Origin: Nocardia tengchongensis
Lineage (GTDB): Bacteria; Actinomycetota; Actinomycetes; Mycobacteriales; Mycobacteriaceae
NCBI RefSeq assembly: GCF_018362975.1
Contig: NZ_CP074371.1
Coordinates: 4,154,001 to 4,218,000 of the forward strand
DNA length: 64,000 nucleotides
Direction: 5' to 3'
Positions 1 to 64,000 of the stretch are shown one piece after another. Position 1 is the stretch's first letter; every line of letters starts with the position of its first letter. The position numbers were made by a program, and so were the translations under genes. The notes beneath the pieces were generated by a model. That model worked only from the letters and a program-made list of their open reading frames with translations. It was not told where the DNA came from and made no database searches.

Positions 1-54
1 ACCACGGAGGCCGCAACCATCAACGCCGACCTGCTCGCGTTCATTCGATCCTGA
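1..54 (+). CDS. C-terminal fragment of a protein, possibly an alpha/beta hydrolase
   Basis: The window opens inside a reading frame that ends at a TGA after 17 codons. The visible tail reads TTEAATINADLLAFIRS. A tail of this kind (Asn-Ala-Asp-Leu-Leu-x-Phe-Ile) is common at the end of alpha/beta hydrolases, but 17 residues are too few for a family call. The next gene starts 62 bases downstream on the same strand, so the two may be cotranscribed. Identity is inference only. Confidence 0.4.
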   Translation, partial: TTEAATINADLLAFIRS

Positions 55-116
55 ACAGCGCCTACGCCTCGAATCCCGAGGCGGTACAGACCTTCCGAAC
101 CCATCGACGAGGACCA

Positions 117-782
117 ATGCCGAAAACACGCCCCGAGCCCATCCGTGACCCGGAAATCGATCACCTGCTCACGCCGCAGAACTGCGCGATCGTCCTCATC
201 GACTTCCAACCGGGACAGTACGCCACGGTCGGATCAACGACGGCCGAGGAGATCGACCTCGGCGCGATAACCCTCGCCAAGCTCGCACACGCCTACGCGA
301 TCCCGACAGTCGTGACCACTGTCGCGGTGGACATGGGCGTCAACGAACCGACCAACCCCGCGCTACTCGACGAACTCCCCGGTATCACGCAGATCGACCG
401 CACCGGAGTCAACGCCTGGGAGGACGCCGACTTCCGGGCAGCAATCGAGGCCACCGGCCGGCGAAAGATCATCATGGCCGGACTGTGGACCGAAGTGTGC
501 CTTGCATTTCCGACACTCGACATGCTGCGCGAAGGCTATGAGGTCTACCCCGTCGTCGACGCCGTCGGTGGCGTATCCGTCGGGACGCACGACGTGGCGA
601 TCACGCGCATGGTGCAGGCAGGAGCCCAGCCGATCACCTCGCTGGCCCTCGGCTGCGAGCTGATGCGCAACTGGGCACGCTCCGACTCGGACCTGTATCG
701 AGTGATCATCAACGACTACTTCCGACGCAAACGGGTTATCGGAACCAACAGTGAGAATCCACTGCATCGCGCGGTCGGATAG
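117..782 (+). CDS. Isochorismatase-family cysteine hydrolase, YcaC-like
   Basis: A 221-residue member of the isochorismatase-like cysteine hydrolases. The catalytic Asp lies in VLIDFQ (Asp29) and the nucleophilic Cys in AGLWTEVC (Cys128). The stretch NAWEDADF followed by the TEVCLAFP block and a C-terminal GCELMRNW resembles YcaC, an octameric hydrolase whose natural substrate is not settled, more than true isochorismatases or nicotinamidases. The protein should be cytosolic. GAGGA lies only three bases before the ATG, a short spacing. The gene follows a partial frame by 62 bases and precedes a thiolase by about 130 bases, so it may close an operon that began outside the window. The substrate cannot be told from sequence. 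Confidence 0.85.
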   Translation: MPKTRPEPIRDPEIDHLLTPQNCAIVLIDFQPGQYATVGSTTAEEIDLGAITLAKLAHAYAIPTVVTTVAVDMGVNEPTNPALLDELPGITQIDRTGVNAWEDADFRAAIEATGRRKIIMAGLWTEVCLAFPTLDMLREGYEVYPVVDAVGGVSVGTHDVAITRMVQAGAQPITSLALGCELMRNWARSDSDLYRVIINDYFRRKRVIGTNSENPLHRAVG

Positions 783-914
783 TTCACTGCCCACCTGGTT
801 CGGATCGTCGGCCGGCGCTGCTGTGGCGGATTTCCTCGGAATCGAGGCAAGATCGGAAGCGGCGACGACGGCTCGCTCGTTCGGACCCCGAAGACACTGT
901 CGAAGGAGATCGTG

Positions 915-2153
915 ATGGCGGAAGCGTTTGTGCTCGGTGGTGTTCGGACCCCCTTCGCCCGATACGGTGGTTCGCTGTCGCACCTGCGAGCCGACGACCT
1001 GCTGGGGATGACCATGAAGGGCGCGTGCGAACGCGTCGGGGTGGGTCTGGACCAGATCGAGGACATTGTCGCGGGCTGCGTCAATCCGGCCCACGAAGGG
1101 ATGGGTGACGTCGCGCGGTGGGCGGCGCTGGCGGCGGGATTCCCCGACACGGTGGCCGGGGCGACGATCAACCGGTTCTGCGGGTCGTCGCTGAGTGCGA
1201 CGATCAATGTCGCGCACGCGATCACAGCGGGGGATCTGGGCGTCGGAATCGCCTGCGGTGTCGAGTCGATGTCGCGCTCTGGTTGGGCGTACATGAAGAG
1301 CGACTCGCCGTTCGGCCCCCGCGGCCCGGTGATCCTGCTCGACACCATGTGGGCGGGTGCGGGCGGTCCGGCCAATCCGACGCTGCTGGCCCGCAATGCC
1401 TACATCGGAATGATCGAGACAGCGCAGAACGTCGCCGACCGCTACGGGCTGACCCGGGAGGAAATCGACGCGTTCGCGCTCCGGACGCAGCGAAACGCCA
1501 AGGCGGCCAGGGATTCCGGGCGGCTGGCCAAGGAGATCATGCCGGTGGAGATCGCCGCGACGAGGAAGGCTCCCGCCCGCCTGTTCGAGCACGACGAGTT
1601 CATCCGCGACGACACCACCGCCGAAAGGCTGGCGGCGCTGCCCCCGCAGCCGGGGACGACGCAGATGACCGCGGGGAACTCGACACCACTGACCGACGGG
1701 GCCAGCGCCCTGGTGCTGGCGTCGGGGGAACGAGCGGCCGAACTCGGAGTGGAACCGCTGGCGCGGGTGGTGTCCTCGGCGGTGTACGGGATCGATCCGC
1801 TCTACATGGGTTTGGCTCCGGCGTGGGCGCTGCCGTTGGCGATCCAACGCGCGGGCCTGACACCCGAGCAGATCGACGTCTGGGAAGTACACGAGGCGTT
1901 CAGCGCCCAAGCCCTGGGCGTGCTGCGTGAACTGCCCAACCAGCTCGACGGCTTCATCATCCCCGACGAGAAGCTGACACCGAACGGCGGCGCGGTGGCG
2001 ATCGGTCATCCGTTCGGCGCCACCGGCGCCCGCTACGTCTTGACCTTGGCCACCGAACTGCGGGAACGCAATGCGCGCTACGGCGCGATCGGAGTCTGCA
2101 TCGGATCCGGTCAAGGCGTCGCGATCGTCCTCGAAAACCCTTCCGCCGCCTGA
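915..2153 (+). CDS. Acetyl-CoA C-acyltransferase (thiolase)
   Basis: A 412-residue thiolase that condenses or cleaves beta-ketoacyl-CoA. The nucleophilic Cys sits in NRFCGSS (Cys89), the catalytic His in GGAVAIGHPFGATGAR, and the second Cys in CIGSGQG near the C terminus. The loop that is usually NEAFA reads HEAFS, as in FadI/trifunctional-beta type thiolases, which suggests a degradative beta-oxidation role rather than acetoacetyl-CoA synthesis. AAGGAG at 903-908 is six bases from ATG 915, so that start is preferred to the GTG three bases earlier. No fadB-like partner is adjacent. Substrate chain length is unknown. Confidence 0.92.
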   Translation: MAEAFVLGGVRTPFARYGGSLSHLRADDLLGMTMKGACERVGVGLDQIEDIVAGCVNPAHEGMGDVARWAALAAGFPDTVAGATINRFCGSSLSATINVAHAITAGDLGVGIACGVESMSRSGWAYMKSDSPFGPRGPVILLDTMWAGAGGPANPTLLARNAYIGMIETAQNVADRYGLTREEIDAFALRTQRNAKAARDSGRLAKEIMPVEIAATRKAPARLFEHDEFIRDDTTAERLAALPPQPGTTQMTAGNSTPLTDGASALVLASGERAAELGVEPLARVVSSAVYGIDPLYMGLAPAWALPLAIQRAGLTPEQIDVWEVHEAFSAQALGVLRELPNQLDGFIIPDEKLTPNGGAVAIGHPFGATGARYVLTLATELRERNARYGAIGVCIGSGQGVAIVLENPSAA

Positions 2154-2364
2154 TAAATCCCACCGAAGGAGCACCGTACGGGGTTCCCCGGAGGTCAGGA
2201 GAGGACTCGATTGCTGCCTTCGGACACGCGTCCGCCCCGCCCGCGGATACGGGCGAGGCGAAACATGCTGGGCCCGACCGGCGCACGGCCAATGACCAGG
2301 CCGACCACCCGCTTGCCGGTCTGCCAAATGCCTCGCGGCAGATCGTGCCCACAACCGGAACCGA

Positions 2365-2481
2365 TCAGCGAGTGCTCGGCCGGGTGTCGGTCCAGTCGAC
2401 CATGAGATTGCGCTCGGCGAACAACCAGCCCCCGTCCTGTTCGACCATGGTGTCGAGGTATCGGATCCACGGGGGTCCGGC
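2365..2481 (-). pseudogene. Remnant of a SnoaL/NTF2-like protein (C-terminal end only)
   Basis: The 366-base stretch between the thiolase and the AraC gene has no complete gene. On the minus strand it does hold a frame ending at a TGA that reads AGPPWIRYLDTMVEQDGG followed by WLFAERNLMVDWTDTRPSTR. This is typical of the last beta strands of SnoaL_4/nuclear transport factor 2-like proteins: a Tyr-x-Asp strand, a GW turn, AER, then a D-W-T tail. The upstream part of such a fold (roughly 90 residues) is absent, because the frame runs straight into the end of the AraC gene. It is therefore a truncated relic. Nothing else recognisable is seen at 2154-2364. Confidence 0.6.
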
Positions 2482-2519
2482 AATAGCGCCTCGCTCGAGG
2501 CACAAATCAGCCGCCGGTC

Positions 2520-3377
2520 TCAGGCCGACGTCCCGCTCTGGAAACCCCGGGCGTCCAGGCTCGGTGGTGCGCCGAACTGACGCCGATACTCGCGACTGAA
2601 CTGGGAAGGGCTGGTATAGCCGACCTTGCGTCCCACACCCGTGACGTCACTGGGATCGGCAATCAATAGCAGCCGAGCCTCGTTCAGGCGAATGCGTTTC
2701 TGGAACTGCACGGGGCTCATCGCGGTGACGGTCTGGAAGCTGCGATGGAAGGCGGATACGCTCATCGCCGCTCGGTTCGCGAGATCCTCCACCCGGAATG
2801 GCAACTGATAATGCCTCCTGATCCAGTGAATCGCGGCGGCGATATGATTGAGATTGCTTTCGGGCGTGCCGAATTGGCGGATTATTGCGCCCTGTTCGCC
2901 GGTGATGAGCCGCCACAGGATCTCGCGTTTGATCAGCGGTGCGAGGACGGCGATATCGCCGGGCCGGTCGAGCAATCGCAGCAGGCGCAGGACCGCGTCG
3001 ATCAATTCGATCTCGGCCTCGCTCACCGCCAGACCCGGTGGTGTCAGCGTGCCTATGTCGGGCAGAGCGGCCGGAGCGAGCAGGAGCGTTCGCACGATCT
3101 CGGCCGGGTCCAGCGTCAGGCCCACCCCGAGCCCGGGGCGACCGGGTGCGGCCTCGATGAAATGCGCGACCACTGGAAGATCCAGCGACGCGACGAGATA
3201 CTCACCGGCCCGGTGTTCGTACATGCGCTCGCCGAGCGCGAACCGTTTGGTGCCCTGCCCTACGAGAGCGAAGACCCTGCCGTAGGTCACCGGCCGGGGC
3301 GGTTGAGGCGCAACGGCTTTGAAAATCTTGACTTCGTCGATCGCGGTGGTCAGGTCCGAACGAGCATGGCGATCCAT
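2520..3377 (-). CDS. AraC-family transcriptional regulator (AraC_N type)
   Basis: A DNA-binding regulator with an N-terminal AraC_N ligand domain (LGERMYEHRAGEYLVASLDLPV) and a C-terminal double helix-turn-helix: the first helices in FRVEDLANRAAMSVSAFHRS and the signature GYTSPSQFSREYRRQFG. About 285 residues from the ATG at 3377. Homology appears to begin a few codons earlier (LLDELCELM), so the real start may be a non-ATG codon closer to 3410. It follows xdhC by about 35 bases as last gene of the leftward molybdenum hydroxylase operon and probably controls it. The C-terminal half closely resembles the frameshifted AraC gene at 13.1-14.0 kb, so the two look like paralogues. Confidence 0.88.
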   Translation of the reverse strand: MDRHARSDLTTAIDEVKIFKAVAPQPPRPVTYGRVFALVGQGTKRFALGERMYEHRAGEYLVASLDLPVVAHFIEAAPGRPGLGVGLTLDPAEIVRTLLLAPAALPDIGTLTPPGLAVSEAEIELIDAVLRLLRLLDRPGDIAVLAPLIKREILWRLITGEQGAIIRQFGTPESNLNHIAAAIHWIRRHYQLPFRVEDLANRAAMSVSAFHRSFQTVTAMSPVQFQKRIRLNEARLLLIADPSDVTGVGRKVGYTSPSQFSREYRRQFGAPPSLDARGFQSGTSA

Positions 3378-3411
3378 CAGTTCGCACAGTTCGTCGAGCA
3401 GCGATTCCCGG

Positions 3412-4422
3412 TCAAGCCGAGGCGATCCGGCGACAGTGGATGGGGCGGGTGCCGCCGCGAAGTGGCCCGCCCGCGCGCCCGTTTCCTGCGGCGACCAGCT
3501 CTCCGACGATGGAAAGGGCTGTTTCGGCAAGAGTGATCCCTCCCAGATCCAGGCCCACCGGCCCGGTAAGTCGTTCCAACCCAACGGTTCCGGTGAGCCG
3601 CCGGATGCGCTGCGCATGTGTTGCCCGACTGCCGAGCGCTGCCACGAAGCTCGCCTCGCCCGCCAGCGCCGCTCGCAACGCGCCATCGTCGATACGCGGG
3701 TCGTGGCTCACCGCGATGAGCGCATCGTAACGACGCAGCGGGTTGGCGGTCAGCCATTCACCCGGCCATCCGCGAATCAGTCTCGCCGAGTGGCGGAACG
3801 CACCCGATTCCAGATGTGCCGGTCGCGGGTCCACGATCACCACGCGGAATTGCAGGGATTCCGCGAAAGTGGCCACCAGCGCCGCGAGATCGGTGGCCCC
3901 GGCCAGCACGAGCGTGCGGCGGCGGGTCACCGCCTCGGTGTGCGCCGGACCCGAGGCGGTCAGCGCGCCGGAATCGGTTGCGGCACTCCAGCTATAAGGC
4001 GGTCGCAACTCGACTCGAATCGTGAGATCGGTATCCTGCTCCAACGCGGTGGTGATCGCGGTGTGCACCGGATCGGATGGTGCGGGGGTGATCAATACTC
4101 GAAGCTCGCCGGCGCAGGCCGGTCCCGCTTCCCACGGCAGCAACTCGTCGCCCGGAATCAACGACAGCATGCGCCCGAGGCCACCGGCGAGCACTTCGCG
4201 GGCCGCCTCGAGCACGGCGCCCTCGACGCAGCCGCCCGATATCGAGCCGCACCAGGTGCCGTCGGCGGCCACGGCCATCGCGGCTCCTGGCGGCCGGGCG
4301 CCCGGACCGTCCCGATCGACGAGCCGTGCCAACACGACGGGCCTGCCGCCACGACGGTGCGCGTCGACGAAGGGCCAGACCTCACGCAGCATGCACGGGT
4401 GCCAGGCCTGCCCCGCGTTCAT
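3412..4422 (-). CDS. XdhC/CoxI-family molybdenum cofactor insertion protein
   Basis: A 336-residue XdhC-type chaperone. Proteins of this family bind molybdenum cofactor, promote its sulfuration and insert it into xanthine-dehydrogenase-type enzymes. The N-terminal XdhC/CoxI part shows GGRPVVLARLVDRDG and WCGSISGGCVEGAV. The C-terminal Rossmann-like part has VVIVDPRPAH, the SHDPRIDD block and AALGSRATHAQR. ATG 4422 overlaps the stop of the Mo-subunit gene by four bases (ATGA), so the two are translationally coupled. A longer upstream reading is possible but would run deep into that gene. Its position makes it the dedicated maturation factor of the adjacent enzyme. Confidence 0.92.
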   Translation of the reverse strand: MNAGQAWHPCMLREVWPFVDAHRRGGRPVVLARLVDRDGPGARPPGAAMAVAADGTWCGSISGGCVEGAVLEAAREVLAGGLGRMLSLIPGDELLPWEAGPACAGELRVLITPAPSDPVHTAITTALEQDTDLTIRVELRPPYSWSAATDSGALTASGPAHTEAVTRRRTLVLAGATDLAALVATFAESLQFRVVIVDPRPAHLESGAFRHSARLIRGWPGEWLTANPLRRYDALIAVSHDPRIDDGALRAALAGEASFVAALGSRATHAQRIRRLTGTVGLERLTGPVGLDLGGITLAETALSIVGELVAAGNGRAGGPLRGGTRPIHCRRIASA

Positions 4423-6536
4423 CCGGCCGGGGTTTCGAGAAGTCGATCGAGACGCAGCGGCAGCGTGCGCTGTCGCACACCGGTCGCATGCCATACCGCA
4501 TTGGCGATGGCGGCGGCGGTGCCGACATTGCCGATCTCCCCGGCCCCCTTGACGCCCAAGGGGATTCCGGGCTCATAATCCGGGACGAAGTCGGCCTCGA
4601 TATCGGGGACGTCAGCGTGAGCGGCGATGTGATAGCCCGCGAAATCCGCGTTGACCAGTCGGCCGGTCACCCGATCGCGAACGCCCTCCTCGTGCAGAGC
4701 CATCGACAGCCCGCCGATCATCCCGCCGATCACCTGACTGCGCGCCAGTAGCGGATTGATGACCTGCCCGATGGCGAACATCCCCAGCAGCCGTCGCACT
4801 CGCGCCTCCCCGCTCGCCGTATCCACCGCGACCTCGGCGAAAACCGCACTGTAGGCATGGCGTTCGCGCGCGGCCAGATCGCCGAGCAGGGTCGCGGTAT
4901 CGACGGTCACCGTCGCGGGGAGCGCGGCGGCGGGAAGCCTCGCACGCAGTCGTGTCGCGGCCTCCGTGATCGCCCACGTCCAGGAGGTCGTGCCCCGGGA
5001 CCCACCCGCGCTCCAGGCCGCACCGAGATCGCTGTCGGCGATGCGCAACGCCCGGATCCGGCCGATATCGACCCCGAGGGCGTCGGCCGCGACGGCGGTG
5101 AGCGCGGTGCGCGCGCCGGTGCCGATATCCGCCGCGCCGATCGCCACGGTGAATGTCCCATCCGATTCGGCGGTGATCGACGCCGAGGACGGAAAGGCTC
5201 CGACGCTGAAACTCGTTGTGGCCACGCCGGTTCCGATCAGCAGTGCGCCGTCGGGCCTGCGCCGCGGCCGATGATCGCGCATATCCCAGCCGAAACGGCG
5301 CGCTCCCTCCCGCAGGCAGGTGCTCGACTCGCGGCTGCTGAACGGCAACCCGGATACCGGTCCGACGGCGGGCTCATTGCGCAATCGAAGCTCGACCGGG
5401 TCGATGCCCAGACGCTCGGCGACCTCATCGACGGCGGATTCGAGTGCGAAGGAACCGGGAGCCGCACCGGGGGCCCGCATCGAGTACGGCGGCACCGTAT
5501 CAACGGGGATGACGGTCAGCCCGGTGTGAATGGCACGGGCGGCATACAGGGTCTTGGTGAGTTCGGTGCAGCCCTCGATGTATTCGACGAGCGGGGAGAC
5601 CGCGAACGCGGCCTCGTGATGCAGGGCGCGGAAGCGGCCGTCCGCGTCCGCGCCGATCCGTACACGCTGATCGGTGGGTGGACGCATGGTCGTGATCAGG
5701 AAGACATCGTTGCGGGTCAGGGTGATTCGGACAGGCCTGCTGGTCACGGTGGCGGCCATGACCGCCAGTATCAGTTGCGGACCGCACAACCCTTTGGAAC
5801 CGAATCCGCCGCCGACATGCTCGGCGCGGATGTGCACACGCGCCGGGTCGAGTTCGAACAACGCAGACAGTGCGCCGGCGATGATCCACGGCCCCTGATT
5901 GGTATCGACCGCGTGCAGATCCGAGCCGTCCCACCATGCGGTGGCGGAGTGTGGTTCCATTGCGCTGCAATACTCTTCGGGCGTGTGATACCGCTCGTCC
6001 ACCACGATCGAGGCCGCCTCGAACTCGGTCGCGAGATCACCGAGCGCGGCTTCGGGGCCGAACAGGTCCAGCGCCGGGCGGGCGGCGGGATGATCTGGGC
6101 GGAACGCGGTGTCGTGCGTGAACTCCTCGTAGTCGATCCGCAGCATCGTCGCCGCGTGACGCGCCTGTTCCCAGGTGTCGGCGACGACCACCGCGACCGG
6201 CCAACCCGCATAGGGGATCTCGGCGGACTGGAGCAATTGCAGATTCCCGTCCGGACCGAAGTACGAGCCTGCCTCGGGGTTCAGGCGCGTGGCGTTCGTA
6301 TGGTCGATGACCGCCAGGACTCCGGGCATAGCCCGCACCGTGGCGGCGTCGATGTCGCGTATGCGGCCGCGTGTGATCGGTGCCGTCACGAGGTATCCGA
6401 ACGCAAGATCCTGCACGGGGTCATCGGCGGCGTACCGGACCGCGCCGGTGACCTTGCCCGGACCCTCGAGGCGGGCGCGGGCGACGCCGATAGCGCCGGC
6501 GTGACCGGGCTCCGGTGCCGGTGGCAGTATATTCAT
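4419..6536 (-). CDS. Molybdopterin-binding subunit of a xanthine dehydrogenase-family aldehyde oxidoreductase
   Basis: A 705-residue catalytic subunit of the molybdenum hydroxylase family, closest in size and arrangement to PaoC/YagR periplasmic aldehyde oxidoreductases (about 730 residues). It begins with the a/b hammerhead domain (GVARARLEGPGKVTGAVRYA). It carries cofactor-contact motifs EHVGGGFGSK, APGAAPGSFALES and AGGSRGTTSW, and ends with the catalytic glutamate in GVKGAGEIGN (Glu667). No signal peptide is seen here. GGAAGGATC lies just before ATG 6536, which is preferred to an upstream TTG. The order 2Fe-2S, FAD, Mo, XdhC matches a complete heterotrimer plus maturation factor. The substrate is probably an aldehyde or N-heterocycle but cannot be fixed from sequence. 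Confidence 0.93.
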   Translation of the reverse strand: MNILPPAPEPGHAGAIGVARARLEGPGKVTGAVRYAADDPVQDLAFGYLVTAPITRGRIRDIDAATVRAMPGVLAVIDHTNATRLNPEAGSYFGPDGNLQLLQSAEIPYAGWPVAVVVADTWEQARHAATMLRIDYEEFTHDTAFRPDHPAARPALDLFGPEAALGDLATEFEAASIVVDERYHTPEEYCSAMEPHSATAWWDGSDLHAVDTNQGPWIIAGALSALFELDPARVHIRAEHVGGGFGSKGLCGPQLILAVMAATVTSRPVRITLTRNDVFLITTMRPPTDQRVRIGADADGRFRALHHEAAFAVSPLVEYIEGCTELTKTLYAARAIHTGLTVIPVDTVPPYSMRAPGAAPGSFALESAVDEVAERLGIDPVELRLRNEPAVGPVSGLPFSSRESSTCLREGARRFGWDMRDHRPRRRPDGALLIGTGVATTSFSVGAFPSSASITAESDGTFTVAIGAADIGTGARTALTAVAADALGVDIGRIRALRIADSDLGAAWSAGGSRGTTSWTWAITEAATRLRARLPAAALPATVTVDTATLLGDLAARERHAYSAVFAEVAVDTASGEARVRRLLGMFAIGQVINPLLARSQVIGGMIGGLSMALHEEGVRDRVTGRLVNADFAGYHIAAHADVPDIEADFVPDYEPGIPLGVKGAGEIGNVGTAAAIANAVWHATGVRQRTLPLRLDRLLETPAG

Positions 6537-6559
6537 GGCGATCCTTCCGCTGGAGTGAG

Positions 6560-7552
6560 TCAAAGCCGTTCGGAGGCAGCCAGTTCGGTCAGTACGGTGG
6601 TGATGAGATTGCGCGCCAGGGTCACCTTGTAGGCGTTGTCACGCAGCGGCCGGGCCGCCGACAACTCCGCGTCGGCGGCGGCTCGGAACAGTTCCGCGTC
6701 GGCGGCGGCATCGCGCACCATGTCCTCCGCGACTCGGGCCCTCCACGGCTGGGAAGCGACGCCGCCGAGTGCGATCCGGACGTCGAGGATCCGTCCCTCG
6801 AGCACTTCCAGTGCCGCCGCGACGGATACGGTGGCGAAGGCATAGGAAGCGCGTTCCCGGACCTTGCGGTAGCGCGATCGCAGCGTCGGGGTGACCGATG
6901 GGAGAGCGATACCGGTAATCAGGGCATGACCCGGCAACGCGGTCTCCTCGTGCGGCGAATCGCCGACTGGCAGGTAGAAGCGCGACAGTGGGAGTGCCCC
7001 AGCACCTTCCATCGTCTGGTACCGAACGTGCGCGTCGAAGGCGGCAAGTGCGACGGCCATATCGGAGGGATGGGTGGCCACGCAACTGGGCGACCAGTCG
7101 AGGATCGCGTGGTTGTGATGCTCCCCGGCCAGGGCGCCGCAACCACTCCCGGGCGCGCGCCGGTTGCAGGGTTCACTCGGATCGGCGAAATATCCACACC
7201 GCGTGCGTTGCAGCAGGTTTCCGGCCGCAGTCGCCATATTCCGCAGCTGCCCGGACGCACCCGCCAGAATCGCCTGCGACAGCGCGGGGTAACGACGGCG
7301 GATATCGGGGTGCGCGGCAATATCGCTGTTGGTGGTCGTGGCCCCGAGCAGCATTCCGCCGCCGGAGGTTTCGGAGATCCCGCCGAGTGGCAGGAATCGC
7401 ACGTCGATGAGCCGTTCCGGCGCCTCCACGCCATTCTTCATCAGGTCCACCAGATTGGTTCCTCCGCCCAGAAAGCGGGTGTCGCCCCCCGCGGCGGCCA
7501 GTCGCAACGCCTCGTCGACGTCGGTCGCACGCCGATACGCGAACTCCTTCAC
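6560..7552 (-). CDS. FAD-binding subunit of the molybdenum hydroxylase
   Basis: A 330-residue FAD subunit (PaoB/YagS, CO-dehydrogenase medium-subunit family) that passes electrons from the iron-sulfur subunit to an acceptor. FAD-binding motifs are TRFLGGGTNLVDLMKNG near residue 30 and ATAAGNLLQRTRCGYF, with the cysteine-containing loop that follows typical of YagS. The start is GTG 7552, which overlaps the TGA of the 2Fe-2S gene (GTGA). A longer upstream reading is out of register with the family. The Mo-subunit gene begins 23 bases after its stop. The enzyme is likely cytoplasmic because no Tat signal is seen on the partner subunit. Confidence 0.92.
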   Translation of the reverse strand: MKEFAYRRATDVDEALRLAAAGGDTRFLGGGTNLVDLMKNGVEAPERLIDVRFLPLGGISETSGGGMLLGATTTNSDIAAHPDIRRRYPALSQAILAGASGQLRNMATAAGNLLQRTRCGYFADPSEPCNRRAPGSGCGALAGEHHNHAILDWSPSCVATHPSDMAVALAAFDAHVRYQTMEGAGALPLSRFYLPVGDSPHEETALPGHALITGIALPSVTPTLRSRYRKVRERASYAFATVSVAAALEVLEGRILDVRIALGGVASQPWRARVAEDMVRDAAADAELFRAAADAELSAARPLRDNAYKVTLARNLITTVLTELAASERL

Positions 7553-8091
7553 GACGAAATCCCTTTCCGCGCGGCCATTTCCAGCGTGGCTCGGACGATC
7601 GATGGATACGCGCCGCACCGGCACAGGTTGCCGCTCAGCCGTTCCCGGACCTCGGCGGCGTCGAGTTCGGGTGTCGGCGCATCCGGTGAGACGTCGGCGG
7701 TCACCGCACTGGGCCAGCCCTCGGCATGTTCGGAGAGCATCGCGAGCGCCGAACAGATCTGTCCCGGCGTGCAGAAGCCGCACTGATAGCTGTCGAGGCG
7801 AACGAATGCCTCCTGAAGCGGAGCCAGGGCATCACCCTCGGCGATGCCTTCGATCGTGACGATCTCCGCGTCCTGTGCCGCGACCGCCAGGGTCAGGCAG
7901 GACACGATCCGGCGACCGTTCAGCATTACCGTGCAGGCTCCGCACTGGCCGTGGTCGCAGCCCTTCTTCGGACCGGTGTAGCCGAGGTCCTCGCGTACCG
8001 CGTCCAGTAGCGTGCGGCGATTGTCGACTTCCAGCGATGTCGTCTTACCGTTGACGAAAAGCGTTATCTCGCTGTGCATATCGTCGACCAT
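7549..8091 (-). CDS. 2Fe-2S subunit of the molybdenum hydroxylase
   Basis: A 180-residue iron-sulfur subunit with two [2Fe-2S] clusters. The plant-ferredoxin-like cluster is bound by GCDHGQCGACTV plus an upstream Cys-free strand. The C-terminal helical cluster is bound by CGFCTPGQ and CRCGAYP. PaoA/YagT homologues usually carry a Tat signal, but the chosen start (ATG 8091, preceded by GGGAGGG) gives none, which argues for a cytoplasmic enzyme. A linker rich in Asp/Pro (SPDAPTPELDAAEV) lies between the two cluster motifs. It is the first gene of the five-gene leftward operon, and the promoter should lie in the 188-base gap shared with divergent ltrA. Confidence 0.92.
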   Translation of the reverse strand: MVDDMHSEITLFVNGKTTSLEVDNRRTLLDAVREDLGYTGPKKGCDHGQCGACTVMLNGRRIVSCLTLAVAAQDAEIVTIEGIAEGDALAPLQEAFVRLDSYQCGFCTPGQICSALAMLSEHAEGWPSAVTADVSPDAPTPELDAAEVRERLSGNLCRCGAYPSIVRATLEMAARKGISS

Positions 8092-8279
8092 GGCATGACC
8101 CTCCCGCCCTCGCGATGGACCGGATGCCCATCGCCTTTTCCATGTAACCAGTCTCGGAATCGAGTGCGGTAACACAGAAGTCGCGGTCACTTGCACGATC
8201 CTGCCGAACTCATTGACTTCCCCGAATGCGCACGGATGAATGACAGCAACAATCGGGATACACAGCGAGGAGTGCTGCC

Positions 8280-9518
8280 GTGAGTCGACGATTCGGGACC
8301 CCGCACGCGGTGCGGGGTAGCCATCCCACCGCCGTGCCGCGGGCGGTGGCAAGTGTGGAGGGTGATCGGGTCACCGCCGTCGAGCTCTTCTTCGATCTCG
8401 CGTACGTCTTCGGTTTCACCCAGGTCAGCCGGTTGATGGCAGATGCGCACACCGCGATGGGCATACTGCGGGGCCTGACCGTGCTGGCCCTGCTGTGGTG
8501 GTCGTGGACTGCCTACAGCTGGCTGGCCAACCAACTGCACGCCGACGAAGGCTTCGTCCGCGGCGCCATGTTCACGGGCATGACGGCGGTGTTCGTCATG
8601 GCAGTCATGGTGCCGGAGGCCTATGCGGATCGGACGGGCGGACTATCCGGGCCGCTGATCTTCGTGGCCGCCTACCTGGTAGCCCGGCTGACCCACCTGA
8701 CCGTCTACATGTTCACCTCCGTCGGCGGTCCCGCCGCCCGGCGGGAAGTCGTGCAGACCGTATGCCTTTCGATCGTCCCCTCGGCCGCACTGCTCATCGG
8801 TGGTGCGCTCCTCGGATCGCCATGGCAGGTGTGGTGTGTACTGACGGCTGTGACCGTCGAACCGGTGATCGCGAACCTCACTACCTGGGGCGTGCGCAGC
8901 CGGATCAGTTCGGCGACGCACTTCGTGGAACGACATCGGCTCGTGGTGATCTTGGCTTTGGGCGAATCCACCGTGGCAATCGGGGTGGGGGCCGGGGCGA
9001 TCGATATCCCACCGCTGGCCGGGGTGCTGTTGGCGATGGCCATCGCCATCGCGCTGTGGCGGGCCTATTTCGGCGAGGTCGCCACAGCCGCGGAGCATGC
9101 GCTGTGCGAGCTCGATGATCGGGAGCGGTCCCGTGCGGCCCACCACGGCTACACCTATCTACACCTCCCGATCGTCGCCGGAATCGTGTTGTCGGCCTTG
9201 GGGATCGAAACGGCCATGGCGCATATCTCGGGCACCGGGGCATACGGGTTGTTCGGCGCGGTCGCGCTCGCGGGCGGGGCGGCGCTCTATCTGGTCGGAA
9301 CCGCGTTGTTCGCGCGCCGGGTCGTGGGTGCGGCGATGCGCCCGCGCCTCCTCGCCGCGCTGATCATGCTCACGGCCACCCCCGCGCTGAGCCCAATGCC
9401 ACCGCTGGCGGCGCTCGCCACCACGGCCGCACTCCTTTTCGGCGTCCTCTCCCTCGATCGTCTATCACCGATATCCGCGCCTGAGGCCGGTCGGCGATCG
9501 GCGACCCACGTCGCATGA
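8280..9518 (+). CDS. Low temperature requirement protein A (LtrA) family membrane protein
   Basis: A 412-residue integral membrane protein of the LtrA family, named from a Listeria mutant that cannot grow in the cold; its molecular role is unknown. Family signatures are VELFFDLAYVFGFTQVSR near residue 35, WWSWTAYSWLANQ, and the second block ERHRLVVILALGEST around residue 220. About ten to twelve hydrophobic segments are spread along the chain. The start is GTG 8280 after an AGGAG. Its stop overlaps the ATG of the following LuxR-type regulator (ATGA), so the two proteins are made together and may act in one response. Confidence 0.92.
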   Translation: MSRRFGTPHAVRGSHPTAVPRAVASVEGDRVTAVELFFDLAYVFGFTQVSRLMADAHTAMGILRGLTVLALLWWSWTAYSWLANQLHADEGFVRGAMFTGMTAVFVMAVMVPEAYADRTGGLSGPLIFVAAYLVARLTHLTVYMFTSVGGPAARREVVQTVCLSIVPSAALLIGGALLGSPWQVWCVLTAVTVEPVIANLTTWGVRSRISSATHFVERHRLVVILALGESTVAIGVGAGAIDIPPLAGVLLAMAIAIALWRAYFGEVATAAEHALCELDDRERSRAAHHGYTYLHLPIVAGIVLSALGIETAMAHISGTGAYGLFGAVALAGGAALYLVGTALFARRVVGAAMRPRLLAALIMLTATPALSPMPPLAALATTAALLFGVLSLDRLSPISAPEAGRRSATHVA

Positions 9519-12307
9519 GCGAGGTCGTACTCATCGGGCGCGAGACCGAGCTGGCCGCCCTGACCGACTTCTTCGCTGGGCTGCGCGGCGGCGGTGCGGC
9601 CGTAATGCTCAGGGGCGAGCCCGGTGTCGGAAAGTCCGTCCTGCTGGACGCGGCGGCACGATGCGCCGAGGCCGACGGAATGACGGTCCTGCGCGCTTCC
9701 GGATCAGAGTTCGAGGCCGATGTCAGTTATGCAGCGCTGAACCAACTGCTGATGCCGTTGTACGCACAACTGTCCGTCCTGGCCCCCGGCCCCGCCGAGG
9801 CACTCGCTGTCGCACTGGGTTTCGGGGCGGGGCCCGCACCGGACGTACTGCTGGTGTGCACCGCGGCACTGCTGCTCTTGAACGCGGTCGCCACCGAGCA
9901 TCCGGTGGCGCTGCTGGTCGACGATATCCAGTGGATCGACCGGGCCAGTGCGGTGGTGCTCGGCTTCATCGGGCGACGGGTCACAGGAACCAGTGTCGGG
10001 CTGCTGGTTTCGGTCCGTTCCGGCGCGGAGGGATTTCCACAGCGCGGCGATATGCCAGAGCTGGTGATCGAATCGCTGGCCGCGGCAGCCGCCGAAGCGC
10101 TGCTCGACACGACGTTCCCGCGACTGCGCCCGCCGCACCGGCGGCGGCTGCTCGACCTCGCACAGGGCAATCCGCTCGCGCTGCTGGAACTGCCGTGCAC
10201 ACTCACCGAGACCGTCCACACCAGCATCTCTCGAGACGAGCTGATACCGCTCAACGAGAGATTGCAGGCGCTGTTCACCGCCCGCATCTCCGCGCTGCCC
10301 GAGCGCACCCGCCGACTGCTGCTGCTCGCCGCGTTCGAAGGCGCGGGCGAATTGCGCGTGCTCCGCACGATTCTCGACACCGGCGACGGTCTCATCGGCC
10401 TGGCCGCCGCAGAGCGGGCGCAACTGGTGCACATCGACGACGCCAACGCGCGAATACTGTTCCGGCACGCGCTGATTCGATCCGCGATCGTCGCGATGTC
10501 GACCCACGAGGAGCGCAGGGGCGCGCATATTCAGCTCGCGCGGGCCGTATCCGAGGACCAAGAACGTCGCGCCTGGCATCTCGCGCACGCCGCGGACGGT
10601 CCGGATGAAACCGTCGCCCGGCTCCTCGAAACGGCCGCGCATCGAACCATGTTGCGCGGGGACGCTTTCGCGGCCGTGGTGTCCCTCATCCGAGCGGCCG
10701 AGCTGAGTCCCGCGAACGCCGATCGTGGTCGGCGACTCGCCGAAGCCGCCTATATCGGAGCGGAGGCCGGCGGCACCGGCGATACCGCCCGCAGCTTGCT
10801 GACCGACGCCCACCAGGCGGCCCCGGACTCCTCCGGTTCGCTCCACGCGGCCAATGCCGCGGCGTTCCTTATGCTGAACGGCGATGGTGATGTGACCACC
10901 GCGCACCGATTACTGGTGGGCGCGATCGAAACCGGTGATCACCGATACCGAGCTGACGACCCGGCGCTGATCGAAGCCATGCACACACTGTTGCTGCTGT
11001 GCTGGTACGGCTCCGCACCGCACTACTGGGAGCCGTATTTTCGCGCACTGGACCGGCTCGATCCGGAGCCGCCGGCGATCTTGGCCCTGCTCAGCAAGAC
11101 CTTTCCGGATCCCGTCAGAACCGGCGGGGCCGTGCCGGAGCTGGTCGCGACCGTGCTTGCGGCACTGCCCGAGGAAACCGATCCCACCAGGATCATGCGG
11201 ATCGGGACGGCGTCGGTGTACCTGGACCGGTTGGCCGATTCACGCCAGCCGTCCTGGCGCATCGTCCATCAGGGCCGCAATGGCGGCCCACCTCGCCGAC
11301 ATATCGGTGCGCTGATGCATCTGTGTCTCGACGACTATCTGACCGGTCGATGGGATGAGGCCGAGCATCTCGCAAACGAGGGCCAAAGAGTCTGCGACAG
11401 TGGCGGTTTCCCATTCTTCGCCTGGTACTTTCGATTCCATCGCGCGCTGATGGCGGCCGGTCGCGGCCGGTTCGCGGAAGCCGATGAACTGGCCGACGAG
11501 ATCACCCATTGGGCCCGCCCGCGCGGTGTGGCAGCGGCGAATTTGTTCGCCCGGCATCCACGAGTGCTGGCCGCGCTGGGCCGCGGTGATTTCGAGGCCG
11601 GCTACCAGCACGCGGTCGCGATGAGTCCGCCGGGTGTGCTCGCTTCGCATGTTCCGCACTGCACCTGGGTCATGTTCGATCTGGTCGAAGCCGCCATGCG
11701 CACCGGTCGCGTCGCGGAGGCGCACGCCCACGTGCGGGCGATGCGTGCGGCCGAGGTGGCGGCGCTGTCGCCGCGCATGGCGCTGCTCGTCGCCGGCGCC
11801 GAGGTTCTCATCAGCGACGACCGGGAGGTCCTGACCCAGCTCGAGACGGTGCTCGACGCGCCTGATGCCGAACGGTGGCAGTTCGAAACCTCCCGGATTC
11901 GGCTCATAGTGGGGGAGAAGCTGCGCCGGAACGGCGCCGCCGCGAGCGCGCGTCCGCATTTGATCGCCGCGCGGGACGGGTTCGCCGCCATGAATGCCGT
12001 GCCATGGCTGGAGCGAGCACGAAATGAACTGCGCGCCACTGGATACCGTCAAGGTGAACGGGTATCGCCAGGTATCGTGCCCGAGGCGCTGACCCCCCAG
12101 GAGGCGGTTATCGCGCAGCTGGCTGCGCGTGGACTGACCAACAAACAGATCGGTGAACAGCTATACCTGTCACATCGAACCGTGGGTGCTCACCTGTATC
12201 GAATCTATCCGAAACTCGGGGTGAGCTCACGCGCCGGACTCGCGGACGCGCTGTCACGGCGCCTCGACGCGGCCGCCCACGGAAGTGCGGACGATCGACC
12301 CGGCTGA
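9515..12307 (+). CDS. Large LuxR-family (LAL) ATP-binding transcriptional regulator
   Basis: A 930-residue LAL regulator. An N-terminal AAA/NACHT-like ATPase has Walker A GEPGVGKSVLL near residue 30 and a Walker B-like strand VALLVDDIQWID around residue 135. A long helical, TPR-like middle follows. The C-terminal LuxR helix-turn-helix (LTPQEAVIAQLAARGLTNKQ, then SHRTVGAHLYRIYPKLGVS) ends near residue 915. Relatives such as MalT sense small molecules and activate neighbouring genes. Translation is coupled to ltrA by a four-base overlap. The recognition helix has HLYRIYPKLG where many LuxR proteins have HLxRIFxKLG, a conservative variation. The inducer is unknown. Confidence 0.93.
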   Translation: MSEVVLIGRETELAALTDFFAGLRGGGAAVMLRGEPGVGKSVLLDAAARCAEADGMTVLRASGSEFEADVSYAALNQLLMPLYAQLSVLAPGPAEALAVALGFGAGPAPDVLLVCTAALLLLNAVATEHPVALLVDDIQWIDRASAVVLGFIGRRVTGTSVGLLVSVRSGAEGFPQRGDMPELVIESLAAAAAEALLDTTFPRLRPPHRRRLLDLAQGNPLALLELPCTLTETVHTSISRDELIPLNERLQALFTARISALPERTRRLLLLAAFEGAGELRVLRTILDTGDGLIGLAAAERAQLVHIDDANARILFRHALIRSAIVAMSTHEERRGAHIQLARAVSEDQERRAWHLAHAADGPDETVARLLETAAHRTMLRGDAFAAVVSLIRAAELSPANADRGRRLAEAAYIGAEAGGTGDTARSLLTDAHQAAPDSSGSLHAANAAAFLMLNGDGDVTTAHRLLVGAIETGDHRYRADDPALIEAMHTLLLLCWYGSAPHYWEPYFRALDRLDPEPPAILALLSKTFPDPVRTGGAVPELVATVLAALPEETDPTRIMRIGTASVYLDRLADSRQPSWRIVHQGRNGGPPRRHIGALMHLCLDDYLTGRWDEAEHLANEGQRVCDSGGFPFFAWYFRFHRALMAAGRGRFAEADELADEITHWARPRGVAAANLFARHPRVLAALGRGDFEAGYQHAVAMSPPGVLASHVPHCTWVMFDLVEAAMRTGRVAEAHAHVRAMRAAEVAALSPRMALLVAGAEVLISDDREVLTQLETVLDAPDAERWQFETSRIRLIVGEKLRRNGAAASARPHLIAARDGFAAMNAVPWLERARNELRATGYRQGERVSPGIVPEALTPQEAVIAQLAARGLTNKQIGEQLYLSHRTVGAHLYRIYPKLGVSSRAGLADALSRRLDAAAHGSADDRPG

Positions 12308-12459
12308 CCATTGCACCACAAATCAGTCAAGAGTCATTGTCGGACTAGGTCATCGGGCGTGATCGCCGCCCCGGTACGGCAGTCGAATGACAGATGTGTT
12401 CGTACCCCGTCGCACCGGACAGTTGATCCATCACATCCACTGATCCGGGAGTATCCGCG

Positions 12460-13119
12460 ATGACAACAGTTCACCGATCCGGCTTCCTATCCGAATTCCT
12501 GCGTGCCCCAGGGACAGTCGCGGCGATCACGCCCAGCGGACCGTCGCTCGCGGATGCGGTCACCATCCCCATTCCGCGAGACGGCGACCCGGTCGTGCTC
12601 GAACTCGGCCCCGGCACAGGGGCTTTCACCTTGGCGGTCCAGCAGCGGCTGGCCGGGCGCGGCCATCACCTCGCCATCGAGATCAACGAGCGGTTCGCCG
12701 CGGCGCTCGCCGCCGACTTCCCGCGCGTGCGGGTAGCCACGGCCGATGCGTGCGAACTACAGAATGTCCTGACCGCCAGCGGTTTCGAACAGGCCGATGT
12801 CATTGTCAGCGGCCTGCCCTGGGCGGCGTTCGCACCTGGTCGGCAGGACGATCTGCTCGCCGCCATCGTCGGCGGCCTGACGCCGGGTGGAGTGTTCTGC
12901 ACCTTCGCCTACACCTCCACTCGCTGGATGCCACCGGCCCGACGGCTGCGACAACGGCTTGCCGACCATTTCGACGAGGTGCTGGCGTGTCGCACCGTAT
13001 GGGCCAATGTGCCACCGGCCTTCGTGTACTACTGCCGCAGACCGCGCCCGCGCCGACTGACCGATCGCGGGGCCACGGCAGGGACCGGCGACCGTCACGC
13101 GACGGTGGTCACGCGGTGA
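12460..13119 (+). CDS. Class I SAM-dependent methyltransferase, phospholipid N-methyltransferase-like
   Basis: A 219-residue methyltransferase with motif I in VVLELGPGTGAFT (about residues 45-57), an acidic loop ending motif II (HHLAIEINERFAAAL) and motif III-IV in DVIVSGLPWAAF. The N terminus (FLSEFLRAPGTVAAITPSGP) matches proteins annotated as phospholipid N-methyltransferases or KsgA-like rRNA dimethylases. SGLPW resembles the N-L/I-P-Y/F type motif of N-methylating enzymes. Its last 25 bases overlap the end of the convergent AraC gene. The 152-base gap upstream is likely promoter. The substrate is uncertain. Confidence 0.8.
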   Translation: MTTVHRSGFLSEFLRAPGTVAAITPSGPSLADAVTIPIPRDGDPVVLELGPGTGAFTLAVQQRLAGRGHHLAIEINERFAAALAADFPRVRVATADACELQNVLTASGFEQADVIVSGLPWAAFAPGRQDDLLAAIVGGLTPGGVFCTFAYTSTRWMPPARRLRQRLADHFDEVLACRTVWANVPPAFVYYCRRPRPRRLTDRGATAGTGDRHATVVTR

Positions 13120-13984
13120 GCGCCCCGCACATCCTCGCTCGGCGGGCGGCCGAAGAGGCGGCGATATTCGCGACTGAATTGCGAGGGGCTGTCGTAGCCG
13201 ACGCGGTGGGCGATGGCGGTTACATCGTTCGAATGCGTGGTGAGCAGCAGCCGCGCCTGTTCGAGCCGGATTCGCTTCTGGAACTGGATGGGGCTCTGGG
13301 TCGTGACCGCCTGGAAGTTTCGGTAGAACGCGGACGGGCTCATGCCGGACCGGCGGGCCAGATCCGCGACCTGGAACGGTTCGCTGTAATTGTCGCGGAT
13401 CCAGCGTACCGCCCGGGCGATGTGGTGCAGGCCGCTGTCGGCGAGGCCGAGTTGGCGGACCACCGCGCCTTGGTCACCGGTTATCAAGCGCCACAGGATC
13501 TCCCGCTTGATCAGCGGGCCCAGGGCGACCCGGTCACGTGGGTGGTCCAGGAGCCGGAGCAGGCGGATCGAGGCGTCGAGCAGTTCGGGGCCGAGCGTGC
13601 CGACCGCGATCCCCGGCGCAGCTGCCGATCGGGTGCGAGTCAGTTCGGCGGGTCCGGCATCGAGCAGCAGGTCGGCGATGGCCGAAGAGTCCAGCTCGAG
13701 CGCGAAACCCAGTGCGGGACTGTCGGATCGGACGTCGACGAAGTGGCGGTCACCGGTAGGTCGATCGATGCGACCAGGTAGCCGCCGGGGCGATATTCGT
13801 GCACGCGGTCGCCGACCGCGAGACGTTTGCGGCCGCGCGCGAGCACCGCCAGCACCGTGCCGGTCATCTCCGGAGTGGGCGGGCCGGAACGCGTGATCGA
13901 GGCGATGTGCAGGCCGTCGATCGCGGTCGTCTGATCGGGGCGGGCGTGCCGGGCCAGCAGTGCGTCGAGTTCGTCGAAACTCAT
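13095..13984 (-). pseudogene. AraC-family regulator (AraC_N type) broken by one -1 frameshift
   Basis: Two overlapping minus-strand frames together encode one AraC_N regulator. The first starts at ATG 13984 (MSFDELDALLARHARPDQTT) and runs to GYLVASIDLPVTA. The second continues with HFVDVRSDSPALGFALELD and carries the full helix-turn-helix region, ending GYDSPSQFSREYRRLFGRPP. The paralogue at 2.5-3.4 kb reads EYLVASLDLPVVAHFIEA across the same place, so one base is missing near 13745-13746, where GTGGCGG would be GTGGGCGG. With that base restored the protein would be about 296 residues. It is either a recent pseudogene or an assembly error. It lies divergent from the small monooxygenase gene and probably controlled it. 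Confidence 0.8.
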
Positions 13985-14062
13985 CTGCCGATTGCAGCAC
14001 ACCGCTCCAACAAAGCTCCGCTGAACGAGAGGATCAGGCAAGTGATCGAGAGTTCTCTTGTA

Positions 14063-14092
14063 TTAACTCCACAGTTGAAGCGGTGGAATTAA
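14063..14092. promoter_or_regulatory. Inverted repeat in the AraC / monooxygenase divergent promoter
   Basis: TTAACTCCAC and GTGGAATTAA form ten-base arms with one mismatch around a ten-base spacer. The AT-rich flanks stand out against the local GC content. The repeat sits between the divergent AraC gene and the monooxygenase gene, so it is a plausible operator for that AraC protein. This is inference from position and symmetry only. Confidence 0.45.
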
Positions 14093-14157
14093 GTCAACGA
14101 ATGAACCGGAAGAGCATTTCGACCGGGAGTATCACACTACCAACGAAGGATTTCGAC

Positions 14158-14475
14158 ATGAGCGTCGACTACGGATTCAACGCGACCCTGACCGCTCGGC
14201 CCGGCAAGGCCGACGAACTCGTCGAGCTGCTGTTGTCCGGACTGACCGAGGGCAATCCGGGCGCGAGTGAGCACTGCCTGGTCTATCTGGTCTGCCGATC
14301 GGCCACCGATCCGAACACGATCCACGTCACCGAGGGCTGGAGCAGCGAACAGGACCACCACCGGATCTTCGCCGGTGCCGCCGCCCAAGCGATCGTCGCT
14401 CAGGTCAAGGACCTCGTCGCGAGCGAGGGGCCCTACACCGACTATGTCCCGGTCGGCGGCAAAGCCCTGCTCTGA
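14158..14475 (+). CDS. Antibiotic biosynthesis monooxygenase (ABM) superfamily protein
   Basis: A 105-residue dimeric alpha/beta barrel protein. It opens with a strand and helix typical of the family (YGFNATLTARPGKADELVELL) and has the later block THVTEGWSSEQDHHRIFAG-like (IHVTEGWSSEQDHH) followed by a terminal strand. Relatives oxidise quinols or act on polyketide rings, mostly without cofactors, but many have no known function. ATG 14158 follows GAAGGA by eight bases. An esterase gene begins 37 bases downstream on the same strand, so the two likely form a small operon controlled by the divergent AraC gene. Confidence 0.8.
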   Translation: MSVDYGFNATLTARPGKADELVELLLSGLTEGNPGASEHCLVYLVCRSATDPNTIHVTEGWSSEQDHHRIFAGAAAQAIVAQVKDLVASEGPYTDYVPVGGKALL

Positions 14476-14511
14476 CAACCGAGTCTGCTCGAACACCGGT
14501 AAGGAACAACT

Positions 14512-15480
14512 ATGTCACCGCTTGCCCGCCCCGCCCTCGACCCTGAACTCGCCGCCCTCCTCGGGGTCATGCCCCTCATTCCGGAGATCACGCCGGAGAT
14601 CCTCACTCAACTCCGGCGATTGCCGTCGACTCCGATCGAGGAGCTGCTCGGCACTCGGGCGGTCGACCGGCGTGAGGTGGTGGTAGCCGCCACCGACGGC
14701 GCCGATATCGCACTGACCATTCTGTCCCCGGTCGATGCGCGCGCCGCGGCGCCGTGCGTCTATTGGATGCACGGCGGCGGAATGATCATGGGCGACAGGT
14801 ACTCCCAGCTCGACATCCCCTTGGAATGGCTCGATGCCACCGGTGCGATCGTGGTCACCGTCGACTACCGGCTCGCTCCCGAACACCCGGGCACCATCCC
14901 GGTCGAGGATTGCTACCGCGGGCTGTGCTGGATCGCCGAGCACAGCGATGAACTCGGCATCGACCCCGCCCGCATTGTCGTGGCGGGCACCAGCGCGGGC
15001 GGCGGCCTCGCCGCCGGTATCACCCTCATGGCGCGCGACCTGGGCGGACCGGCTATCCTCGCCCAGATCCTGAGCTGCCCGATGCTCGACCACGGCAACG
15101 CCAGCACCTCAAGTCGTCAATATTCGGGCGAGCCCGCAGTGTGGACCCGCGAAACCAATGCCTTCGCCTGGAATGCTGTGCTGGCCGAACTCCCGACCGA
15201 CCGGATCCCCGCCTACGTCTCGCCCAGCAGCGCGGATGATCTGTCCGGACTGCCGCCCACCTACATCGATGCCGGCTCCGCCGAGGTCTTCCGCGACGAG
15301 GACGTCGACTACGCGACGCGCATCTGGGCGGCGGGAGGTCAGGCCGAACTGCATGTGTGGGCAGGCGGCTGCCACGGCTTCGACTCGCTGTTCCCGCACG
15401 CCGAACTCGCCGTCGCCGCCCGCCGAACCCGCACCGATTGGCTCGCTAGGATCCTGAATCCCACGGGGGCACAAGCATAA
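14512..15480 (+). CDS. Alpha/beta hydrolase, hormone-sensitive lipase family esterase
   Basis: A 322-residue esterase of the HSL (bacterial family IV) group. The oxyanion-hole motif is WMHGGGM (about residues 83-89). The nucleophile elbow is GTSAGGG (Ser about 163), and the acid and His lie in the C-terminal part with AGGCHGFDSL. No signal peptide is seen, so it is probably cytosolic. It is preceded by AAGGAACAACT. It follows the ABM gene by 37 bases. These enzymes hydrolyse short-chain esters or lactones; the natural substrate is not evident. Confidence 0.9.
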   Translation: MSPLARPALDPELAALLGVMPLIPEITPEILTQLRRLPSTPIEELLGTRAVDRREVVVAATDGADIALTILSPVDARAAAPCVYWMHGGGMIMGDRYSQLDIPLEWLDATGAIVVTVDYRLAPEHPGTIPVEDCYRGLCWIAEHSDELGIDPARIVVAGTSAGGGLAAGITLMARDLGGPAILAQILSCPMLDHGNASTSSRQYSGEPAVWTRETNAFAWNAVLAELPTDRIPAYVSPSSADDLSGLPPTYIDAGSAEVFRDEDVDYATRIWAAGGQAELHVWAGGCHGFDSLFPHAELAVAARRTRTDWLARILNPTGAQA

Positions 15481-15586
15481 GCTGCGCTTCTGGTGACAAC
15501 TACAACCTGCAATCGGCGACAACCATGGTCTGCGCATGTGGGTGATGGCCCAGGTGGGCACAAGCGATGGTGACAACTAAGACCTG
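15468..15586 (+). repeat. Imperfect direct repeats at the 3' end of the esterase gene
   Basis: TGGTGACAACTACAACCTG (15491-15509) recurs as TGGTGACAACTAAGACCTG (15568-15586), 17 of 19 bases alike. Each copy is preceded by GGCACAAGC, so the repeated unit is longer than the core. A partial copy (GCGACAACC) lies between them. The region is noncoding apart from the last codons of the esterase. The pair may be ends of a lost insertion element or a local duplication; neither is proven. Confidence 0.4.
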
Positions 15587-15615
15587 TCGTCACACAAGCG
15601 GGCTGGCGGCGGTGG

Positions 15616-16524
15616 TCACGGACGGGCCGGGTTCTCGCCCTTGCGGTAGCGCAGGGGCGGGGTGCCGTAGTGGCGGTGGAAGGCGCGGCTGAAGGCCGCC
15701 TCCGAGTCGTAGCCGACCTGGTGGGCGACCGTCGCGATGGGGATCGTGCTGGTGCGCAACAGGGTTGCGGCGCGGGCCAGGCGCTGGCCGGTCAGGTAGG
15801 CGGCGGGGGGCTGGCCCAGCCGGCGGGTGAATCGGTCGGTGAAGGTGGTGCGCGACATCGACGCCAGCGCGGCCAGATCCGACACCGACCAGGGCGCGGC
15901 GGGGGAGTGGTGCACGGCGGTCAGCACCGGGGCCAGGGCCGGGTCGAGGGCGGCGGTGAGCCAGCCGGGGGCGGCGGTGTCGGTGGACCAGGCGCGCAGG
16001 GCATGGATGAACAGCAGGTCCAGGATGCGCGAGATCATGGCGGCCGCGCCCGGGCGGGGATGTGTGACCTCGACCAGCAGCAGGTTCAGGCTCAGCGGCA
16101 GCCAGTCGCGGCTGGGCCCGGCGGCCTCGATGTGGATGGCGGGCGCCAGCACCGAGAGCAGCGGGGCCGCTTGGGGTTCGTCGACCAGGAACGAGCCGGT
16201 CACCCAGCGGGCGGCGCCGCCGGCGGGGGTCACGGTGTGGCCGTCACCGCGGGCGAGCACCACCATGTCGCCGGAATGCGCGGTGGTGCCGCCGGTTTCG
16301 CCGTCGACCCGGATCTCGGCGGTGCCTCGTTCCAGGATGTGGAGCACCCGCTTGCCGGGCGGAACCCGCACGGGGACCCCGGCTTCGGCGCTGCGGCGGG
16401 TGACGGCCTGGCCGCGCAGGCGCACGGTCTCCAGGATCTCCGAGAGCGCGTCCAGGGCCGCGAGGGTCGCCGCGTCCGGCAGGGCATCCGGTGATTCGGC
16501 AAAGTTTTGCGGCGTTTCCGTCAT
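15616..16524 (-). CDS. AraC-family transcriptional regulator with cupin-type sensor
   Basis: A 302-residue regulator with an N-terminal cupin-like AraC_binding domain (VLHILERGTAEIRVDGE, then GDMVVLARGDGHTV) and a C-terminal HTH_18 unit: WSVSDLAALASMSRTTFTDR followed by GYDSEAAFSRAFHRHYGTPP. It starts at ATG 16524 and is divergent from an alpha/beta hydrolase gene 86 bases away, its most likely target. Members with this layout often repress or activate an adjacent oxidoreductase or hydrolase gene. The ligand is unknown. Confidence 0.9.
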   Translation of the reverse strand: MTETPQNFAESPDALPDAATLAALDALSEILETVRLRGQAVTRRSAEAGVPVRVPPGKRVLHILERGTAEIRVDGETGGTTAHSGDMVVLARGDGHTVTPAGGAARWVTGSFLVDEPQAAPLLSVLAPAIHIEAAGPSRDWLPLSLNLLLVEVTHPRPGAAAMISRILDLLFIHALRAWSTDTAAPGWLTAALDPALAPVLTAVHHSPAAPWSVSDLAALASMSRTTFTDRFTRRLGQPPAAYLTGQRLARAATLLRTSTIPIATVAHQVGYDSEAAFSRAFHRHYGTPPLRYRKGENPARP

Positions 16525-16610
16525 GGTCTTTGCTCCATCATCCGAATAGCGTAAGTCTCGCAACCCGGGAAGCACACCGAAAGATCAGCACTTCGAGAGG
16601 AGAAAACGCT

Positions 16611-17309
16611 ATGGCGGACAAACCTGCGATCGTTCTGGTTCACGGATTCTGGGGTGGTGCGGCGCACTGGGCCAAGGTCATCGTGGAACTGCGGCGGCGT
16701 GGCTACGAGTCGCTGTACGCGGTGGAGAACCCGCTCACCGGGCTGGCCGACGACGCGGCCCGGACCCAGAAGATGGTGCGTCAGATCCCGGGGCCGGTCC
16801 TGCTGGTGGGTCATTCCTACGGTGGCGCGGTCATCACCGAGGCGGGTGACCTGCCCAATGTCGAGGGTCTGGTCTATGTCGCGGCCTTCGCGCCGGACGC
16901 CGGGGAGAGCCCCGGTCAGATCACCGAACAGCTGCCGCCCGCCGCGCCCGCGGCGATCGCGCCGGATTCGGACGGCTATCTCTGGATCGCGCAGGACAAG
17001 TTCCACGACAGCTTCTGCCAGGACCTGTCCGACGACGAGGCCCTGGTCATGGCCGTCACCCAGAAGGCTCCGCTGGGCTCGGCCTTCGGTGACGCGGTGA
17101 CCGCCCCGGCCTGGAAGGCCAAGCCGACCTGGTATCAGGTGTCCACCGAGGATCGCATGATCAATCCGGACAACGAGCGCCGGATGGCCGAGCGCATGGG
17201 CCCGCGGCGCATCGTGGAACTGCCCACCGGTCACGCGTCCCTGGCTTCGCAGCCGGGGGCCATCGCGGATCTGATCGATGCCGCCGTGGCCGATCTGGGC
17301 TACGTCTGA
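16611..17309 (+). CDS. Alpha/beta hydrolase, EstC/SABP2-like esterase
   Basis: A 232-residue hydrolase with the opening strand IVLVHGFWGGAAHW, nucleophile elbow LVGHSYGGAV (Ser about 68) and C-terminal His in TGHASLASQP. The short lid and overall length fit the EstC-like group related to plant methyl-salicylate esterases. GAGAGGAGAAAA precedes ATG 16611. It is divergent from the AraC gene and followed by a strong hairpin, so it is probably a single-gene transcript. No signal peptide is seen. The substrate is unknown. Confidence 0.88.
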   Translation: MADKPAIVLVHGFWGGAAHWAKVIVELRRRGYESLYAVENPLTGLADDAARTQKMVRQIPGPVLLVGHSYGGAVITEAGDLPNVEGLVYVAAFAPDAGESPGQITEQLPPAAPAAIAPDSDGYLWIAQDKFHDSFCQDLSDDEALVMAVTQKAPLGSAFGDAVTAPAWKAKPTWYQVSTEDRMINPDNERRMAERMGPRRIVELPTGHASLASQPGAIADLIDAAVADLGYV

Positions 17310-17323
17310 TTCGGCCCTGACGT

Positions 17324-17355
17324 GCGGCGCATTCCGGTATCGGGGGATGCGCCGC
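17324..17355 (+). terminator. Hairpin after the hydrolase gene
   Basis: GCGGCGCAT (17324-17332) pairs perfectly with ATGCGCCGC (17347-17355) around a 14-base loop, 14 bases after the hydrolase stop. There is no T-run, which is usual for GC-rich actinobacteria. It separates this gene from the reductase gene downstream. Confidence 0.5.
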
Positions 17356-17396
17356 GGAGTCTTGACTTTCCTGCCCGGGGCCCGCATCGTAGGAAT

Positions 17397-17413
17397 ACTT
17401 AGCGAAGCTAAGT
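17397..17413. promoter_or_regulatory. Palindrome upstream of the carboxylic acid reductase gene
   Basis: ACTTAGC-GAA-GCTAAGT is a perfect seven-base-arm palindrome 70 bases before the reductase ATG. A TTGACT hexamer lies about 30 bases upstream. The position fits an operator overlapping or just downstream of the promoter. The cognate regulator is not identified. Confidence 0.5.
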
Positions 17414-17482
17414 GGTGGGGAGAAAACCTGACGCCCGAACATGTTTCGAGGCGTGTGATCGCTGTAGATCAGGGAGGCATTG

Positions 17483-20400
17483 ATGGCCGAGGACGCTTCG
17501 CGCACCGAGCTTACCCAGCGATTGGCCGATCGGCTCGCCGGAGCCGAGGCCACCCTCCGCTTCCAAGCGCTGCTCGCCGACGACCAGGTGCGCGCAGCCG
17601 TCCCGCTGCCCGAGGTCGCCGAGGCGGCCCGGCAGTCCGCGCCGGGCCAGGCCCGGGTGATGGCGGCGCTGATGGACGGCTACGCGCAACGCCCCGCCTG
17701 CGCCGAGCGGGCCGCCGAAATCGTCGTCGGCGCGGACGGGCGACGGACCCGGCGGCTGCTGCCCGAGTACCGGACCGTCACCTACGGCGAGCTGTGGACG
17801 CGGGCCGGCGCCATCGCGGCCGCCTGGCACGGCGACGCGCGAAATCCCCTGCGCGCCGGGGACTTCCTGTGCACGCTGGGCTTCGTCAGCGGCGAATACG
17901 CCACCGTCGAGCTCGCCGGAATCCGGCTGGGCCTGGTCAGCGTGCCGCTGCAAGCGAGCGCATCAGCCGCGCAATGGCATTCGATCATCACCGAGACCGG
18001 CGCCCGGATTCTCGCGGTCAGCCTGGAGCTGCTCCAAGCCGCCCTCGACTGCGTGCTCGACGGCACGCCGGTGCGCTCGGTGGTGGTCTTCGATTTCGAA
18101 CCCGGCGACGACGCGCAGGCCGAGACCTTCGCCGCCGCGCAACGGCGCATCGCGGACACCGGCATCACCCTGGAATCGCTTGCCGCGGTGGCCGATCGAG
18201 GCCGCGATCTGCCCGAGGTCGCGCTGCACGTCCCCGCCGACGAGGACGAGCTGGCCCTGCTCATCTACACCTCCGGCACGACCGGCACCCCCAAGGGCGC
18301 CATCTACACCCAGCGCCTGGTGACCGGTATGTGGCTGGGGCCCACGATAATTCCCGCCCCGGTGCTGAACTTCTGCTACATGCCGATGAGTCACGTCGCC
18401 GGGCGCATGGTGCTCAGCGGCACCTTCTCCCGCGGCGGCACCGCCTACTTCACCGCGACCAGCGACATGTCGACGCTGTTCGAGGACTTCGGCCTGGCCC
18501 GGCCCACCGAGGCGTTCTTCGTGCCGCGGGTGTGCGACATGATCTTCCAGCGCTATCAGCGTGATGTGCAGCATCACCGGGCGGCCGGTGAATCGGCCGA
18601 GGCGGCGGCCGAGACGGTGAAAGCCGCACTGCGGCAGGACTTCCTGGGCGGCCGTCTGGCGCGGGTGATGGTCGGCAGCGCGCCCATCTCCGCGGAGATG
18701 AAGGAGTTCATGGACTCGGTGCTGGGCCAGCCGCTCATCGACGGCTACGGCTCCACCGAGGCCGGCGGCGGCCTGCTCATCGACAATCAGATCCGCCGGC
18801 CCCCGGTCATCGCTTACAAGCTGGCCGACGTGCCCGAGCTCGGCTACTTCGCCACCGACAAGCCCTATCCGCGCGGCGAGTTCCTGGTGAAGTCGACCCA
18901 GCAGGTCCCGGGCTATTTCAAGCGGCCCGAGGCGACCGCGGAGATCTTCGACGCGGACGGCTACTACCGCACCGGTGACATCGTCGCCGAGGTCCGGCCC
19001 GACCATCTGGTCTACGTGGACCGCCGCAACAACGTGCTCAAGCTCTCGCAGGGCGAGTTCGTGACCGTGGCCAAACTCGAGGCCGTCTACGCCACCAGCC
19101 CGCTCATCGCCCAGATTTTCGTGCACGGTTCCAGCGAACGCGCCTACCTGCTGGCCGTCATCGTGCCCACCGCCGCGGCCCTCGCCCTCGAACCCGCCGA
19201 GCGCACCGCGGCCATCGCCGAGTCGCTGCGGCGGCTGGCCAAGGACGCCGAGCTGGAGTCCTACGAGATTCCGCGCGAATTCCTGCTCGAACCCGAGCCC
19301 TTCACCCTGGACAACGGCCTGCTGTCCGGGATCGGAAAACTGTTGCGGCCCAAGCTCAAGGAGCGCTACGGGCCACAGCTCGAGCAGCTCTACCGCGCCG
19401 AGACCCAGCGGCAGGAAGACGAACTGCTCGCGCTGCGCGACCGGGCCGCCGACCGCCCGGTGCTCGAGACGGTGCTGCGGGCCGCCCGCACCGTGCTCGG
19501 CGGCATCGAGCCGCCCGCCGACGCGCACTTCACCGACCTGGGCGGCGATTCGCTCTCGGCGCTGTCGTATTCGACGCTGCTGCGGGAGGTCTTCGGGATC
19601 GAGGTGCCCGTCGGCGTCATCGTCAGCCCCGCGAACGACTTCGCCGGACTGGCCGCCCACATCGAGGCGGGCCGTTCCGGGGTGGCGCGCCCGACCGCGG
19701 CCACCGTGCACGGCGGCGGCGAGCTGCGCGCCACCGACCTCCCCCTGGCCGCTTTCCTCGACGCGGACACCCTCGCGGCCGCCCCCGATCTGCCGCTCGC
19801 GCCGCAGCCGCCGCGCACCGTGCTGCTCACCGGCGCCAACGGCTACCTCGGCCGGTTCCTGTGCCTGGAATGGCTGGAGCGCCTGGACGATTCGGACGGC
19901 ACCCTGATCTGTGTCATCCGCGGCCACGACGCCGACGCCGCCCGGCAGCGGCTCGACGAGGTCTTCGACAGCGGCGATCCGGTCCTGTCGGCGCGCTACC
20001 GCGAGCTCGCCGGGCGCCGCCTGCGGGTGCTGGCCGGTGACATCGCCGAGCCGAATTTCGGTTTGGATCAACGGGTCTGGCAGGAGCTGGCCGCCACCGT
20101 CGACCTGATCGTGCACCCGGCCGCCCTGGTCAACCACGTGCTGCCCTACGACCAGCTGTTCGCGCCCAACGTGGTCGGCACCGCCGAGGTGATCCGCCTG
20201 GCCCTCACCACGATCCGCAAACCGGTCACCTACCTGTCCACGGTCGCCGTGGCCGCGCAGATCCCGCCCGGCGTCTTCACCGAGGACGGCGACATCCGCG
20301 AGATCAGCCCCGTGCGATCGCTCGACGACGGCTACGCCAACGGCTACGGCAACAGCAAATGGGCCGGTGAGGTGCTGCTGCGGGAGGCGCACGACCGGTG

Positions 20401-21007
20401 CGACCTGCCGGTGGCGGTGTTCCGATCCGACATGATTTTGGCGCACAGCCGATTCGCCGGTCAGCTCAACCTGCCCGACATGTTCACCCGCCTGCTGCTC
20501 AGCGTGCTCGCCACCGGACTGGCCCCGAAGTCGTTCTACGCCTTGGATGTTCACGGCAACCGGCAGCGCGCCCACTACGACGGCCTGCCCGCCGATTTCA
20601 CCGCCGCCGCCATCACCACCCTGGGCGCGCGCGTCACCGCCGGGTTCGAGACCTACGACGTGCTCAACCCGCACGACGACGGCATCTCCCTCGACGAATT
20701 CGTCGACTGGCTCATCGAATCCGGCCACCCGATCGACCGCATCGACTCCTATCCGGACTGGTTCACCCGCTTCGAGACCGCCCTGCGCGCCCTCCCGGAG
20801 AAGCAGCGCAACCATTCGGTACTGCCGCTGCTGCACGCCTACCGCCGCCCCGCCCCGCCCATCGCTGGCGCGGCGCTGCCGGCCAAGCGTTTCCAGGCCG
20901 CGGTCCAGCACGCGAACCTCGGCCCGAACGGCGACATTCCGCATCTGACGAAGGACCTCATCGACAAGTACGCCGCCGACCTGACCCTCCGGGGCCTGCT
21001 GCGCTGA
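17483..21007 (+). CDS. car: Carboxylic acid reductase (adenylation-thiolation-reductase)
   Basis: A 1174-residue enzyme, the length of Nocardia CAR, that reduces carboxylic acids to aldehydes using ATP and NADPH. The adenylation domain (about 1-640) has [15 protein letters not shown] and the YGSTEAGGG block. The carrier domain has LGGDSLSAL with Ser690 as the phosphopantetheine site. The C-terminal thioester reductase domain starts with [12 protein letters not shown] near residue 780 and has catalytic YGNSKW. ATG 17483 is preceded by AGGGAGG. The holoenzyme needs a phosphopantetheinyl transferase, and none is encoded in the window. A palindrome lies upstream. A convergent TetR gene ends six bases past its stop. 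The physiological substrate may be an aromatic or fatty acid. Confidence 0.96.
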
Positions 21008-21013
21008 CCGGCG

Positions 21014-21658
21014 TCAGGCCCCGATTCCGGCTGTCGCCGCAGGGATTTCGAGCCCGTTCTGCACCGCGGCGACGGTCCGGTCGAGGATTTCGTAGAGGCC
21101 GGTCAGTGACGGGTCCGGGCTCGTCACCCAGTGATCGAGCCCGACGCCGAACGCCGCGAAACAGGTCGCGGCGGCGAGTTTCGCGCGCAGGTCGTCCTCG
21201 CTCAGCCCGGCGCGGCGGGCGAAGCTGCGGGCCAGCGCGTCCCGGCGGCCGAAGGCGCCGGTGAAATTCTCCTGCCGCAGTTGCGGATTGGCGATCAGGA
21301 CCAGCCGCGCCCGCCGCGCGGTGTCGGCCTGGCGGCGGCGCGCCTCGCGCTCGGCGTCGTCGAGCAGGAAGTCGCGCAGGGCCGCGCGCAGAGCGACGAA
21401 GACCGCCTCGTGCGGCGGGCGGCGGTTCAGAGCGGCCAGCAGGTAGGACATGACGTCCTCCTCGTGGCTGAAGATCACGGCTGTCTTGGCTGGGAAGTGG
21501 CGATGGAAGGTGCGCCGCGAGACCTGGGCGGCGTCGGCGATCTCCTGCACGGTGGTCTGTTCGAAGCCGCGGCGCTCGAACAGCAGTAGCGCGGCGTCGA
21601 TCAGGTCGCGCCGGACTCTGGCCTTCTCGCGTTCGCGCATCCCGATGGCTGCCGTCAT
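21014..21658 (-). CDS. TetR-family transcriptional regulator
   Basis: A 214-residue TetR protein. The N-terminal helix-turn-helix is complete (LIDAALLLFERRGFEQTTVQ, then AQVSRRTFHRHFPAKTAVIF), and the C-terminal ligand domain resembles the MftR/TetR_C_17-like group. It is divergent from a secreted lipase gene. The 107-base gap between them carries one perfect and one imperfect palindrome, so it most likely represses that gene and itself. It is convergent with car, ending six bases away, and could also affect car, but no matching palindrome was seen there. Confidence 0.92.
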   Translation of the reverse strand: MTAAIGMREREKARVRRDLIDAALLLFERRGFEQTTVQEIADAAQVSRRTFHRHFPAKTAVIFSHEEDVMSYLLAALNRRPPHEAVFVALRAALRDFLLDDAEREARRRQADTARRARLVLIANPQLRQENFTGAFGRRDALARSFARRAGLSEDDLRAKLAAATCFAAFGVGLDHWVTSPDPSLTGLYEILDRTVAAVQNGLEIPAATAGIGA

Positions 21659-21687
21659 TCCGACCTTTCGTGCCGAGTCACCCCCTG

Positions 21688-21704
21688 GTGTCTCACAGTG
21701 ACAC
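21688..21704. promoter_or_regulatory. Imperfect copy of the TetR operator
   Basis: GTGTCTCACAGTGACAC keeps the outer GTGTC...GACAC-like symmetry of the perfect site 39 bases away and has the same 17-base length. It sits closer to the TetR start and may be the autoregulatory site. Confidence 0.5.
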
Positions 21705-21726
21705 TTCTCAGGATAGTCTCGCGGAA

Positions 21727-21743
21727 GTGTCTCAATGAGACAC
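21727..21743. promoter_or_regulatory. Perfect 17-base palindrome, likely TetR operator
   Basis: GTGTCTCA-A-TGAGACAC has perfect eight-base arms around a single central base. It lies 22 bases before the lipase start and 68 bases before the TetR start. Size and position are typical of a TetR dimer site that blocks the lipase promoter. Confidence 0.7.
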
Positions 21744-21765
21744 CAGAGCGAGAGAGGACTCCTCG

Positions 21766-22896
21766 ATGACGCGACGTACCGTGATCACCCTGGTCTCGGT
21801 GGCTGTGCTGGCCGCCGGGCCGCTCGCCGCCACCGCCGTGGCCGACCCGCCCGCCCGGGCCGAGGCCGCGGGCGCGGTCGTCGCCGACGCGGCATTGCCA
21901 CTGGACCTGTGGCTCGACGGCACCGGGTCGGCCCGCAAACTCACCTACTGGACCCGGGATTCGGCCGATCAGCCCGCGCTGTCCACCGGCGTCGTCTTCA
22001 CCCCGGCGGGCGCCCCGCCGCCGGGTGGCTGGCCGGTGCTGTCCTGGGAGCACGGCACCGTCGGCATCGGCGACGACTGCGCGCCCTCGGTCACCGGTCG
22101 CTCCGACCGCGACAACGGCTTCCTGGCCACCTGGCTGAAGCAGGGTTACGCCATCGTCGCCACCGACTACATCGGGCTGGGCACGCCCGGGGTGCACGCC
22201 TACCTCGACGGCCGCGCCGAGGCGCACGCCGCCATCGACATGGTGCGCGCCGCCCGCGCGGTGGACGACTCGCTGGCCTCGAAGTGGGTCGCCATCGGGC
22301 AGTCGCAGGGCGGCGGCGCCGCGGTGTTCACCGCCTCGCTCGCGACTCGCTATGCGCCGGAACTGGATTACCGCGGCGCGGTGGCGACCGGTCCCGCTTC
22401 CAATATCGTCGACGCGGCCACCCTGGTCGGCCCGGGCACCACGTTCGGGTCCTCGCACATCACCGCCTACTCCGCCTACGTGCTCAACGGTGTGAAGGCG
22501 GCGCGCCCGGACTTCGACCTGGACAGCTATCTGACCCCGCAGGGCAAGCAGTTGGTGGAGGACGCCAAGACGTTGTGCTTCGGGCCGCTGGCCGATCGCG
22601 CCGAGGGGCTGTCGCTGGGGCAGCTGCTCTCGCGGCCGCTGTCGGACGGCGATTTCGTGCCCGTCGCCCGCTCGGTCATGGATGTGCCGCTGACCGGCTA
22701 CGACCGGCCGCTGTTCATCGGCCAGGGCACCAACGACACCGATGTCCCCGCGCCGCTGACCGCCAAGCTGGTCGCCGACATGACCCTGGCCGGCACCCAT
22801 CCCGAGGTGCACGTCTATCCGGGCAAGGATCACAGCGGCGCGATGCTCGCCTCGCTGGCCGACAGCGTGCCCTTCGTGGCGCGCCTGTTCGTCTGA
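21766..22896 (+). CDS. Secreted lipase, LIP family (alpha/beta hydrolase)
   Basis: A 376-residue exported lipase of the LIP/secretory lipase family (first described in Candida and widespread in Nocardia and mycobacteria). A Sec signal peptide is clear: TRR, then a hydrophobic core VITLVSVAVLAAGPLAA, cleaved near AVADPPA. The nucleophile elbow is IGQSQGGGAA (Ser about 180). The Asp lies in GTNDTDVPA and the His in GKDHSGAM. The enzyme would act on lipid esters outside the cell or at the envelope. Expression is probably held by the divergent TetR protein through the palindrome 22 bases upstream. A strong hairpin follows. Confidence 0.93.
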   Translation: MTRRTVITLVSVAVLAAGPLAATAVADPPARAEAAGAVVADAALPLDLWLDGTGSARKLTYWTRDSADQPALSTGVVFTPAGAPPPGGWPVLSWEHGTVGIGDDCAPSVTGRSDRDNGFLATWLKQGYAIVATDYIGLGTPGVHAYLDGRAEAHAAIDMVRAARAVDDSLASKWVAIGQSQGGGAAVFTASLATRYAPELDYRGAVATGPASNIVDAATLVGPGTTFGSSHITAYSAYVLNGVKAARPDFDLDSYLTPQGKQLVEDAKTLCFGPLADRAEGLSLGQLLSRPLSDGDFVPVARSVMDVPLTGYDRPLFIGQGTNDTDVPAPLTAKLVADMTLAGTHPEVHVYPGKDHSGAMLASLADSVPFVARLFV

Positions 22897-22919
22897 GTCG
22901 AACGGCTCCACGCATGCGA

Positions 22920-22950
22920 AAGGCCGAGTGGCGCACCGCCACTCGGCCTT
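22920..22950. terminator. Bidirectional hairpin terminator
   Basis: AAGGCCGAGTGGC pairs perfectly with GCCACTCGGCCTT (13 base pairs) around a five-base loop. It lies between the convergent lipase and VOC genes and can serve both strands. Confidence 0.8.
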
Positions 22951-22965
22951 GTCACGCGCTCGAGT

Positions 22966-23748
22966 TCAGCCGATGGTGACGGTGGTGTCGATGAGTCCGA
23001 ATACCTCACCCTGGGGTCCGGACACGATGCCCATCCGCCCGAACGGGCTGTCGGCGGCGCCCATCAGCACGGTCGCGCCGAGCGATGCCGCCTTGTCCAG
23101 CGCGGCGTCGGTGCCCGCGACCTGGAACCAGGTCAGCCAGTAGTTCGGGGCTCCACCGGGCTGTCCGGTGCTGTCGGCCATGCCGCCCATCGGCCGCCCG
23201 TCGGCGCCGGCGAAGGTGGAGTACGGCATCTGCTCGTTGCCGATCTCGTCGAAGGTCCAGCCGAAGACGGTGCTGTAGAACTCCTGCGACGGCTTGTAGC
23301 CGTTGGTCTGCAGATCGTTCCAGCAGTACGCGCCGGGCTCGTTGAAGATCCCGGCGCCGGTGTGCGCCTTGGCTTCCCAGACGCCGAACATCGCACCGGC
23401 CGGGTCGCCGGCGATGAACATCCGCCCGACGTTCATGACGTCGAAGGGCGGCATGTAGACCGTGCCGCCGGCCGCGGTCACCGCGCCCGCCACGCTGTCG
23501 GCGCTGTCGGCGGCGAAGTAGGTGGTCCAGACCGAGGGCATGGGCGCCGCGCCCATCTTCGGTCCGATGCCCGCGGCGGGCTTGCCGTCGAGCATGGCCA
23601 TCAGATAGCCGCCGGCTTCGGGCGGGCTGTCGAGGATCTCCCAGCCGAGTAGCTGGGAGTAGAAGTCCCGCGCGGCGGCGGGATCGTCGACCGAACAGTC
23701 GACCCAACACGGTGTTCCCTGGGGCCAAGCCTTGTCTGTCGTGGGCAT
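22966..23748 (-). CDS. VOC-family protein with two glyoxalase-like domains (CFP30B-like)
   Basis: A 260-residue protein made of two vicinal-oxygen-chelate repeats. The first opens with GTPCWVDCSVDDPAAARDFY and the second with GAYCWNDLQTNGYKPSQEFY. It resembles the mycobacterial 27 kDa antigen CFP30B, a hydrolase/glyoxalase-like protein whose reaction is not established. No signal peptide is seen. The start is ATG 23748. It stands alone, with a hairpin behind it and about 100 bases between it and the ABC exporter gene upstream. Confidence 0.92.
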   Translation of the reverse strand: MPTTDKAWPQGTPCWVDCSVDDPAAARDFYSQLLGWEILDSPPEAGGYLMAMLDGKPAAGIGPKMGAAPMPSVWTTYFAADSADSVAGAVTAAGGTVYMPPFDVMNVGRMFIAGDPAGAMFGVWEAKAHTGAGIFNEPGAYCWNDLQTNGYKPSQEFYSTVFGWTFDEIGNEQMPYSTFAGADGRPMGGMADSTGQPGGAPNYWLTWFQVAGTDAALDKAASLGATVLMGAADSPFGRMGIVSGPQGEVFGLIDTTVTIG

Positions 23749-23847
23749 CCAGATCCTCCCGAAAACGGTCGGTGGCGGCCGGCCGCTGCGGTCGGCCGGT
23801 CATAGAATACCGATTGGTTCTCCCGGATTGGGTGGTTCCGGCGCTGG

Positions 23848-25638
23848 TCAGGATTCCAGCGCGCCCACCACGTCCTCGAAGGTGTCGCGGGCCAGCAGTT
23901 CGGCGTAGAAGCCATTGCGTTCGACCAGTTCCCGATGTGTGCCGCGTTCCACCACGCGGCCCCGGTCCAGCACCACGATCTGATCGGCGTCGCGGATGGT
24001 CGACAACCGGTGCGCGATCGTGATGGTGGTCCGATTCGCCGACAGCGTGTCGATGGCGGCCTGCACCTCCCGTTCGGTGCGGGTGTCCAGGGCGCTGGTG
24101 GCCTCGTCGAGCACCATGATCGGCGGATTGCGCAGGATCGCCCGCGCCACCGCCAGGCGCTGCTTCTCGCCGCCGGAGAACCGGTAGCCGCGCTCGCCGA
24201 CCAGGGTGTCGTAGCCGTCGGGCAGGCTCATGATGTGGTCGTGGATCTGCGCGGCGCGCGCCGCGGCGTGCAGTTCCGTTTCGGTCGCATCGGGTTTGGC
24301 GAAGCGCAGGTTGTCGGCGACCGAGGAGTGGAACAGGTAGGTCTCCTGCGACACCACGCCCACGGTCGCGGACAGATCGGCGAACGACAGCTCCCGCACG
24401 TCGATGCCGTCGACGGTGACCCGTCCGGACGTCACGTCATAGAGCCGCGCGACCAGGTAGCCGAGAGTGGTCTTGCCCGAACCGGTTTCGCCGACGATGG
24501 CCAGGCTGGACCCGGCGGGCACATCGATGTCGATGCCGCTGAGCACCTCCCGATCCGCGTCGTAGGCGAAACCGACCTCGTCGAAGCGCACCGCGCCGGT
24601 CACCCGCGCCGGCAGCGCCGCCGGCCGCTCCGGCTCCTCGATATCCGGTCGCAGATCCAGGTATTCGAAGATCCGCCCGAACAGCGCCAGCGAGCTCTGG
24701 ATGTCCACGCCGGTGGACAGCAGCATCACCGAGGGCCGCAGCAATCCGCTCTGCAGGGTCGTGAACGCGACCAGCGTGCCGATCGACACCAGCGGATGGC
24801 CCGAGGCCACGGTCATACCCGCCGCCCAGTAGACCACCGCGGGCATGGCCGCCATGACGATCGAGATGGTGGACTGCCGCCACCGCCCGGCCATACTGGC
24901 CCGGATCTCGAGATCGACCAGTCCGCGCGATTCCCGGGTGAAGTCCTCGACCAGGGCGGGGGAGCGGCCCATGGTGCGCGCCAACAGGATTCCGCTCACC
25001 GACAGCGATTCCTCGACGATGGCCGACATGCCCGCCAGCTTGCGCTGCTTCTCGCCGGTGATGCGCCGGCGCTCGGAGCCGACCCGGCGGCTGATCCACA
25101 CGAACAGCGGCAGCATGGCCAGCGACACCAGGGTGAGCCGCCAGTCCAGCGCGAACATGGCGATGACCGCGGCGATGACGGAGGTGAAGTTGGAGACCAG
25201 TGAGGTCAGGGTGGAGGTGACGGTGGATTGCATGCCGCCGATGTCGTTGGCGATGCGCGACTGCACCTCGCCGGTGCGGGTGGCGGTGAAGAAGGCCAGC
25301 GGCATGGATTGCAGCCGCGCGTAGACCGCGGCGCGCAGATCGTGCATGACGTGCTGGCCGACGCCGGTCGAGATGTAGGTCTGGAGTACGCCGAACACGC
25401 TGTTGAGCGCGGCCACGGCGATCATGCCGGCCGCGAGCAGGGTCAGCAGGCCGGTGCGGCCGCCGGGCAGGGCGTCGTCGATGATGCCGCGCAGCAGGAA
25501 CGGGGAGGCCAGCCCGGCCAGCGAGGCCAGTCCGACCAGGGCCGCGACCACGGCCAGGCGTCCCCGATAGGGGTGGAAGAGCCGGACGATCCGGCGAAGT
25601 TCTGTGTCTTGTGAAGCCAGAGGTGCCTCCGAAGCCAT
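23848..25638 (-). CDS. ABC transporter, fused permease and ATP-binding protein (exporter)
   Basis: A 596-residue half-transporter of the exporter type that works as a dimer in the membrane. Six transmembrane helices lie in the first about 330 residues. The nucleotide-binding domain has Walker A GETGSGKTTLG, signature SGGEKQRLAVARA, Walker B IMVLDEATSALD and the H-loop TIAHRLST. AAAGGAGG precedes ATG 25638. It is divergent from a MarR gene with overlapping palindromes in the 84-base gap, the usual layout of a drug- or lipid-exporting pump held by MarR. Being a single half-gene it would form a homodimer. The substrate is unknown. Confidence 0.94.
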   Translation of the reverse strand: MASEAPLASQDTELRRIVRLFHPYRGRLAVVAALVGLASLAGLASPFLLRGIIDDALPGGRTGLLTLLAAGMIAVAALNSVFGVLQTYISTGVGQHVMHDLRAAVYARLQSMPLAFFTATRTGEVQSRIANDIGGMQSTVTSTLTSLVSNFTSVIAAVIAMFALDWRLTLVSLAMLPLFVWISRRVGSERRRITGEKQRKLAGMSAIVEESLSVSGILLARTMGRSPALVEDFTRESRGLVDLEIRASMAGRWRQSTISIVMAAMPAVVYWAAGMTVASGHPLVSIGTLVAFTTLQSGLLRPSVMLLSTGVDIQSSLALFGRIFEYLDLRPDIEEPERPAALPARVTGAVRFDEVGFAYDADREVLSGIDIDVPAGSSLAIVGETGSGKTTLGYLVARLYDVTSGRVTVDGIDVRELSFADLSATVGVVSQETYLFHSSVADNLRFAKPDATETELHAAARAAQIHDHIMSLPDGYDTLVGERGYRFSGGEKQRLAVARAILRNPPIMVLDEATSALDTRTEREVQAAIDTLSANRTTITIAHRLSTIRDADQIVVLDRGRVVERGTHRELVERNGFYAELLARDTFEDVVGALES

Positions 25639-25673
25639 AGCGCCTCCTTTCGCAGGGAGTCTCACGCTGTAAC

Positions 25674-25709
25674 TGAGTTTGACTCATAATTGTTCCGGGG
25701 ACAATGAGT
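25674..25709. promoter_or_regulatory. Overlapping palindromes between ABC exporter and MarR genes
   Basis: TGAGT-TTG-ACTCA (25674-25686) is a perfect palindrome. It overlaps a second symmetric block running from ACTCATAATTGTTCC to GGACAATGAGT (ending 25709). The block is AT-rich and centred between the two divergent starts, as expected for MarR dimer sites that repress both genes. Confidence 0.6.
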
Positions 25710-25722
25710 TATGCTCTGAATC

Positions 25723-26205
25723 ATGTCGAGCACGCCCGCGGACCAGCCGCGCGCCACCGGGGAGCCCCGCGAGGACGACCTCGCCGAACTGTTCCTGCGC
25801 GCGACCAAACGCCTGCACCGCACCCAGTCCGCGCGGCTGTCCCCGCTGGGTCTCACCCCCGCCCAGGCCCGTGCGCTGCGCACCATCGGTCGTGCCGCCG
25901 AGCACGCCGACGAACCGCTGCGCATGTCCGCGCTCGCCGAGCATCTGGGCATCGTGCCGCGCTCGGCCACCACCGTGGTCGACGCGCTGGTCGCGGCGGG
26001 ACTGGTTGCGCGCGAAGCGGATCCGGCCAGCCGTCGCGCCACCCTGGTGACCCCGACCGCGGCCGGCCGCGATGCGCTCAACCGCATGTTCGAGGCGCGC
26101 CGCGACGCCGCCGAGGAGATGTTCGCCGCGCTCACCCCGGAGCAGCGCTATACCCTGCGCGATTTGCTGGCGACACTGACCTCCGGCGAATCCGTGCCGC
26201 GCTGA
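25723..26205 (+). CDS. MarR-family transcriptional regulator
   Basis: A 160-residue winged-helix regulator. The DNA-binding core is LRMSALAEHLGIVPRSATTV followed by the wing READPASRRATLVTPTAAGR, and dimerisation helices lie at both ends. It is divergent from the ABC exporter gene with palindromes between, so it very likely represses the pump and itself and releases DNA when a toxic compound binds. ATG 25723 is used. The pentapeptide gene starts 60 bases after its stop on the same strand. Confidence 0.93.
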   Translation: MSSTPADQPRATGEPREDDLAELFLRATKRLHRTQSARLSPLGLTPAQARALRTIGRAAEHADEPLRMSALAEHLGIVPRSATTVVDALVAAGLVAREADPASRRATLVTPTAAGRDALNRMFEARRDAAEEMFAALTPEQRYTLRDLLATLTSGESVPR

Positions 26206-26265
26206 CCGGCATACAGTCCGAGTTCACCGATTCGAGCTCGTCATCTCCATCAGCAAGGAGTCGAT

Positions 26266-26910
26266 ATGCCGCGTGAGCTGGCCGACCTGCCCTTCGCGCG
26301 TTTCCTGGAAACGCAGGACGCGTTGCGTGACGAGGGCGCCTACGACTGCGCCCATTTCGACGGCCTGTCCCTGGACGACCCGCAGTTGCGCGGCGTCACC
26401 TTCACCGAGTGCGCCATCTCGGCCACCACGGTGACCGGCGGGTTCTTCCGCTACTCGCGGTTCAACGACGTCTGGCTCAACAGCACCCGCTGGATCCGCA
26501 CCGATCTGTCCGAAACCAATTGGATGGACACCGAATTCGTGATGGCCGCGCTGTCGGGGGTGGAGGCGTTCGGCTCGGTGCTGCGCCGGGTCAGCTTCCA
26601 CAACTGCAAGTTCGATTCGGTCAATCTGCGCGGGGCCATGCTGACCGACGTCTCCTTCGTCGATTGCGTGCTGCGCGATGTCGACATCAGCGAGGCCAAG
26701 CTGACCTCGGTGAGCTTCCCCGGTTCGGAGGTCTCCGGGCTGTCGCTGCGCAACGCGAAGCTGAAGAAGGTGGATCTGCGCGAGGCCCGCTCGATCGGCA
26801 TCTCCAGCGGTGTCGAGTCGCTCTCGGGTGCGCTGGTGACCAATACCCAGCTGCTCGAGCTGGCCCCGGTGTTCGCGCACGCGTTCGGGATCGTGGTCAA
26901 GGACCTCTAG
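26266..26910 (+). CDS. Pentapeptide repeat-containing protein
   Basis: A 214-residue protein whose residues from about 20 to 185 follow the A(D/N)Lxx pentapeptide pattern and would form a right-handed quadrilateral beta helix. Recognisable turns include SFHNCKFDSVNLRGAMLTDV and SFVDCVLRDVDISEAKL. Some relatives (MfpA, Qnr) mimic DNA and protect gyrase from fluoroquinolones; most have no known function. GCAAGGAG precedes the ATG. It lies between MarR and a molybdoenzyme gene and could be cotranscribed with either. The sequence does not show whether it protects gyrase. Confidence 0.88.
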   Translation: MPRELADLPFARFLETQDALRDEGAYDCAHFDGLSLDDPQLRGVTFTECAISATTVTGGFFRYSRFNDVWLNSTRWIRTDLSETNWMDTEFVMAALSGVEAFGSVLRRVSFHNCKFDSVNLRGAMLTDVSFVDCVLRDVDISEAKLTSVSFPGSEVSGLSLRNAKLKKVDLREARSIGISSGVESLSGALVTNTQLLELAPVFAHAFGIVVKDL

Positions 26911-26950
26911 TTAGTAGCGCAAGTGAACTGACTCGAGTTACGCTGCTCAC

Positions 26951-29203
26951 ATGACGGAGTGGCAGCCCACGGCGTGCATCCTGTGCGAGTGCAATTGCGG
27001 CATCCAGGTGCTGCTCGGGCCCGATGGCCGGTCCTTCGAGAAGATCCGCGGCGACAAGCTGCATCCGGCCTCGGCGGGCTACACCTGCAACAAGGCGCTG
27101 CAGCTGGACCGCTACCAGAACGGGCGCACCGGGCGGCTGACCTCGCCGCTGCGACGGCGCGCGGACGGCAGCTTCGAGGAAATCGACTGGGACACCGCGA
27201 TTTCCGAGATCTCGGCGCGGATGCTCGAGATCGGGCACCACTTCGGCGGGGAATCGATCTTCTACTACGGCGGCGGCGGACAGGGCAATCACCTGGGCGG
27301 CGCCTACGCCCCGGCGACCATGGCCGCCTACGGCATGAAGTACCGCTCCAGCGCGCTCGCGCAGGAGAAGACCGGTGACTTCTGGGTGGGCGCGCGGATG
27401 ACCGGCTACCCGATGCGCGCCGACGTCGAGCACGCCGAGGTGGCGTTCTTCATCGGCAAGAACCCCTACCAGTCCCACGGGTTCCCGCGGGCGCGGACCG
27501 TGCTCAAGGAGATCGCCAAGGATCCGGCCCGGTCGATGATCGTGCTCGATCCGGTGCGCACCGAGACCGCCGAGCTGGCCGACTTCCACCTGCAACTGCG
27601 GCCGGGCACCGACGTGTACCTGCTGACGGCCATGGCCGCGATCCTGGTGCGCGACGACCTCCTCGACGACGAGTGGCTCGCCGCCCACACCACCGGCCTG
27701 GACGCGGTGCTGCCGGTGCTGCGGGCGGTGCCGATCGAGAAGTACTGCGCCATCGCCGATGTCGACCCCGCACTGGTCACCGCCGCCACGCACCGCCTGG
27801 CCGCGGCCGAATCGGTGGCCGCGCTCGAGGACCTCGGCGTGCAGATGAACCGGTATTCGACAGTGGTCAGCTATGTCGAGAAACTGGTGTGGCTGCTCAC
27901 CGGCAATGTCGGAAAGCCAGGCACCCAATACGCTTTCACCGGGTTGAGCAATCTCGGCCACGACCGAGGGCACCCCGCCGGTGAGGGCCCCAAGAGCCCG
28001 GTGGCCGGCGCGCAGATCGTCAGCGGGCTGGTGCCGTGCAACGTGATCAGCGAGGAGATCCTCACCGATCACCCCGCGCGCTACCGGGCCATGTTCGTCG
28101 AGAGCGCGAATCCCGCCCATTCCCTGGCGGATTCGGCCCGCATGCGCGAGGCCCTGCGGGCGCTGGAACTGGTGGTGGTCATCGACGTCGCGATGACCGA
28201 GACCGCGCGGCTGGCCGACTACGTGTTGCCCGCGCCGACCCAGTTCGAGAAGTACGAGGCCACCTTCTTCAACTTCGACTTCCCGCGCAATATCTTCCAC
28301 CTGCGCCACCCGGTGCTGCCCGCACCCGAGGGCGTGCTCCCCGAACCCGAGATCCACGCCCGCCTGGTCGAGGCCGCGGGCGTGCTGAGCGAAGCGGACT
28401 ACGCGCCGCTGCGGGCCGCGCTCGCGCAGGGCCGCGAGGCGTTCGCCATGGCGTTCCTGGGCGTTCTCGGGGACCCGGCGCGCTCGAAACTGGCTCCCGT
28501 GCTGCTGTATCGGACGCTGGGGGAGACCCTGCCCGACGGGGCCGCCTCGGCGGCGCTGCTGTGGGCCGCCGCCTACAACATGGTGCGCAAGTTCCCCGAC
28601 AGTGTCGAACGCGCCGGGCACGGCACCGGATTGGCGGCCGGTGAGCGGCTGTTCGAGGCGATCCTCGAGGGCAAGCACGGCATCGTGATCTCCGAGGACG
28701 ACTACGCCGAGACCTGGAACCGGGTGCGCGACAAGGTGATCCGGCTGGAAGTCCCGGAACTGCTGGAAGTGGTCGCGACCCTGCCCGAGCCCACCGCAGA
28801 CGACAGCGCGGCCTGGCCGTTCATCCTCTCCGCCGGTGAGCGCCGGGCGTTCACGGCCAACACCATCTTCCGTGACCCGGCCTGGCGCAAGCGGGATGCG
28901 GCGGGCACGCTGCGGATCAGCGTGGGCGACGCCGAACGGCTCGGCTTGTCGGCGGGTGACCTGGTGCAGGTCACCACGCGTCGCGGCACCGCGCGGGTGC
29001 CCGTCGAACCCACCGACCGCATGCGCTCGGGTCACCTGTCGCTGCCCAACGGTTTCGGCCTCTCGGTGGCCGACGCCGACGGCACGCCGGTCACCACCGG
29101 CACCGCCCCGAACGAGCTGACCTCGTTCGAGGATCGCGACGAATGGGTCGGGACCCCCTGGCACAAATACGTCCCGGCCCGTCTGGATACCGTGACCACA
29201 TGA
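26951..29203 (+). CDS. Molybdopterin-dependent oxidoreductase (DMSO reductase superfamily)
   Basis: A 750-residue enzyme with bis-MGD cofactor. The N-terminal [4Fe-4S] motif is CILCECNC (Cys9, Cys12, Cys16) with the fourth ligand in GYTCNK, followed by the conserved Lys. The four-domain DMSO-reductase fold continues with GKNPYQSHGFPR, the EKLVWLLTGNVGKPG block and a C-terminal cofactor-binding barrel (LSAGDLVQVTTRRGTARVPV). There is no Tat signal, so it is cytosolic. Relatives include formate dehydrogenase-like and uncharacterised actinobacterial oxidoreductases. Its stop overlaps the start of an HxlR regulator (ATGA). No iron-sulfur or membrane subunit is adjacent, so the electron partner is unknown. 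Confidence 0.9.
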   Translation: MTEWQPTACILCECNCGIQVLLGPDGRSFEKIRGDKLHPASAGYTCNKALQLDRYQNGRTGRLTSPLRRRADGSFEEIDWDTAISEISARMLEIGHHFGGESIFYYGGGGQGNHLGGAYAPATMAAYGMKYRSSALAQEKTGDFWVGARMTGYPMRADVEHAEVAFFIGKNPYQSHGFPRARTVLKEIAKDPARSMIVLDPVRTETAELADFHLQLRPGTDVYLLTAMAAILVRDDLLDDEWLAAHTTGLDAVLPVLRAVPIEKYCAIADVDPALVTAATHRLAAAESVAALEDLGVQMNRYSTVVSYVEKLVWLLTGNVGKPGTQYAFTGLSNLGHDRGHPAGEGPKSPVAGAQIVSGLVPCNVISEEILTDHPARYRAMFVESANPAHSLADSARMREALRALELVVVIDVAMTETARLADYVLPAPTQFEKYEATFFNFDFPRNIFHLRHPVLPAPEGVLPEPEIHARLVEAAGVLSEADYAPLRAALAQGREAFAMAFLGVLGDPARSKLAPVLLYRTLGETLPDGAASAALLWAAAYNMVRKFPDSVERAGHGTGLAAGERLFEAILEGKHGIVISEDDYAETWNRVRDKVIRLEVPELLEVVATLPEPTADDSAAWPFILSAGERRAFTANTIFRDPAWRKRDAAGTLRISVGDAERLGLSAGDLVQVTTRRGTARVPVEPTDRMRSGHLSLPNGFGLSVADADGTPVTTGTAPNELTSFEDRDEWVGTPWHKYVPARLDTVTT

Positions 29204-29703
29204 AACGTACGAGTTTCGCGAACTGGCCGTGCACCGTCGCCCGCACCGTCGACCTGCTGGGCGACTGGTGGACGCCGCTGATCCTGCGCGAAGCTTTCTA
29301 CGGCGCCAAGCGTTTCGACGATTTCGAATCCGCCCTCGGCCTCAGCCGCAATATCCTCACCCAGCGATTGACCCGGCTGGTGGAGGCGGGCCTGCTCGAC
29401 AAGGTGCCCTACCAGGACCGCCCGGTACGCCACGAGTACCGGCTGACCACCCAGGGCCGCGATTTCTTCCCGGTGATCGCGGCCATGATGGCCTGGGGCG
29501 ACCGCTACCTGGCCCCGGAATCCGGTGAACCGGTGCTGCTCCACCACACCGCCTGCGACCACGACACCCACGCCGAGGTCGTCTGCGCGCACTGCCGCGA
29601 GCCGCTGCGCCACGAGGACATCGCGGCCCGGCTGGGCCCGGGGTTCCCGCCGCGGCTGCGCGACGCGGCCCTGGCCACCGGCCGCTTCACCGATGCGGTC
29701 TGA
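29200..29703 (+). CDS. HxlR-family winged-helix transcriptional regulator
   Basis: A 167-residue regulator. The HxlR core is LLGDWWTPLILREAFYGAKR, FESALGLSRNILTQRLTRLV and the wing RPVRHEYRLTTQGRDF. The C-terminal tail holds a cluster of Cys and His (CDHDTHAEVVCAHC) that could bind a metal or sense redox state. The ATG overlaps the molybdoenzyme stop by four bases, so production of regulator and enzyme is coupled. HxlR proteins often respond to aldehydes, quinones or disulfide stress, which would suit the partner enzyme, but that is inference. Confidence 0.9.
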   Translation: MKRTSFANWPCTVARTVDLLGDWWTPLILREAFYGAKRFDDFESALGLSRNILTQRLTRLVEAGLLDKVPYQDRPVRHEYRLTTQGRDFFPVIAAMMAWGDRYLAPESGEPVLLHHTACDHDTHAEVVCAHCREPLRHEDIAARLGPGFPPRLRDAALATGRFTDAV

Positions 29704-29734
29704 CCCCGCACCGGTGCTTTAAGCTGCAGGGACT

Positions 29735-30277
29735 ATGGCCCTGAACGCGACTCTCCATACCTTCAACGTGCAACTGTCCGACATCGATCGGGGGGTGTAC
29801 GAGGAATTGGATCTGCGGGTCGCCCAGCATCCTTCAGAGACAGCCGAATACATGCTGACCCGGGTGCTGGCCTACTGCCTGGAATACGAGGAGGGCATCG
29901 CGTTCAGCGTCGGCGGCGTCTCCTCGACCGATGAGCCGCCGGTGCTGGTGCGCGATCTCACCATGCGGCTGACCGCGTGGATCGATGTGGGCGCCCCCGA
30001 CGCGGCCCGGATCCATCGGGGCAGCAAGGCGGCCGACCGCGTGGTCATCTACACCCACCGGGATCCGGTCAAGGTGCTGGCGCAGCTGCCGGCCAAGCGC
30101 ATCCACCACGCCGGCGAGATCCGCGTCTACTCGTTCGACCCCACCTTCATCGAGGACGCGGCCGCGTTCCTGCAGCGCCGCAACACCGTCTCGGTCTCGA
30201 TCTCCGAGCGGCACCTCTATCTGGATCTGAACGGCAACGCCCTGTCGACCGACATCGAAGAACACCGCCTGTCCTGA
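29735..30277 (+). CDS. YaeQ family protein
   Basis: A 180-residue member of the YaeQ family (PD-(D/E)XK-like fold, function unknown; once proposed to compensate for loss of RfaH). The family blocks are ALNATLHTFNVQLSDIDRGV, QHPSETAEYMLTRVLAYCLE, and SVGGVSSTDEPPVLV, plus a C-terminal ISERHLYLDL strand. Length matches the family. Its TGA shares one base with the ATG of the lipoprotein gene that follows. Soluble and cytosolic. Confidence 0.93.
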   Translation: MALNATLHTFNVQLSDIDRGVYEELDLRVAQHPSETAEYMLTRVLAYCLEYEEGIAFSVGGVSSTDEPPVLVRDLTMRLTAWIDVGAPDAARIHRGSKAADRVVIYTHRDPVKVLAQLPAKRIHHAGEIRVYSFDPTFIEDAAAFLQRRNTVSVSISERHLYLDLNGNALSTDIEEHRLS

Positions 30278-30957
30278 TGCCCGCATCCCGTCGGCGTCTC
30301 CGTATCGCGGCCGCGGCCACCGTCCTGGTCGCCGCGGCGAGCGGCTGTGCCCAGCGGCACACCGAATCCGACGAACAACCGGCCTATACCGGGCCCGCCG
30401 ATCAGGTGATCACCGTCGTCTCCGCGGCGCCGACCGACACGACGGCCACGCTCACGGCCTGGGATCGCGTTGGGGCGCACTGGGTCCGGGCGATCGGCCC
30501 GCTGCGCGCTGATGTCGGCGCGCAGGGCATCGGCGCCGCCAGCGAATCGGCGACCCGATCGCCCGCCGGAATCTGGCCGCTGACAGAGGCTTTCGGCATC
30601 GCCGCCGACAACGGCACCCGGCTGCCGTATCGGCGCGTGACCACCTCGGACTGGTGGGTGTCCGACACCGGGTCGCGCTACTACAACACGCATTACAGGT
30701 GCGCGCCCGGCAGCTGCCCGTTCGACGAGTCCGCGGGGGAGGATCTGGGGGCCGCCGGGCCGGCGTACGACCACGCGGTCGTCATCGACTACAACCGATC
30801 CCCGGTCGTCCCGGCCGCCGGATCGGCGTATTTCCTGCATGTCGGCGACGGACATCCCACCGCCGGGTGCGTCGCGGTTCCCGCTTCCGACCTGGACGCC
30901 CTCATGCGCTGGCTCGATCCGGCGCGCGGGCCAGTTATTGATATCACGGTACGATAA
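30277..30957 (+). CDS. Lipoprotein with L,D-transpeptidase (YkuD) domain
   Basis: A 226-residue exported lipoprotein. The signal sequence RRRLRIAAAATVLVAAASGC ends in a lipobox with the acylated Cys at about residue 23. The YkuD domain follows. The His and nucleophilic Cys motif appears as HVGDGHPTAGCVAVP (the family HxxG...S/T-x-G-C pattern), with an upstream RSPAGIWPL block. Such enzymes make 3-3 cross-links in peptidoglycan or attach proteins, which matters in Corynebacteriales walls. This short type lacks the Ig-like domains of mycobacterial LdtMt2. The start overlaps yaeQ by one base. Confidence 0.88.
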   Translation: MPASRRRLRIAAAATVLVAAASGCAQRHTESDEQPAYTGPADQVITVVSAAPTDTTATLTAWDRVGAHWVRAIGPLRADVGAQGIGAASESATRSPAGIWPLTEAFGIAADNGTRLPYRRVTTSDWWVSDTGSRYYNTHYRCAPGSCPFDESAGEDLGAAGPAYDHAVVIDYNRSPVVPAAGSAYFLHVGDGHPTAGCVAVPASDLDALMRWLDPARGPVIDITVR

Positions 30958-31115
30958 CGGCCACGAGGCGCTATTTCAGCGGACAAACCCCCAGGTACAT
31001 CGGCAATTCGCTTGATGTGATCGAGCTATCGCCCTGCATTCGTCGCGGGATTGCACGTTTCAGATAACCGGGCTGCGGGTATCAAACTTTGTCGAACGTG
31101 CAAAGGATTTGAAAT

Positions 31116-31841
31116 ATGGGTGCGAGCCTGATGATCGTGGGGGACGACTATGGGGTCCGTGGCGCCTTGCGGGCGGCGATGGAGGAGGAAGGGTACGAGG
31201 TCGCCGAGGCCGACGCGGGTGAGGCTGCGCTGGAACGGCTGCGCAGTCACGGCGCGCCGGACGCGATGGTGGTCGACCTGCTGGACGGCGAGATGGACGT
31301 CTTCACCTGTATTCGTGAGGTGCGCCGCGCCCACGAGGTGCCGATCATCGTGGTCAGCGCCAGCACCGACACCCACGACGTGGTCGCCGCGCTGGAAGCC
31401 GGCGCCGACGACTTCGTCACCAAGCCCTTCGAGATCAAGGAGATCAGCGCGCGCATGCGAGCGCTGCGGCGCCGCCCGCACCTGGGCGGACTGCCCGACG
31501 AGCCGGTGGACGCTCCACTCACAGAGATCCTGCTGGACGCCGACGAGGCTGCGCCGCTGGTGCTTTCGCCCGAGGGCGGCGCGGTGCGCCGGGGCGAGGA
31601 GCCGATTCCCTTGACCATCACCGAGTTTCGGCTGCTGTGCGAACTGGCGGCCAATCCGGGCCGTGTGCTCACCCGCGCCGTGCTGCTGGAAAGAGCCTGG
31701 GACGAGGGCTTCTTCGGCGACGAGCGACTGGTCGACGTGCACGTGCGGCGCTTGCGCACCAAGATCGAGACCGATCCCTCGGATCCGCGCATCGTGGTGA
31801 CGGTGCGCGGGCTCGGCTACCGCCTCGATATGCCCCGATAG
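31116..31841 (+). CDS. OmpR/PhoB-family response regulator (orphan)
   Basis: A 241-residue two-component regulator. The receiver domain has the acidic pair GDD near residue 11, the phospho-acceptor Asp in VVDLLDGEMD (about residue 52) and Lys in FVTKPF (about residue 108). The winged-helix output domain follows (ITEFRLLCELAANPGRVLTR, then VRRLRTKIETDPSDPRIV and GLGYRLDMP). A longer acidic linker than usual separates the domains. No histidine kinase gene is within the window, so it is an orphan here. It stands 94 bases upstream of ectA on the same strand and may regulate ectoine synthesis, but no binding site has been recognised. Confidence 0.92.
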   Translation: MGASLMIVGDDYGVRGALRAAMEEEGYEVAEADAGEAALERLRSHGAPDAMVVDLLDGEMDVFTCIREVRRAHEVPIIVVSASTDTHDVVAALEAGADDFVTKPFEIKEISARMRALRRRPHLGGLPDEPVDAPLTEILLDADEAAPLVLSPEGGAVRRGEEPIPLTITEFRLLCELAANPGRVLTRAVLLERAWDEGFFGDERLVDVHVRRLRTKIETDPSDPRIVVTVRGLGYRLDMPR

Positions 31842-31935
31842 CCGGGCGCCGGGAGTCGGAGTCATCGGATCGTCATGAGATCGCAATGAGTTCGCACGGA
31901 AGACCTCAACGTTGCGCGGTCAGGCTGAAACGGTC

Positions 31936-32472
31936 ATGCAGATCCCAATCAGCAAATTTGACGCGATATCCGAGCAAACCATCCAGATCCGGGAACCCGA
32001 GCTCGCCGACGGCGCGCACATGTGGCAGATCGCCGAGAACTCCCGGGTCCTCGACACCAACTCCAGCTACGCCTATCTGCTGTGGTGCCGGGATTTCCCC
32101 GACACCTCGATGGTCGCCGAAATCGACGGCGAGGTAGCCGGATTCGTCATCGGCTACACCCGGCCCGCCTGGCCGAACATCCTGTTCGTCTGGCAGGTGG
32201 CGGTGGACCGGCCGCACCGCGGGCACGGGCTGGGCGTGAACATGCTCGACGCGCTGCTGGAACGCACCGCGGCGCAGGGCATCACCCAACTCGAAACCAC
32301 CATCGCACCCGACAATCCGGCGTCGGTGGCCATGTTCGCGGCCCTGGCCCGCCGGGGTGGCGCGGCCCTGACCCGCACCACCCTGTTCTCGGCGGACCAG
32401 TTCCCCGGCGGGCATCAGCCCGAGGACCTCTACCGCATCGCACCGGTCACCACTCAGGAGGAACGACGTTGA
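31936..32472 (+). CDS. ectA: L-2,4-diaminobutyrate acetyltransferase
   Basis: A 178-residue GNAT acetyltransferase that acetylates diaminobutyrate on N-gamma, the second step of ectoine synthesis. Family features are [35 protein letters not shown], the acetyl-CoA pyrophosphate loop [14 protein letters not shown] and the [13 protein letters not shown] block. ATG 31936 is chosen; a TTG eight codons earlier is possible. It is the first gene of ectABCD, with four-base overlap to ectB. Ectoine is a compatible solute, so the operon should respond to osmotic or heat stress. Confidence 0.96.
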
Positions 32473-33743
32473 TCACCCCCGATATGACCGTTTTCGCGGA
32501 CCTGGAATCGAATGTGCGCGGCTACTGCCGCTCCTGGCCGACCGTCTTCGACACCGCGTCGGGCTGCTGGCTGCGCGATGAGACCGGCCGCGAATACCTG
32601 GACTTCTTCGCCGGCGCGGGCGCGCTGAACTACGGGCACAACAATCCGGTGCTCAAGCAGTCGCTGCTCGACTACATCGCCGCCGACGGCCTCACCCACG
32701 GCCTGGACATGTCCACCGTGGCCAAGCGCGAACTGCTGGAATCGCTGCGGGACCGGATCCTGCGCCCGCGCGGCCTCGACTACAAGGTGCAGTTCCCCGG
32801 GCCCACCGGCGCGAACGCGGTGGAGGCGGCGCTCAAACTGGCCCGAAAGGTGACCGGCCGCACCGAAATCCTCAACTTCACCAACGCTTTTCACGGCATG
32901 ACGCTGGGCGCACTCTCGGTCACCGGAAATGCCGCCAAGCGGGCGGGTGCGGGCGTGCCGTTGCAGCACGCCACCTCGATGCCGTTCGACGGCTATCTGT
33001 CCGGCGCGGACGACGACTCGTTCGAATGGATGGAGCGCGTCCTCGACGACGCCTCCTCCGGCCTGGACAGCCCCGCCGCGGTGATCGTCGAAACCGTGCA
33101 GGGCGAGGGCGGAGTCAATATCGCGCGCGCCGAATGGCTGCGCAAGCTGGCCGGATTGTGTTCCGCCCGTGAGATTCTGCTGATCGTCGACGACGTGCAG
33201 ATGGGCTGCGGCCGTACCGGCCCGTTCTTCTCCTTCGAAAGCGCCGGCATCACCCCGGATATCGTCACCCTCTCCAAGTCCATCGGCGGCTACGGCCTGC
33301 CCATGGCGCTGGTGCTGTTCAAACCCGAACTGGACCAATGGAAGCCGGGCGAGCACAACGGCACCTTCCGCGGCAACAATCCGGCCTTCGTGACCGCGCG
33401 CACCGCCCTCGAGCACTACTGGTCCGACGACGCCCTGGAGTCCGCCACCCGCGCCAAGGGCGCACGCATCGATCGCGCCCTGACCGGCATGGCCGCGGCC
33501 TTCGACGGCGTGACCGCGCGCGGCCGCGGCCTGGTGCACGGCTTGGTGTTCGACGACGCCTCCCAGGCGGGCAAGGTGTGCGCCGCCGCCTTCGGGCGCG
33601 GACTGCTGGTCGAGACCTCCGGTGCCGAGGACGAGGTGGTGAAACTGCTTCCGCCGCTGACCATCTCCGAGAACGAGCTCGATCACGGTCTGGAACTGCT
33701 GGCCGCGTCCCTGGATGCCGTCGGCAGCGGACGGGGGCACTGA
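32469..33743 (+). CDS. ectB: Diaminobutyrate-2-oxoglutarate transaminase
   Basis: A 424-residue class III, PLP-dependent aminotransferase that converts aspartate semialdehyde to L-2,4-diaminobutyrate, the first committed ectoine step. Motifs include [45 protein letters not shown] and the PLP lysine in [11 protein letters not shown]. Translation appears to start at TTG 32469, which is correctly spaced from CAGGAGGAACG and overlaps the ectA stop (TTGA). The next ATG is five codons downstream and lacks its own ribosome site. ectC begins two bases after its stop codon. Confidence 0.96.
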
Positions 33744-33744
33744 G

Positions 33745-34149
33745 ATGATCGTGCGCACCACTGCCGAGATCACCGGCACCGAACGCGATGTCGCGGGCCC
33801 GGGCTGGCGCAGCAAGCGCATCGTGCTCGGTGGCGACGGGGTCGGCTTCTCGTTCCACGAGACCACCATCGAAGCCGGGACCCTGCACGAATTCCACTAT
33901 CAGCACCACATCGAGGCCGTCTGGCTGGTCGAGGGCGAGGGCACCCTGGTCGATCTCGACCACGGCGTCAGCTACGAGCTGGTCCCCGGCTCGATGTATC
34001 TGCTCGACGGCCACGAACGCCACCGTCTGTTCGCCCGTACCGGCATGCGGATGCTGTGCGTGTTCAATCCGCCGGTGACCGGGCAGGAGGTCCACGACGA
34101 GAACGGCGTCTACCCGCTGGTGGCCGTCGCCGAGGAGAGTTTCGAATGA
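33745..34149 (+). CDS. ectC: L-ectoine synthase
   Basis: A 134-residue cupin that cyclises N-gamma-acetyl-diaminobutyrate to ectoine in an iron-dependent reaction. Sequence signatures are MIVRTTAEITGTERDVAGPG, HEFHYQHHIEAVWLVEGEG, and LLDGHERHRLFARTGMRMLC, with metal-binding residues in the HIEAVWLVEGEG and DGHERH blocks. Length matches the family. It begins one base after the ectB stop and overlaps ectD by four bases (ATGA), so the operon is tightly coupled. Confidence 0.97.
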   Translation: MIVRTTAEITGTERDVAGPGWRSKRIVLGGDGVGFSFHETTIEAGTLHEFHYQHHIEAVWLVEGEGTLVDLDHGVSYELVPGSMYLLDGHERHRLFARTGMRMLCVFNPPVTGQEVHDENGVYPLVAVAEESFE

Positions 34150-35030
34150 CGCTGTCCGACTATGGTCTGATCGACCGCTACCGCACCCGGACCGTAGCGG
34201 GGACACCGCCTTTCGATCGCGATGACCCGACGGTCTGGGGCCCGATCGACTCCCATGGCCTGGCCGAGTTCGACGACAACGGCTACGCCGTGCTCGACAT
34301 GCTGCTCGACGCGGACGAGGTGCGGGCGGTGGCGACCGAGATGCAGGACCTGACCAGTGATCCCGAGTTGCTGCTCGACGAGCGAGTGATCATCGAGCGG
34401 GCCTCCCATCGGGTGCGCTCGGTCTTCGACGTGCATCGGCTCAGCCCGATGATCGGGGAGCTGGTTCGTCAGGACCGGATCGCCGGTCTCGCCCGCCAGA
34501 TCCTCGGCTCCGACGTCTACCTGCATCAGGCCCGGGTGAACTACATGCCCGGGTTCACGGGCGCCGGGTTCTACTGGCACTCCGACTTCGAGACCTGGCA
34601 CGCCGAGGACGGTATGCCCGCTCCGCGCGCGGTGAGCCTGTCGATCGCCATGACCGACAACTACCCGTTCAACGGCAGCCTGATGGTCATGCCCGGCTCG
34701 CACCGCACCTTCGTGCCGTGTCAGGGCGAGACGCCCGCCGACCATCACCGGGTGTCGTTGCGGGAGCAGCGGATCGGCGTGCCCTCGCAGGAGGCGCTCA
34801 CCGATCTGGCGGGCAAGCACGGCATCACCCAGTTCACCGGTCCGGCGGGCTCGGCGCTGCTGTTCGACTCGAACCTGATGCACGGGTCCACGGGCAATAT
34901 CACGCCGTTCCCGCGCTCGAATCTGTTCCTGGTGTTCAACAGCGTCGAGAACACCCTGCGCGACCCGTACTCCACGCCCGATCCCCGGCCGGAGTACCTC
35001 GCGAGCCGGGACTTCACGCCGCTGAGCTGA
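34146..35030 (+). CDS. ectD: Ectoine hydroxylase
   Basis: A 294-residue Fe(II)/2-oxoglutarate dioxygenase that converts ectoine to 5-hydroxyectoine. The family signature FYWHSDFETWHAEDGMP is present with the iron ligands His and Asp in HSD, and the third ligand His later in LMHGSTGNI. ITPFPRSN follows. It completes ectABCD, so the organism should make both solutes. Hydroxyectoine is usually favoured in stationary phase and heat. The gene ends 43 bases before the convergent MpaB-like gene, with no obvious terminator between them. No ectoine transporter or aspartokinase gene is adjacent. Confidence 0.97.
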   Translation: MTLSDYGLIDRYRTRTVAGTPPFDRDDPTVWGPIDSHGLAEFDDNGYAVLDMLLDADEVRAVATEMQDLTSDPELLLDERVIIERASHRVRSVFDVHRLSPMIGELVRQDRIAGLARQILGSDVYLHQARVNYMPGFTGAGFYWHSDFETWHAEDGMPAPRAVSLSIAMTDNYPFNGSLMVMPGSHRTFVPCQGETPADHHRVSLREQRIGVPSQEALTDLAGKHGITQFTGPAGSALLFDSNLMHGSTGNITPFPRSNLFLVFNSVENTLRDPYSTPDPRPEYLASRDFTPLS

Positions 35031-35072
35031 GCGGCGACCGGACGCGAGGTAGGTTCCGGCAATGGCGTCGAA

Positions 35073-36017
35073 TCAGCTTGCGGCGGAGGTGGTCCGGTGC
35101 CCGCGCGTGCCGTAGCGCTCGCGGGCCTGGGCCGGCGTCACCGTTTCGGGCCGGGCCGGGAGCTCGCCCTTGATGTGCTGTTCGAGGATCTGCCCGGCCA
35201 TCGGGGCGATGATCGGCGCGGCCATGATCAGGCCCTTCTTGTCGAACAGCGTGAACAGCCACACCAGGATTCGGCCGGCGGGCCGGACCAGCAGGTCGAC
35301 GATGCCGGGCCGGTCGAACTGGCCGAGCTTGCGCTGCCATTTGGGCAGGGTCGCGATGGAGGCGAACGACAGCAGTCGCGCGCCGATCGCGTAGGTCCAG
35401 CCCGCGCCGTTGCCGGGTGAGGTGAACAGCAGCTGCCGCATCCCGTCCTGGGCGGCCTCCGAAGTGCACAGGCGCGCACGGACATCCGCGTAGTACTGGC
35501 GCACACCCTCGCGGGTGATCGGGACGTCCTCGGGCTTGCAGGTCTGCAGTTCGGCCGCGATGCGGCACTCTCGCCAGTACTGCGCCTCCTCCTCGGGGGT
35601 CAGGCCGGGCCCGAACATCTCGTAGGCCTTGAGGACCGACTGCCAGCCGGTGATGTGGATCCACAGCTGGGTCTCGGGGGAGTTGGCGCTGTAGCGCTGA
35701 CCGCTGATCGGCTCGATGCCGGTGTTCTTGGCGTGCACCGTCATCAGGTGTTCGGAGGCCTGGATCGCGGTGCGGGAGTCGCCGATGGCCACGATCAGGA
35801 AGTAGGCGAAGGTGGCGTCGAGGCGGTTGCGTGGTTCGGAGTAGATCTTGCCGGTGTCGGCGACGGCGGCGGTCAGGAACGGGTCGAAGTGTTCGAGGGT
35901 GACCGCGCGCTGGAAACCGATGACGGCGGTGGGCGAGGTCCACACCTTCCAGCTCGGCGAATCCGGGCCGAAGAAGCCGTAGTCCGCACGGCGGAGGGTG
36001 GTCGGATCGAAGGTCAC
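35073..36017 (-). CDS. Oxygenase MpaB-like family protein (DUF2236)
   Basis: A 314-residue DUF2236 protein, the family that includes fungal MpaB and the rubber oxygenase Lcp. It shows the N-terminal ADYGFFGPDSPSWKVWTSPT, RNRLDATFAYFLIVAIGDSR and the helical IHITGWQSVLKAYEMFGPGL, which fit the heme-binding helical fold. GTG 36017 follows GAGGAGCCCC. No export signal is seen, unlike Lcp. It is divergent from a TetR gene, with nine-base direct repeats in the gap, and probably under its control. Reaction and substrate are unknown. Confidence 0.88.
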   Translation of the reverse strand: MTFDPTTLRRADYGFFGPDSPSWKVWTSPTAVIGFQRAVTLEHFDPFLTAAVADTGKIYSEPRNRLDATFAYFLIVAIGDSRTAIQASEHLMTVHAKNTGIEPISGQRYSANSPETQLWIHITGWQSVLKAYEMFGPGLTPEEEAQYWRECRIAAELQTCKPEDVPITREGVRQYYADVRARLCTSEAAQDGMRQLLFTSPGNGAGWTYAIGARLLSFASIATLPKWQRKLGQFDRPGIVDLLVRPAGRILVWLFTLFDKKGLIMAAPIIAPMAGQILEQHIKGELPARPETVTPAQARERYGTRGHRTTSAAS

Positions 36018-36047
36018 TGGGGCTCCTCTACAGGTTCGATCCCATGC

Positions 36048-36089
36048 AATACAACGCAACCGTAGCAATTGCGGGGAATGAATACAACG
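36048..36089. promoter_or_regulatory. Direct repeats and short palindrome in the MpaB-TetR gap
   Basis: AATACAACG occurs at 36048-36056 and again at 36081-36089, 33 bases apart (about three helical turns). The palindrome GCAATTGC (36065-36072) lies between. The AT-rich block is in the 152-base divergent gap. It may hold promoter elements and a TetR site, but the geometry is unusual for TetR. Confidence 0.4.
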
Positions 36090-36169
36090 GGGGCGTAGCT
36101 TTAATCGGGACAGGCGGGTGACCTCGCGATCCGGAATGACAGAATGGGGCCGATGAAGGTGGAGCGGCA

Positions 36170-36856
36170 GTGAGCGAACCGATGATGGCGGACCGGCCGC
36201 GTCGCCGCTATGCGCCCCGCCTGCCACCCGAGGAGCGGCGCGCGCAGCTGCTCGACGCCGCCTTCGCGGTCCTGGAACGGTCCGAACTCCACGAGCTCAA
36301 CATGGAGGCCGTCGCCGCCGAGGCCGGTGTGGGAAAACCGGTGCTGTACACGGTCTTCAAGACCCGCGCCGAGTTGGTCGCCGCGCTGCTCGAACGCGAA
36401 CGCGAACGGGCGCTGGAACAGGTCGCCGACACCCTGCCCACCGACCTGCTCGGCGCGGATCCCGTGGTCGCGGCCTCCGCCGCGGTCCGGGCGTTCGTCG
36501 ATGTGGCCCTCGACAATCCGACCCGGTGGCGACTGCTGTTGTCCGGGCCGGGCAATGCCCCCGACGAGTATCGCGAGGCCATTCGCAGCTCCCGTGAGGG
36601 CATCTTCGATCAGGCCGAGGCTCTGGTCCGGATGGGTCTGATCGCCGATTCGCGCTGGGCTGGAATCGATTCCGGCCTGCTCACCAATTCACTGCTGACC
36701 ATCGCCGAGATGCTGGGCCGCATGGCGGTCAGTGAACCGGATGTCTACCCCCGTGAACGCATCGAGGGTTTCGTCCAGGCGATCGTCGCGCTGCTCGTCG
36801 GCCCCGGCCGCCAGGCCCGCGGCTCGCCCGCACCCCCTTCGCCGCCCCGAAAGTGA
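36170..36856 (+). CDS. TetR-family transcriptional regulator
   Basis: A 228-residue TetR protein with the helix-turn-helix in LLDAAFAVLERSELHELNME followed by AAEAGVGKPVLYTVFKTRAE. The C-terminal domain is hydrophobic and helical, and the tail is Pro/Arg-rich. GTG 36170 is preceded by AAGGTGGAG. It lies between the divergent MpaB-like gene and a downstream P450 operon. Two copies of GGTAC-N6-GTACC sit right after its stop codon, so control of the P450 operon is the best guess. Confidence 0.9.
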   Translation: MSEPMMADRPRRRYAPRLPPEERRAQLLDAAFAVLERSELHELNMEAVAAEAGVGKPVLYTVFKTRAELVAALLERERERALEQVADTLPTDLLGADPVVAASAAVRAFVDVALDNPTRWRLLLSGPGNAPDEYREAIRSSREGIFDQAEALVRMGLIADSRWAGIDSGLLTNSLLTIAEMLGRMAVSEPDVYPRERIEGFVQAIVALLVGPGRQARGSPAPPSPPRK

Positions 36857-36871
36857 CCCTTGCCACAGCCC

Positions 36872-36911
36872 GGTACACGAGCGTACCGTCGCGCTGGTAC
36901 GCAGAGGTACC
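36872..36911. promoter_or_regulatory. Two tandem palindromes GGTAC-N6-GTACC
   Basis: GGTAC-ACGAGC-GTACC (36872-36887) and GGTAC-GCAGAG-GTACC (36896-36911) are two identical-arm palindromes with centres 24 bases apart. They lie between the TetR stop and the P450 start. Tandem 16-base sites of this kind fit a cooperatively bound TetR repressor. The second ends 17 bases before the P450 ATG. Confidence 0.65.
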
Positions 36912-36928
36912 ACGCTGGGAGATGGCGC

Positions 36929-38239
36929 ATGACCACAGTGACACTGCCCGACGGACCAACGACGCCGGGCTTCGTGCAGGGCATCGAGATTCTGGCCGGA
37001 CGCACCCGCGCCTGGCGGCGACTGCATCAGCGCTACGGGTCGGCGTTCGTGGTGTCGATGCCGCGCTTCGGGCGCACCGTCGTGCTGTCCGACCCCGCCG
37101 AGGTGAAGGCGCTGTTCACCACCCACACCGATCTGGTCGACAACCTCGACATCAACCTCGGCCAATTCCTGGGCCCCGGTTCGCTGTTCGCGCGGCGCGG
37201 TGAGGAGCATCGCAAGGAGCGCAAGCTGCTCACCCCACCCTTCCACGGGCGTCGGCTGGCGGTCTACGAATCGCTGATCGAGGAGGAGGCCGTCCGCGAG
37301 ATGGCCACCTGGCCGTCGGGGCGTGAGTTCGCGACCATGGATTCGATGATGCGCATCACGCTGAACGTGATCCTGCGCGCCGTATTCGGTGCGGAGGGAG
37401 CGGAATTCGAGCAATTGCGCGAGCTGATCCCGAAACTGGTGCTGATCGCCTCCGCGCTGGCCGCGGTGCCGGTGCCGCAAGGGTTGTTCGGGCGCTTCGG
37501 ACCGTGGGCGCGGTTCGCGGCCCACCGCGCGAGCTACGACGAGATCGTGGGCCGGCTCATCCGCCGCGCCGCCGCCGACCCGCACCTGTCCGACCGGGAC
37601 GACGTGCTGGCCATGCTGCTGCAGGCCCGCTACGACGACGGCTCGGCCATGACGCAGAGCGAGATCGCCGACGAGCTGCTCACCCTGCTCACCGCGGGCC
37701 ACGAGACCACCGCCACCTCGCTGGCCTGGACCGTGGAACGGCTGCGGCGGCACCCGCACCTGCTGACGCGCCTGGTCGAGGAGACCGACGCGGGTGGCTC
37801 CGCGCTGCGCGAGGCGACGCTGCTGGAGGTCCAGCGGGTGCGCCCGGTCATCGACGCCACCGCCCGCAAGGTGCGGGTGGACGATTTCCAGCTGGGCCGG
37901 TGGACGCTGCCGCGCGGCCAGCACGTCCTGGTCAGCATCCGGCTCATGCACGACAACCCGGAATTGTTCACCAACCCACGCGATTTCGACCCGGACCGGT
38001 TCCTCGACGCGCGCCCGGGGACGTTCAACTGGATTCCGTTCGGCGGCGGCGCGCGCCGCTGCATCGGGGCGGCGTTCGCCACCATGGAGATGAACGTGGT
38101 GCTGCGGGTGCTGTTGCGCGACTTCACCCTCGCACCCACCGACGCGCCCGACGAGCGCACCCACTTCCGCGGCGTCGCCTGGCGCCGGCGAAGAAGGGCC
38201 GCGCGGTCGTCTACCGCAGGCCACCGCGACCGCCGCTGA
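36929..38239 (+). CDS. Cytochrome P450 (C-terminal tail shifted by one base)
   Basis: A P450 monooxygenase with the I-helix TAGHETTATSLAW, ExxR in LEVQRVRP, and heme loop FGGGARRCIG holding the Cys ligand. It resembles class I P450s related to the CYP102/CYP110-like bacterial group rather than membrane forms. After HFRGVAW the frame goes off-family. One base earlier in register it would read APAKKGRAVVYRR and continue to 38358, overlapping the next gene start by GTGA. One G is therefore probably missing at 38181-38182. All catalytic motifs lie before the shift. It is the first gene of an operon with hydrolase, SDR and Baeyer-Villiger monooxygenase. Confidence 0.88.
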   Translation: MTTVTLPDGPTTPGFVQGIEILAGRTRAWRRLHQRYGSAFVVSMPRFGRTVVLSDPAEVKALFTTHTDLVDNLDINLGQFLGPGSLFARRGEEHRKERKLLTPPFHGRRLAVYESLIEEEAVREMATWPSGREFATMDSMMRITLNVILRAVFGAEGAEFEQLRELIPKLVLIASALAAVPVPQGLFGRFGPWARFAAHRASYDEIVGRLIRRAAADPHLSDRDDVLAMLLQARYDDGSAMTQSEIADELLTLLTAGHETTATSLAWTVERLRRHPHLLTRLVEETDAGGSALREATLLEVQRVRPVIDATARKVRVDDFQLGRWTLPRGQHVLVSIRLMHDNPELFTNPRDFDPDRFLDARPGTFNWIPFGGGARRCIGAAFATMEMNVVLRVLLRDFTLAPTDAPDERTHFRGVAWRRRRRAARSSTAGHRDRR

Positions 38240-38354
38240 TCGACGCCGAATCCGATACCGCCGGCACCGAATCCGGGGCAGGCCGTGCCGCATCCGGTGA
38301 AACCCCGGCGGTATCCGGTGAATCCCGGGATGTGCGTGGCGAACAGGTGACGGC

Positions 38355-39308
38355 GTGAGCGAGCGAGAAATAGGCGCAGCAGAGGGAAACGAGCGACGGT
38401 TGGGCGCAGCAGAGCGCGTCGCCGAGGTCGGGCGCGGAATCACCCTCACCTACGAGCGTCAAGGCGCGGGCGTGCCGGTGCTGCTGATCGCCGGGCTCGG
38501 ACAGCAGAAGCACGAATGGCACGACGGGCTGGTCGCCCAGCTGGTGGTGCGCGGGCACGAGGTGGTGCGGTTCGACAATCGTGACGTCGGGACCTCCACA
38601 CACGCCGGGTTTCGGCCGCCGGGCGGGCTCGCCCTGGCCCGCAAGCGCTGGGACCCAAGGCAATACGATCTCGGCGACATGGCCGCCGACACCGCCGGGC
38701 TGCTCGACGTCCTCGGCTGGCGTTCCGCGCATCTGGTCGGGATGTCGATGGGCGGGATGATCGCCCAGACCGTCGCGGCCCGGTATCCGGCGCGGGTGTC
38801 GTCGCTGACGTCGATCTTCTCCACCACCGGGGCGGCGCGCGTGGGGCGGCCCGCCTTGTCCACATGGGCGCGCATGTTCCGCAAGCCCGCCCGCACCCGC
38901 GACCAGCATGTCGAGGAAGCGGTGAACATGTACCGGCACATCGGATCTGCGGGCTACCCCATCGACGAGGCGCGGATCCGCGCCACGGCGGGCCTGACGT
39001 GGGACCGCGACCCGCATCCCGCGGCCGGTGTCGGCCGTCAGCTCGCCGGAGTCCTCAAGTCGGGGGACCGGACCCGGGAGGTGCGGACCATCACCGCGCC
39101 GACGCTGGTGCTGCACGGCGACCGCGATCGCATGGTGAACCCGACCGGTGGCGCGGTGACCGCCGCCGCGATCCCGGGCGCGCGCCTGCACACGCTGCCG
39201 GGCATGGGCCACGATCTGCCCGTCGCGCTGTGGCCCACCTTCGCCGACCTCATCGACAGTCACATCCGCACCGCAGAATCCAGGAGTTCCGATGCCCCGA
39301 ACCTCTAG
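38355..39308 (+). CDS. Alpha/beta hydrolase
   Basis: A 317-residue hydrolase with oxyanion region VLLIAGLGQQKHEW, the D-N-R-D-x-G-x-S motif RFDNRDVGTST, nucleophile elbow VGMSMGGMIAQ (Ser about 133) and His in PGMGHDLP. The RFDNRDVGTS motif is common in esterases and epoxide-hydrolase-like enzymes. The N terminus holds a small internal repeat (REIGAAEG and RRLGAAER). GTG 38355 overlaps the corrected P450 frame, and its end overlaps the SDR gene by 17 bases. In this operon it may cleave the ester formed by the Baeyer-Villiger enzyme. Confidence 0.9.
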   Translation: MSEREIGAAEGNERRLGAAERVAEVGRGITLTYERQGAGVPVLLIAGLGQQKHEWHDGLVAQLVVRGHEVVRFDNRDVGTSTHAGFRPPGGLALARKRWDPRQYDLGDMAADTAGLLDVLGWRSAHLVGMSMGGMIAQTVAARYPARVSSLTSIFSTTGAARVGRPALSTWARMFRKPARTRDQHVEEAVNMYRHIGSAGYPIDEARIRATAGLTWDRDPHPAAGVGRQLAGVLKSGDRTREVRTITAPTLVLHGDRDRMVNPTGGAVTAAAIPGARLHTLPGMGHDLPVALWPTFADLIDSHIRTAESRSSDAPNL

Positions 39309-40149
39309 GCCCCTGTCGGGCCGGCCCGTCATGATCACCGGCGCGGCCTCCGGCATCGGGCGCGGACTTGCCGAATTGCTGTCGCGCCGTGGATCACCGG
39401 TGGCCATCGCCGATATCGACGCCGACGGGTTGAAGCAGACCGCCGCCGGGCTCGACGGCCCGGTGCTGACCCGGGTCCTGGATGTCAGCGACGCCGCAGA
39501 CCAGCTGGCCTTCGCCGGCGAGGTCCGGGAGTGGCTGAACGCGCCGCTGGCCGCGGTGTTCAACAATGCCGGGGTGGCGGTGTCCTCGTCGGTGCTCGAC
39601 AGTGTGCCCGACGACGACGAATGGTTGCGGCGCATCAACTTCGACGGTGTGGTGAACGGGACGCGGGCGTTCCTGCCGATCCTCGTCGAGCAGGGCAGCG
39701 GCGCGATCGTCAATACCTCCAGCGTGTTCGGACTGGCGGGCATGCCGTATCAAAGTGCTTACTGTGCCGCGAAATTCGCGGTGCGCGGGTTCACCGACGC
39801 ACTGCGGCAGGAACTCCGGGGGACCGGGGTGTCGGCGGTGACCGTGCATCCCGGCGGTATTCGCACCAATATCGCCCGCAACGGGCGGGTGCGCAAGGAC
39901 CCTGAGGGCCGGGGCCGCACCCACGAGCAGATGGCCGCCGAATTCGAGGCGATGACCATGACCACGCCCGAGCGAGCGGCCGAAATCATCTGCCGCGGTG
40001 TCGAACGCGGCAAGGCGCGGATCCTGGTCGGACCCGACGCCTACCTGTTCGACACCCTGACACGGGTGACCCCGACGCACTACTACGACGTGCTGTCGAT
40101 CGTGATGGGCCTGGCGCGCGGGCGGGCCGCGAAGGGAGCGGGACAATGA
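39292..40149 (+). CDS. Short-chain dehydrogenase/reductase
   Basis: A 285-residue classical SDR. The nucleotide-binding motif is MITGAASGIGRG (about residues 14-25), NNAG appears in VFNNAGVAVSS, and the catalytic Tyr-Lys pair is in SAYCAAK. AIADIDADG points to NAD preference, because an Asp follows the second strand. AGGAGTTCCG precedes ATG 39292, inside the end of the hydrolase gene. Its end overlaps the monooxygenase gene by four bases. It could oxidise an alcohol to the ketone used by that enzyme. Confidence 0.92.
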   Translation: MPRTSRPLSGRPVMITGAASGIGRGLAELLSRRGSPVAIADIDADGLKQTAAGLDGPVLTRVLDVSDAADQLAFAGEVREWLNAPLAAVFNNAGVAVSSSVLDSVPDDDEWLRRINFDGVVNGTRAFLPILVEQGSGAIVNTSSVFGLAGMPYQSAYCAAKFAVRGFTDALRQELRGTGVSAVTVHPGGIRTNIARNGRVRKDPEGRGRTHEQMAAEFEAMTMTTPERAAEIICRGVERGKARILVGPDAYLFDTLTRVTPTHYYDVLSIVMGLARGRAAKGAGQ

Positions 40150-41648
40150 CCGAACACGTGGACGTGCTGATCGTCGGGGCCGGGCTGTCGGGCATCGGGG
40201 CGGCCCATCATCTGCAGGCCGCTTTCCCCGGCCGCAGTTACGCGATCCTCGAGGCCCGCGAGGCGATGGGCGGGACCTGGGATCTGTTCCGCTATCCCGG
40301 GGTGCGGTCGGACTCCGACATGCACACCCTCGGGTACCGGTTCCGGCCGTGGGTGGCGGCCGAGGCCATCGCCGACGGGCCCGCCATCCTCTCCTACATT
40401 CGCGAGACCGCCGCCGACGCGGGCATCGACCAGCGAATCCGATACGGCCACAAGGTGACCGGTGCCTCCTGGTCGTCGGAGGAGGCGCGCTGGACCGTCG
40501 GGTTCGAGCACGCCGGGGTGCCCGCCACCATCACCTGCGACTTCCTCTACCTGTGCAGCGGCTACTACCGCTACGACGAGGGCTACGTCCCGGAGTTCGC
40601 GGGAATGGACGACTTCCGCGGGCAGATCGTGCACCCGCAGCACTGGCCGGCCGAACTCGATTACGCCGGAAAGCGTGTCGTGGTGATCGGCAGCGGGGCG
40701 ACCGCGGTGACGCTGGTGCCCGCGATGGCCGAGACCGCCGGGCACGTCACCATGCTGCAGCGTTCGCCCACCTACATCATGTCCGCGCCGAGCGTGGACA
40801 CCGTCGCCACCAAGCTGCGTCAGTGGCTGGGGGCGCGGCGGGCGTACGCCGTTACCCGCTGGAAGAACGTGGCGATCAGCACCGTCATCTATCAGCTCAG
40901 TCAGCGGCGGCCGGCGATGATGCGCAAGTTCTTCCGGGATCTGACCGTCAAGCAGCTGCCTGAGGGCTACGACGTCGACACGCATTTCAATCCGGCCTAC
41001 AACCCGTGGGATCAGCGGCTGTGCCTGGTGCCCGACGGGGACCTGTTCCGGGCCATCAGCGCCGGGCGTGCCTCGGTGGCGACCGACCGCATCGAACGCT
41101 TCACCGCGGACGGGCTGCGGCTGGAATCGGGGACCGAATTGAGCGCCGACATCGTGGTGACGGCGACCGGGCTGGATCTGCTGGCGCTCGGCGGCATCGC
41201 GCTCACGGTCGACGGCCGCGAGATCCAGCCGCCCGACACCATGGCCTACAAGGGCATGATGCTCAGTGGCGTGCCGAACTTCGCGTTCACCATCGGCTAC
41301 ACCAACGCGTCGTGGACGCTCAAGGCCGACCTGGTCTCCGAGTTCGTCTGCCGGCTGCTGCGGCACCTGGACGAGCACGGGTACAGCCAGGCCACACCGT
41401 GGCCGGACCCCGCGGTGACCGCCAAGCCGCTGCTCGATTTCCAGGCGGGCTACGTGCTGCGGTCGATGGATCGTTTCCCCAGGGCCGGGTCGCGGGCGCC
41501 ATGGCGGCTGGGCATGAACTACGCCCAGGACGTCATCACCTTGCGGCACGGGCGAATCGAGGACGGCACCATCCGTTTCGGCCGGCGCACGGTGCGGGCG
41601 GCCACCGCGCCCACGGCCGAACGCGGGCCCGAACAGGTCACGGCCTGA
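40146..41648 (+). CDS. Baeyer-Villiger type flavin monooxygenase
   Basis: A 500-residue FAD- and NADPH-dependent monooxygenase, similar to EthA and MymA. The FAD-binding motif is GAGLSGIG near residue 12, the NADPH motif is VVIGSGATAVT around residue 178, and the Baeyer-Villiger fingerprint FxGxxxHxxxWP is met exactly by FRGQIVHPQHWP (about 157-168). EAREAMGGTWD is also typical. The reaction inserts oxygen next to a ketone to give an ester or lactone. It is the last gene of the P450-hydrolase-SDR operon and overlaps the SDR by four bases. Together these enzymes could hydroxylate, oxidise, insert oxygen and hydrolyse one carbon skeleton. Confidence 0.94.
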   Translation: MTEHVDVLIVGAGLSGIGAAHHLQAAFPGRSYAILEAREAMGGTWDLFRYPGVRSDSDMHTLGYRFRPWVAAEAIADGPAILSYIRETAADAGIDQRIRYGHKVTGASWSSEEARWTVGFEHAGVPATITCDFLYLCSGYYRYDEGYVPEFAGMDDFRGQIVHPQHWPAELDYAGKRVVVIGSGATAVTLVPAMAETAGHVTMLQRSPTYIMSAPSVDTVATKLRQWLGARRAYAVTRWKNVAISTVIYQLSQRRPAMMRKFFRDLTVKQLPEGYDVDTHFNPAYNPWDQRLCLVPDGDLFRAISAGRASVATDRIERFTADGLRLESGTELSADIVVTATGLDLLALGGIALTVDGREIQPPDTMAYKGMMLSGVPNFAFTIGYTNASWTLKADLVSEFVCRLLRHLDEHGYSQATPWPDPAVTAKPLLDFQAGYVLRSMDRFPRAGSRAPWRLGMNYAQDVITLRHGRIEDGTIRFGRRTVRAATAPTAERGPEQVTA

Positions 41649-41721
41649 CCATGGCGAGACACGCCGCGGCGGACACACCGACCCCGTCGCGGTGCTCACC
41701 GAGATCCGGGAAACTACGCTG

Positions 41722-42356
41722 ATGCTTGTGACCCGCGCCGACCCCGCCAGCAGTGCCGACCCGGCTGTGCGGGCCGACACCGCCGCCGACTCCGGCTTCC
41801 GGCGGCGTCTGCTCGACGCCATGGCCGACGCGGTCCGTGAGCGCGGCTACCGCGACACCACGGTCGCCGACATCGTGCGCCTGGCCAAGACCTCGCGGCG
41901 GACTTTCTACGAGCATTTCGCCGACAAGCAGGACTGCTTCGTGGCCATGCTCGCCGAACGCAACAACGAGACCATCGACCAGATCTACGCGGCCGTGGAC
42001 GTGGCCGCACCTTGGGACACCCAGATCCATCAGCGATCGAGGCGTGGATCGGGGCGTCGCGGGAGGACACCTGCATCACCCTGGCCTGGATCCGCGATAT
42101 TCCGGCGCTGGGGGAGCGGGCCCAGCAGCTGCAACGCGAGGCCGCCGACGCGTTCATCACCCTCATCCAGACCTTGACCGCCACAACCGAATTCCAGGCC
42201 GCGGGCCTGCATCCGCCGACCCATCAGATGGCGACGATCCTCTATGGCGGGTTCCGTGAACTGATCGCTTCCACCGTGGAGGACGGGCGCGACATCATCG
42301 AAATCATCGACGTGGCAGTCGAAACCGCGCTGGCCCTGATCGGCCCGCGCTACTAG
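41722..42356 (+). pseudogene. TetR-family regulator broken by one -1 frameshift
   Basis: Two frames together encode one TetR protein. The first, from ATG 41722, carries an intact helix-turn-helix (LLDAMADAVRERGYRDTTVA, then AKTSRRTFYEHFADKQDCF) and runs to WDTQIHQ. The second continues AIEAWIGASREDTCITLAWI and ends at 42356 with VETALALIGPRY. Adding one G at 42033 (CAGCG to CAGGCG) joins them into about 211 residues. It lies behind the Baeyer-Villiger gene by about 70 bases and ends nine bases from the convergent XRE gene. It is either a recent pseudogene or an assembly error. Confidence 0.78.
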
Positions 42357-42365
42357 GCGTAGCCG

Positions 42366-42947
42366 TCAGTCCTTCTTCGGCCGGGCGCGGAAGTGCGCTC
42401 GCTCACCCTGTTTGCCGAACAGGCAGGAACTCGACCGGTTCGTCATCGCTGCGCCGAACCAGTGCGGTTCTCGCGTATCGAATTCGGCGGCCTCGCCCGG
42501 TCCCAGGATCAGGTCGTGCGAGCCGAGGATCATCCGTAGTCGCCCGTTGAGCACGTACAGCCATTCGTAACCCTCGTGCGTCTGCGGGTTGGGCTCGGTG
42601 CGACCGGATTTCGGCCCGAGCACGATCTTGAACGCCTGAATCCCGCCCGCCCGCCGCGTCAACGGCAGCATCTGCATCCCGCCCCGCGTGATCGGCCGCG
42701 TGTGCACGCGCGGATCTCCGGTGATCGGCGCGTTCACCAGATCGTCGAGACTCACTCCGTGAGCGCGTGCCAGCGGCAGCAGCTGCTCCAGGGTGGGCCG
42801 CCGGGCTCCCGACTCCAGCCGGGACAGGGTGCTCACCGAGATCCCCGTCTCCGCCGACAGCTCCGCGAGCGTCGTCTCCCGCTGTTTGCGCAGTTCACGC
42901 AGCCGCAGCCCCACCCCTTCCAGGGCTCTGTCGATATCCTCGGTCAT
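42366..42947 (-). CDS. XRE-family regulator with C-terminal cupin domain
   Basis: A 193-residue regulator with an N-terminal HTH_3 domain (LRELRKQRETTLAELSAETG, ISVSTLSRLESGARRPTLEQ) and a C-terminal cupin_2 domain (HEGYEWLYVLNGRLRMILGS, GPGEAAEFDTREPHWFG). Proteins like this often control a neighbouring oxidoreductase or amine metabolism gene. It starts at ATG 42947 and is divergent from a TrxR-like flavoprotein gene 82 bases away, the likely target. GTTTGCCACATCGGCAAA-type symmetry (TTTGCC...GGCAAA) at 42955-42973 may be its operator. Confidence 0.9.
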   Translation of the reverse strand: MTEDIDRALEGVGLRLRELRKQRETTLAELSAETGISVSTLSRLESGARRPTLEQLLPLARAHGVSLDDLVNAPITGDPRVHTRPITRGGMQMLPLTRRAGGIQAFKIVLGPKSGRTEPNPQTHEGYEWLYVLNGRLRMILGSHDLILGPGEAAEFDTREPHWFGAAMTNRSSSCLFGKQGERAHFRARPKKD

Positions 42948-43029
42948 CACCCCAGTTTGCCACATCGGCAAAGAAGGTTGCCGATACGCCGTCATCTTCC
43001 GCATGGTCGTGGTCAGGAGGTGGTCATCC

Positions 43030-43994
43030 ATGACCGATCAGCTGAACAGCAACTACGACGTGGTGGTGGTAGGCGGCGGCCCCGCCGGCCTGAACGGGGC
43101 CCTCATGCTCGCCCGCGCCCGCCGCACCGTGGCCGTCATCGACGCGGGCGCCCCACGCAACGCCCCCGCCGACCGCGTACACGGCCTGTTCGCCCGCGAG
43201 GGCGTCCCACCCGGCGAACTACTGTCCCGCGGCCGCGACGAGGTCCGCTCCTTCGGCGGCCACATCGTCCCCGGCGAGGTAACCGAAATCACCAGGGACG
43301 GCGAAGATTTCATCATCACCCTCGCCGACTCCCGCACCGCCCGAGCCCGCCGCCTGCTGGTGACCTCGGGCCTGGTCGACGAACTCCCCGACATCCCCGG
43401 CCTCCGCGCCCGCTGGGGCCACGACGTCATCCACTGCCCCTACTGCCACGGCTGGGAATCCCGAGACCGCCCCATCGGCGTCCTGGGCCTGGGCCCCATG
43501 GCAATCCACCTGGCCCTCCTCTTCCGCCAGTGGAGCGACGACATCACCTACTTCGCCCACACCAACACCCCGCCCACCCCCGAGGAATCAGAACAACTGG
43601 CAGCCAGAGGAATCCGGATCGTCGAAGGCGAAATCGCCTCCGTCGAAATCGCCGACGACCGCATCACCGGCGTCCGCCTCACCACCGGCACCGTGGTTCC
43701 CCGCAAAATCCTGGTCGCCCCCACCAGAATGGTCGCCCGAGCCCCCTTCCTCACCCTTCTCGGCCTCACACCCACCCTCACCCCATGGGCGCAGGCGAGC
43801 ACATCCCCACCGACCCCACCGGTCGAACCACCATTCCCGGCGTCTGGGCGGCAGGCAACGTCACCGATCTCTCCGCCCAAGTCGGCAATTCCGCGGCTGC
43901 CGGCGCTATGGCGGGCGCTCATATCAACGCTGACCTGGTAACCGAGGACACTCGTCACGCTGTGGAGGCGCATCGAGTTCACGTTCGGGTGTAG
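43030..43994 (+). pseudogene. Thioredoxin reductase-like FAD/NAD(P) oxidoreductase broken by one -1 frameshift
   Basis: A flavoprotein with FAD motif VVVGGGPAGLNGALMLARAR, the redox-type motif HCPYCHGWE and the nucleotide motif IGVLGLGPMAIHLAL. After about 250 residues the family frame breaks. The expected ending MGAGEHIPTDPTGRTT, then IPGVWAAGNVTDLSAQVGNS lies one base out of register and continues to 43994. A C is missing from the C-run at 43781-43784. Restored, it would be about 321 residues, normal for the family. It is divergent from the XRE-cupin gene. In such pairs the enzyme reduces an unknown acceptor. Confidence 0.8.
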
Positions 43995-44374
43995 CGCCGG
44001 GGATCAGGAAAGGGTCAAAAGATAAAGAGGACTAAAAGATAAAAGACGCCTGGAGAAGGGAGAGGGGCTGGCTGGGTTGGGAGGCTCGCTCGCCTTCCAG
44101 CCTAATTACGGCTCGGCCGTGGATCGGCCCGGTGTGGGGGTACAAGCACTCTGAAGTTGTCGAGGTACACGCACTATTGGAGTAGTGCCGGGGAAGAAGA
44201 GCTTGAGGTCGTCTTTGGGTTTGTGTCTCGAGAAGGTGATCCGTGCAGTCCGTGGGCCGGGATCGGCGGCTCACGGCACCCGGCTTGGCGTCAGCCCAAG
44301 TGCGGTAGGGCAGGCGAGGCGACCCCACTCTATGTAGTTTTGCGCACGCCAGCAGGACACGAGCAGCACTGGAT
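43995..44374. other. Intergenic stretch without recognisable gene
   Basis: About 380 bases between the flavoprotein and the HNH gene. It begins with a purine-rich tract in which AAAAGATAAA appears twice (44017-44026, 44034-44043). The rest is less GC-rich than the surroundings, and no frame looks coding. It may mark the edge of an inserted segment. Confidence 0.5.
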
Positions 44375-45826
44375 TCACGCAGCCCGTGAGCGCCACTTTC
44401 GGCAACTCGAATCGATCGCAGCCGCGATCGCCTGCCCCACGTGATGGCGATCGTTCACGCGCGGCGTGCCGGTGGGATCAACACTCTTCGGTGCAATCCA
44501 CCCCGTTCGGCCTCGATGGGGTGAGTCCTTGCCCATCACAACGGTTTTCCACCCATCGGGCCCGTCATTGACGAGCGCGTGGCAGTGATCGCACGCCAGA
44601 GTCAGGTTCTTGATATCGGTCGGTCCGCCCTTGGCCCAATCGGTGACGTGGTGGGCGGCGCACATCGAGGCGGGTTGTTCACAACCCGGACGGGTACATC
44701 CCTTGTCGCGGGCGATGAGTGCGAGCCGTTGGGCTCGGTTGGCGGTGCGGCGGGAACGCTGCAGGTACAGCGGCATCCCGTCCCCGTCGAGGACCGCGAT
44801 CACCGGGTGGGTTCCCTCGGCCATCTTCAGTGCCTCGTTGATGGAGATCTGGGTGCCGGTGTTGGTGGTGGCCACCCCGGTCCCGTTCTCCAGGTCGGTC
44901 AGGCTCATGGTGAGAACAACCTCGACCGGCAGGCCCCGGTGCATGCCGAGGGCACGCATGTTCACACCCGGCTGCACCAGAGCCATCAGCGCGTCGTGGG
45001 TGCGCTGCCCGGCATCACGCCGATCCCGGCCCGCGGCGGCGTCGAGAACGCTGTCGGCGATGAACCCACCAGAGGCAGAAGGGCTTTCCGGGTCCTCCAC
45101 GTTGCACATGCCCGGGCGGGCGAGCTTGGCGAACACAGCATCCAGGCACGCACGCAGTTCCGGGGTGATCCACCCTTCGATCCGCGACATACCATCCACG
45201 CCGGGGCGGCACAGGGTGATCCCACGCCGACGCCGACGGTCGGCATCAGAAACAACCTTCCCATCGGGATCGAGCCGCGCCAGAATGTCCCGGCCGATCT
45301 TCGGCAGATCATCGGGCCAGCCTTCACGCGAGTAGTCGACGAGGATCTCCTCGGCTTCCGTACGTGCTTCGGTGGGGATGTCGGTCGGGAGGTGGTCCAT
45401 CACATCCATGATGTTGCGGACGTGATCCCGCGAAATATCCCCCGCGGCAAACGCTTCCGCCATAACAGGGAGCACCGCAGGACGGAGATGGCCGCTCGGT
45501 TCGAAGAATTCCCCGCAGTGGTGTGTCACCTTCACGCGCAGTGCCGCGTCATACCGCGACAGGCCGAGGGTGTGGCGCAGAAACGGCACCATCTTCCCCG
45601 CACCAGAACGTGCATGCAGCGACCGCTCGCCAGCTTCGATGATCAGGCGCGTATCCAATGCGGCCAGTTGCCGCTTGCAGCCTTCGAGCTGCTGCATCAA
45701 CGCCACGACATCCTCATCGGAGAACTGCGTCAACGTGGAGTTCTGAACGGATTCGCTCAGGGTCGAGACCGCGGCCGCCAGTTCAGCGATACCGCAGTCG
45801 TCGAGTGTCACCCCATTCGAATCCAT
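44375..45826 (-). CDS. HNH endonuclease signature protein, DUF222/13E12 repeat family
   Basis: A 483-residue member of the 13E12 repeat family. The DUF222 part covers about the first 330 residues (QLEGCKRQLAALDTRLIIEA, then FLRHTLGLSRYDAALRV). The C-terminal HNH motif follows: CTRPGCEQPASMCAAHHVTD, AKGGPTDIKNLTLACDHCHA. The conserved Cys pairs and the HH of the HNH core are present, so a nuclease fold is expected, though activity has rarely been shown. Copies are numerous in Nocardia and mycobacteria, and in M. tuberculosis one serves as integration site for phage phiRv1. Neighbouring DNA is less GC-rich. Confidence 0.92.
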   Translation of the reverse strand: MDSNGVTLDDCGIAELAAAVSTLSESVQNSTLTQFSDEDVVALMQQLEGCKRQLAALDTRLIIEAGERSLHARSGAGKMVPFLRHTLGLSRYDAALRVKVTHHCGEFFEPSGHLRPAVLPVMAEAFAAGDISRDHVRNIMDVMDHLPTDIPTEARTEAEEILVDYSREGWPDDLPKIGRDILARLDPDGKVVSDADRRRRRGITLCRPGVDGMSRIEGWITPELRACLDAVFAKLARPGMCNVEDPESPSASGGFIADSVLDAAAGRDRRDAGQRTHDALMALVQPGVNMRALGMHRGLPVEVVLTMSLTDLENGTGVATTNTGTQISINEALKMAEGTHPVIAVLDGDGMPLYLQRSRRTANRAQRLALIARDKGCTRPGCEQPASMCAAHHVTDWAKGGPTDIKNLTLACDHCHALVNDGPDGWKTVVMGKDSPHRGRTGWIAPKSVDPTGTPRVNDRHHVGQAIAAAIDSSCRKWRSRAA

Positions 45827-45974
45827 GTGCTAATTCTACGCCCGCGCGATCGCCCTGGGAACCCGAAATGTCCAGTATCGCAACGTATTTGGGGAACTTC
45901 AAGATCAACTAGTGAGTCGTCCAGGCTACCTAGTGCTGTACCGACGGTGTGTGAACCGCTCTATCATCGTTCGT

Positions 45975-46544
45975 ATGGTCACTGTGGGGATGACCGTCGG
46001 GTTGGCATTCGTCGGCTACATGGCGACGTATCTGAACGGGCTTCGCCTAGGTCAACGCCAGGCACGATTGGTGCGAATCAACGAGCAGCTGAGCGAGTTC
46101 TACGGTCCGCTACTGGCTCTGATGGAGGCGAATCAACGCACGTTCGATGCCTTCCATGCGGACTTCGCCCTTGGGGATGGTCGATGCCCGATCTGTGACG
46201 TCGTCGTACCGAGTGAGCGAGACCTCGCGGAGTGGAGATTCTGGGCGACAACCGTTTTCATCCCGAACATCAAGGCGATGCGCGACGTGATCGTCTCGAA
46301 GGCGGATCTCCTGATCGAGACAGAGATGCCCGCAGTCCTGCTCGAGCTCTGTGCCCACGTATCCGGCTACGAGGTCACGCTGGCCCGCTGGACGGAAGGT
46401 GACTTGGGCGACTACGTCTCGATCATCAAATTTCCTGCGCAGGAACTGCATGAATACACCCGGGACCGCTTTGCCCGCTTGAAGATCGAGCAGGCCAGGC
46501 TGCTCGGCAAGCAAGCATCGGTCAGACTCGCTCGGGCCGCCTAG
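45975..46544 (+). CDS. Hypothetical protein with one N-terminal membrane helix
   Basis: Function not recognised. From ATG 45975 it is 189 residues. A single hydrophobic helix (VTVGMTVGLAFVGYMATYL) is followed by a basic, helical region RLGQRQARLVRINEQLSEFY and a soluble part with a Cys pair, CPICD, and a conserved-looking YGPLLALMEANQRTFDAF. This resembles small actinobacterial orphans in which a membrane helix precedes a coiled-coil-like segment. GTG 45912 would add 21 residues and is possible; no ribosome site decides between them. The DNA is less GC-rich than neighbouring genes, suggesting it was acquired. Confidence 0.6.
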   Translation: MVTVGMTVGLAFVGYMATYLNGLRLGQRQARLVRINEQLSEFYGPLLALMEANQRTFDAFHADFALGDGRCPICDVVVPSERDLAEWRFWATTVFIPNIKAMRDVIVSKADLLIETEMPAVLLELCAHVSGYEVTLARWTEGDLGDYVSIIKFPAQELHEYTRDRFARLKIEQARLLGKQASVRLARAA

Positions 46545-46557
46545 GGGCGAGTCGTCG

Positions 46558-46607
46558 GCGGCGGTCATCCAAGCTGGCTCAGTCTTCGAAGGCGAGCCGA
46601 CCGCCGC
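46558..46607. terminator. Long hairpin between convergent genes
   Basis: GCGGCGGTC (46558-46566) pairs with GACCGCCGC (46599-46607). Inside the loop, GGCT and AGCC can pair as well. It lies between the hypothetical gene and the convergent epimerase gene. No T-run, so this is a moderate call. Confidence 0.4.
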
Positions 46608-46636
46608 ACGACATCACCCGTTCAGTTTCACCACCC

Positions 46637-47626
46637 TCATCGGTCCATCTGGCCGGACTGGACGAGGAAGGATACGAAGTCGCGGACGGACTGTTCCAAA
46701 GTGTGTGGCTCGTAGCCGAGTTCGTGTTTGGCCTTCGAGTAGTCCACTCGCGGTGCGGCTGATAGCGCATTGAGCATGGCTTGGGAGAGGACGTCCGAGC
46801 CGAGTGCGGCGCAGATGGGTTCGGCTACCGGCATGATGCCGCTGAGTATCGACAGTGGGAAGCCGATCCGGGGTCCGCGGCGGCCGGCGACGCGGGCGTT
46901 GAGGCGGACCCATTGGATGAGTGGGCGGTAGTCGCCGCCGAGTAGGTAGTTCTCTCCGGTGCGGCCCTTTTCGGCGGCGAGCATGGCCCCTGCCACGACA
47001 TCGCGAACGTCGACGATGTCGAAGGCGGCGTCGGAGATGAATGCGGGTACCAGGCCGCGTGCGGCATCGCGCGCAATTCCGTTGAGCCGCGACCACTTTC
47101 CGGTCGCGTACTCGACCGGGCCCCAGATGCCGGTCGGGTTGCAGATGGTCGCGTCCAGGCCCTTGTCGATGACCTTGCGCAGTTCCTGCTCGCCTGCCCA
47201 TTTGGATCGGTCGTACACCGGGATTTCCGGGCGCTCCGACCGCGGCGAGGTCTCGTCCAGAACCGGCCCGCAGATCTCCTGGTCGAAGGAGTGCACCGAG
47301 CTGACATGTACGAACCGGCGTGCGCCGACGGCCAGTGCGGCTTCGGCGACGTGGCGCACACCTTCGGTGTTGACTCGCCACGCCAGCGGGTCCTCCATCC
47401 GCAGCGTGATCATCGCGACCAGGTGGTACACCTGGTCGACGCCTTCGAGTGCGCGGCGCATCGAGTCGGGGTTCAGCACATCCCCTTCGACCCAACCGAC
47501 CTGATCGGATTGCACGCGCGGGTTGCGGACACGGTCGATGGCGACCACGTCGTGCCCTTCGGCGACCAACGCGTCGATCAGGTTCGTGCCGACGAAGCCG
47601 GCGGCTCCGGTAACGCCAATCTTCAT
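46637..47626 (-). CDS. NAD-dependent epimerase/dehydratase (extended SDR)
   Basis: A 329-residue extended SDR. The Rossmann motif is VTGAAGFVGTNL at the N terminus, DVLNPDSM follows the third strand, the catalytic Ser is in VHVSSVHSFD and the Tyr-Lys pair in PVYDRSKWAGE. Members include UDP-sugar epimerases, dihydroflavonol-4-reductase-like enzymes and 3-beta-hydroxysteroid dehydrogenase-like proteins; the DFR-like group fits best. It starts at ATG 47626. Its promoter region carries two TGGCA-N5-TGCCA palindromes and the remains of a TetR gene, which was probably its regulator. Confidence 0.9.
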   Translation of the reverse strand: MKIGVTGAAGFVGTNLIDALVAEGHDVVAIDRVRNPRVQSDQVGWVEGDVLNPDSMRRALEGVDQVYHLVAMITLRMEDPLAWRVNTEGVRHVAEAALAVGARRFVHVSSVHSFDQEICGPVLDETSPRSERPEIPVYDRSKWAGEQELRKVIDKGLDATICNPTGIWGPVEYATGKWSRLNGIARDAARGLVPAFISDAAFDIVDVRDVVAGAMLAAEKGRTGENYLLGGDYRPLIQWVRLNARVAGRRGPRIGFPLSILSGIMPVAEPICAALGSDVLSQAMLNALSAAPRVDYSKAKHELGYEPHTLEQSVRDFVSFLVQSGQMDR

Positions 47627-47686
47627 GCTTTCTTCCCCCGGTCGCTTCGAGGCGCTCGGTCACGGTGTCGGTGACCGAACTGTTTC

Positions 47687-47720
47687 TGGCATGGTATGCC
47701 ATCAATGGCACTTTATGCCA
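47687..47720. promoter_or_regulatory. Tandem palindromes upstream of the epimerase
   Basis: TGGCAT-GGT-ATGCCA (47687-47701) is perfect, and TGGCA-CTTTA-TGCCA (47706-47720) is a second palindrome of the same length and outer arms, 19 bases centre to centre. They lie 60-95 bases before the epimerase start, as expected for the binding sites of the TetR protein whose fragment begins eight bases beyond. Confidence 0.65.
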
Positions 47721-47727
47721 TAAAAGT

Positions 47728-47775
47728 GTCATCGAAAGCGGTTACACGGCAACGACTATCGACAAGGTCGCCGCT
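47728..47775 (+). pseudogene. Fragment of a TetR-family helix-turn-helix
   Basis: The plus strand reads VIESGYTATTIDKVAAY. This matches the core of TetR N termini (...GYxATTIDxVAAAAGVS...) but stops after about sixteen residues, exactly where the tail of the convergent parA gene begins. No start codon or remaining domain is present. It looks like the relic of a TetR gene that was divergent from the epimerase and was cut off by a rearrangement. Confidence 0.5.
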
Positions 47776-48623
47776 TACTGCATCAACGACAGGGAGGACT
47801 GGGCTTCGTCGCGGCCGGAGCGCTTCAGGAATTCCCGCGCCAGCTCTCGGTACTGTTCGGCGCCACGGGATTTCGGGGCCCAGCTGGTGAGGGGCTCGCC
47901 GGCGATGGTGGAGTCGGGGAAGCGGACGGTTCTCGAGATCATGGTGTCGTAGAGCTGTTCACCGAAGGTTTCGGCGACTCGGTCGCGGACCTGGCGGGAG
48001 TGCAGCAGGCGCGGGTCGAACATGGTGACCACGATGCCGGATAGTTCGAGGCGCGGGTTGAGGCGCTCGCGCACCTTCTCCATGGTGTCGTTGAGCAGGG
48101 CCAGGCCGCGTAGTGAGAAGTATTCGCATTCCATGGGAATGATGACGCCGTCCGCGCAGGCGAGCGCGTTGACGGTGAGCAGGCTGAGCGACGGCTGGCA
48201 GTCGATGAGGATGAAGTCGTAGCGGTTGCGGATGGGGTCGAGTACCCGCGCCAGCGAGTGTTCGCGGCCGACCTCGTTGACCAGCTGGATCTCCGCCGCG
48301 GAGAGATCGATATTGCTGGGTAGCAGATGCAGGTTGGGGACGGTGGTCTTGATCAGCACGTCGTCGATGGGTGGGGCGTTGCGGCTTAGTAGGTCGTAGA
48401 CGGTGAGTTCCAGATTGTGGTGTGCGACGCCCAGGGCGGCGGACAGCGCGCCCTGCGGGTCGAGATCCACCAGCAGCACCCGCAGCCCGCACTCGGCAAG
48501 CGCGGCACCCAGATTGACTGTCGAGGTGGTCTTTCCGACGCCGCCCTTCTGATTGCACAAGGCAATCACCTGGGCTTCGCCTGTGGCCGCCCCGGCCTCC
48601 CGAACAGCATTGTTTGCCGACAT
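47775..48623 (-). CDS. ParA-family ATPase (Soj/MinD-like)
   Basis: A 282-residue ParA-type ATPase. The deviant Walker A is NQKGGVGKTTSTVNL (about residues 24-38), A-prime is LLVDLDPQGALSAALG and Walker B is FILIDCQPSLSLL. It lacks an N-terminal DNA-binding extension, like chromosomal Soj and the Rv1708-type ParA beside scpAB in mycobacteria. No parB, scpA or scpB is adjacent here, so its partner is not visible. Its 3' end abuts the TetR relic. Confidence 0.92.
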   Translation of the reverse strand: MSANNAVREAGAATGEAQVIALCNQKGGVGKTTSTVNLGAALAECGLRVLLVDLDPQGALSAALGVAHHNLELTVYDLLSRNAPPIDDVLIKTTVPNLHLLPSNIDLSAAEIQLVNEVGREHSLARVLDPIRNRYDFILIDCQPSLSLLTVNALACADGVIIPMECEYFSLRGLALLNDTMEKVRERLNPRLELSGIVVTMFDPRLLHSRQVRDRVAETFGEQLYDTMISRTVRFPDSTIAGEPLTSWAPKSRGAEQYRELAREFLKRSGRDEAQSSLSLMQ

Positions 48624-48785
48624 TTCGCCAGACTATCCTGTCACGTGGCGGAACTGGCGGACCCGCTCCGGAGTGCTTTCCAATGATCTCGATCGTTACC
48701 GGTTACCAGCCCTTTTCGGGGATTTCACGGCGAACCCGCATGTCGGACAAGGGTGGTTTGCTGGCCGTGCTGTGCATTAGCCGGG

Positions 48786-48827
48786 TTCGGGGTGGAGGGC
48801 CCCAACCGCGCAGCCCTCCACCCCGAA
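48786..48827. terminator. Strong hairpin terminator
   Basis: TTCGGGGTGGAGGGC pairs perfectly with GCCCTCCACCCCGAA (15 base pairs) around a 12-base loop. It lies 21 bases past the stop of the leftward dehydrogenase gene and upstream of parA, so it should insulate parA from read-through. Confidence 0.75.
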
Positions 48828-48847
48828 ATTCAGACGAAACCGGCCGC

Positions 48848-49915
48848 TCAGCTGCCCGGCAGCACCAGGATCTTCACGTGCTCCTCCGGGTCGCGCAGCG
48901 CGGTGAACGCCTCGGCCACCCCGTCGAGCCCGACCCGGCCGGTAATGATCGCCTCGGCGTCGATCAACCCGGACGCCAGCCGCTCCAACGTGATGTCGTA
49001 GGCGTTCTCGTACGGCCCGTGCCCGAAGTTGATCGCGATCCGCCGGAACTGGCCGACCACCGGAATGATCGGCTCGTCCGCGAACGGCGCGGCCAGCACC
49101 TGGATCCGCGAATTGAACGGCATCGTCCGCATCAGCGTGGCCAGAATCCCCGCGCGTCCGCTGCACTCGTAGGCGATGAGAATGCCGGTGCCGGACTGCC
49201 CGACCACCGAATCCTGCTGCGCCACCGCCGCCATCCAGGCCGCGATCGGGTCCTGCTCTCGCGGATCGACCACGATGTCCGCGCCGACGGCCCGGGCGAG
49301 TTCGCGTCGCTTGGGGGAGGGTTCGGAGGCGACCACCAGCCGCGCCCCGCGCGCCTTGGCCGCGATGATCGCGCCGAGCCCGATTGTCCCGCAGCCGATC
49401 ACCAGCGCGGAGTCCTCGGGCGTGAGCCCCGACTGCTGTACGTGCATCTCGCCGACGTGCAGCGGTTCGGCCAGCGTGGCGTGCTCCAGCGACAACCCTT
49501 CGGGCACATGCCGAACCCAGTACGCGTCCACCACGATCGACTCGCCGAACGCCCCGTGATAGTCGTTCGAATACCCGATGATCGTCGGAATCCCGGTCGC
49601 GGTCTCGGTGGCCAGCCCGATCCCGGCCACCCTGTCGCCGACCGCGAAATCGGCTACCCCGGCCCCGATTTCGGTGACGGTGCCCGCGTATTCGTGCCCG
49701 AGCACCACCGGCCGCTCGGTGTCGAAGGTGGCGAGCGGATATCCGCTGTCGGTGGCCACCTGCACGAACCGGCAGGGATCCTTCGACATGGACAGGTCGC
49801 TGCCGCAGATGCCGCACGCGGCGACCGCGATGCGCAGCTGTCCGGGGCCGAGGGCGGGCGGCTCGGCCACCTCGGCGGCGGTGAACTCCCCGTTCAGAAA
49901 CTGTGTGGCGCGCAT
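48848..49915 (-). CDS. Zinc-type alcohol dehydrogenase (MDR family)
   Basis: A 355-residue medium-chain dehydrogenase. The catalytic zinc site is marked by CGICGSD and GHEYAGTV. The Rossmann motif is VIGCGTIGLGAI, and SEPSPKRRELA follows the second strand, leaving NAD versus NADP open. The usual four-cysteine structural zinc loop is missing; instead the loop reads CRFVQVATDSGYP, as in a subgroup of actinobacterial MDRs. It shares the strand with the luciferase-like monooxygenase gene five bases upstream, so both come from one transcript. The substrate is unknown. Confidence 0.92.
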   Translation of the reverse strand: MRATQFLNGEFTAAEVAEPPALGPGQLRIAVAACGICGSDLSMSKDPCRFVQVATDSGYPLATFDTERPVVLGHEYAGTVTEIGAGVADFAVGDRVAGIGLATETATGIPTIIGYSNDYHGAFGESIVVDAYWVRHVPEGLSLEHATLAEPLHVGEMHVQQSGLTPEDSALVIGCGTIGLGAIIAAKARGARLVVASEPSPKRRELARAVGADIVVDPREQDPIAAWMAAVAQQDSVVGQSGTGILIAYECSGRAGILATLMRTMPFNSRIQVLAAPFADEPIIPVVGQFRRIAINFGHGPYENAYDITLERLASGLIDAEAIITGRVGLDGVAEAFTALRDPEEHVKILVLPGS

Positions 49916-49919
49916 GGGT

Positions 49920-51104
49920 TCACGCTCCTGTCGCGGCGGCTTCGCCGTAGTAGTCGGTGTGGGCCTTGGTGATCGCGGTGACCAGCTGCCCGATCAGCAG
50001 CTCGCGGTTGTCGGCGGCGTACTGCAGGCTGTCCTCGCGCCGGCGGTTGCGGTTCTTGAAGTGCGGGATCACCTCCGAGGCGAACAGCTCGTAGCTGCGC
50101 TTGGTGTCCTCCCAGCTCGCCATGTCGACGTGCAGCACGAGCATGGTGCCGAAGCCGCCGGTCTTCTCGATCAGCTTCTCGATCCGTTCGATCGCCTCGC
50201 CGGGGGTGCCGATGATGGCCTGCCCGAATTCGCCGAGGTTCTCATTGCGCCACTGGTCGATGATCCCCTTGGGGGTGTCGGCCCAGGCCGGGTTCTCGCC
50301 GGTCTGCCGGTTCACGTAGGCTGCCATGGATCCGATGCGCCGGCTCACCGCGCGTTCGGCTTCCTCGCGCGTCTCGGCCAGGAAGATCGGGTTGACCAGT
50401 CGCCACCGCGACCGGTCGGCGACGTGCCCGTGCTCGGCGCACGCCTTCTCGTACACGCCCCAATTGCGGTCCAGCACTTCGAATCCCATGGGCGAGCTGG
50501 CGGCCAGCGACAGCAGCGACAGCCCGTGCTGTCCGGCCAGCACCGATCCGTTGGGAGAGATGGTGGAGGCGGTGGCGACCTCGATGCCGGCTGGATCGTA
50601 GGTCGGCAGCTGGGCGCGGGCGTCGCGCAGGGTGAACCAGTCGGTGGTCATGTTGACGACCTCGCCGCGCAGCAGCGCCAGGATCGCCTCGAGCGCCTCG
50701 CCCTGGCGGCGGCGTTGATCGGAGGGGTTGATGCCCATCATGTGCGCGTCGAGCGGAATCTTGCCGGGCCCGGTGCCGAAGATGAGGCGGCCGCGGGTCT
50801 GCAGGTCGAGCTGGGTGATGCGGTCGACGGTGACCAGCGGGTGGTGATAGGGCAGCGACATGACGCCGGTGCCGAAGCGCAGCCGCTCGGTGCGTTCGGC
50901 GGCCGCGGCGATGAAAACGTCGGGCGCGGGCACGATCTCGGCGCCGGTGGAGTGGTGCTCGCCCATCCACGCCTCGTCGAAGCCCAGGTGGTCGAGGTGT
51001 TCCATGAGATCGATGTCGCGGCGCAGCTGTAGCGCCGGATCGGCGTCGAGGGGGTGGTACGGGGCCAGGAAGGCCCCGAACTTCATCGATTCAGCAGTCC
51101 ACAT
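49920..51104 (-). CDS. Luciferase-like (LLM class) flavin-dependent monooxygenase
   Basis: A 394-residue bacterial luciferase-fold oxidoreductase using reduced FMN or F420. Features are MKFGAFLAPYHPLDADPALQ, GFDEAWMGEHHSTG, RLRFGTGVMSLPYHHPL and GRLIFGTGPGKIPLDAHMM. These resemble the limonene monooxygenase and alkanal monooxygenase-like group. AAGGAG precedes ATG 51104. It is the first gene of a two-gene operon with the zinc dehydrogenase. A perfect palindrome lies upstream, shared with a divergent TetR gene, so expression is probably inducible by the substrate. That substrate may be a terpenoid or aliphatic ketone (inference). Confidence 0.9.
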   Translation of the reverse strand: MWTAESMKFGAFLAPYHPLDADPALQLRRDIDLMEHLDHLGFDEAWMGEHHSTGAEIVPAPDVFIAAAAERTERLRFGTGVMSLPYHHPLVTVDRITQLDLQTRGRLIFGTGPGKIPLDAHMMGINPSDQRRRQGEALEAILALLRGEVVNMTTDWFTLRDARAQLPTYDPAGIEVATASTISPNGSVLAGQHGLSLLSLAASSPMGFEVLDRNWGVYEKACAEHGHVADRSRWRLVNPIFLAETREEAERAVSRRIGSMAAYVNRQTGENPAWADTPKGIIDQWRNENLGEFGQAIIGTPGEAIERIEKLIEKTGGFGTMLVLHVDMASWEDTKRSYELFASEVIPHFKNRNRRREDSLQYAADNRELLIGQLVTAITKAHTDYYGEAAATGA

Positions 51105-51165
51105 ACAGGGATCTCCTTACCCAGAGCGCCGGGCTTCGTCGCCCGGAGCGGTTCCCCGAGTAAAC

Positions 51166-51183
51166 CTGGATCAAGTGATCCAG
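51166..51183. promoter_or_regulatory. Perfect 18-base palindrome, likely TetR operator
   Basis: CTGGATCA-AG-TGATCCAG has perfect eight-base arms. It lies 62 bases before the leftward monooxygenase start and 175 before the divergent TetR start. Length and symmetry are typical of a TetR site. Confidence 0.7.
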
Positions 51184-51357
51184 AAATGTGGTCGTCCCGG
51201 TGAGTGGACATGATTGGAAAACTCAGGTAGTGATGCCATTCCGACCTCGATAATGGGCTGTTTCGGTGGAAAGAAATCGGTCCGACGATCCACTTCCGAA
51301 CCCCGCGCCGACGAGTCTCCAGCCGTCGTGTGCGAAGCTCGTGATGTGACCGTCCCG

Positions 51358-51993
51358 ATGCAGAACCGCCAGGGCAATGCGACCCGCACCCGGCTGGTGA
51401 AGACCGCCGAGCGTCTGTTCGCCGCCCACGGCGTGGACGCCGTCTCGGTGCGCGCGGTGAACGCGGCGGCCGGTCTCGGGCCCTCATCGGTCAACTACCA
51501 CTTCGGAACCAAGGACGATCTGATCGCGGCGGTGCTGCTCGATCTCGGTGCGGCCGTGCGTGACCGCATCCGCGCCAATGCCGACGTGCTGGCGGCGCGG
51601 GCCGAGCCGCCCACCGCGGAGACCCTGGTGCGCGCGGTCACCGAGCCGTATCGGGACCTGCTGCTGGCGCACCGGACGCGCGGCATGCGCTGGATCAAGA
51701 TCGTCACCCAGCTGTCCCTGGTATCGCATCCCGCGCTGATCGCCTCCGAACAGGACCTCCCCGATCAGTTGCACGTCCAGTTGCGCCGGGCGTTCCCGGC
51801 ATCGGATCCCGAACGGCTGGAGGCGCGCTGGGCGATAGCGCTCATGGGCTTCCTGCAGGCGCTGAGCCGAGCCGACGATTGGCATCCGGGCGCGACGCCG
51901 CCGCCCGCGCAGGAGTTGGCCGCGCTGTACGAGGACCAGGTCGTTTTCCTGATCGGCGGTCTCGACCGGCTGCTGAGTGGGACTGCCCGCTGA
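51358..51993 (+). CDS. TetR-family transcriptional regulator
   Basis: A 211-residue TetR protein. The helix-turn-helix is LVKTAERLFAAHGVDAVSVR followed by AAAGLGPSSVNYHFGTKDDL, and the C-terminal domain is typical of the TetR_C_6/17 group. ATG 51358 is used; GTG 51346 is an alternative. It is divergent from the luciferase-like monooxygenase and zinc dehydrogenase operon, with a perfect palindrome in the gap. It lies about 210 bases before a secreted lipase gene on the same strand, which it may also influence. Confidence 0.9.
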   Translation: MQNRQGNATRTRLVKTAERLFAAHGVDAVSVRAVNAAAGLGPSSVNYHFGTKDDLIAAVLLDLGAAVRDRIRANADVLAARAEPPTAETLVRAVTEPYRDLLLAHRTRGMRWIKIVTQLSLVSHPALIASEQDLPDQLHVQLRRAFPASDPERLEARWAIALMGFLQALSRADDWHPGATPPPAQELAALYEDQVVFLIGGLDRLLSGTAR

Positions 51994-52204
51994 CAGTTCG
52001 TGCCCGCTTTGTCCGGCTATCTGGACGCTGGGCCAGGTTAGCTGTAGCGTCACTGTACGATTCGCGACGGGCTTGCTGTCTGTCCGCTACCGAATCATGG
52101 GCGCGGCTGTGCCGCATGCCAATCCGTTGCTTGTTGGTCGATCGTTCGTTCGCCGTGCAGTCGGGGGCGCGAGACTCGAACGGCTGAAGTGTGAGGGAAC
52201 GTCG

Positions 52205-53392
52205 TTGTTCGCAGTATCCGCCAGGGCAGTGGTCCTGGCTCTGAGCATCCTGACCGCGGGAGCCGTGTGTGCACCCGTGTCGGCTCAACCCCTTTATCCC
52301 ACACAGGATTCCGATCCTTTCTATAGCCCGCCCGCCGATCTGGGTGGTTTCGCGCCCGGTGACGTGGTCCGCACCCGCCGCATCGATACCGGCCTGTACG
52401 TGGGCACCGACGGCTGGCAGGTCGCCTTCCGCAGCACCAATTCCCAGGGCCAGCCGATCCTGGGCATGACCACGGTGCTGATGCCGAAGGGCGTCAAGAA
52501 CCCGCCGCTGGTGTCGTATCAGGCCCTGATCAATTCCCTCGGCTCGCAGTGCAATCCGTCGCGGTCGCTGTTCAACGGCGAACTCCAGGACGGCGCGGGC
52601 GCGATGCTGCCGATCGGACGCGGCTGGGCCATCTCGATGCCGGACTACCTGGGGCCCAATGTCGCCTACGGTGCGGCCAAGCTGAGCGGCATGGTCACCC
52701 TCGACAGCGTGAAGGCGGTCCGCAAGGTCGCCGAGCTGGGGCTGGGTAGCTCACCGGTCGCGTTGGCCGGGTACTCGGGCGGCGGCATGGCCACCGCGTG
52801 GGCCGGTGCGCTGCAGCCGGAGTACGCCCCGGACCTGAAGCTGGACGCCGTGGTGGCGGGCGGCATTCCGGCCGACCTGGAGGAGATGGCGCTGTCGCTG
52901 GGCTTCGCGCCGCACCCGGGCTTCGGCCTGGCCTTCGCCGCGGCGATGGGCCTGGAGCGCGAATATCCGGACCGCCTGCCGATCTCGGATCAGCTCAACG
53001 AGAACGGCCTGTGGTTCCGGGAATTCACCCACGACGCCTGCCGCCGCTTCCTGCTGTTCCACGGCGCCTTCCGCAGCGCCGATCAGCTGGCCGCGTCCAA
53101 GAGCCTGATGGATTCGCCGGTGGCGCACGAGGTGCTGCGGGAGAACAGCCTGCGCTACAACTCCGCCGTCCCGACCGCCCCGACCTACTTCTGGCAGGGC
53201 CGTTTCGACGAGCTGACCGCCTTCGCTCCGGTGGCCGAGGTGGCGGACCGCTACTGCAAGGCGGGTGCGCCGGTGGTGTTCCGGCCGTTCGAGATCGCCG
53301 AGCACATGACCACCGCGGTCGCCGGTTTCCCGGATGCCTGGAACTACGTGGAGTCCCGTTTCCGCGGGGATCCGGTTCCGTCCAGCTGCTGA
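52205..53392 (+). CDS. Secreted lipase, LIP family (second copy)
   Basis: A 395-residue exported lipase, paralogous to the one at 21.8 kb. The signal peptide (FAVSARAVVLALSILTAGAV, cleavage near VSAQP) directly follows TTG 52205, which is preceded by GAGGGA six bases away. Longer readings add an unlikely leader. The nucleophile elbow is AGYSGGGMA (Ser about 188). An Asp in QGRFDELTAF and His in IAEHMTT complete the triad. It is probably active on host or environmental lipids. It lacks its own divergent regulator; a TetR gene precedes it on the same strand. Confidence 0.88.
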   Translation: MFAVSARAVVLALSILTAGAVCAPVSAQPLYPTQDSDPFYSPPADLGGFAPGDVVRTRRIDTGLYVGTDGWQVAFRSTNSQGQPILGMTTVLMPKGVKNPPLVSYQALINSLGSQCNPSRSLFNGELQDGAGAMLPIGRGWAISMPDYLGPNVAYGAAKLSGMVTLDSVKAVRKVAELGLGSSPVALAGYSGGGMATAWAGALQPEYAPDLKLDAVVAGGIPADLEEMALSLGFAPHPGFGLAFAAAMGLEREYPDRLPISDQLNENGLWFREFTHDACRRFLLFHGAFRSADQLAASKSLMDSPVAHEVLRENSLRYNSAVPTAPTYFWQGRFDELTAFAPVAEVADRYCKAGAPVVFRPFEIAEHMTTAVAGFPDAWNYVESRFRGDPVPSSC

Positions 53393-53526
53393 TCGTTAAC
53401 CAAGTATGTGCTGAAACGCCGTTCGATAGCCGATCCGCACCGATTGCCATAAGGGATAGAGTGCTTCCCTTCTGGATTTCCTTTGGTAACAGCTTGATTC
53501 CGGAACTTGTCAAGCCTGGTTCGGTC

Positions 53527-53550
53527 AATTACTTCTAGATAGAAGTAATT
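53527..53550. promoter_or_regulatory. Perfect AT-rich palindrome upstream of the HypX-like gene
   Basis: AATTACTTCTA and TAGAAGTAATT form perfect eleven-base arms around GA. The 24-base element is strikingly AT-rich for this genome and ends 40 bases before the GTG start. It could be an operator for a regulator encoded elsewhere, or overlap the promoter. Confidence 0.7.
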
Positions 53551-53590
53551 AGCTGGTTCAATGCCGAACCACGTTTCGAGGAGGAATCCG

Positions 53591-55276
53591 GTGCGTATCC
53601 TGCTGCTGGCCGGCGCTTTCGACAGCCTGACGCAACGCGTCCGGTGCGAGCTGGTCGAGCGGGGCCATCGGATCGGGATCGAACTGGCGCTCGGTGACGA
53701 CGACACGCGGGCGGGTGCACAGGCCTTCGAACCGGACCTGATCGTCGGGCTCATGCTCGCCGATCAGGTCCCGGCGGACCTGTGCGCCCGCCATGTCGTG
53801 CTGCAGGTGAACCCGGGACCCGAAGGCGATCACGGCCCGTCGTCCCTGGATTGGGCGATCGGCACCAACGCCCCCTATTGGAGCGTGACCGTGCAGCGGG
53901 CGGTCGGCGCCTCAGGTGCCGGTCCGGTCTGGGCCTCGGAAACGTTCCCGCTGCGCCAGTGCGGTAAGAGCGAGCTGTACCGGACCGAGGTCGCCGATGC
54001 CGCGGTGCGGGCCCTGCTGCGCGCGATCGAACGGTTCGAGCGCACCGGCGCCGAGCCGATCGATTCGCGCCTCGAGGTGTCCGCGCCGCCGCCTCCGCCC
54101 TACACCCAGTACTTCCGCCGCATCGACTGGGCACACGACAGCACCGCCACCGTGCTGCGCAAACTCCGTGCCGCCGACTCGAATCCGGGTGTCCTGGACC
54201 AGCTGTACGGCCGCGAAGTGTTTCTCTACGGCGGCCATCTGGAGGACCGGTTGCGCGGTGCCCCCGGCAGCGTGATCGCCACCCGCGACGGCGCGATCTG
54301 CCGCGCCACCGTCGACGGCGCGGTCTGGATCCCGCAACTGCGCGCCCGCCCGCTGCCCGGCGGCCCGGCCACCTACAAGCTGCCCGCGACCGAGGTGCTC
54401 GGCCCCGAACCACTGGCCGATGTCCCGGACGTGCCGGTCAGCCCGTGCGAGGCGGCGGTCCGCGTCACCTGGTCGGAGCTGCGGTATTACGAATACGACG
54501 AGGTCGGCTACCTGGGCTTCACCTATGCCGGCGGCGCGTTGAGCACCGCCCAGTGCGAACGCCTGCTGGCGGCCTACCGGCAGGCCTGCGCCCGCCCGGT
54601 GAAGGTGCTGGTGCTGGGTCCGGCCCGGGACTTCTTCTGTAATGGCATCCAGCTCAATGTGATCGAGGCGGCCGCGGATCCGGCCGCCGAGGCGTGGCGC
54701 AATGTCAACGCCTTCAACGATCTGGTCGAGGCCATCCTCACCACCACCGACAAGCTCGTGATCTCCGCGCTGCCCGGCAATTCCGCCGCGGGCGGGGTGA
54801 TGCTGGCGCTGGCCGGCGACGAGGTGTGGTGCCGGGAGTCGGTGGTGCTGAACCCGCACTACCGCCTGTCGGGCCTGCGTGGTTCGAAGTACTGGACCTA
54901 CACCATGCCGCGTCGTGTCGGCGCCGAGTGCGCGGATCGTCTGACGGGCGAGGCCCTTCCGATCGGCGCTCGCTCCGCGGCCCGGCTGGGCCTGGTGGAT
55001 CGGGTGGCGGCCGGTGATCCGGCCGAGTTCCGCACCTGGGTCCGACGCCAGGCCGCGGAGCTGGCCGCCGCCACCGACCTCGCCGCCCGCATCGACGAGA
55101 AGCGGCGCCGTCGCGCGGCCGACGAAGCGGCGAAACCCTTGGCGGTGTATCGATCCGAGGAGCTCGAACACCTCAACCGCGAGGTCTTCGATCCCGCCTC
55201 ACCGTTCCATCGGCTCCGCCGCGACTTCGTGACCAAGGCCGGGCCGCGGGCCACCCCGGCCTATCTGCTCGGCTGA
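53591..55276 (+). CDS. HypX-like protein: formyltransferase-type domain fused to an enoyl-CoA hydratase domain
   Basis: A 561-residue two-domain protein with the layout of HypX/HoxX, which makes the CO ligand of [NiFe] hydrogenase from formyl-tetrahydrofolate through formyl-CoA. The N-terminal half has the HypX block GDHGPSSLDWAI and then DWAHDSTATVLRKLRAADSN. The C-terminal half has RYYEYDEVGYLGFTYAGGAL, FFCNGIQLNVIEAA and VVLNPHYRLSGLRGSKYW. In HypX the first motif usually reads VHPGPxGDRGP; here it reads VNPGPEGDHGP, so the likely catalytic His is Asn74. Other family His positions also differ (NGIQLN, NVNAFND). GTG 53591 follows GAGGAGG. No hydrogenase or hyp genes are nearby. It may be a divergent paralogue with another role. 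Confidence 0.85.
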   Translation: MRILLLAGAFDSLTQRVRCELVERGHRIGIELALGDDDTRAGAQAFEPDLIVGLMLADQVPADLCARHVVLQVNPGPEGDHGPSSLDWAIGTNAPYWSVTVQRAVGASGAGPVWASETFPLRQCGKSELYRTEVADAAVRALLRAIERFERTGAEPIDSRLEVSAPPPPPYTQYFRRIDWAHDSTATVLRKLRAADSNPGVLDQLYGREVFLYGGHLEDRLRGAPGSVIATRDGAICRATVDGAVWIPQLRARPLPGGPATYKLPATEVLGPEPLADVPDVPVSPCEAAVRVTWSELRYYEYDEVGYLGFTYAGGALSTAQCERLLAAYRQACARPVKVLVLGPARDFFCNGIQLNVIEAAADPAAEAWRNVNAFNDLVEAILTTTDKLVISALPGNSAAGGVMLALAGDEVWCRESVVLNPHYRLSGLRGSKYWTYTMPRRVGAECADRLTGEALPIGARSAARLGLVDRVAAGDPAEFRTWVRRQAAELAAATDLAARIDEKRRRRAADEAAKPLAVYRSEELEHLNREVFDPASPFHRLRRDFVTKAGPRATPAYLLG

Positions 55277-55281
55277 ACGCG

Positions 55282-55597
55282 TCAGCTCGCGAGGCGCAGC
55301 ACCAGCGCCCCGGCGATGATGGCTCCGAACGCTACGACCTTGGGCGCGTTGATCTTCTCCCGGTAGATGAGCGCGCCCAGCACGACGGTGCCGATGGAGC
55401 CGAGGCCGGTCCAGATCGTGTAGCCCACCCCAACATCGAGGGTGCGCAGCGCGAGGCTGAGGGTGTAGATGCCGGCCGCGGCGGCGGCCAGGGTGAACAC
55501 CGACGGCCACAGCCGGGTGAATCCCTTGGTGGCATTGGTGCCGAGTGCGAAGGCGACCTCGAAGACGGCGGCGGATGAGCAGGTAGACCCAGGACAT
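55282..55597 (-). pseudogene. SMR-family exporter broken by one +1 frameshift
   Basis: The gene starts at ATG 55597 after GAGGAG and reads MSWVYLLI, then shifts out of frame. With one base removed from GG at 55573-55574 it continues AAVFEVAFALGTNATKGFTR and joins the frame ending FGAIIAGALVLRLAS at 55282. The result is a normal protein of about 104 residues with four membrane helices and the motif GVGYTIWTGLGSIGTV. It is the second of a pair of SMR genes, which often form heterodimeric exporters. It ends five bases from the convergent HypX-like gene. Confidence 0.8.
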
Positions 55598-55648
55598 GAC
55601 GGTTCTCCTCGAAAACGGTTGTACGGGAACGATGGTCGGTCCGGGGGT

Positions 55649-55984
55649 TCAGGCCGTTGTGCCGGTGAGCTTGTCGGCGAGCTTCAATCCGAGGACGCCG
55701 CCGATGATCAACGCGAAGGCCGCCACCTTGGCCGGGGTGAACGCTTCGCCGAACACGATGGCCCCGAACAGGACCGTGCCGACCGACCCGATGCCGGTCC
55801 ACACCGTGTAGCCGACCCCGACGTCGAGGGATTTCAGCGCGAGGCCGAGGAAGAAGATGCCGCCCGCGGCCGCCGCGGCGGTGAGCAGGGACGGCCCCAG
55901 GACGGTGAAGCCGTGGGTGGCGTTGGTCGCCAGGGCGAAGACGATCTCGAAGACCGATGCGATGAGCAGGTAGATCCAGGCCAT
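55649..55984 (-). CDS. SMR-family small multidrug or guanidinium exporter
   Basis: A 111-residue protein with four transmembrane helices. The family's essential glutamate is in SVFEIVFALATNA (Glu13), and GVGYTVWTGIGSVGTV forms helix three to four. The G-x-x-Y-x-x-W-x-G-x-G pattern is typical of SMR; the sequence is closer to the SugE/Gdx and paired types than to EmrE. AAGGAG precedes ATG 55984. It forms an operon with the frameshifted second SMR gene and is divergent from a MarR gene, which probably represses both. The substrate may be guanidinium or a quaternary ammonium compound. Confidence 0.92.
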   Translation of the reverse strand: MAWIYLLIASVFEIVFALATNATHGFTVLGPSLLTAAAAAGGIFFLGLALKSLDVGVGYTVWTGIGSVGTVLFGAIVFGEAFTPAKVAAFALIIGGVLGLKLADKLTGTTA

Positions 55985-56008
55985 GGGAGTCGCGCTCCTT
56001 CATGTTGT

Positions 56009-56055
56009 TGTATGTACGTGCAAGTAGTTGCCCGAAAAGCATGCATGTACATGTA
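56009..56055. promoter_or_regulatory. Pair of related palindromic sites between SMR and MarR genes
   Basis: TGTATGTACGTGCA (56009-56022) and TGCATGTACATGTA (56042-56055) are related in inverted orientation (11 of 14 bases). The second contains the palindromes CATGTACATG and TACATGTA. Their position between the divergent starts fits MarR operators. Confidence 0.55.
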
Positions 56056-56121
56056 AACTCGTGTCAAGACCCAGTGGCCGCGGACCTGGCCGGCCACGCG
56101 TCAGTTCGAGGGAGTGAGTCG

Positions 56122-56571
56122 ATGCCGTCGCAGGCCCGAGTGGCGAAAACCGGTGCGGACGCCCAACTCTGGAACCGGATGCTGATCCTGCACGCGCAGG
56201 TGGAGAGCCGCCTGGCGACCGTCCTGCAGCGCCGCCACGGGCTGGGGCTGTCCGAATACCGGGCGCTGAGCTTCCTCGATCAGGCCCCCGACAGTGAACT
56301 GCGCATGCAGGAACTCGCCGACAAGCTGGGCCTGAACCAGAGCTCGGTCACCCGGCTGGTCGGGCGCTTGAACGCCGCCGACCTCACCTATCGGGACCTG
56401 TGCCCCGACGACAAGCGCGGCGTCTACACGGTGCTCGCCGACCCCGGCCGCGAGCGCTACCGCGCGGCCCGCACGACCTACGAGGAGGCGCTGGCCGCGG
56501 CGTTCGCCGAGATCGCCGACGGCGACCCGGCGCTGGCCGCCATCCTGGCCGCGGCCCGCGCCGCCGGCTGA
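56122..56571 (+). CDS. MarR-family transcriptional regulator
   Basis: A 149-residue winged-helix regulator. The DNA-binding segment is LRMQELADKLGLNQSSVTRL, followed by the wing DLCPDDKRGVYTVLADPGRE and a C-terminal dimerisation helix. ATG 56122 is used, though upstream readings exist. It is divergent from the paired SMR exporter genes, with related palindromes in the gap, so it probably represses the pump until a toxic substrate binds. It ends 13 bases from the convergent thiolase gene. Confidence 0.93.
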   Translation: MPSQARVAKTGADAQLWNRMLILHAQVESRLATVLQRRHGLGLSEYRALSFLDQAPDSELRMQELADKLGLNQSSVTRLVGRLNAADLTYRDLCPDDKRGVYTVLADPGRERYRAARTTYEEALAAAFAEIADGDPALAAILAAARAAG

Positions 56572-56584
56572 TCGGCGCGCCGCG

Positions 56585-57756
56585 TCAGAGTGCTTCCAGG
56601 ATCATGGCATTGGCCTGGCCGCCGGACTCACACATGGTCTGCAGACCGTAGCGCGCGCCGCGCTCGTGCATGGCGTGCACGAGGGTGGCGGTGAGCCGGA
56701 CGCCGCTGGCGCCGAGCGGGTGGCCCAGTGAGATCGCGCCGCCGTGGACGTTCACCCGATCGAGGTCGGCCCCGGTTTCCCGCGCCCAGGCCAGCACGAC
56801 GCTGGCGTAGGCCTCGTTGATCTCGATGAGATCGATGTCGGCCAGCGTCAAACCTGTTTGCTTGAGCACCTTCTCGGTGGCCGGGACGACGGCGGTCAGC
56901 ATCAGGAACGGGTCGTCGCCGACGGCGATGTGACTGCGGATGCGCGCCAGCGGCTTCAGCCCGAGGCGGGCGGCGTTCTCGCTGGTGGTGACCACGACCG
57001 CGGCACTGCCGTCACCGAGCTGGCTGGCATTGCCGGCGGTGATGTGCCAGGCGATCTCGGGGAAGCGCGCGGCGATGGCCTCGTTGTAGAACGAGGGCGG
57101 CAGTGCGCCGAGGCCGGCCGCGGTGGAGTCGAATCGGATGGTCTCGTCGCGGGCCAGGCCGTTGATCGGCGAGGTCAGCTCGGCGTCGAAGCCGCCGCGC
57201 GCGGTGGCCTCGGCGGCGCGGCGGTGGCTCTCGAGCGCGTAGTCGTCGAGCTGGTTGCGACCGAATCCCAACGCGCGGTGATGAGTTCGGCACTGATGCC
57301 CTGCCACGGCACACCCTGCGGGTAGCGTTCGAGGAAGGCCGAACCGGTGAGGTTGTCGACGTCGAGCAGGCTGGTGCCCATCGGAATCCGGCTCACCGAT
57401 TCGACGCCGGTGGCGACGACCAGATCGCAGTCGCCGGCGATGACCGCGTGCGCGGCGAAGCGCAACGCCTGCTGGCTGGCGCTGCACTGGCGGTCGATGG
57501 TGCTGGCGGGCACCGATTCCGGGAACCCGGCCGCCAGCGAGGCGCGCCGGGTGACATTGGTGGCCTGTTCGCCGACCTGGCTGACCACGCCGCCGATGAC
57601 CTCGTCGATCAGGGCCGGATCGATCCCGGCCTGATCGATGACGGCGCGCAGGCTGTGCGCCATCAGATCCACCGGGTGCACGCCGTCGAGCGCGCCGCCC
57701 TGCTTACCGCGTCCGATCGGGGTGCGCACCGCCGCGACGATGACCGCGTCGCGCAT
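56585..57756 (-). pseudogene. Thiolase broken by one -1 frameshift (last gene of the men operon)
   Basis: The first frame starts at ATG 57756 (MRDAVIVAAVRTPIGRGKQG) and holds the nucleophile in STIDRQCSASQQ. It runs to AELITARW. The second frame resumes GFGRNQLDDYALESHRRAAE and ends at 56585, carrying [25 protein letters not shown] and CESGGQANAMI. One C of the run 57266-57268 (plus strand) is missing; restored, the protein is about 391 residues. It shares one base with the menF stop (TGATG). A thiolase beside menDEF is unusual and may be part of a pathway that extends or cleaves an aroyl-CoA, or may simply be co-located. Confidence 0.85.
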
Positions 57757-58802
57757 CACGGGATCCCCAGCACGCGGCGCATGGTGGCCAGTTTGGCCGA
57801 GGTCTCGGCGAATTCGTCGTCGATGCGGCTGCGCGACACCACGCCGCCGCCGGCCCGCAGCGTCAGATCGCTACGGTGGGAATCCAATTCGAGTCCGCGC
57901 AGCGCCATGTGGAACTCGCAGTCGCCGGTGCTGTCGAGCCAGCCCACCAGGCCGCCGTAGTAGGCGCGCGCGGGTTCGTAGTCGGCGATCATGCGGCGCG
58001 ACAGCGCCTGCGGCACCCCGCAGACCGCGGGGGAGGGGTGCAGGGCCGCGACCAGGTCGGTCACCGGCGTCTCGGGGTCGATCAGGCGGGCGGTGATGGG
58101 AGTTCCCAAGTGCCACACGCCCGGAGCCTTCACCAGTTCCGGGTCGCCGGGATAGTCGAGGTCGGGGCAGAAGGCGGCCAGGCCCTTGACCATGAAATCG
58201 ACCAGGTGCCGGTGCTCGGCCAGGTACTTGTCGTCGAACAGGATGGCGCGGGCGCGCTCCTTGTCCTCGGAGTCGGGCAGGCGGGTGTCGCGCAGCACTG
58301 TGCCGGCCAGCGGCGTCATGGTGATGGTGGCACCGGACTTGGCCAGGAACAGTTCCGGGCTCGCGCCCATGGTGTACACGCCGGGGTGGTCGAGGTGCTC
58401 GACGAAGTAGCTGCGCGCGTTCGGGTAGAGCTCCGCGAACCGCTCGAACAGCGCGTGCGGGTCGACGACGCCGTCGTAGAAATAGCGTTCGCAGCGCGAG
58501 ATGACGATCTTCTCGAGGTCCGTGCCGGGCGCCCGCAGCTGCGTCAGGGCATCGTCGATGAGCCGCAGGTAGTTCGCGATCGCGGCGTCGTTGAACTCGA
58601 TGTCGCAACGGAATTCGGGATGCGCGCCGGCGCCGGGCCGGGTGCGGGCGTCGTTGCGCCAGCCCAGGTACAGCGAGGAGCCGGCGAGTTCGGTGTCGAA
58701 GGGGATCGCCCCCGCCACCAGATTGCCGTAGGCCCCCGCGCGGACGGCGGCCTCGGCCTCGGCCAGGTTGTCGTAACAGATCAGCGGGCCGTCCAAGCCC
58801 AC
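57756..58802 (-). CDS. menF: Isochorismate synthase
   Basis: A 348-residue chorismate-binding enzyme that converts chorismate to isochorismate. The typical blocks are KIVISRCERYFY, ASPELFLAKSG, TMTPLAGTV, WHLGTPITARL, HPSPAVCGVPQ and a final LRAGGGVVSRSR. The length fits single-domain isochorismate synthases (EntC/DhbC/MenF). No lyase residues of salicylate synthase are evident, and no pyruvate lyase is adjacent. It starts with GTG 58802, 36 bases after menE, and is followed by the thiolase with a one-base overlap. With MenD next door it should feed the menaquinone branch. Confidence 0.92.
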   Translation of the reverse strand: MGLDGPLICYDNLAEAEAAVRAGAYGNLVAGAIPFDTELAGSSLYLGWRNDARTRPGAGAHPEFRCDIEFNDAAIANYLRLIDDALTQLRAPGTDLEKIVISRCERYFYDGVVDPHALFERFAELYPNARSYFVEHLDHPGVYTMGASPELFLAKSGATITMTPLAGTVLRDTRLPDSEDKERARAILFDDKYLAEHRHLVDFMVKGLAAFCPDLDYPGDPELVKAPGVWHLGTPITARLIDPETPVTDLVAALHPSPAVCGVPQALSRRMIADYEPARAYYGGLVGWLDSTGDCEFHMALRGLELDSHRSDLTLRAGGGVVSRSRIDDEFAETSAKLATMRRVLGIP

Positions 58803-58838
58803 CGGCCTTTCGCGCCGGCTAGGCGGAATCGCACGGGA

Positions 58839-59999
58839 TCATGCATGGGTGGGCTCCGATTCGGTGGTGGTCAGTCGTTGGTGCACGGCGCGGCGGTCGA
58901 TCTTCGAGTTCGGCAGCAGGGGCAGCTCGGTGCCGAGCACGAAACGCTTCGGCACGGCCGCGCGGCCCAGGCGTCGCCGGACGCTGTCGCGCAGCGGTTC
59001 GAGGTCCGGGATCGCTCGGCGGGTCACGATGTACGCGCCGACGAGCTCGCCCCATTCGCGGTCGGGCACGCCCATGACCACTGCGGACTCGATCCCCGGA
59101 ACGCCGGTCAGCGCCTGTTCGATCGCGACCGCGGAGACCTTGACCCCGCCGGTGTTGATCAGATCGTCGACGCGGCCGGTCGGGACCAGCAGGTCCTGGG
59201 ACCAGTGCCCGCGATCGGAGGTGCGGTACCAGCGCGTGTCGCCCTCGCGATAGAAGGGCTGCTCGCCGGCGTCGCCGAGATAGCCGTCGGCCACCACGTC
59301 GCCGCCCAGGTGGATGAGTCCGTCCACGATGCGCGCCTCGACACCGCGCAGGGGGACGCCGTCGTAGACGCAGCCGCCGCAGGTCTCGGTCATGCCGTAG
59401 GTCACCACGGCATCGGTGAGCTCGCGCAGCCTGCGGCCGGTCTCCTCGTCCAGGCGCGCGCCGCCGATCAGGATCTTGTCGAAACAGCCCAGAGCGCTGC
59501 GGGATTCGGCGTCAGCGAGCAGGCGGGTGACCTGGGTGGGCACCAGCGAGGCGTAGCGGCGGCCGGCGGGCATGCGCCGGGCCGCGGCGGCGAAGGCGGC
59601 CGGATCGAAGTGGCCGCCGGGCAGCGTGGTCACGCGGGTGCCGCCGAGCGCGGCCCGCGAGATCACCTGGAAGCCCGCGACGAACCCGGCCGGCAGGCAC
59701 AGCAGCCAGTCGCCCGCGCCGCCGAGCCGTTCCGCGCTGGCCTGCGCCGAGGCCAGCAAAGCCTTGCGGGACAACAGGGTTCGCTTGGGCACACCGCTGG
59801 ATCCGGAGGTGGACAGCAGCACCGCCGTGGTGGCGGGCACGGTCGGCGGAAGCTGCTGTGCCTGAGCGGAATCGGTGACCGGTGCGATCGCCTGCTCACC
59901 GGTGTAGGCGAGTTCGATGGCGCGTTGCAGCGCATCGACCGCGGCGTCGGGATCTTCGGGGAGGAGCAGGGGAGTCAAGGGAATGGCGGGGTGTGGCAT
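58839..59999 (-). CDS. menE: o-Succinylbenzoate-CoA ligase
   Basis: A 386-residue acyl-CoA synthetase of the actinobacterial MenE type, which activates o-succinylbenzoate. Motifs are STSGSSGVPKRTLLS, GDWLLCLPAGFVAGFQV, the substrate block RYASLVPTQVTRLL, YGMTETCGGCVYDGVPL, YRTSDRGHW and GRVDDLINTGGVKV. Residue patterns match MenE better than general fatty acid ligases. ATG 59999 shares its first base with the menD stop (TGATG). In the usual pathway MenE acts after MenC and before MenB, but neither is in this window. Confidence 0.92.
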   Translation of the reverse strand: MPHPAIPLTPLLLPEDPDAAVDALQRAIELAYTGEQAIAPVTDSAQAQQLPPTVPATTAVLLSTSGSSGVPKRTLLSRKALLASAQASAERLGGAGDWLLCLPAGFVAGFQVISRAALGGTRVTTLPGGHFDPAAFAAAARRMPAGRRYASLVPTQVTRLLADAESRSALGCFDKILIGGARLDEETGRRLRELTDAVVTYGMTETCGGCVYDGVPLRGVEARIVDGLIHLGGDVVADGYLGDAGEQPFYREGDTRWYRTSDRGHWSQDLLVPTGRVDDLINTGGVKVSAVAIEQALTGVPGIESAVVMGVPDREWGELVGAYIVTRRAIPDLEPLRDSVRRRLGRAAVPKRFVLGTELPLLPNSKIDRRAVHQRLTTTESEPTHA

Positions 60000-61699
60000 C
60001 AGGAGTGCAGCTCCAGCTCGAGATTCATCGCCGAGACCGCTGTGGCGTCGAAGGCCTCCTCGGCGGCCTGCCGGGTGCCCGCGTGCACATCGCGCAAAGC
60101 GGTTCGGGTGACGGGTATTTCGAGGACCGACAGGCGCTGCGCCGTGCGGGCCCGCCCGAGCGTCGCGGGCAGGTCGTCGATCTCGACCGTGGCGTGCGCG
60201 ACGTCGTAGGCGCTGCACAGGTGGGCGATGTCGATGTTCTGCGGCGTGCCGTAGATCCGCTCGAAGGTGTCGCCGTAGGGTTCCCGCTTGTAGCGGGCGT
60301 CGCCCTGTTCGAGGAGCTCGAAGATGCCGCCACCGGAATCGTTGGACACGACGATGATCAGATTAGCGGGCATCCGCTCGAGCCGCCCGGTCTGCAACCC
60401 CGACGCGTCGTAGGCGAAGGTCAGGTCGCCGAGCAGCGCGACGACGGTGCGGTCCGGATTCGCCAGCGCGACTCCCGTTGCGGCACTGACGTTTCCGTCG
60501 ATACCCGCGACACCGCGGTTGGACAGCACCTGCACGCCGGGCGGCACCAGGCCGGTCAGCGAGACGTCGCGAATCGCGTTGGACGCCCCGAGCCAGAGCA
60601 GGTCGCCGGGCCGCAGCGCGTTGAGCGCCGCGTGTGCCACGCCGACGCCGGTGCGGCGGTTGGCGGGTTCGGTCATGGTCCGGGTCCACGCGTCGCGCAC
60701 GATCGTGTCGGCCCGTTCGAGCTCCTCGATCCAGACCGGCGACGCGGCGCCGGTCCAGCGCGGATTCCGGGACAGCACTTCGATATCGGGTGCGGCATAG
60801 AGCCAGTCGCCGCCGCCGGCGACGAGCACACTGCGCACTCCCGGCCGGGCCAGCACCCGGCCGACATTGCGGTGCAGGGTCGGCCGGCCGTACACCACGA
60901 CCTGCTCGGGTCGCACCTGGTCCAGTACCCAGGGGTGCAGGCGTCGACGGTCGCCGACCTCGACGGTCGGTTCGGCCATGCACGGCAGGTGCGCCGGCAG
61001 CGCGGCCGGATCGGCCCCGTCGCCGGCGATGACGAGCGTGGGCCGGCGCAGATCGATCTCGGTGGCGTCCGGGTGCTGCGAGCGCGGGATCTCGGGCATG
61101 GCGATCCACGGCGTGCCGCCGGGACGGCCTGCGGGAGAGGAGGTTTCGGGTTGCGGTGGCAGGCCCGACGACAGCGGCACGTCGAGCTGGACCGGGCCCG
61201 GGCGGCCGACCAGCCGGCCGGTGCCGATGCCGAGTGCGCGGCACACCTGCGAGCGCAGCACGCCGTTGGCCGTCGCGCCGGACGAGTCGCCGGACCACAG
61301 CTGCTGCACGTGGCGCACCTGCGAGGCGAGCAACGCGGTCTGATCCACCGTCTGCGACGCCCCCGTGCCCAGCACGTCCGGCGGCCGATTCGCGGTCACC
61401 AGCACCAGCGGCAGATCGGAGTAGTTGGCCTCGGTGACGGCGGGCAGCAGGTTCGACACCGCCGTGCCCGAGGTGGTCACCACCGCCGCCGGAATGCCGG
61501 TCGCCTTCGTGATGCCCAGTGCCACAAAGGCTGCCGAGCGTTCGTCGAGACGGACCTGAAGGTTGATCTCCCCGGCGCGCGCTCGGCGGGCCAGTTCGAA
61601 TCCGAGAGGACCGTTCCGGGAGCCGGGGCAATACACGAACCATTGCACGCCGTTGCGAATCAATTCGTCGACGACTATCGCCGAGATCACCGAAGGCAT
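59999..61699 (-). CDS. menD: SEPHCHC synthase (2-succinyl-5-enolpyruvyl-6-hydroxy-3-cyclohexene-1-carboxylate synthase)
   Basis: A 566-residue thiamine-diphosphate enzyme that joins isochorismate and 2-oxoglutarate-derived succinic semialdehyde, the first committed step to menaquinone. It has VVDELIRNGVQWFVYCPGSR, ERSAAFVALGITKATGIPAA, TSGTAVSNLLPAVTEANYSD, and the ThDP pocket block LLGDLTFAYDASGL with IVVSNDSGGGIFE. ATG 61699 fits the family; an earlier ATG at 61735 would add twelve residues. It is the first gene of the menD-menE-menF-thiolase operon, with one-base overlaps to menE. Confidence 0.94.
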   Translation of the reverse strand: MPSVISAIVVDELIRNGVQWFVYCPGSRNGPLGFELARRARAGEINLQVRLDERSAAFVALGITKATGIPAAVVTTSGTAVSNLLPAVTEANYSDLPLVLVTANRPPDVLGTGASQTVDQTALLASQVRHVQQLWSGDSSGATANGVLRSQVCRALGIGTGRLVGRPGPVQLDVPLSSGLPPQPETSSPAGRPGGTPWIAMPEIPRSQHPDATEIDLRRPTLVIAGDGADPAALPAHLPCMAEPTVEVGDRRRLHPWVLDQVRPEQVVVYGRPTLHRNVGRVLARPGVRSVLVAGGGDWLYAAPDIEVLSRNPRWTGAASPVWIEELERADTIVRDAWTRTMTEPANRRTGVGVAHAALNALRPGDLLWLGASNAIRDVSLTGLVPPGVQVLSNRGVAGIDGNVSAATGVALANPDRTVVALLGDLTFAYDASGLQTGRLERMPANLIIVVSNDSGGGIFELLEQGDARYKREPYGDTFERIYGTPQNIDIAHLCSAYDVAHATVEIDDLPATLGRARTAQRLSVLEIPVTRTALRDVHAGTRQAAEEAFDATAVSAMNLELELHS

Positions 61700-62018
61700 G
61701 CGGTATTTCCAAACTGAAACGATGTCGTCCCACACGAATGCGGAACCGATTCAAAATTACTCACAAAACAATCCCGACCACAGACCCCGACAATTAAGCG
61801 TTGTTGATCAGCCGACCCGCAACGTCATGGCAACACGCTATCGGCACCTGCTCGATGCTGTCAATGTGAGCCGCCACTCTCAACAGCCTTGCAGCTCAGA
61901 GCGATTCGGTCGCCCCCGCAGGGTGTGACCGGGGTCGGTGCACAGACTTGTCTGTCAATCCGGTCATCGCGCCGCTGTAAGTCAGATCTGTCTCATTCGA
62001 CGGCGCGTATTCACTTGG
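61700..62018. other. Intergenic stretch with the men operon promoter
   Basis: About 319 bases between the P450 gene and menD, both leftward. The half near menD is less GC-rich (AAAATTACTCACAAAACAATC-like run near 61752-61772). It is the likely promoter site, but no clear operator or gene was seen. The gap means menD need not be cotranscribed with the P450 genes. Confidence 0.5.
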
Positions 62019-63221
62019 CTACCAAGCCACCGGAAGCGCCTTCGGCCCACGCAACAACATGCCGGTCTTCCATTCGATTTCGGCGGCCGGAATCGCGAGC
62101 CGCAATTCCGGGTAGCGTCGCAGCAGTGCGGACAAGGTGACGTCCAATTCGAGCCGCGCCAGGTGCGCCCCCACGCAGTGATGGAATCCGTGCCCGAATG
62201 TCAAGTGCGAGTTGTGATGCCGGCTCAGATCCAGGGTGTCAGGATTCTCGAAAACCGTCTCGTCGCGGTTGGCGGCCTGCAGATCGACGAACACCGACTC
62301 CCCGGCGCGGATCAGGGTGCCCGACAGTTCGATGTCCTCGGTGGCGATGCGCGGGAACGCGCCGCCGTTGCCGACCTGGACGTAGCGCAGCAGCTCCTCG
62401 ATGGCGGTCGGGACCAGCCCGGGATCGGCCCGCAGCCGATCCCATTCGCCCGATTCGGTCAGGAGCACGTAAGTGAAGTTGGCGATCTGATTGGCCGTGG
62501 TCTCGTGCCCGGCGACCAGCAAGGTGATGCCCAGGGTGATGAGTTCGTCCTCGCTGAGCCGGTCCTCGTCGTCGCGGGCCGCCACCAGCGCGCCGAGCAG
62601 GTCGTCGGCGGGTTCGGCGCGGCGCACCGCGATCTGTTCGGTCAGATACCCGGCGACGGCGGCGTAGGCGTTCAGGCGGTCGGTGTCGCTGACCGCGGTC
62701 GTGGACATGATGGCGTCGGAGAAGTCGCGGAAGCGATGCTGGTCCTGTGGTGGGACACCGAGCATTTCGCAGATGACGGTGACCGGCAGGGGCAGCGCCA
62801 GCGCGTCCACCAGGTCGGCGGGCGAGCCCGCGGCCTCCATGGCGTCCAGCAGCTCCTCGACGATGCGCTCGGCGCGCGGGCGCAGTTCCTGCACGCGGCG
62901 GGAGGTGAACGCGGTCATGGTCAGCTTGCGCAGCCGGGTCAGCTCCGGAGGGTCCATGCTGGTCGGAATATTGGGCAGCGCAGGGGTTTCCCGCACCCGC
63001 GGCACATCCAGCCGCCCGACGGTGGCGGCGCGGCTGAACCGGGCGTCGCTGAGCACCGCGCGCACGTCCGCGTAGCGGGTGACGAGCCAGGCTTCACCGC
63101 CGAAGGGCAGCAGCACACGGGAAATCGGTTCCTCGCGTTGCAGTTTCGCTACGAGCGGCGGCGGATCGAGCCGGACCGGCTCGCCGAACGGATAGGGGCG
63201 GGCTTCGGTGTGTGTGGTCAC
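62019..63221 (-). CDS. Cytochrome P450
   Basis: A 400-residue soluble P450 of the actinobacterial type (CYP105/CYP107-like by general pattern). The I-helix is LLVAGHETTANQIANF, ExxR lies in IEELLRYVQ, and the heme loop is FGHGFHHCVGAHLAR with the Cys ligand. It has the SMDPPELTRLRKLTMTAF C-helix block. No membrane anchor. It is preceded by another P450 gene on the same strand 61 bases upstream and followed by the men operon. Enzymes like this often tailor polyketides or terpenoids, or oxidise steroids. Ferredoxin and reductase genes are not seen nearby. Confidence 0.93.
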   Translation of the reverse strand: MTTHTEARPYPFGEPVRLDPPPLVAKLQREEPISRVLLPFGGEAWLVTRYADVRAVLSDARFSRAATVGRLDVPRVRETPALPNIPTSMDPPELTRLRKLTMTAFTSRRVQELRPRAERIVEELLDAMEAAGSPADLVDALALPLPVTVICEMLGVPPQDQHRFRDFSDAIMSTTAVSDTDRLNAYAAVAGYLTEQIAVRRAEPADDLLGALVAARDDEDRLSEDELITLGITLLVAGHETTANQIANFTYVLLTESGEWDRLRADPGLVPTAIEELLRYVQVGNGGAFPRIATEDIELSGTLIRAGESVFVDLQAANRDETVFENPDTLDLSRHHNSHLTFGHGFHHCVGAHLARLELDVTLSALLRRYPELRLAIPAAEIEWKTGMLLRGPKALPVAW

Positions 63222-63282
63222 GCGGTACTCCCTAGTCTCGAGAGCCCGACATTAGTTGTCCGCGAACACTTCCGCTGTGCGG

Positions 63283-64000
63283 TCAGCGGCAGTGGACCGG
63301 CAGTTCGGTGAGGCCGCGGATCACCACGCTGGGCCGCCAGCGCAGCCGTGCGGAATCGATGGCGAGGGTGAGCGCCGGGAATCGGGTGAGCAGGCGGCTC
63401 AGCGCGATATCGGTCTCCAGGCGGGCCAGCGGCGCGCCGAGGCAGAAGTGAGCGCCGTAGCCGAAGGCGATGTGGTGGTTGTCGATTCGGTCCGGGTGGA
63501 AGGTGTCGGGGTCCGCGAACCGGCCGCGATCCCGATTGCTCGCGCCGAGGGAGACCATGATGAGCTCACCGGCCTCGATCCGGAGGTCGGCCAGTGTGAT
63601 CGGGGCGGTGGTGTAGCGGAACGTGGTGATGTGTACCGGGCTGTGATAGCGCAGCACTTCCTCACGGAAAGCCTTGGTGGCTAGGGAATCCGTCGCGATC
63701 GACTGGCGGACCCGGGCATCGTCGGGCAGGGCCGGGACACAACTGGCGATCAGGTTCACCGTGGTCTCGTGCCCGGCGATGAGCAGCAGCAGCGCATTCG
63801 ACCGGAGCTCGTCGGGGCTGAGCCGATCGCCCGCCTCGGTCGCGCGGATCAAACCCGACAGCAGGTCAGCGCCCCCGTCGCTGCGCCGCTCGGCGATCAG
63901 GTCGTCGAAGTATTTCGCCAATTGCGTGTTGGCGTCGGCCTTGGCGGCGTGGCTCTGAGCGGTCACCAACTCGCCCGACCAGCGCTGGAAGTCGGTGCGG
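63283..64000 (-). CDS. Cytochrome P450, N terminus beyond the window
   Basis: The C-terminal 239 residues of a second P450. Visible are the helix leading in (TDFQRWSGELV), the I-helix LLLIAGHETTVNLIAS, ExxR in EEVLRYHSP, and heme loop FGYGAHFCLGAPLARLE with the Cys ligand, ending TELPVHCR. The frame is open to the window edge, so the start is outside. It differs clearly from its neighbour, so the pair is not a recent duplication. The two are probably cotranscribed (61-base gap). Substrate unknown. Confidence 0.92.
   Translation of the reverse strand, partial: RTDFQRWSGELVTAQSHAAKADANTQLAKYFDDLIAERRSDGGADLLSGLIRATEAGDRLSPDELRSNALLLLIAGHETTVNLIASCVPALPDDARVRQSIATDSLATKAFREEVLRYHSPVHITTFRYTTAPITLADLRIEAGELIMVSLGASNRDRGRFADPDTFHPDRIDNHHIAFGYGAHFCLGAPLARLETDIALSRLLTRFPALTLAIDSARLRWRPSVVIRGLTELPVHCR

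Follow-up and report, generated by a model that had tools for sequence, protein, structure and literature searches.

Nocardia tengchongensis encodes a protein of HypX ancestry which belongs to a small clade of its own and probably does not carry out the CO-making HypX reaction. The literature covered here describes HypX as the enzyme that supplies NiFe hydrogenases with their CO ligand; it generates CO from formyl-THF via formyl-CoA (review PMC12134894). The gene lies in a 64,000-nucleotide stretch of DNA, here called the window, and it has replaced catalytic residues at both active sites, a clade-wide pattern of further changes, no adjacent MHYT partner gene, and a split in constraint between its two domains in the one species pair compared. 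The loss of the CO-making reaction is proposed because of the replaced residues and the split in constraint, which suggest that a disabled formyl-transfer half probably sits on a retained, altered CoA domain.

The gene and its two domains

The window protein is homologous to HypX over its full length, with a formyltransferase-type N-terminal domain fused to a crotonase C-terminal domain. The two-domain HypX/HoxX layout described in the first-pass annotation is therefore correct, and the reading frame is intact (Table 1). An AF2 model is confident overall (pLDDT 89.1, pTM 0.90), with dips over the altered N-terminal site (blocks 71–90 and 101–110) and also over 151–170, 421–430, and the end. 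NCBIfam gave only crotonase matches below the cut-off among the 25 of 38 rows listed. A missing Formyl_trans_N Pfam match was considered as a mark of the clade and rejected, as the intact proteins P0007, P0015, P0016, and P0077 also have no such match in the precomputed list.

Table 1. Positions in the window of the HypX-derived gene, its domains, its catalytic codons, and the upstream lipase gene
Feature	Position	Strand	Evidence
HypX-derived two-domain protein, 561 aa, GTG start	53591..55276	+	Homology and domain comparison
Formyltransferase-type N-terminal domain, approximately residues 1–270, relaxed constraint	53591..54400	+	dN/dS 0.355 (pair with N. niigatensis)
Asn74 codon (Aquifex His74, catalytic triad)	53810..53812	+	Alignment
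Asp80 codon (Aquifex Asp80), kept	53828..53830	+	Alignment
Gly109 codon (Aquifex Asp109, proposed base)	53915..53917	+	Alignment
Crotonase (CoA) C-terminal domain and tail, from approximately residue 289, constrained	54455..55273	+	PF00378; dN/dS 0.119
Tyr424 codon (Aquifex Tyr416), kept	54860..54862	+	Alignment
Lys433 codon (Aquifex Glu426, candidate decarbonylation base)	54887..54889	+	Alignment
Secretory lipase (LIP) gene, upstream; also a neighbour in N. niigatensis	51977..53392	+	Pfam

Catalytic residues are replaced at both sites

The study of Aquifex HypX proposes His74, Asp80, and Asp109 as the formyl-transfer triad, and Tyr416 and Glu426 as the decarbonylation site (Muraki 2019, PMC6802093). 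These five residues are called perfectly conserved in an earlier homologue list, the equivalents of Tyr416 and Glu426 are stated to be needed in Ralstonia eutropha, and the pterin is held by loops at residues 53–62 and 103–114 (PMC6802093). Aquifex HypX is the sole proven HypX in the alignment, the Cupriavidus/Ralstonia enzyme being known here from papers only. Aligned with it, the window protein has Asn74, Asp80, Gly109, Tyr424, and Lys433, so that three of the five published catalytic residues are replaced. The N-domain triad is incomplete (Asn, Asp, and Gly), as is the C-domain pair, in which the Tyr416 equivalent is kept and Glu426 has become Lys. Some of the predicted CoA-contact residues (Gln15, Arg131, and Ser194) are kept, and Gln195 is replaced by Asn.

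The alignment confirms the Asn previously noted in place of His at position 74, and likewise supports the earlier claim of altered catalytic residues at both sites, of which the first-pass annotation had noted only the first of three (His74, Asp109, and Glu426). A new transfer from formyl-THF is unlikely, given the replacement of Asp109 and the changes at several residues of the folate loops.

A small Nocardia clade shares the changes

A protein search of ~5.8 billion sequences yielded 6267 matches at E <= 1e-40 among 8000 candidates scored, and the query was aligned with the best 120 of these (n = 121). In this alignment, P0001–P0005 (5/121, query included) stand apart as a small clade within Nocardia by Asp109Gly and Glu426Lys, and Gly109, His81, and Lys are found nowhere else; all five catalytic residues are kept in the other 116 of 116 proteins. 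Position 74 reads N, N, Q, H, and N in P0001–P0005, His74 being kept in P0004. Asn74 was accordingly rejected as a clade signature. The named sources are N. tengchongensis (P0002, 97% identity, and P0005, a partial record, 92%) and Nocardia sp. NPDC004340 (P0003, 84%), and the N. niigatensis locus L120, which is the same place as G080/L042 (79%), carries H, D, His81, G, Y, and K. The frame is open at full length in P0001–P0004. Sequencing or frame error was rejected as the cause of the substitutions, since the same changes recur in the records of other species.

The changes extend well beyond the catalytic residues. Columns were taken as invariant where 99% or more of the 116 intact proteins agree (n = 183). 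Of these, 147 are unchanged in the clade, 13 are changed and fixed, and 23 are changed and mixed or variable; over the same columns, three control groups have 0 fixed changes and 14, 4, and 1 variable positions. The fixed N-domain changes are at 11, 54, 81, 102, 103, and 109, and those in the C domain (window numbering) are Ser350Cys, His354Gln, Met427Ser, Glu433Lys, Met528Leu, Phe532Val, and Tyr539Phe, the last three seen in four clade proteins because P0005 is partial. Mixed or variable positions number 14 in the N half (including 57, 65, 70, 72, 74–76, 98, and 110) and 9 in the C half. Several of the N-domain changes fall in the pterin-holding loops.

Phylogeny and selection

An 84-row tree was built by a quick method with SH-aLRT supports only; L121 and L152 were deliberately left out, and several other loci are also absent. 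In this tree the clade (three rows) has a support of 100 and a stem of 0.32, and is sister to the HypX of N. terrae (96). It nests inside Nocardia HypX proteins, the majority of them encoded in tandem with an MHYT gene, and arrival of a foreign enzyme was rejected because of this nesting. The first-pass annotation had asked whether the variant forms a clade of its own with a conserved context: the clade is there, but no shared neighbourhood points to a function.

Between the window gene and that of N. niigatensis (pairwise NG86, 60 bootstraps), dN/dS is 0.355 [0.26–0.48] in the N domain and 0.119 [0.08–0.18] in the C domain. The N/C ratio in this one species pair is 2.99, against 0.53–1.24 in 12 control pairs. 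C-domain dN/dS in the control pairs is 0.116–0.352 (n = 12), placing the window pair at the strict end, and dN/dS in the N domain falls far enough below 1 to indicate that some constraint is left. The split, from this single pair, is read as relaxed selection on formyl transfer in a protein that has retained its CoA domain. The earlier interpretation, a new reaction rather than decay, does not hold for the N-terminal site, which looks like decay given its dN/dS and the many pocket positions varying within the clade.

Whole-protein decay, in which a recent relic is turning into a pseudogene with nothing retained, is nevertheless an unlikely explanation. Loss of the partner gene together with the active sites would fit it, as would the relaxed N domain, the nine formerly invariant C-domain positions that also vary in the clade, and the broken frame of the N. 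cerradoensis copy in the same genus (L152), which is possibly an assembly error. Set against these are the full-length open frames of P0001–P0004, the 13 fixed changes, and the strictness of selection on the C domain.

The explanation that appears reasonably probable is that the protein derives from a HypX–MHYT group, with its partner gone, its formyl-transfer site drifting, and its crotonase half kept in a CoA role. It would have originated as a full-length derivative of a hydrogenase-independent HypX group that is mostly MHYT-paired in Nocardia and Kitasatospora loci, and the MHYT membrane-protein partner would then have been lost in the window lineage. Of the three catalytic residues at the formyl-THF-to-CoA transfer site, one or two are gone: Asp109 is missing from every member and His74 from four of the five. 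Several folate-loop residues have changed as well, and on this reading the N-terminal site is drifting. In the crotonase half the catalytic Glu is swapped for Lys, and purifying selection persists in the one species pair compared. Such a protein would make no CO from formyl-THF, and might survive by binding CoA or handling CoA esters at a Tyr/Lys site, with a new or reduced crotonase activity and with its N domain being mainly a structural part of the CoA cavity. A CoA-dependent role of the crotonase domain is our best guess; no known reaction can be cited for Lys at the Glu426 position.

Hydrogenase genes in the genome and the genus

The window genome is a single contig of 8.0 Mb. It encodes NiFe hydrogenase large subunits at 4.81 and 4.83 Mb and a single HypD at 4.82 Mb, with hypF, hypC, hypD, and hypE in a row. 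These large-subunit and HypD genes are ~600 kb from the window gene, which has no hyp linkage, in agreement with the earlier observation that no hydrogenase or hyp gene is nearby. The genome has no full HypX homologue besides the window gene; four further matches are confined to a portion of the crotonase domain (E 4e-9 to 2e-4). The first-pass annotation had held that its claim would fall if a hydrogenase locus elsewhere had this gene as its only HypX and proven HypX proteins had the same substitutions. The first half of this is the case, with NiFe hydrogenase and hypF/C/D/E genes present; the second is not, as far as Aquifex HypX is concerned.

As the sole HypX homologue in a hydrogenase-bearing genome, and with His74 kept in one clade member, the protein could conceivably still make CO using other residues. 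This seems very improbable, as both Asp109 and Glu426 are lost, the Tyr416 and Glu426 equivalents are needed in R. eutropha (PMC6802093), the clade has no partner gene, and many HypD-bearing Nocardia have no HypX.

Across 150 Nocardia genomes, HypD was found in 85 and HypX in 77. The HypX group of the window, 59–79% identical to the window protein, occurs in 62 of the 150 (own copy included), and HypD is present in 38 of these 62 and absent from 24 (Fisher p 0.40). A different HypX, 35–40% identical, occurs in 15/150 genomes, with HypD in 15/15, while 32/150 have HypD and no HypX match. Consequently, Nocardia maturation genes often occur without HypX, and the window's group is independent of them. 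Linkage to hydrogenase or hyp genes is not universal even among intact relatives. PMC4767420 states that some high-affinity H2 oxidisers do not have hypX, and places the Streptomyces avermitilis hypX among high-affinity hydrogenase genes.

These distributions also bear on a non-catalytic helper, which would bind CoA or HypC/HypD and aid the distant hydrogenases without making CO. The presence of hydrogenase and hypF/C/D/E genes in the same genome favours such a role, as does the complex of Aquifex HypX with HypC and HypD (PMC6802093). It is an improbable one, given that the parent group is independent of HypD, that 32 genomes have HypD with no HypX match, and that hypX is dispensed with in some high-affinity H2 oxidisers (PMC4767420).

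There is no sign of a link between the parent group and CO dehydrogenase: its large subunit is above the cut-off in 18/150 Nocardia genomes, and parent HypX occurs in 7/18 of these versus 62/150 overall (counted by eye). One Nocardia genome, G024, has two copies of the 35–40% HypX (L068 and L069), both near what appear by eye to be conjugation-like genes.

The parent group and its MHYT neighbour

Neighbourhoods were compared in 80 named loci, the best 80 of at least 592 relatives. An MHYT neighbour was scored if it lay no more than 1.5 kb downstream of hypX, and Nocardia loci were counted when they offered at least 1.3 kb of room; L085, L099, and L119 (Nocardia) and L110 and L112 (Kitasatospora-type) were dropped for lack of room. 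MHYT identity was confirmed with Pfam PF03707 for four proteins, two of them HypX-adjacent, and assigned in the rest by a family HMM, which was built from 21 Nocardia family F1 proteins, including three from regions of the 35–40% group. The gene caller was crude (GC3-based) and missed some genes, such as the L059 MHYT gene, which the HMM recovered.

Among these best 80 loci, a same-strand MHYT neighbour is present in 19/26 Nocardia loci with room, an opposite-strand (convergent) one in 15/17 Kitasatospora-type loci with room, and none in the remaining 32. The seven Nocardia loci without it are the clade member L120, L152 of N. cerradoensis, in which the reading frame is broken in the draft, and five intact others. 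L097, scored as lacking it, has an MHYT gene one gene further (1510 bp). In a separate set of genus loci with overlapping species, the neighbour is found in 19/24 parent-group loci and 0/7 of the 35–40% group; in three of these seven (L062, L064, and L067) an MHYT gene lies a few kb from hypX, and an eighth locus, L065, had no gene call for this check. With HypD in 15/15 and MHYT within 1.5 kb downstream in 0/7, the 35–40% group was rejected as being of the same kind. Intact HypX and MHYT pairs are found across named loci L074–L118 and genus loci L043–L061 and L070–L073, some of them in genomes without HypD.

Of the 32 remaining loci, 16 adjoin genes for hydrogenase subunits, a further 3 lie near hypF-type genes, 7 are from Variovorax, and 6 have neither in the part examined, the hydrogenase neighbour families being anchored on the window genome's own cluster. 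No HypD match was found in 5/19 Kitasatospora-type, 6/6 Variovorax, and 0/24 other genomes searched (L143 left out; genome completeness not given). Kitasatospora indigofera JCM 4646 has both kinds of gene, one beside MHYT (L103) and one beside hydrogenase genes (L140).

Two further associations were seen among the best 80 loci. In 14/19 Kitasatospora-type loci, hypX is immediately preceded, on its own strand, by a two-domain SLATT gene (2TM effector-type, ~307 aa) (family f11: L103, L104, L106–L114, and L116–L118; one member scanned by Pfam). The Variovorax loci (L125, L130, L136, L141, L143, L145, and L146) have intact HypX, with a sulfate-permease-type gene family beside hypX in 6/7, near metG- and scpA-type genes (L141 members scanned).

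Since MHYT genes occur in 150/150 Nocardia genomes, their presence alone is uninformative, and it is adjacency that counts. The linked Nocardia copies form one clade (7/7 used, 100/99), as do the linked Kitasatospora-type copies (9/9 used, 100/100), and unlinked copies from Nocardia are closer to the former clade than the latter clade is. Rows L162, L163, and L167 were counted as linked, being by contig coordinates the HypX-linked copies of L117, L100, and L104. The tree has long branches (L064, 3.43), and because its midpoint root is for drawing only, a pairing of HypX and MHYT that arose twice is offered as a suggestion.

PMC11347149 describes MHYT in CoxC as a copper-dependent CO sensor domain. 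The four MHYT proteins scanned here have no output domain visible to Pfam. No paper treating HypX or HoxX together with MHYT was found in the open PMC literature, which leaves most subscription journals outside, and none of the best 20 of 5,575 matches on HypX and CO signalling treats HypX outside hydrogenase.

Tentatively, the parent group might constitute a hydrogenase-independent CO module with the MHYT neighbour receiving or sensing CO. A fully equipped HypX would make CO from formyl-folate for an adjacent, dedicated MHYT protein, and the pair could serve in endogenous CO signalling or CO-to-copper pairing in actinobacteria. Two separate MHYT subfamilies, one tandem in Nocardia and one convergent in Kitasatospora-type loci, would have been recruited separately to pair with this one HypX group. 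The window clade would then have dismantled the module, giving up both the partner and formyl transfer while retaining the crotonase half, with Lys in place of the catalytic Glu, for a different CoA reaction.

The window clade without its partner

The MHYT neighbour is absent in both window-clade genomes examined. The window contains no MHYT match, and for N. niigatensis none was found beside the gene (L042, L120) or anywhere in the 21.7 kb of L120. A leftover MHYT fragment close to the window gene was also rejected: when the N. terrae MHYT protein was compared by tblastn with positions 51001–60000 of the window, it gave chance-level matches only (best E 1.3). MHYT genes number two in the whole window genome, with four domain matches between them, and both group with unlinked N. 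terrae copies.

Neighbours in common with the N. niigatensis locus are lipase, TetR, luciferase-type, and ADH genes (Pfam), and another which, by eye, we take to be a ParA-type gene; the Pfam scan gave no convincing functional hints among the window neighbours. A thiolase-type gene at 56585–57759 (−) is apparently split over two overlapping frames, of 194 aa with Thiolase_N (Pfam) and of 300 aa, the latter by eye presumably the rest of the thiolase, separated by a frameshift or sequencing error. A small multidrug resistance (SMR) type gene lies within 55199–55984 (−) (Pfam), and a second stretch beside it is by eye presumably another SMR gene with a broken frame. We take the genes at 57756–61735 (−), again by eye, to be menF, menE, and menD of menaquinone synthesis.

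Implications and comparison with known systems

More striking than the window variant is the complete parent HypX, which does not track hydrogenase and is paired with MHYT. There is a sizeable set of HypX genes in genomes without HypD, many of them beside an MHYT gene. If such HypX proteins make CO, bacteria would be using enzymatic CO for a second purpose, and signalling by endogenous CO becomes directly testable through the MHYT link. The annotation ‘hydrogenase maturation protein’ is no proof of a hydrogenase. In addition, a natural variant with its formyl-transfer site disabled and its CoA domain conserved provides a handle on which half matters for what.

Compared with Aquifex aeolicus HypX (PDB 6J0P), the window protein has His74, Asp109, and Glu426 replaced, Asn at Gln195, and several folate-loop residues changed; Arg9 and Asn306 also differ, but do so across the whole parent group. 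Compared with the crotonase/enoyl-CoA hydratase-isomerase superfamily (PF00378), it is distinguished by fusion to a formyltransferase-type domain. Its closest known relatives are in the parent group, for which the name MHYT-adjacent HypX group of Nocardia/Kitasatospora is coined here, with ~59–70% identity and with the window clade nested inside it in the tree. Aligned members of that group keep all five catalytic residues and mostly have an adjacent MHYT gene, whereas the window gene has neither the full set nor the neighbour.
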